Below are positions 1 to 20,965 of a stretch of DNA of 20,965 nt, one piece after another (position 1 is the first letter of the stretch; every line of letters begins with the position of its first letter). The notes under the pieces were generated by a model. It was not told the origin of the DNA. It saw only the letters and a program-made list of their open reading frames with translations, and did no database searches. Made by a program: the position numbers and the translations under genes. The stretch covers positions 1 through 20,965 of the IMG/VR virus record IMGVR_UViG_3300021963_000783; one strand, 5' to 3'. Source of the DNA: a virus.

Positions 1-1
1 A

Positions 2-1141
2 TCTCAGCGTGGGGTACTGGTATCACAGCTAAATGGGGCAAGCAGCGTCCCGTTGTCTCAAATCTTTTTCCTTGTTTCGGACGCAAGCCGTTTTGTGCTT
101 TGCTTTGGAACCAATGATATTGGCGCAACTACAGTCAACCCACTCCTGATCCGCTGGTCTGACCAAGAGAGTGCGGTGGAATGGTCACCAGCAATTACCA
201 ATCAGGCAGGTAGCATCACCCTGTCTCATGGCTCGACCATTGTGACGGCTATCCAGAGCAAGCAAGAGATTGTGGTGTTTACAGATGCTGCTCTGTACTC
301 GCTCCAGTACCTTGGCCCACCCTATGTCTGGGGGTCACAGTTGCTTGCCGACAACACCTCTATTTGCGGCCCAAATGCGGTGGCCTTGGCAGCGGGGATT
401 ATTTACTGGATGGGCGTAGACAAGTTCTACAAATACGATGGACGGCTGCAAACCCTCAACTGCGACCTACTCAGGTATGTCTACAACGACATTGCAAGAG
501 ATCAGTTTGATCAAGTCTATGCATCCACCAATGAAGGTTTTAATGAGGTGTGGTGGTTCTACCCCAGTGATGGCTCGACAACCAACGACAGCTATGTGGT
601 CTTTAACTACGTAGAGAATGTCTGGTACTACGGCACTATGGCACGAACTGCATGGCTAGACAGCGGCCTGCAAGACTACCCAGTTGCAGCCACCTACAGC
701 AGCAACCTTGTCCAGCATGAACTGGGTGTGGATGACGTTACCACGGGTACTGCCGTTGCAATCACTGCATTCATCACCTCGTCCCAGTTTGACATTGGTG
801 ATGGGCACAACTTTGCTTTTGTCTGGAGGATGCTGCCTGACCTAACCTTCAACGGCTCCACAGACGGGACAACACCCAGCCTGACCATGCAGCTTCTGCC
901 ATTGCAGAACTCTGGCTCTGGTTTCAACAACCCCAAGTCAGTCGGTGGAGATAGCAGCAGCGCAGAAGGAGTTGTAACAGCCACCCAGACCTACCCCATT
1001 GACCTAGACACCTACAACGGACAGTTGAACATCCGGGTCAGGGCAAGGCAGATGGCTATGAAGATCAGTTCAAACACCATTGGCACACAGTGGCAGCTAG
1101 GCGCTCCAAGAATTGACATCAGACTTGATGGTAGACGCTGA
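2..1141 (+). CDS. Tail nozzle / packaged-DNA stabilisation-type protein (5' partial)
   Basis: The frame is open from the left edge of the window, so the gene is 5'-truncated; the first TTG in frame (53) is not a convincing start because sense codons continue upstream. About 380 residues are visible. They are rich in Trp, Tyr, Ser, Thr and Asn with alternating hydrophobic residues, as in an all-beta protein. Motifs that resemble podovirus nozzle proteins (P22 gp10 / T7 gp12 type) are LIRWSDQES near the start, PYVWGSQLLADNTSICGPNA in the middle, and a C-terminal RVRARQMAMKI...GTQWQLGAPRIDIRLDGRR stretch. In that family the protein extends the portal as a beta-propeller tube and holds packaged DNA in. 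It ends in TGATG, overlapping the next start by one base. The assignment rests on remembered sequence flavour and gene context, not on an alignment; a generic tail protein is the alternative. Confidence 0.6.
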   Translation, partial: SQRGVLVSQLNGASSVPLSQIFFLVSDASRFVLCFGTNDIGATTVNPLLIRWSDQESAVEWSPAITNQAGSITLSHGSTIVTAIQSKQEIVVFTDAALYSLQYLGPPYVWGSQLLADNTSICGPNAVALAAGIIYWMGVDKFYKYDGRLQTLNCDLLRYVYNDIARDQFDQVYASTNEGFNEVWWFYPSDGSTTNDSYVVFNYVENVWYYGTMARTAWLDSGLQDYPVAATYSSNLVQHELGVDDVTTGTAVAITAFITSSQFDIGDGHNFAFVWRMLPDLTFNGSTDGTTPSLTMQLLPLQNSGSGFNNPKSVGGDSSSAEGVVTATQTYPIDLDTYNGQLNIRVRARQMAMKISSNTIGTQWQLGAPRIDIRLDGRR

Positions 1142-1458
1142 TGGCACAAAAGAACGTAGTAGCCCCCCGGCTACCTAGCCCCCCACAGGAGTATGACCCT
1201 GTTTACATGAACCAACTGTTGAGTTTGTTGCGTCTGTACTTCAACCAACTGGACAACGCAGGGCCAATGGCAGGGTCTACCCAAACTAACGGAACCGATG
1301 TAGTATCGGGATTGAGTTTTTTCCCCACGTCTGGCACATCCCCCAGCCTGCCAACAGACGCCGAATTTGCCAGCTTGCGGATCGGGGACGTTTACAGAGA
1401 CACCCAGAACGGTGTGATGAGCAACAACCAAACGCTTAAAATAAAGACCTCGTTATAG
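1141..1458 (+). CDS. Small conserved phage protein, probably tail-associated
   Basis: A 105-residue protein whose ATG overlaps the stop of the nozzle-type gene (TGATG), implying translational coupling. The N-terminus is Pro-rich and basic (KNVVAPRLPSPP). It is followed by an amphipathic helix (residues about 20-40, YMNQLLSLLRLYFNQLDN). A Gly/Ser/Thr-rich middle leads to a short C-terminal segment, LRIGDVYRDTQNG. There is no signal peptide, membrane segment or catalytic motif. The helix plus flexible tail would suit a small adaptor or accessory protein of the tail, but that is inference from position only. The function is unknown. Confidence 0.75.
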   Translation: MAQKNVVAPRLPSPPQEYDPVYMNQLLSLLRLYFNQLDNAGPMAGSTQTNGTDVVSGLSFFPTSGTSPSLPTDAEFASLRIGDVYRDTQNGVMSNNQTLKIKTSL

Positions 1459-1466
1459 GACCAAAC

Positions 1467-4400
1467 ATGGCAACCACCCCAAATGGCATTATGACCCTCC
1501 CTGAGAATGATCAGATGGGGGCTCCGCAACTCAGCCTCAATGAGTCCTATGATGCAATGCGCCAAGGGCTCCAGAATGCACGTCCAGATGCTGCTGCGGA
1601 CGTAAATTCCACTATGGCCGAGATCCTTCCGCAATTGGACGGGATGCCAGATGATGTTATTGACAAGCTCCTACAGACCGTACAGTATCTCAAAGACAAC
1701 CCAGATCAGTATGCCGAGATAGTGGCCAAACTAATCAGTATGGGCGTGGTCAAAGAAGGGGACTTCCCCCCTGAATATGACCCGGAGTTTCTTGCCACCA
1801 TGGGCATTGTCCTGTTGGAAGCGCAGCGTTCCCGCTCACAGGCCCCCTTACAGCCCACTGGTTTTGCCAGTGGCGGCCTTGCCGATGCAGCGCGGATCAT
1901 GGCAGCCCAAGGCAGGGGCCGAGATTCAATGTTGGCACACATTACCCCCGGTGAGGCCAATTTATTGCGCTCTCGCGGGGGCATGGGAACCAGAAATCCG
2001 TCCACCGGACTACCTGAATACGGCTTCCTTGATGACCTTTGGAGCGGGGTCAAAGGAGCAGTTACCGGCGTTTTTGACGCTGTAAAAGGTGTTCTAAAAA
2101 GCCCTATCGGCAGGGTTATCGGCACTATAGCGTTGGGCGCGTTCCTCGGTCCGGGGGCCTTTGGCATTACTGGACTGGGTCTTGGGGCGGCAGCCGCGCC
2201 CCTTGCTTCTGGGATTATTTCCGGTTTGTCCGGCGGCAGCGCCATGGACATGCTGACCAGCGCAGCGACTTCCTATTTGGGTAGCGCCGCCAGCCCACTA
2301 TCTCAGTATATAGGTGGGATGACCTCGGGCCTCGGACTTGGACCAATGGCCTCACAGGCTCTGACCAGCGGCCTTGTTGGCACTGGGGTAGGCCTGCTGA
2401 CCGGAAGAAGCCTAGAGGATTCTGTTTCATCCGGCCTGCAAGGGGCCGTGATGAACACCGCCATGGACTACATGAACTCAAATAAGGTCCCTGTTTCAGG
2501 TGCAGACAGTGCCCCGGTCAGTGACGCTGTGGCCAAGCCTGTTCCGGGGTTAGCCGGGGACATTGGATCTGGTTTAAAAGCAGACAACTTTAAATCTCCG
2601 TATGCGTTGGAAGCCCCCGCAAGCGGGGGACTGGGTCTTAGGCCCCTCGCAGGCATGGAGGGAATCAACCCCAGCACAGGTATTAATTTACGAGGCGGTA
2701 TTGCTCCTACTCGTGTAGCTGAAACTACTTCTGCTCCTACAAGCTACCAGTCCCCTGACCTGATGGATTCCATGGGAAAAATGTTTCAGTCGGGCAGGTT
2801 CATGGAGGGAGCCAAAGACACATTCTTTCCTTCCGGCCCGACAAGCGCACAAGTTACAGGAAGCACAGAGTTTAAAAATCTAAGGGATGCGGGTTTTTCT
2901 GCTGAAGAGGCTTTTAAAAGAGCGTCAGACACCCTATCCCCGGGCATGCTTAGGCAGTATGGTCCTTTAGCTGGCCTTGGAATAATGGGGCTAGCGGCCA
3001 CTGGCGGGTTTGATCAAAAGCCCATTCAACAGTCCGCTGTTAATGCTAGTTTGACAGGGGGAGCAGGCTCCTACCAAGATCTGATGGCCAAGAACCCAAG
3101 AAAGTATTACGTACAAAATCTGCCGGGTGTTTTGTATGATGACAACGGAGCCATCATTGGGTATCAAGGGCCCGGTGGCTCCCGCCAGCTATATAACCAA
3201 GGCGGCGCTGTGGGCTACGCCGAGGGCGGAGAAGCCGCTACTTGGGACGGCCCTGCTTGGGGCCCAAATTCAATGGTCTATCCAAGCATTGCTGCGGCTA
3301 TTGCTGCTGGCGTCCCTAGGAACAAGCTATTCAAAACAGCATTAGAGGCCTATCGAGGAAAGGCCAATGTGGTTACTCCGTATGTACCTCCAGTAGTGCC
3401 TCCGGTAGTACCTCCGGTAGTACCTCCAGTAGTGCCCCCAGTTGTACCAGTTGTACCTCCGGTAGTTATAGAAACTCCCGGTGGTGGTCAAGATAAAACA
3501 CCCAATACGACGCCTATTGAAAACAACGGGTTTTTCTCAAGTATCTTAGGGCGCACCACGCAACCCGCAGCACCTGTCGAGGACAGAATAGCAGATGCTA
3601 AAACAATGGCAGAAATAGTAGGGATACTTAACGGTCTTACAGTATCCGGTGCGGATATATCCGGGGGGCAATTTGCTGGACCTACAGGCCCTTCAGCAGC
3701 AAACCCAATGTCGCAAGATCCAGCACAGCAGGCACAAGCAGCTACCACCACTTCTGGAATTGCGTCATTAAGTGCCAACCCTGATTTTGAAGCAAGACAA
3801 GATGAAGCGGATGCCGCAGTTGTGGCGAGTAACAACGCAGCAAGAGAGGCGGCTATAAGGGACGAGGCTGATAAGAACACAAGCACTGCTGCTGTTGCTA
3901 CACCAACTGCCACAGCAGGGGGTGTGTATGTAGATGCAAAAAATGCAGCAGCAGCACAAGCAATGCAGGAAGCAAATGCGGCAACCATTGCGGGTTTTGG
4001 TGTTGACCCGGGTTCGCGTGATTCTGGTAGCGCAAGAGGTGGCGAAGGTGATGGCGGTGGCGGCGCAAGAGGTGACGGTGGCCAAGGGGCGACAGGTGGG
4101 GGCTATCAAGCCAAAGGCGGCTACATAGGCGGTTACGCGCATGGTGGCATCATGGGGCTTAATAAAGTAAGGCGGCTCTACGATGGGGGTGATGCTGCGG
4201 GCGATGGCTACGGCGAAGGCGCTGGAGCGGCGCAAGGCGCGGGTGTGGGAGGCTTTGGAAGTAGTGGTGAAGGTTACGGTGACGGTGACGCTGGCGACTA
4301 TGTTACTGTTTCAGAAACTACAAATACAGCGAAGGGGACTCCTGCGTATAGCATGGCAGCTATGCATAATTCTCCAAATCCTATATTTGGGGGCTATCCA

Positions 4401-4784
4401 AACGCTGTTCAAGTCTCAAATGTAGACCAAGATAAGTCAGCAACAAGCAACACTTATGGTTATCAAAATCCGCAGCAAGCTGCGGATGCGTTTGCCTCGT
4501 TTGCTGCTGAACAGAGCATGAGAAATAATGACCGTGCCAAGGGCGGTTACATGGGCTCCAATGGCATTGCTTCTTTGCTCCAAGGCGGGTATCCTAGGAA
4601 GATAGGCGAGATAGCCGGTCCGGGGACCGGCACTTCTGATGACATCCCTGCAATGCTTTCCGATGGTGAATTTGTCATGACCGCAAAAGCCGTTCGCGGT
4701 GCAGGCAAGGGCAGCCGACGAGATGGCGCAAAGCGTATGTATGCACTAATGCATCAACTTGAACGTAACGCAGCACGGGGATAA
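1467..4784 (+). CDS. Large Gly/Ala-rich virion protein with VPP repeats
   Basis: A 1105-residue protein with ATG at 1467 and an AGGA site at 1457-1460. The first ~125 residues look like helical bundles. FASGGLADAARIM (from residue 133) and the RDSMLAHITPGEANLLRSRGG element (about 152-172) are of a kind I associate with phage structural proteins. Residues about 214-260 form a long hydrophobic Gly/Ala segment that could insert into or cross a membrane. Residues 641-667 are a VPPVVPP-type repeat, and residues about 850-945 are almost pure Gly/Asp/Ala. The C-terminus (about 1051-1071) carries GTGTSDDIPAMLSDGEFVM, which resembles the C-terminal part of tape-measure or internal virion proteins. Size, low complexity, membrane-active segment and late-operon position suggest an internal, ejected or tail-core protein. 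No peptidase or muramidase motif was found. The precise role is unknown. Confidence 0.7.
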   Translation: MATTPNGIMTLPENDQMGAPQLSLNESYDAMRQGLQNARPDAAADVNSTMAEILPQLDGMPDDVIDKLLQTVQYLKDNPDQYAEIVAKLISMGVVKEGDFPPEYDPEFLATMGIVLLEAQRSRSQAPLQPTGFASGGLADAARIMAAQGRGRDSMLAHITPGEANLLRSRGGMGTRNPSTGLPEYGFLDDLWSGVKGAVTGVFDAVKGVLKSPIGRVIGTIALGAFLGPGAFGITGLGLGAAAAPLASGIISGLSGGSAMDMLTSAATSYLGSAASPLSQYIGGMTSGLGLGPMASQALTSGLVGTGVGLLTGRSLEDSVSSGLQGAVMNTAMDYMNSNKVPVSGADSAPVSDAVAKPVPGLAGDIGSGLKADNFKSPYALEAPASGGLGLRPLAGMEGINPSTGINLRGGIAPTRVAETTSAPTSYQSPDLMDSMGKMFQSGRFMEGAKDTFFPSGPTSAQVTGSTEFKNLRDAGFSAEEAFKRASDTLSPGMLRQYGPLAGLGIMGLAATGGFDQKPIQQSAVNASLTGGAGSYQDLMAKNPRKYYVQNLPGVLYDDNGAIIGYQGPGGSRQLYNQGGAVGYAEGGEAATWDGPAWGPNSMVYPSIAAAIAAGVPRNKLFKTALEAYRGKANVVTPYVPPVVPPVVPPVVPPVVPPVVPVVPPVVIETPGGGQDKTPNTTPIENNGFFSSILGRTTQPAAPVEDRIADAKTMAEIVGILNGLTVSGADISGGQFAGPTGPSAANPMSQDPAQQAQAATTTSGIASLSANPDFEARQDEADAAVVASNNAAREAAIRDEADKNTSTAAVATPTATAGGVYVDAKNAAAAQAMQEANAATIAGFGVDPGSRDSGSARGGEGDGGGGARGDGGQGATGGGYQAKGGYIGGYAHGGIMGLNKVRRLYDGGDAAGDGYGEGAGAAQGAGVGGFGSSGEGYGDGDAGDYVTVSETTNTAKGTPAYSMAAMHNSPNPIFGGYPNAVQVSNVDQDKSATSNTYGYQNPQQAADAFASFAAEQSMRNNDRAKGGYMGSNGIASLLQGGYPRKIGEIAGPGTGTSDDIPAMLSDGEFVMTAKAVRGAGKGSRRDGAKRMYALMHQLERNAARG
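3387..3467 (+). repeat. 12-bp tandem repeat encoding PPVV units
   Basis: Seven consecutive units of the form CCTCCGGTAGTA (variants CCTCCAGTAGTG, CCCCCAGTTGTA) lie in frame within the large virion gene. One unit is shortened to nine bases (3447-3455). Two adjacent copies, 3399-3410 and 3411-3422, are identical. The array encodes a rigid polyproline-type spacer between the hydrophobic N-terminal half and the Gly-rich C-terminal half. Copy number could change by slippage in steps that keep the frame. Confidence 0.9.
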
Positions 4785-4786
4785 AA

Positions 4787-6586
4787 ATGGCAGACTATAC
4801 ACAAGGGGTTGATCAAGTAACACGGGAGGCCCCGTACATTGAGGCGCTTAAAAAGGCTCAAATGGAGGGGGCCAAAAGCCTAGTTGACACAGCTAACACC
4901 AATGCACTAGCAGGTAAGTATTTAAATCCCAACTATGAAGTAGCGAAAACAACTCAGGACCAAGCTGAAGCGATTGCAAAGGGCCGTTTAGGAATTGGGG
5001 CGTTCCAGCCCTACATGAACACCGCAGACGCACTTGCTAAGAGTGGCCAGACAAATTTAGCTAACGCCGCCACCACATTGGCTGGGGCCGATACCAGAGG
5101 CCAGTTTACAGCAGCAAGGGATTTAATAAACAAAGGCGCTAGTGCGGGTGATGCAAAATTAGCAACATCCCAAGGGTATACCGCCGATACCTACGGTGGC
5201 GCTAGTGCCGGTAACGCAAGAGATGCAACATCCCAAGGCTACACCGCTACAGCCGCTGACAGAATAGGAGCTAACGCAGCAACACTTGGCGGTGCGCCAA
5301 CTGCTATGGCGCAAACAACGGGCTACAACCCCGCTCTTAATTACTATCAAATGGGTGGGCCAGAACGGGTCAACACCAGAAGTTTTACGGACCAAGGAAC
5401 AGCAGCTTCCTACATGTCGCCCTACATGCAGAATGTGGTGGATATACAACAACGGGAAGCGCAGCGCCAAGCGGATATTGCTGCAACGCAACAACAAAGC
5501 GCTGCAACACGGTCAGGGGCGTTTGGCGGTGGGCGGGATGCCATCATGCGGGCCGAAGCTGCCCGTAACCTTGCTCTGCAAAAAGGTGACATTCAAGCAC
5601 AGGGTCAGCAGGCCGCATATCAACAGGCTCAACAGCAGTTCAACGCTGAACAGGGCTATGGACTACAGGGGCAGATTGCCAATCAGCAAGCAGGGCTGAC
5701 CCAAGGGCAACAAAACCTTGGCGCTAATCTTGGTGTTCAGCAGTTAGGCGTTCAAACAGGTCTTCAGACCTCTCTTGCTAACCTGAGCAACCAGCAGCAA
5801 GCTGAATTGGCAAATCAGGCCTTGAAGGGTCAGTACGGCCTTAGTCAAGGTCAGATGTCGCAACAAGCAAACATGCAGACCTCTTCTCAGGCGCAGCAGG
5901 CGGCTCTTCAAAACGCTGCTTTGGCCAGTCAAGCCAGTCAGTTTGGGTCAGCAGCATCCAATCAAGCGCAGTTGGCCAATGCACAAGAAGCCAATCGAAT
6001 GGCGCAGTACAACGCAGGCAATCTACAACAGGCAGGTCTTGCAAATGCTGCTGCAAAAAATCAAGCTAGTCAGTTTGGAGCAGCGGCAGGCAATCAGGCG
6101 CAGTTGGCTAATGCAGCGGCCCAAAACCAAATGGCGCAATACAACGCCAATGCAAGTCAACAGGCCGGGCTGGGTTTGGGTTCTCTTGGAACGCAACAAT
6201 TCAATATTGGCAACGCCATGGCACAGGGCCTAGGTTCTCTTGGAGCGCAACAAGGCAACTTGGCCACACAGGCTGCTGGATTGGGACAGCTTCAACAGGG
6301 ACTCGGGCAACAGGATGTCAACTTTTTGTACAATCTTGGTAGTGCACAGAGATCACAAACTCAGGCGGAATTGGATGCGGACAGGCAAAATACGTTGCAG
6401 AAAAACATGCAGCCGTACCAGCAATTGGGTTTTTTGTCCGATATCTACAGTGGCGCTCCGACCACGCAAATGGGCACTACCATGACAACCCAAGCTGCTC
6501 CAAGCCCGTTCCAGCAGGCAGCCGGTCTGGGGATTGGGGCAATTACGGCGGCGGCAGGTGCAAAAAAATTAGGGCTGTTTGGTTAA
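4787..6586 (+). CDS. Gln/Ala-rich virion protein, candidate DNA-ejection (pilot) protein
   Basis: A 599-residue protein starting two bases after the previous stop, with a purine-rich GGGGA upstream of the ATG. The N-terminal third is mixed and contains two copies of a short Ala/Gly/Ser-rich unit ending in ATSQGYTA. A more conserved-looking core, SYMSPYMQNVVDIQQREAQR (from about residue 205), follows and is continued by SGAFGGGRDAI. From about residue 260 the sequence is dominated by Gln, Ala, Asn, Leu and Gly in repeating helical patterns with few charges, ending with a small hydrophobic tail (GLGIGAITAAAGAKKLGLFG). Long Gln/Ala helical repeats are typical of phage pilot or ejection proteins that form helical tubes; that role is inferred. 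No enzymatic motif is visible. A structural core or scaffolding function is the main alternative. Confidence 0.65.
   Translation: MADYTQGVDQVTREAPYIEALKKAQMEGAKSLVDTANTNALAGKYLNPNYEVAKTTQDQAEAIAKGRLGIGAFQPYMNTADALAKSGQTNLANAATTLAGADTRGQFTAARDLINKGASAGDAKLATSQGYTADTYGGASAGNARDATSQGYTATAADRIGANAATLGGAPTAMAQTTGYNPALNYYQMGGPERVNTRSFTDQGTAASYMSPYMQNVVDIQQREAQRQADIAATQQQSAATRSGAFGGGRDAIMRAEAARNLALQKGDIQAQGQQAAYQQAQQQFNAEQGYGLQGQIANQQAGLTQGQQNLGANLGVQQLGVQTGLQTSLANLSNQQQAELANQALKGQYGLSQGQMSQQANMQTSSQAQQAALQNAALASQASQFGSAASNQAQLANAQEANRMAQYNAGNLQQAGLANAAAKNQASQFGAAAGNQAQLANAAAQNQMAQYNANASQQAGLGLGSLGTQQFNIGNAMAQGLGSLGAQQGNLATQAAGLGQLQQGLGQQDVNFLYNLGSAQRSQTQAELDADRQNTLQKNMQPYQQLGFLSDIYSGAPTTQMGTTMTTQAAPSPFQQAAGLGIGAITAAAGAKKLGLFG
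5138..5250 (+). repeat. Short direct duplication in the pilot-like gene
   Basis: Two in-frame copies about 60 bases apart encode GASAGDAKLATSQGYTA and GASAGNARDATSQGYTA. They share GGCGCTAGTGC, GCAACATCCCAAGG and flanking bases. This is a recent-looking partial duplication within the Ala/Gly-rich N-terminal third. Confidence 0.75.
5930..6193 (+). repeat. 132-bp in-frame tandem duplication (44-residue unit)
   Basis: Copy 1 is 5930-6061 and copy 2 is 6062-6193. Both encode QASQFG(S/A)AA(S/G)NQAQLANA, then a variable stretch, then MAQYNA and QQAGL. The 44-residue period lies inside the Gln/Ala-rich helical half of the protein. A weaker, partial third copy may precede it. The two copies have diverged at silent and replacement positions, so the duplication is not very recent. 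Confidence 0.85.
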
Positions 6587-6603
6587 AAATCTAAGGAAAA
6601 ATA

Positions 6604-9147
6604 ATGAAGGAAGATATCCTTAAACGTGCCATGTTTGCAATGCCGCTCTCCAAGGCGTCTCGGGGCAGTGGCATCATGGCCGGGTTTGAAGATGACATCA
6701 ACGCCATGGACGAGGAGGACGAAATGCCACCTATGGCACGTACTCCTCAGAACCCTGAAATACTGATGAACAACCTGCGTGGTGACATGCGGTCTGTTGA
6801 TGCGCGGTACGAGGAACTTGCTCAAATGGTAGGGGATGAGGCGGCTATGGCCACACCTCCTGAGGTCATGGCCATGTTAATGGGCCAGATGGGCCAACAA
6901 GGCGGCATTGGGGCACTGCCACAAGGCGCTGCTATGTCACCTCCACCCATGCCCGGCGCTCCGCCTACCGGCCCCATGGCCGCCGCTCCCGCTCCCGCCG
7001 CTCCCGCTCCCGCCGCTCCCGCTCCCGCTGCTCCCGCTATGCCCGCTGCTCCTGCTCCACCTGCTATGCCTAGTGGCATGGGGGGTGCTCCCCCTTTTCC
7101 GCAGGGCGGCGTTAGCCAGACGCCGCCCGGACCTGTTGGCATGGCTGGGGGCGGCCTACTTCGCAAGGGCGCACAAGCGCTTGAGAGCGCTATTGGCCGT
7201 GGCGCTACCCGTGTGGATGAAATACTTGGAAACTACTCAATGTCTCCGCAGCCTACTATTTCCCCGATGATGGGGCTAGATGGTAGGCCGGTCTATTTAC
7301 ATGGAAGAGATAGCCTTATTCAAAGTCCCGGTGGGGCCATTGCACCGGGAGAAGGCACACGTTTTACGGCTGGCCAATCTTTGCAGGATTTTCGCTCCCC
7401 TACGTTCACAGGGGGGCTTAAACAAGGGGTTGGAGAGGCTCGGTCCGCGCTTGAAGCGTTTTCTCCTACAGCAGGCAGGGTAGTGGATGCTGCTGAAAAA
7501 GTGGCCCGTCCGGTGGGCGCAATGGGGCTGGGCGCTGCCTTGTCGCAGACGGACGCTGCCAAGCGCATGTTCACAACTCCTGCGGGCTCTGCAAACAAGG
7601 ACTTAGCTGCTCTTGTCTCCCAGATACCGTCCGGTTCTGGCCCGGGGCCCGAACCAAGGGGGCCTTCAGGCCCAGCAGAAACCATTATTGGCTCACCCTA
7701 CAGCCCCGGCACATCCGAGTCCCTGTCTAGGGAGAGCCGTGCCAATGAGGCATTAGCGGGAGGGTCAGGTGCGCCAAGTGGGCCAAACGACCCATTCTTT
7801 GACCGTACCTCTGGGGATAGGGCAGCAGGACCAGCAGGCACGTCCACACTTGCAGACAGCATTAAAAAGGCCGTGGGCAAGAGGTCCTATTCGGACAGGG
7901 TCAAGGAGGGCTATGCAGAATTGCAGCCTCTGTTCGCGGAGTTCCTTGGTGAGGACAAAGAAGCGGCCAAGGGCAATGCCCTGCTCTTGATAGCCGATGC
8001 GGCGTTCAGGCTTACAAAACCCTCCCGTACTTTTGGAGAGGGCTTGGCAGAAGCTGTAAGCGACTTGCCCCGTGGATTTGCCTCAATTTCTGCACAGGAC
8101 CGAGACCGGGCTTTGAAGGTCAAGTCCGCTGCGCTGAGTGGCGCTATGGAACGGGTGGGCGCGGAAGACAAGTACGAGCAGGCTTTGACCATAGCAGGTG
8201 CAAGAGCATTGGCCGATGACCTAAAACAAACTAAGCGTTATGCTCATGAAAAAGAGATTGAAACAATAAAGGGAACAAACCAAGTACAACTAAAAATGCT
8301 TGAAGATGCCCAAAAAGGTGGCCGAAGCCAAAGAACAGATGCCGGAGCAGGGCTGTTTGAAATTAAAGATGGTTATGGCAACCATGTGGGGTACGCTCTC
8401 GATAAAAATGCCTTGGAACCGGGGGGCATACTGCATTCCATAGCTACAAGCCCTAACTCATTAGACCCCGCTACTAACCCGTTTGTTGATAACTACGGAC
8501 TGGCTCCCGGAACGCTGGTTCAGGACAAAGCGCAGCGTTTAAAAATTGCACAGGATATTGCTTCAGATGACAGAAACCTTGCTTTAATAGCGCGGGGCAA
8601 AGCCGTAGTGTCAAAGGTTTATGGTCCTAAGGCGTTTACGTATGACCTTGTTAACAGCATACTTGTTCCTATTGGGGTCGCTTCCCCTATTGTGGATGTT
8701 AGTGATGCAACCCTCACCTTAAGAAATATATTTAACCAAATGGGTCGAGAATCGGCAGGGGAAAATGGGAGAGTTTCCAATCAAGGACAGCAATGGGCAC
8801 GGGATACTTTGAAGCAGCTTGATGACCCTGATGCGTTCTGGAAGGATGCCTCCTTGGCGGCAAACGCCCTTAATAACAGAGAAGCGGCAGTTAGAACTCA
8901 ACGCTATGCCAGCGGCAGCCAGCTAGGTGTAGGAAAGGACAATCTGGTAATGAGGACCGTTCCTCTTGGAATACAAAATGATCCATTTGTTATACCGGCT
9001 GATCCTCAAAAAGAAGGTGTAATGGTTAATTGGCTCAAGGCCAACATAGGCTCTAGGGAAGATCAATCCCGAGTATGGGTCAAGTTCCCAACTGGTCAAT
9101 CAGTCTCCCTTTCACCTCAACAAATAAGAAACCTGAAAATACAATGA
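6604..9147 (+). CDS. Virion-module protein with PAPAA repeat, unknown function
   Basis: An 847-residue protein with ATG at 6604 and a TAAGGAAAA ribosome binding site just upstream. Residues 1-60 are acidic (MDEEDEM). Residues about 56-105 hold a helical element, NLRGDMRSVDARYEELAQMVG, that I associate with phage structural loci. Residues about 119-165 are Pro/Ala-rich with perfect PAPAA repeats, followed by MAGGGLLRKGAQALESAIG. The middle (about 340-430) is Gly/Ser/Pro-rich and probably disordered. The second half (about 430-847) is an ordinary globular or helical composition, with YSDRVKEGYAELQPLFAEFL and AFRLTKPSRTFGEGLAEA. No catalytic or transmembrane motif was recognised. Its position between two other giant virion genes suggests an internal or minor structural protein. 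It overlaps the next gene through ATGA. Confidence 0.65.
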   Translation: MKEDILKRAMFAMPLSKASRGSGIMAGFEDDINAMDEEDEMPPMARTPQNPEILMNNLRGDMRSVDARYEELAQMVGDEAAMATPPEVMAMLMGQMGQQGGIGALPQGAAMSPPPMPGAPPTGPMAAAPAPAAPAPAAPAPAAPAMPAAPAPPAMPSGMGGAPPFPQGGVSQTPPGPVGMAGGGLLRKGAQALESAIGRGATRVDEILGNYSMSPQPTISPMMGLDGRPVYLHGRDSLIQSPGGAIAPGEGTRFTAGQSLQDFRSPTFTGGLKQGVGEARSALEAFSPTAGRVVDAAEKVARPVGAMGLGAALSQTDAAKRMFTTPAGSANKDLAALVSQIPSGSGPGPEPRGPSGPAETIIGSPYSPGTSESLSRESRANEALAGGSGAPSGPNDPFFDRTSGDRAAGPAGTSTLADSIKKAVGKRSYSDRVKEGYAELQPLFAEFLGEDKEAAKGNALLLIADAAFRLTKPSRTFGEGLAEAVSDLPRGFASISAQDRDRALKVKSAALSGAMERVGAEDKYEQALTIAGARALADDLKQTKRYAHEKEIETIKGTNQVQLKMLEDAQKGGRSQRTDAGAGLFEIKDGYGNHVGYALDKNALEPGGILHSIATSPNSLDPATNPFVDNYGLAPGTLVQDKAQRLKIAQDIASDDRNLALIARGKAVVSKVYGPKAFTYDLVNSILVPIGVASPIVDVSDATLTLRNIFNQMGRESAGENGRVSNQGQQWARDTLKQLDDPDAFWKDASLAANALNNREAAVRTQRYASGSQLGVGKDNLVMRTVPLGIQNDPFVIPADPQKEGVMVNWLKANIGSREDQSRVWVKFPTGQSVSLSPQQIRNLKIQ
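6982..7026 (+). repeat. Three perfect 15-bp tandem copies (PAPAA linker)
   Basis: GCCGCTCCCGCTCCC is repeated three times without change (6982-6996, 6997-7011, 7012-7026). Degenerate GCTCCC/GCTCCT continuation runs to about 7062. It encodes an extended Ala-Pro linker between the N-terminal helical element and the rest of the protein. Perfect identity implies recent slippage. Confidence 0.9.
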
Positions 9148-12100
9148 TTACCACAACAAATGATCGGGGGGAGAGGATTGACTTACTTACGGGGCAGCTT
9201 GTTGACGAAGCAGGGCAGCCGTCTTCTGCGCCGTCTTCTTTACCGCCTGCCGCTCCAACAGACCCCCGCAAAGCAGGGGGCATGGAGAGATCGTCCAACG
9301 TCTACGACAAGGTGAATCAACTGACGTGGGGCATGCAGTCTGCCCTTTTTGCCCTCCCTGATGCAGTTACCCGTAAGATTGGCCAAGGCATGAACTTGGA
9401 CGAGAACGAGGTCTTTCAGTTCACACGTCTTTTTAACAAAAACCTTCCTGAGAAAATTGGCGGAGCCACAGAACGGGCCCCTGTCAATGCCACAGAGCGG
9501 TTCATGCGGGCAATCGGTGAAGGGGGAGGCATGTCTCTTCCGTTAACGGGGATACTGGGGTATTTTGCTGCTGCACGGCCCGCTGCGGCCATAACTGCTG
9601 TTAAAGATCTACGGGGAAAGTTGTTCCCGGAAACTCCGGGCACAACCCTTCTTGGTGGCATTGCCAAGGACGCCGTTACTTTTGTGCAGAAGAACCCACG
9701 CTTGGCTCCGTTTTTGGATGTCGCCTTTGGTTCGGCCAACGAAACAATTAGGCAGGTTGTTGAGGAGAACATGGATAGCAGCAACCCCAACAAGGAGGCA
9801 TGGAAAGACATCATCCCGCTGGCGGCTTTTGCAGGGGTCCCTGCGGTTGGCGCTCTCGCTGCCAAGTTTCCTTCTGTCAGAGCAGCAGGGTGGTTAAAGG
9901 GCCAACTGGAGGCCAGTACCATCCAAGATATTGATGACGCTGTTTCAAAGGATCTTCCGGCCATATGGAAGTTGCCTGTTTTTAATATTGCACCGGGAAT
10001 CTTTAGAAACAAGGCCGAACAAAAATTAAGGAATGTTTTTGGTCCAATAGCAAATAACAAGGAAGCTCAGTTAGCGTTAAAACTGATGGATGATTTTGAG
10101 AAAAGTCCCAACATGATCGGGCAGGGGATATTTAACTTTAACTACGCTGAAAGGACCATGGACCCAACGATGATCGCCAGAAGTCGAGAAGGCCTAGAGC
10201 GCTCTTCCGGAAAAGCCTTAAATGAGTACTTCGCCCGAAGAAACGAGAATGAAATTGCTTTTGCAAATTTGTTTGATACTTTTTCCCCTGCTACCCGCAA
10301 GCCCATTCAAGATGCATTTCGGGAGGTACAGACAGAGTACCAAAACCTGTTCACGGGCCTTGTTAAGGCCCAGAATGATTTGACTGCCGACGAGATTGCG
10401 TCTATCTCCTTGCGCCTAGGGCCCGAGAACGTGGGCAATCTTGGCGACGAGATACGGGGCGCAATCATGGGCCGCATGGAGATGAGTGCGGCAGGCAGGA
10501 AGCAAGCGTTGACGGACATGGGCCTGACCCGTGCATATTCCCCAGAAGGGCTTCCATTAAGCACCCGCGCAGGGGCCAGAGGCACTGGAGAGTCTTTGTT
10601 CCCCTCATCAAATATGGAATCCGAGGCGCTACGGATACTTGAAAAGTACCAGCCGAGTCGAGGCTCCGGGCCCACAGCAATTCCTGAACCAATTCGCAAG
10701 CTAAAGGCCTTTGTTGTGGCGCAGCAAAACATTAGGGACAAGGCGGAGAAGGATGCCCTAAAGTCACTTCTTGAAAATACAGTAAACGAGCAGCTTGCAA
10801 AAGGCCCTGAGGGTGTGCAAGCATATCCTGAGCTTATAGAAGGAATAAAACGGAAGGTAAATGAGGCAATGACGGGGCAGGCAACCCCACGGAAAAAAAC
10901 AAAAAACCCTACTTATGAGGATATTGGACAGGGGGGAAAGCGCCCTGTTCCAGATCCTGAGACTGGCAATGTTCTTATTCCAATGGGCCCCCCGGGTTAT
11001 TTCGTGACTATTAACCCGGGCAAGCTTCGTGCGGACGCAAGAATGATAGCGGAGACGAAGGGGTCGGTAGATATCAACATGCCGGAGGCGTTGGACTACC
11101 TCAAGTCCGCTCAGGAGTTTAGGAACACGGCAATTCTTCGCTACAACAGTGCTCTTAAACGGGGCGGAGAGACGTTTGCACAACGGCAGATTGACACAAG
11201 CAATGAGGTCTACAAAGACATAGAGAGTCTAGTCCTTAGTGCGCCATACACTTCGCAGTCGCCCGGTCCAAGGCCCATCGCCGGGGGCTTTAGAAACCAG
11301 AAACTAGGTGGGATGGAAAAGATTCTAAAAGAGTACAGGGACCAGTTTGAGCAAAGCCTGCCCCTGTTGATCTCCCAGAAAAGAATTTCCGGGGGACCGT
11401 ACACGCTGCCCAATGAGGACGTGCTGACTAGGTCATTCAGCAACGCCAGAAGTCTGGAGCAGCTACAGGCATCCTTGGGCCAAGCCCCTGAGGTTGCTGG
11501 CCTTCTTGAGCGCGGCGCGATTGACTGGCTCAGAGGCAAGGGCGTTGTCAACAAAGAGGGCCTTGTTGATGCACAAAAGATCAGACAAGTGCTGGACAAA
11601 AACCGGGACATAGTGGAGGCGCTGCCAAAACAGGTGCAGCAGAAACTGCAAGACGAGTTGCAGCTTGCTGATGACTATGTAGCCCGTCTTGGCCAGTTAG
11701 ACCAGCGGCGCGTTGCGGCCACAGATGACGCCTTGCAGAGCATGTTGAAACAAGCTGCACGGCCGGATGCGGACCCAAAGCCCACTTTGTTTAAAGCCTT
11801 AGAGGACCCGGCAAGCATGCGGGTGCTAGTAAATGCATTCAGCAAGGACCCAGAGAATTTAGCCGCCCTGCGCCGTGCTGTGTTTGATGTGGCCAAAGAA
11901 GGGGCTGTAGGCGGCGGTGCTCTGCAATCCTTTATGGGGAAAAACAAAAACTCCCTGAAGATATTGTTTGATGCAGGTCACCTTAAATACCTAGACACCT
12001 TGGCCGACATGCAGCGCCGGGTCTATGCCATGGGCCAGATCACCGGCAAGACCGTCGAGTTTGAGGCCTTGGATGAGCAGCTAAAAAGGGTCATGGGCTC

Positions 12101-12629
12101 CGGCTTAGGGGTTCTTTCGACTACCCTGAGGTCCACTAATGAGGGCAGGCTGAGTCCCACCACCGCCGCAATAGCCTTCCTCATCCGCCTGACAGGAAGC
12201 CTAGAAACCAGTATGTATGACCGGGTCATGAAGCATGCACTGGAAAATCAAGATTTTGCCAAGGCCATTGCCAATCTCAACAACCCCGTAGAGGCAAAAA
12301 AGGCAGTTGTTGCAATGCAGAACATTGGTGTGCCGATTAGTAAATTCTTTGCCACGGACATCAACCGGGGGGCCATGGGTTCAAGCAGGGACCAAGAGCA
12401 GGAGGCGCAGCCGCAAGCAGCAGCCCCGCCGCCCGTTCGGAGACCCCTTCCACCAGCACCGCCAACCACGGGGACCACCATTACCACACGCATGCCCATA
12501 GCACAGCCTAGGCCGCCTGCCAGCGCTGCTTCGCAGCTACAGATGATGTACCCCAGCATGTTTCCGAATGACCCCATCAGCGCCCTGTTAAAGCAGCGCC
12601 AAGCGCAGGCGCAGCCTCCAGCGCAGTAG
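9144..12629 (+). CDS. Giant virion-module protein, candidate internal/ejected protein
   Basis: I take the ATG at 9144, which overlaps the previous stop (ATGA), giving 1161 residues. The frame is open 69 bases further upstream to 9075, but that would lie wholly inside the preceding gene. After a short hydrophilic start (GERIDLLTGQLVDEAG) there are helices and two hydrophobic Ala/Gly stretches: residues about 128-153 (GMSLPLTGILGYFAAARPAA) and about 223-242 (IPLAAFAGVPAVGALAAKF). The long central region is predominantly charged and helical. The last ~70 residues are Pro/Ala/Gln-rich and contain YPSMFPNDPISALLKQRQ. Length and architecture recall the largest internal virion protein of podoviruses, but I see no transglycosylase motif, so that comparison is analogy. 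It is the last gene of the rightward block and converges on the nuclease gene 24 bp away. Confidence 0.65.
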   Translation: MITTTNDRGERIDLLTGQLVDEAGQPSSAPSSLPPAAPTDPRKAGGMERSSNVYDKVNQLTWGMQSALFALPDAVTRKIGQGMNLDENEVFQFTRLFNKNLPEKIGGATERAPVNATERFMRAIGEGGGMSLPLTGILGYFAAARPAAAITAVKDLRGKLFPETPGTTLLGGIAKDAVTFVQKNPRLAPFLDVAFGSANETIRQVVEENMDSSNPNKEAWKDIIPLAAFAGVPAVGALAAKFPSVRAAGWLKGQLEASTIQDIDDAVSKDLPAIWKLPVFNIAPGIFRNKAEQKLRNVFGPIANNKEAQLALKLMDDFEKSPNMIGQGIFNFNYAERTMDPTMIARSREGLERSSGKALNEYFARRNENEIAFANLFDTFSPATRKPIQDAFREVQTEYQNLFTGLVKAQNDLTADEIASISLRLGPENVGNLGDEIRGAIMGRMEMSAAGRKQALTDMGLTRAYSPEGLPLSTRAGARGTGESLFPSSNMESEALRILEKYQPSRGSGPTAIPEPIRKLKAFVVAQQNIRDKAEKDALKSLLENTVNEQLAKGPEGVQAYPELIEGIKRKVNEAMTGQATPRKKTKNPTYEDIGQGGKRPVPDPETGNVLIPMGPPGYFVTINPGKLRADARMIAETKGSVDINMPEALDYLKSAQEFRNTAILRYNSALKRGGETFAQRQIDTSNEVYKDIESLVLSAPYTSQSPGPRPIAGGFRNQKLGGMEKILKEYRDQFEQSLPLLISQKRISGGPYTLPNEDVLTRSFSNARSLEQLQASLGQAPEVAGLLERGAIDWLRGKGVVNKEGLVDAQKIRQVLDKNRDIVEALPKQVQQKLQDELQLADDYVARLGQLDQRRVAATDDALQSMLKQAARPDADPKPTLFKALEDPASMRVLVNAFSKDPENLAALRRAVFDVAKEGAVGGGALQSFMGKNKNSLKILFDAGHLKYLDTLADMQRRVYAMGQITGKTVEFEALDEQLKRVMGSGLGVLSTTLRSTNEGRLSPTTAAIAFLIRLTGSLETSMYDRVMKHALENQDFAKAIANLNNPVEAKKAVVAMQNIGVPISKFFATDINRGAMGSSRDQEQEAQPQAAAPPPVRRPLPPAPPTTGTTITTRMPIAQPRPPASAASQLQMMYPSMFPNDPISALLKQRQAQAQPPAQ

Positions 12630-12653
12630 GGCATAATCAGCCAATGCAGTTGT

Positions 12654-13385
12654 CTAGGGGTTCTCCCGCCCTCGACAATCTTCTAGCCTCACAGTTAACG
12701 CTTTGGGGCTATTTTTTTGGAAGTCCTCCAGTCGGCGCATCCACTTGTCGCCGTAGGAATCAAACTCCCGCCCACAGGTCACGAACTCCTGTATCTGCCC
12801 GTCTTGAGCAATCATCATGATGACCCCCTGCCGGATAGAGGTCCCATGCACCTTGTTGTGCGCTATGGCATACGCTGCCAACTGAATGAAGTAGTCCTCA
12901 ATCCAGTCCCGCTTCTTCATCTTATTGGTCTGCTTGAAGTCGATGATTGACTCATCACTTTTGTACACCCCAATGCAGTCCGAGGTCCCCGCATAGCGGC
13001 CCGGGTAATACAGCGGAATCTCCGCACCCCACACCTCGTTGACGTGCGGGAAGAACTCCTCAATCAGCCTGTAACCCATCCAATACCCCTTGACCGCAAG
13101 CCACGTCCGAGGAGCAGGCAAATCCCGGTTCAAGAGCAGCCGCTCGACCACGTTGTGCATGTGTGTGCCCACGGTAGCCGCCTCGTTTTTGATGCGCTCT
13201 GCGGCCTCCTCACCAACCCGCGCAGCCCATTCTTTTAGGTGGGCCTGATTCTTGGTCCCCGACAGGATAGTGGTGACGCTCGGAACACGTTCAGATTCGT
13301 CGATTTCGTATACACGTCCATCAGACGTGTCAATTCTTTCCAGTTTTTTGTACACATAGCGCTTGCGAATAGGAATGAGTTGCAT
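12654..13385 (-). CDS. PD-(D/E)XK nuclease, RecB/Cas4-like exonuclease
   Basis: A 243-residue protein. The family's motifs appear in order: VPSVTTIL near residue 34, GTHMH with His77 after it, Glu122, GTSD with Asp136, IIDFKQ with Asp149 and Lys151 (the D-x-K active site), and Q168-L-A-A-Y172 (the QxxxY motif of RecB/lambda-exonuclease-like enzymes). These residues bind the metal and cut the phosphodiester bond. The expected role is exonucleolytic processing of DNA ends in phage recombination, packaging or host DNA breakdown. The start overlaps the stop of the upstream SNF2-type gene by one base (TGATG). There is no good ribosome site of its own, so it is probably translationally coupled. Cas4-type Cys ligands for an iron-sulfur cluster are not evident. 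The enzyme class is well supported; the exact substrate is not. Confidence 0.88.
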   Translation of the reverse strand: MQLIPIRKRYVYKKLERIDTSDGRVYEIDESERVPSVTTILSGTKNQAHLKEWAARVGEEAAERIKNEAATVGTHMHNVVERLLLNRDLPAPRTWLAVKGYWMGYRLIEEFFPHVNEVWGAEIPLYYPGRYAGTSDCIGVYKSDESIIDFKQTNKMKKRDWIEDYFIQLAAYAIAHNKVHGTSIRQGVIMMIAQDGQIQEFVTCGREFDSYGDKWMRRLEDFQKNSPKALTVRLEDCRGRENP

Positions 13386-14836
13386 CAGATGAGCCAGTCT
13401 TTAAATTCTTCGCCAAGCACTGCGCTGGCAATATTGATCTTGTTCCGAAGGGCCTTGACAATGTGTTCGTCCACCGTGTCTGTGGCAATCAGGTCGATGT
13501 AGGTCACGTTGCTGGTCTGGCCGATGCGGTGAGCACGGTCCTCAGACTGTAGTCGCACTTCCAAGTCAAAGCTGTTGCTGTAGTAAACAACAGTGGTTGC
13601 TGCGGTAAGGGTTAACCCGTAGCCCCCTGTTCGGGGGTTGCCTACAAAAAACCGGAGATCGCTGCTAGGCTCTTGGAACTTGGTCACGATGTCCTGCCGG
13701 TCCTCCGCCTCTGTGTCTCCGTAATAAGTCGCAACGCTGGTCATGCCATGCTCCTTCATCAAGGCGTTTTTGATGTTTTCGATGTCACGCCTGTAGTTGG
13801 CCCAGATGATGACCTTGCCGCTGCACTCTTCCAAGACGTTGAGAAGCTCGGTTATCCGGTTGCTTGGCAAGTCCAACTGCTGGCCATCGTCCAGCTTGAC
13901 ATGGCCACAGACAATCTGATGCAGCCGCATGAGTTGGGTGAGCGCGTTGCTGGTGCTCATCAGCCCCTCCCCTATCTGTGCCAGCGCCATCAGCTTCATC
14001 TGGTCATAGGCCTTTTTCTGCTCAACAGTCAGTTCCACGTCCCTGCGGGTGTAGATTTTGGGAGGCAGATCAAGGCATTCCTCTTTGGTCACCCGGAAGG
14101 CGAAATCAGACAGTTTTTCTTGCAATTCCTCCAGCCTCCGATAGCCCACAATCTGCTTGAAGGTGTGCGTGGCCAACCGGCGTTCCAGAAGAATGGCGTA
14201 CCGCGCCTGAAATGCGTAGTAGCTGGCGCTGTTAAGGCAGCCGTTGTCCAAAAACTCGCACTGCGAGTACAGGTCCAAGGGGCTTCTGGTCACGGGGGAG
14301 CCGGTTGCAATCCGGCGGTACTCCGCATCCCGGCCAACTTTAACCAAGGCAACGCTGCGCTTGGCCGCATGGTTTTTGATGGTGGTGCTCTCGTCTACCG
14401 CCATAAACGCCTTGGTGACCCGGAGAAAAGTCTTAGCGTGGGCCGTCCCCTTTTGTGTGCTGAACGCCTCAACATTCATGATCAGAATGCGGAATTCGTC
14501 CGCAGCTTCCAACATGGCCTCCATTTCCAGCTTTTCCGCCCTGCGGGGAGAGGGGGACCAGCAGGCCATGCGGTAGCTGACGTGCTCGGGCATGTGCTTG
14601 GGTATTTCACTCCTGTACCAGTTCTTGTAGACCCCCTTCGGGGCCACAATCAGCATGGCGTTGATCTTGCCTTTGTCGTAGAGCATTGCGCCGTTGTTTA
14701 TCAGCATAAAGCTCTTTCCCGTCCCCATTTCCGCAAACAAAGCCGCATTTTTCTCCTCCCAAAACCGCTCTAAATAGGCGGCCTGATGGGTAAACGGCTT
14801 GTTTTTGAAGGGGTACTTCTCTAAGAACCAGTTCAT
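13385..14836 (-). CDS. SNF2-type superfamily 2 DNA helicase/translocase
   Basis: A 483-residue protein with ATG at 14834-14836 and AAGGAAAAT upstream on the minus strand. Motifs in order: FTHQ (15-18, Q-like), AEMGTGKS (Walker A, 35-42), VAPKGVYKNW (Ia), VDES (motif II, 147-150, Ser replacing the usual Ala or Cys), ATGSPVTRSPLDLYSQ (motif III, 177-192), a helicase C lobe with IIWANYRRDIENI, GGYGLTLTAATTVVYY (motif V) and QSEDRAHRIGQT (motif VI, 430-441). The HRIGQ signature and the TGSP element place it in the SNF2 group, whose members move along duplex DNA using ATP. It forms a two-gene unit with the nuclease downstream, suggesting remodelling or end processing during phage recombination. 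The class is firm; the biological role is inferred. Confidence 0.9.
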   Translation of the reverse strand: MNWFLEKYPFKNKPFTHQAAYLERFWEEKNAALFAEMGTGKSFMLINNGAMLYDKGKINAMLIVAPKGVYKNWYRSEIPKHMPEHVSYRMACWSPSPRRAEKLEMEAMLEAADEFRILIMNVEAFSTQKGTAHAKTFLRVTKAFMAVDESTTIKNHAAKRSVALVKVGRDAEYRRIATGSPVTRSPLDLYSQCEFLDNGCLNSASYYAFQARYAILLERRLATHTFKQIVGYRRLEELQEKLSDFAFRVTKEECLDLPPKIYTRRDVELTVEQKKAYDQMKLMALAQIGEGLMSTSNALTQLMRLHQIVCGHVKLDDGQQLDLPSNRITELLNVLEECSGKVIIWANYRRDIENIKNALMKEHGMTSVATYYGDTEAEDRQDIVTKFQEPSSDLRFFVGNPRTGGYGLTLTAATTVVYYSNSFDLEVRLQSEDRAHRIGQTSNVTYIDLIATDTVDEHIVKALRNKINIASAVLGEEFKDWLI

Positions 14837-14853
14837 TTATTTTCCTTTCTGTT

Positions 14854-14878
14854 GTTCAGGGCTTGACAAGTCCTGAAC
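14854..14878. promoter_or_regulatory. 25-bp near-perfect palindrome, candidate operator
   Basis: Left arm GTTCAGGGCTTG, central A, right arm CAAGTCCTGAAC. Eleven of twelve arm positions are complementary; the one mismatch is G against T. It sits in the 87-bp gap between divergent genes and contains the -35 hexamer of the rightward promoter. The single-base centre makes an RNA hairpin unlikely, so a dimeric repressor or activator site fits better. Confidence 0.65.
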
Positions 14879-14892
14879 TTTTATTGTACACT
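14863..14892 (+). promoter_or_regulatory. Sigma70-like promoter for the replication module
   Basis: TTGACA (14863-14868) is a perfect -35. Eighteen bases on, TACACT (14887-14892) is a four-of-six -10. It faces the replication genes, and transcription would start near 14899-14900, leaving a leader of about 25 bases before the GTG at 14924. A possible minus-strand -10 (TACAAT, complement of 14883-14888) for the SNF2/nuclease pair overlaps it, but no good -35 for that direction is visible. Confidence 0.6.
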
Positions 14893-14923
14893 ACATGCAC
14901 GTCGAAAGAAAGGATAACGTAAC

Positions 14924-15253
14924 GTGAGTAAAGTTTACATCGTACAAGAGATGCCTAACCATGACATCGCTTCAGCCATGTCCTACGGGAAGATGGAGGT
15001 CTTGCTGCCGTCCAACACGCAGATTGCTTTTTCTACAGTCCCGGCCATCCGGCGGCTGCGGAACAAGCTGCGCGAGTATGGCGACAGTGATTTTCTCCTT
15101 CTGACCGGGGACCCGGTGGCTATCGGCCTAGCCTGCTCGATAGCCGCTCTCTATAACGCAGGCCGCTACACCGCACTGAAATGGGACCGACGAGAGAAGG
15201 TCTACATCCCTGTTAGGATTGACATCACTGAGAATGGAGAAAGAGATGAGTAA
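14924..15253 (+). CDS. Hypothetical phage protein, first gene of replication module
   Basis: A 109-residue protein with a GTG start. AAAGGA ending at 14914, nine bases upstream, supports this start. The sequence is mixed alpha/beta. It has AIRRLRNKLREYG (a basic helix, about residues 41-53), then DFLLLTGDPVAIGLACSIAALYNAG (about 56-80), which reads as a strand-loop-helix, and finally LKWDRREKVYIPVRIDI. The Asp-Pro-Val-Ala-Ile-Gly loop is reminiscent of nucleotide- or metal-binding turns, but no family is recognised. As the first gene after the promoter and operator, it could be an early regulatory or accessory replication protein. It overlaps the next gene by eight bases. Confidence 0.8.
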   Translation: MSKVYIVQEMPNHDIASAMSYGKMEVLLPSNTQIAFSTVPAIRRLRNKLREYGDSDFLLLTGDPVAIGLACSIAALYNAGRYTALKWDRREKVYIPVRIDITENGERDE

Positions 15254-15803
15254 TTTAAGCGATATTTTTGAACAAGACTCTAGTGCACTCACTGTTAAAA
15301 ACAGTGAATTGGACAGTGTCGGGGCTCTGGCCAAACGGTCAAAGACCCTTGAGAAGGAGATCACTGAGTTGGAGGACACGCTCAAGGAGCGGAAAGAACA
15401 ACAGCGCAAGCTGTTGGAGGACACGATCCCTGCCATGTTGTCGGAACTCGGCATGAAGTTGTTCAAGATGGCTGATGGCAGCCAAATTGAAGTCAAGGCC
15501 TTTTATGGGGCAAGCATCAAGGAAGAGAACCGTGCACAGGCCTACGAATGGCTCCGTGCAAACGGCTTTGATGACATCATAAAAAACACCGTGTCCGTGC
15601 GCTTTGGTCGAGGAGAAGACGAGCTATGCGACACGTTACTGAGCATTCTGCGTGAGAAAAACTACCCAGTTGAGCAAGCGCAGAAAGTCGAACCCCAGAC
15701 GTTGAAAGCTTGGGTTCGGGAAATGGTGGAGCGCGGAAGCGTCTTCCCCACAGATCTTTTTGGTGCACACATTGGCCAAAGAGCAACTATCAAAACCGCA
15801 TGA
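15246..15803 (+). CDS. Coiled-coil phage protein beside the SSB-like gene, unknown function
   Basis: The frame is open from a TTG at 15219, but the ATG at 15246 (185 residues) is preferred because GGAGAAAGAG lies directly upstream. Residues about 27-62 form a charged coiled coil (LEKEITELEDTLKERKEQQR). A compact domain follows: DGSQIEVKAFYGASI (a beta pair), AYEWLRANGFDDIIKNTVSVRFGRGEDE (helix then strand), and the closing VEPQTLKAWVREMVERG with LFGAHIGQRATIKTA. The pattern suggests a dimer with a small alpha/beta body. I recall similar unnamed proteins in replication loci of other phages but know no established function. Tight linkage to the SSB-like gene, 16 bp downstream, suggests they act together. 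Confidence 0.82.
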   Translation: MSNLSDIFEQDSSALTVKNSELDSVGALAKRSKTLEKEITELEDTLKERKEQQRKLLEDTIPAMLSELGMKLFKMADGSQIEVKAFYGASIKEENRAQAYEWLRANGFDDIIKNTVSVRFGRGEDELCDTLLSILREKNYPVEQAQKVEPQTLKAWVREMVERGSVFPTDLFGAHIGQRATIKTA

Positions 15804-15819
15804 ACTAAGGAAAACTATC

Positions 15820-16593
15820 ATGGCAAAAAATGATGTAACGGTAAAGGCAGAGAACACCGCTGTCGCCCTCTCCATTGACTATGAGGGGGACGCTTCTCTT
15901 GGCTTTGATGGCATGACGCAGGAAGACTTTGCGTTGCCCTACCTGAAGCTGTTGACGGGCACGTCACCGGAATTAGGCGAGGTCGATGGCGCGATTCCCG
16001 GGATGATTTTTAACAGCGTCAGCAAAGATCTCTACGATGGCAAGAAAGGCATTCAGGTTGTGCCCTGTGCGTACCTGCGGCAGTACGTGGAGTGGGCCCC
16101 CCGTGGGTCTGGCAAAGGGGGTGGTCCGGTAAACATCTTCCCGGCCACAAGCGACATCTTGAGCAGGACCAGCAGGCAACCGGGCGAAAGCAAGGATTAC
16201 CTTGAAAACGGCAATTACATTGAGAACACGGCGACTTTTTACGTCTTGGTGATCCATGCGGAGGGCTACACAACCCCTGTAGTGATCAGCATGAAGTCTA
16301 CGCAACTCAAGAAGGCGCGGAAATGGAACACCATGATGATGTCCACAAAAATGCCCGGCAAGGGTGGGTTCTTTACACCTCCGATGTACTCGCAGATTTA
16401 CCGCCTTTCTTCGCAGGCGGAGTCCAATGACAAGGGCAAGTGGTACGGGTGGGAGATTGAGCGGATTGGTGCAATTGAAAGCAGCGGCATTTACCAAGAC
16501 GCCAAAGCCTTTGCCCAGAAGGTAACGGCAGGGGATGTCAACGTCAAGCATGACAGTGAATTTGTGGAGACGGATTCGGCAGTGCCGTTTTAA
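15820..16593 (+). CDS. Probable single-stranded DNA-binding protein
   Basis: The ATG at 15820 is chosen because AAGGAAAA precedes it; a GTG at 15760 in the same frame would sit inside the previous gene. The protein has 257 residues. The body is rich in aromatic and basic residues with beta-type alternation: GIQVVPCAYLRQYVEWAPRG (about 78-97), NTATFYVLVIHAEGYTTPVVISMKST (about 136-161), KKARKWNTMMMSTK, and a Trp/Tyr-rich KWYGWEIERIG. The last residues are acidic and end in DSAVPF. This resembles the acidic tip (DDDIPF in Escherichia coli SSB) that recruits replication partners. Position before the primase, helicase and polymerase genes fits. The body family is not one I can name firmly, so the SSB call is inference from tail, composition and context. 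Confidence 0.6.
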   Translation: MAKNDVTVKAENTAVALSIDYEGDASLGFDGMTQEDFALPYLKLLTGTSPELGEVDGAIPGMIFNSVSKDLYDGKKGIQVVPCAYLRQYVEWAPRGSGKGGGPVNIFPATSDILSRTSRQPGESKDYLENGNYIENTATFYVLVIHAEGYTTPVVISMKSTQLKKARKWNTMMMSTKMPGKGGFFTPPMYSQIYRLSSQAESNDKGKWYGWEIERIGAIESSGIYQDAKAFAQKVTAGDVNVKHDSEFVETDSAVPF

Positions 16594-16610
16594 TTCTTCT
16601 TAGTCTCCTC

Positions 16611-16640
16611 AGGGCCTATTCATACGAATAGGCCCTTTTT
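16611..16640 (+). terminator. Intrinsic (rho-independent) terminator
   Basis: Stem AGGGCCTATTC (16611-16621), loop ATAC, and stem GAATAGGCCCT (16626-16636) are perfectly complementary over 11 bp. A run of T to 16640 follows. It lies 17 bases after the SSB-like stop and 20 bases before the primase start, in the middle of the rightward replication block. It should end or attenuate transcription from the 14863 promoter unless bypassed. Confidence 0.92.
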
Positions 16641-16660
16641 GTCCCTAACCGAGAAAGAAG

Positions 16661-18193
16661 ATGACGGACATAACAAAATTCAAGACGATATTTGCTGGGC
16701 TTGACATTGCCTACGGTACATATCGAATAAAGAAGGAGCGGATCGATGGGAAACTTAATGGACAAGCGGTTGTGGTACGCAAGGCCCCTACTGATGCGCT
16801 GTGGGCGGATCACCTTAATGGTGTTGAGCCTTCCCTTGGCATTATTCCTATTCGCTCTGATAACACTTGCGTTTGGGGCTGCATCGATATTGACCAGTAT
16901 CCTATTGACCATAAAGGACTTGTCGAAAGAGTAGCCGCCTTAAAGCTGCCTATGGTGGTGTGCCGTAGCAAGTCCGGTGGCGCACATGTGTTCTTGTTTA
17001 CGCGAGTCCCCATCCCCGCACGGGACATGCAGCAGTACCTCAAGAATGCGGCTGCATTACTAGGCGAAGCAGGGCGGGAAATCTTCCCCAAGCAGGCCGA
17101 GATTCTTGTAGAGCGGGGCGACACGGGCAACTTCCTGAACCTGCCCTACTTTGCAGGGGACAGCGGAACGCGCTACGCCTTCAAAGATGACGGGACCGCC
17201 GCTTCGCTGGAAGAGTTTTACGCCCTGTACGAGGAACGGGCGCAGGGACTGCCCATCTCTTTCCCTGAGGCCCCCCGGGTAGCAGAGGCTCCCATCAAGG
17301 ACGGCCCGCCTTGCCTACAGGCCCTTTGCTCACAGGGCTTTCCTGAGGGCACACGCAACAACGGCCTGTTCAATGTTGGCATCTACCTCAAAAAGGCCCG
17401 TCCCCAAGTGTGGGAGGATGCCCTTGTAGAGCACAACTTCAAGTACGTCCAGCCGCCCCTGCCCAACAATGAGGTGCAGGTGCTGATGAAGCAAATTGGC
17501 AAGAAGGATTACCGTTACAAATGCAAAGACGCACCCCTAAACTCCTTCTGCAATTCCGGCCTCTGTCGGACCCGAAAGCACGGCATTGGCAGCAGTGCCC
17601 CTGACGCTCCCCAGATAGCCTCCCTTTCAAAGTACGCCAGTGAGCCGCCCCTGTGGTTTTTGGATGTCAACGGGCGGCGCATGGAACTCGACACCGAGAG
17701 CCTGTTTACCCAAGCGTCTTTCCAACGCATCTGTTTGGAAAAGCTCAACGTGCTCCCTCCGACACTGCGTAAGCAGGACTGGGAGGACATGCTCAACGCG
17801 CTCTTGAAGGAGATGATTGAGACTGAGCAGATCACCGAGGCCAGCGAGGACACCAGCTTGACCGGGCGCTTTGTTGATTTGCTGGAGGAGTTCACCACGC
17901 ACATGCAGCAGGCTATGGACCGAGATGAAATTCTCATGGGCCGCCCTTGGCTGGACGAGGAAGAAAGCAAGACATACTTCAGGATGAAAGACCTTGAGGC
18001 GCACCTCAAGCGCAACAATTTCATTGGCCTTACCGCCCCGAAAATGGCACAACGGATCAGGGACTTGAGCGGAGAGCCCATCTCGCTTTTCTTGAAGTCC
18101 CGCACCGTGCGCTGCTGGCGAATGCCCAAGTTCAATAAGCAGGGAGCACCGTTTGACACCTACACCACACGCAAAGAAGGGAGCCCATTTTGA
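16661..18193 (+). CDS. Archaeo-eukaryotic-type (TOTE-like) DNA primase
   Basis: A 510-residue protein. The primase-polymerase catalytic motifs are present in order: WGCIDIDQY with Asp76 and Asp78 (metal ligands), CRSKSGGAHVFLF with His109 (the S-x-H type motif), and RGDTGNFLNLPYF (about 152-164), which matches the GN-x-x-x-LP element of TOTE-type primases. Residues about 226-285 (GTRNNGLFNVGIYLKK) resemble a primase C-terminal helical domain. A Cys cluster, C288-x8-C297-x4-C302-x4-H307, could bind zinc or a cluster. The rest is helical with no helicase Walker A, so unwinding must come from another protein such as the UvrD-like helicase two genes on. The ATG at 16661 has only a weak purine-rich site (AAAGAAG). 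Transcription must cross or begin after the upstream terminator. The expected product is primers for the downstream DNA polymerase. Confidence 0.82.
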   Translation: MTDITKFKTIFAGLDIAYGTYRIKKERIDGKLNGQAVVVRKAPTDALWADHLNGVEPSLGIIPIRSDNTCVWGCIDIDQYPIDHKGLVERVAALKLPMVVCRSKSGGAHVFLFTRVPIPARDMQQYLKNAAALLGEAGREIFPKQAEILVERGDTGNFLNLPYFAGDSGTRYAFKDDGTAASLEEFYALYEERAQGLPISFPEAPRVAEAPIKDGPPCLQALCSQGFPEGTRNNGLFNVGIYLKKARPQVWEDALVEHNFKYVQPPLPNNEVQVLMKQIGKKDYRYKCKDAPLNSFCNSGLCRTRKHGIGSSAPDAPQIASLSKYASEPPLWFLDVNGRRMELDTESLFTQASFQRICLEKLNVLPPTLRKQDWEDMLNALLKEMIETEQITEASEDTSLTGRFVDLLEEFTTHMQQAMDRDEILMGRPWLDEEESKTYFRMKDLEAHLKRNNFIGLTAPKMAQRIRDLSGEPISLFLKSRTVRCWRMPKFNKQGAPFDTYTTRKEGSPF

Positions 18194-18420
18194 GAAAGAT
18201 TATTGGTTACGACGATTCGGTTATTGGCCCTGCCATGATCTGGCACAACAACACACAGGTGGAGGTGCTGGTCTACGATGCAGAATCCCTTCGCAATAAG
18301 CTGGTGTCCGAGGGCATGAGCAGGGAAGAGGCTCGGGAGTACATTGAGTTTAATATTGAGGGCGCGTACATGGGCCCTGACACGCCAATCCTTGTCTGGA
18401 CAGAGGATGTATGGCTGTAA
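18190..18420 (+). CDS. Small acidic phage protein between primase and helicase
   Basis: A 76-residue protein. The start is a TTG that overlaps the primase stop (TTGA), supported by AAGGGAG seven bases upstream. The sequence is acidic: MIWHNNTQVEVLVYDAESL, then SREEAREYIEFNIEGAYMG, then TPILVWTEDVWL. It reads as strand, helix-turn-helix, strand. There are no Cys or catalytic motifs. I recall similar small unnamed proteins in phage replication loci. Overlap on both sides (4 bp with the primase, 10 bp with the helicase) makes it a genuine coupled gene. The function is unknown. Confidence 0.8.
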   Translation: MRKIIGYDDSVIGPAMIWHNNTQVEVLVYDAESLRNKLVSEGMSREEAREYIEFNIEGAYMGPDTPILVWTEDVWL

Positions 18421-20732
18421 TCAACAAGGTCTTCGGCCCTCCCGGCAGCGGCAAGACGACTCACCTGTTGGGCGTTGTTGACCGGGAACTCGCGGAGGGC
18501 GTTTCCTCACTGAAGATTGGCTACTTTTCCTTCACCAGAAAGGCTGCTACCGAGGCCAAGGAACGGGCAATCGTGAAGTTCCCCGGCTTGAACGAGAAGA
18601 CGGACTTCCCTTACTTCCGCACCCTTCACAGCTTGGCCTTTCACTGCCTGTCGGTGCACCGGGACGACATGATGCAGCCGGATCATTACAAGGAATTTGC
18701 CCTTGAAGCAGGCATTGAACTCTCCCTCGTCCAAGAGGACGAGGATGTGGCAACAACCAAGGCAGACAACCCAATACTCAATGAGATCAACCTTGCAAGA
18801 ATACGGGGCACGGACCTCAAGCAGCACTACAACCAAAGCGGCCTTGATATAGAGTGGCATCACTTTGAGTTTGTTGACCGCACCTACCGGCACTACAAGA
18901 ACAGCCGCAGTCTGCTGGACTTCACTGACCTGCTTGAACTGGTTGTGCAGGAGGCTGATGCGCTTCCCATGTTGGAGACGGTGATAATTGACGAAGCGCA
19001 AGACCTTTCTAGGCTACAATGGCAACTTGTGGAGTGCCTAGCTAAAAGAAGCAAAAAGATGTATTTAGCCGGAGATGATGATCAATGCCAGCCGGGACAC
19101 ACAAAAGTCCTGACCATTGACGGCCCTGTCCTGATGCAGGACCTTGACCCCCAGCAGCATCGTCTTGTGTGTTATGACCAGAGGGGCTCTGCGGTGATTG
19201 GGACAAGGAGCGGGTTTGCCTTTAAGAAAGCCCAGCGCCCCCATACCGGGAAGATGTACACAGTATCCACCTCCTCGGGCCTTGCCTCAAGTTACACAGA
19301 AAACCATCACTGCATCGTGCGCTGGAAGCCGCTTCAGGAGGTTCTTCCTCTGCGTGTGGTCTACCTGATGGAAAAGGAAGGCAACTATCGCGTTGGACAG
19401 TGCCAACTTTTTAGGGCTGACGGCTGCGTTCACGCTTGGGTGCGGGCTCATGGCGAAGGGGCTGATCGCATGTGGTTTTTAAAGGTGGTGGATTCCCAAG
19501 AAGAGGCCACTTACTTAGAAAATTACTTCTCATATCGGTACGGCATACCTCAGACAGTGTTTTGCGCCGCAACGAACTCTCGGGTGTTTTCCCAAAACAC
19601 CATTGATCGGATATTTAAAGATGTCCCTACTTACGCCCAAGCGCGACAACTGTTGCAGGACATGGGCGTGTCTTTTGACTATGCCATCTATGATAAAGCC
19701 ATTATTCGTAAGCGTCGAGGCGGCTCTCAGATATTTACCACGCATGCAGCCTGCTTGATACCAGAGGCCATGCGTTTAGGGCATGCCGAGGGAAAATCTC
19801 TTGTGTGGGAAAACTTTTCTCTGTCTGTGCAGACTCAATCAAGTCCGGTGTACTCGCTGCAAGTAGAAAAGCATCACAACTATTTCGCGGACGGCATCCT
19901 GACGCATAACTGCGTGTTTACATGGGCCGGGGCAGATGTCAAGAGCTTTTTGTCCTTCTCTGGCACTGTCGAGGTCCTCCAACAGTCATACCGTATTCCA
20001 AGCACCGTCCATGCCTTAGCCGAGAACATTGTTCAACGCATTCATGAGCGCCAGCCCAAGACATGGCGGCCAAGGGACTTCGATGGCTCCGTCATGACTT
20101 ACTCCCGCTTTGAGGACGTGCCCATAGGTGACGGCGAGTGGTTGGTGATGGCCACTACCAACTACCTGCTCAACCCAATACATGAGTGGTTCAAAAGCAC
20201 GGGCCTGCTGTTTGAGCGCGGTGGAGTCAACAGCCTGCCCACCAGCGTGACAAAGGCCATTGCAGATTGGGAGCGCCTTCGTCTTGGCCAGAGCGTAGGC
20301 TCTGGGGCCATTCGCAATGTCTACCGCTACCTTGGTACTGATTTCATTGCAAAGGGGCACAAGGGCTTTAAAAACGGCCTTCCTGACATGGTCTACAACC
20401 ATGCAGAGCTATGCTCGGACCACGGCCTACTGACCGCGCTTGTCTGGCATGAGGCCCTGACCAAAATCTCCGATGCCAACCGTGAATATTTCATGGCTGT
20501 GCTCCGCCGTGGCAGGAAGTTCTCGCCCGTGCGTCTGTCTACAATCCACGGGGCCAAAGGCGGGGAGGCGGACAATGTCCTGCTGATCATGGATTTGAGC
20601 CCAAAGTCCTGCAAGGAGTACGTTGTAAATTCCGACAACCTTCACCGCCTTTTTTATGTAGGGGTTACCCGCACCAAGAAAGCGTTGCATTTAGTGCTAC
20701 CCAAGAACGCAGAAAAAGGCTTTCGGCTATGA
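18411..20732 (+). CDS. UvrD/Rep-like superfamily 1 DNA helicase with intein
   Basis: A 773-residue precursor: helicase 1-225, intein 226-500, helicase 501-773. Splicing would give a 498-residue helicase. Motifs: GPPGSGKTT (Walker A, 9-17), FSFTRKAATEAKER (Ia), TLHSLAF (71-77), VIIDEAQDLS (II, Asp194-Glu195), AGDDDQ (III, 220-225) rejoined to CVFTWAGA, QQSYRIP with Arg528 (IV), STIHGAKGGEADNV (V, 710-723) and YVGVTRTKKALH (VI, 749-760). This is the UvrD/PcrA/Rep layout, but shorter than the roughly 700-residue cellular enzymes, so the accessory 1B/2B domains are reduced. A phage helicase of this size would unwind or remodel forks for the primase and polymerase encoded either side. The ATG at 18411 has GAGG upstream. 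The stop overlaps the polymerase start (ATGA). Confidence 0.92.
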   Translation: MAVINKVFGPPGSGKTTHLLGVVDRELAEGVSSLKIGYFSFTRKAATEAKERAIVKFPGLNEKTDFPYFRTLHSLAFHCLSVHRDDMMQPDHYKEFALEAGIELSLVQEDEDVATTKADNPILNEINLARIRGTDLKQHYNQSGLDIEWHHFEFVDRTYRHYKNSRSLLDFTDLLELVVQEADALPMLETVIIDEAQDLSRLQWQLVECLAKRSKKMYLAGDDDQCQPGHTKVLTIDGPVLMQDLDPQQHRLVCYDQRGSAVIGTRSGFAFKKAQRPHTGKMYTVSTSSGLASSYTENHHCIVRWKPLQEVLPLRVVYLMEKEGNYRVGQCQLFRADGCVHAWVRAHGEGADRMWFLKVVDSQEEATYLENYFSYRYGIPQTVFCAATNSRVFSQNTIDRIFKDVPTYAQARQLLQDMGVSFDYAIYDKAIIRKRRGGSQIFTTHAACLIPEAMRLGHAEGKSLVWENFSLSVQTQSSPVYSLQVEKHHNYFADGILTHNCVFTWAGADVKSFLSFSGTVEVLQQSYRIPSTVHALAENIVQRIHERQPKTWRPRDFDGSVMTYSRFEDVPIGDGEWLVMATTNYLLNPIHEWFKSTGLLFERGGVNSLPTSVTKAIADWERLRLGQSVGSGAIRNVYRYLGTDFIAKGHKGFKNGLPDMVYNHAELCSDHGLLTALVWHEALTKISDANREYFMAVLRRGRKFSPVRLSTIHGAKGGEADNVLLIMDLSPKSCKEYVVNSDNLHRLFYVGVTRTKKALHLVLPKNAEKGFRL
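19086..19910 (+). mobile_element. Intein (275 residues) in helicase motif III
   Basis: It begins at Cys226 (CQPGHTKVLTIDG, splicing block A). Block B is MYTVSTSSGLASSYTENHHC, with the Thr-x-x-His motif at intein residues 71-74. The end is VYSLQVEKHHNYFADG (block F) and ILTHN (block G), followed by the +1 Cys of the helicase. All residues needed for splicing are present, so it should excise itself and join GDDDQ to CVFTW. Intein residues about 125-235 are an insert beyond a mini-intein core. No LAGLIDADG, HNH or GIY-YIG endonuclease signature is seen there. Confidence 0.93.
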
Positions 20733-20965
20733 GAACTCTCCCGCTGTTTCCCACCTCCACTGAGTGGGTTGCGCCAGACACCTTCCCCAACTTGTCCGCA
20801 GCCAAGGAAATCGCAATTGACCTTGAGACGTGTGACCCGAATCTTGAGAACTTCGGGCCCGGATGGCCACGCAATGACGGCTTTGTTGTTGGTTACGCCG
20901 TGGCAGTTGACGGTTGGTCAGGCTATTACCCCGTGGCGCATCAGGGCGGCGGCAACCTAGACAAG
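20729..20965 (+). CDS. Family A DNA polymerase, N-terminal 3'-5' exonuclease part (3' partial)
   Basis: The ATG at 20729 overlaps the helicase stop (ATGA), with AAAAAGG about nine bases upstream. Seventy-nine codons are visible before the window ends. EIAIDLETCDPN (about residues 27-38) contains the DxE of exonuclease motif I (Asp31, Glu33). It is followed by GFVVGYAVAVDGWSGYYPVAHQGGG, the typical second strand and PVAH element of the proofreading domain of DNA polymerase I-type enzymes. No 5'-nuclease domain precedes it, as in many phage polymerases. It would copy phage DNA from primers made by the TOTE-like primase. The polymerase domain itself is outside the window, so family A is inferred from the exonuclease signature and context. 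Confidence 0.82.
   Translation, partial: MRTLPLFPTSTEWVAPDTFPNLSAAKEIAIDLETCDPNLENFGPGWPRNDGFVVGYAVAVDGWSGYYPVAHQGGGNLDK

Follow-up and report, generated by a model that had tools for sequence, protein, structure and literature searches.

The question raised by this locus is what is encoded in the middle of an intein that interrupts a viral helicase gene. The window, i.e., the whole stretch of DNA analysed, is an entire virus record of 20,965 bases and probably a genome fragment. The initial annotation had described the insert within the intein as lacking any standard homing endonuclease motif, and had suggested a novel or decayed endonuclease or a DNA-binding domain. Our computations covered domain limits, GIY-YIG profile and topology, active-site conservation, purifying selection, sporadic insertion and decay in one lineage. 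From these we consider it quite probable that the insert is a divergent GIY-YIG homing endonuclease, nested within the Hint splicing domain of a mobile intein.

Helicase Gene and Intein

An open reading frame of 773 codons on the plus strand (18411-20732) encodes a UvrD/Rep-like superfamily 1 helicase and is interrupted in frame by the intein. Matches were obtained to Pfam UvrD-helicase (3.4e-23) and UvrD_C_2 (5e-9), and to the PHROGs family phrog_1967, DNA helicase (4.9e-69). The exteins are located at 18411-19085 and 19911-20729, and the intein of 275 aa at 19086-19910, all on the plus strand. The intein corresponds to residues 226-500 of the helicase frame, starts with C1 (19086) and ends with N275 (19910), and is placed after GDDDQ in helicase motif III, with the junctions GDDDQ/CQPG...ILTHN/CVFTWAGA. 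All splicing residues were present, i.e., C1, T71-x-x-H74 of block B, H274, N275 and Cys+1, and both T71 and H74 were kept in 49/49 aligned family members. The intein matched NCBIfam intein_Cterm (5.7e-8) and, under the Pfam curated cut-off, Pfam Intein_splicing (6.4e-6). The 275-residue intein reported in the initial annotation was thus borne out by reading frame, junctions, splicing residues and profile matches, and the peptides quoted there were found in it. Since the splicing residues are complete, the intein would be expected to splice itself out and join the two helicase halves. Elsewhere in the window, positions 1467-4784 contain an open reading frame of 1105 residues with a proline-valine repeat run (VVPPVVPPVVPP).

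Limits and Composition of the Insert

The Hint splicing domain begins with residues 1-88 (19086-19349, plus strand), which include C1 and block B; the Foldseek matches of the whole-intein model are inteins. The intein segment 3' of the insert, running to N275 (19746-19910, plus strand), gave the intein_Cterm match. Between them lie residues 89-220, an inserted domain of about 130 residues (about 19350-19745, plus strand), which are surplus relative to Hint-only inteins. A natural mini-intein of 149 aa without the entire insert was found in a viral/phage adenine methylase (L019, 2501-2947), at the same methylase site as the insert-bearing inteins L004 from Streptococcus and L020 from Providencia, with 56% identity to L004 in the best segment. 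The insert occupies the usual loop from block B to the C-terminal Hint segment, and its homologues that were examined all lay within inteins, as one would expect of a mere Hint elaboration with a role in splicing. We find this reading hardly credible, since the homologous mini-intein does without the insert, the insert modelled alone folds with high confidence, and its most conserved residues are not splicing residues. A Hint extension only, an outcome which the initial annotation had named as speaking against its own reading, is excluded.

The interval originally drawn around the puzzling sequence, 19458-19790 (residues 125-235), captured the second half of the insert; it starts mid-insert, however, and ends within the Hint domain. 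The G+C content of 19501-19740 was 45.8%, in agreement with the earlier hand count of about 46%, while the exteins had 52.7% and 54.6%, not 57-58%. The dip is modest, because 4.6% of the 240-nt windows of the contig have equally low values, and for the same reason a foreign origin of the insert is only weakly argued from G+C.

Profile Comparison and Predicted Fold

Searched alone against Pfam, NCBIfam and PHROGs models, the insert gave no match, and a Pfam scan of all 49 aligned members returned no nuclease, GIY-YIG, HNH and LAGLIDADG included; family scans and profile libraries thus miss these GIY-YIG-like inserts. In hhalign, the insert profile compared with a GIY-YIG profile built from Pfam-recognised proteins gave a probability of 93.4, a score of 40.4 and an E-value of 2.6e-7. 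For 200 column-shuffled profiles the mean score was 10.5 (sd 2.3) and the best probability 8.5, placing the real score 13 standard deviations above, and the reversed profile control gave 0.2. The Y, G and E of the insert fell on their GIY-YIG counterparts. LAGLIDADG and HNH were rejected as identities of the insert (hhalign probabilities 1.28 and 0.17, respectively, and no Pfam match for either). A match to a known endonuclease family, which the initial annotation had named as evidence against its own reading, was therefore obtained by profile-profile comparison. This comparison favours UvrC/URI-type GIY-YIG over T5orf172 and MUG113, both of which gave values near zero with small test alignments. 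As those alignments recognise even ordinary GIY-YIG poorly, T5orf172/MUG113 may still be the closest subfamily.

The AlphaFold2 model of the whole intein had a pLDDT of 96.1, and the insert modelled alone formed the same elements (pLDDT 93.3). Residues 90-152 (19353-19541, plus strand) form the predicted divergent GIY-YIG core with the order β-β-α-β-α, i.e., b1 90-97, b2 100-107, a1 116-123, b3 128-135 and a2 138-152. The core is followed by a C-terminal tail (19542-19735, plus strand) with the YGIP-x-x-F segment and two predicted helices, 170-179 and 183-192, a candidate DNA-contact region. Our guess from the model is that these tail helices, 170-192, would be the likeliest DNA-reading part. 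The block E-x3-..S-x-x-YGIP-x-x-F, which according to the initial annotation seemed to recur in other inteins, was indeed found in dozens of them.

A Foldseek search with the whole-intein model was uninformative on the insert, as the matches listed were Hint or intein entries. Among the viral models of BFVD the top three hits spanned the entire insert, and two of these carry the names helicase and adenine methylase. The next matches (E 3.5e-3 and weaker), where named, were mostly GIY-YIG or related nucleases, including a Moumouvirus intron endonuclease (probability 1.00), group I intron endonucleases, T5orf172, MUG113 and SegE-like proteins. In the PDB the first rank was taken by 1zg2, a UPF0213 protein, with a weak score (E 0.12, probability 0.21), and this search is insufficient alone for a GIY-YIG assignment. 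The weak PDB score and the lack of a direct HMMER match would suit convergence, in which another nuclease or DNA-binding fold of separate origin came to resemble GIY-YIG. Such convergence appears very improbable to us given the distance from the shuffled profiles, a signal specific to GIY-YIG among the three homing endonuclease families tested, and the occurrence of Y, G and E in register on the same topology. Profile, fold and Foldseek results combined suggest that the insert is likely a member of the GIY-YIG superfamily.

Conserved Residues

Conservation was counted in 74 distinct inserts, and separately in the 49-member alignment. The 74 inserts display the motif order Y-L-M ... R-[VI]-G ... 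R ... W ... A-x3-E, which, judged by sequence, is the GIY-YIG signature with Arg replacing the YIG tyrosine. The order Y...R-[VI]-G...R...A-x3-E was kept across phages, plasmids and bacteria, at an insert identity of about 20-35%. The earlier statement that a standard homing endonuclease motif is missing was therefore mistaken: the signature begins about 100 nt before the interval examined, with Y93, R-V-G and R120 ahead of it and A-x3-E (A141, E145) inside.

The equivalent of the GIY tyrosine and proposed general base is Y93 (19362-19364, plus strand), found in 74/74 inserts and aligned by hhalign to the GIY Tyr. R102-V103-G104 (19389-19397, plus strand), aligned to YxG, takes the place of YIG; the glycine was present in 72/74 inserts, and the position of the tyrosine was held by Arg in 74/74. 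E145 of the A-x3-E motif (19518-19520, plus strand; 69/74), aligned to the Glu, is the putative equivalent of the catalytic, metal-binding glutamate. W130 at the start of b3 (19473-19475, plus strand) is specific to the family and invariant (74/74). For the GIY-YIG arginine (I-TevI R27 / Hpy188I R84) the proposed counterpart is R120 (19443-19445, plus strand), present in 71/74 inserts within helix a1, 116-123. This equivalence rests on topology, because R120 sits 16 residues past G104 instead of 8 as in GIY-YIG; the resulting shift of 8 residues leaves it out of the hhalign register, owing to a longer b2-a1 loop. A conserved His/Tyr at the a1 position was not seen in the insert family. Nor was there an invariant C-terminal Asn (motif E) in the 49 and 74 inserts, the YGIP-x-x-F position being F/W/Y; in the 2006 superfamily survey, this motif is given as missing in the accepted GIY-YIG member Slx1 (PMC1564403).

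The restriction enzyme Hpy188I has Lys73 at the position of the YIG tyrosine, yet it cuts DNA (PMC2630997); Y63, K73, H76, R84, Y88 and E149 have been proposed as its catalytic residues (PMC11975286). Since an accepted member has Lys there, the YIG tyrosine is not strictly defining. Replacement of the YIG Tyr by a basic residue is thus compatible with catalysis in one enzyme at least.

Insertion Site, Selection and Possible Decay

Related helicases (n=80, 47-74% identity across 74 flanking residues) were compared at the junction. The site was empty at the same codon junction in 76/80, and the intein was present in 4/80; the intein is therefore a precise, sporadic insertion into helicase motif III. 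In the empty alleles the +1 residue was Ala in 75/76 and Cys in 1/76. The only empty allele with Cys+1, L164 (GDDDQ/CIFTWAGADV), is possibly the scar left where an intein was precisely lost, or else an acceptor already suited to one. A single clade of all intein carriers was rejected on the tree of 65 helicases (p-AU about 1e-8), which requires at least three changes and has some long branches. The inteins aligned at the helicase site of the window were 53-62% identical to the window intein. This pattern and identity fit lateral spread, with repeated loss as the alternative. No clear co-conversion tract was found in the flank comparison at the junction, because the flanks of carriers were more alike than they were to empty alleles both near the junction and farther away.

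In close pairs (dN below about 0.13), dN/dS was 0.06-0.14 for the insert and 0.05-0.19 for Hint. The insert values are as low as those for Hint, and the insert is therefore maintained by selection. The remaining 5/74 inserts with regard to E145, all in cyanobacterial chromosomal UvrD inteins (L027, L028, L030, L040 and L042), had Val at this position. Some members of this lineage also had R120Q or R120L, and one branch had G104A. Loss of R120 was confined to members without E145, and loss of G104 to a subset of those without R120, while Y93, R102, W130 and the splicing residues were kept. Stepwise loss of E145, R120 and G104 could look like decay of a homing endonuclease. The window insert retains all proposed active-site positions; the initial annotation was thus right in pointing towards an endonuclease, whereas its suggestion of decay does not hold for this copy.

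These losses also bear on whether the domain could have the GIY-YIG fold but not, or never, act as a double-strand endonuclease, being instead a module that binds DNA, nicks it or has a regulatory role, comparable to its T5orf172/MUG113 relatives. Every member has Arg for the YIG Tyr, T5orf172 and MUG113 examples read KIG or RIG there, and T5orf172-type proteins are among the Foldseek matches. We nevertheless regard such a module as unlikely. E145, R120 and G104 are near-invariant and were lost solely in the one lineage in which E145 is gone throughout, a pattern we counted against it because it is expected of catalytic residues; furthermore, Hpy188I cuts DNA with Lys at that position (PMC2630997), and the profiles, albeit with small test alignments, favour the UvrC/URI type over T5orf172/MUG113.

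For a GIY-YIG homing endonuclease we infer splicing, target recognition, DNA cleavage and homing as follows. After translation the Hint domain would excise the intein and ligate the helicase halves. The intein, free or still fused, would recognise intein-free motif III DNA (coding for GDDDQ/A-[V/I]-[F/Y]-T-W-A-G-A-D-V) through its helical tail, perhaps together with the surface of the Hint domain. The predicted GIY-YIG site, with Y93, R102, R120, E145 and a metal ion, would break the DNA at or near the junction. Repair templated on an intein-bearing copy would then spread the intein and convert Ala+1 into Cys+1. In this manner the nuclease domain probably lets the intein copy itself into new genomes.

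Comparison With Known Systems

In LAGLIDADG and HNH inteins a homing endonuclease domain is nested at the same place in Hint; nearly every homing endonuclease identified in an intein is of the LAGLIDADG type, HNH accounting for a few. Their nucleases differ from the insert in being unrelated to it (hhalign probabilities 1.3 and 0.17). A close known counterpart is the intein of the UvrD-like helicase of Bacillus phages SPO1 (gp34.33) and CampHawk, which shares the UvrD-like extein, the motif III region (GDDDQ) and the length of 275 aa. It is 37-38% identical to the window intein over the whole length and has all six motif residues, but carries Ser+1 instead of Cys+1, and its records say just "intein", with no endonuclease type. 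With the GIY-YIG superfamily (I-TevI, the UvrC N-terminal domain, URI/UPF0213 and Hpy188I) the insert shares the predicted β-β-α-β-α fold, the Y/G/R/E order, with R120 as the proposed arginine, and A-x3-E. It departs from them in the YIG Arg, the longer b2-a1 loop, the intein setting and the lack of a C-terminal Asn motif. Hpy188I, likened here by its basic residue (Lys73; PMC2630997), is in turn a restriction enzyme, not intein-borne, and has Lys, not Arg.

The papers on inteins consulted treat mainly LAGLIDADG, with HNH. The 2006 survey of the GIY-YIG superfamily places the domain in group I introns and not in inteins (PMC1564403), and one review lists GIY-YIG among homing endonuclease families generally, with no intein example in that passage. 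No report of a GIY-YIG intein was found in the open literature, as far as its texts were available; priority is not established, because most subscription papers were outside the search. The Hint and GIY-YIG modules are both known, and it is their pairing that is unusual. It seems reasonably likely that a widespread intein family, located in helicases and DNA methylases of phages and bacteria, carries an Arg-type GIY-YIG homing endonuclease, and that this is the first GIY-YIG class in inteins. If active, it would represent another nuclease lineage that independently took the same Hint niche. Inteins about 270-350 residues long in which no endonuclease is recognised, that of the model phage SPO1 included, would then be candidate active mobile elements and a source of new site-specific cutters, and a GIY-YIG site of the unusual Arg type could be studied in them.

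Distribution of the Insert Family

By tblastn and profile searches the same insert was found in SPO1-like Bacillus phages, Streptococcus suis phages, Vibrio phage RYC, phi92-like coliphages and a Klebsiella phage, on plasmids of Providencia, Thermobispora, Stanieria and Nostoc, in genomes of several phyla, and on 52 IMG/VR contigs. A search with the insert profile only in about 880 genomes of three phyla gave 12 places in 11 genomes, and those examined were all within inteins. The exteins were UvrD-like helicases and N6/N4 DNA methylases, each with several insertion points, and three other proteins; the exteins of the insert-bearing L050, L063 and L081 matched no Pfam family. On the Providencia rettgeri plasmid NZ_CP077319.1 the methylase-plus-intein frame (L020, 858-2963) is open and absent from the plasmid gene table. 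In L006/L009, L007, L024 and L043-L045 the insert is longer: a P-H-[WH] motif is followed by roughly 80-90 additional residues, possibly a further DNA-binding part. L007, from Klebsiella phage KP13-16 (ORF 240-3836), has two inteins within one helicase, one at Walker A with a different, larger insert and the other after GDKHQ with the GIY-YIG-like insert.
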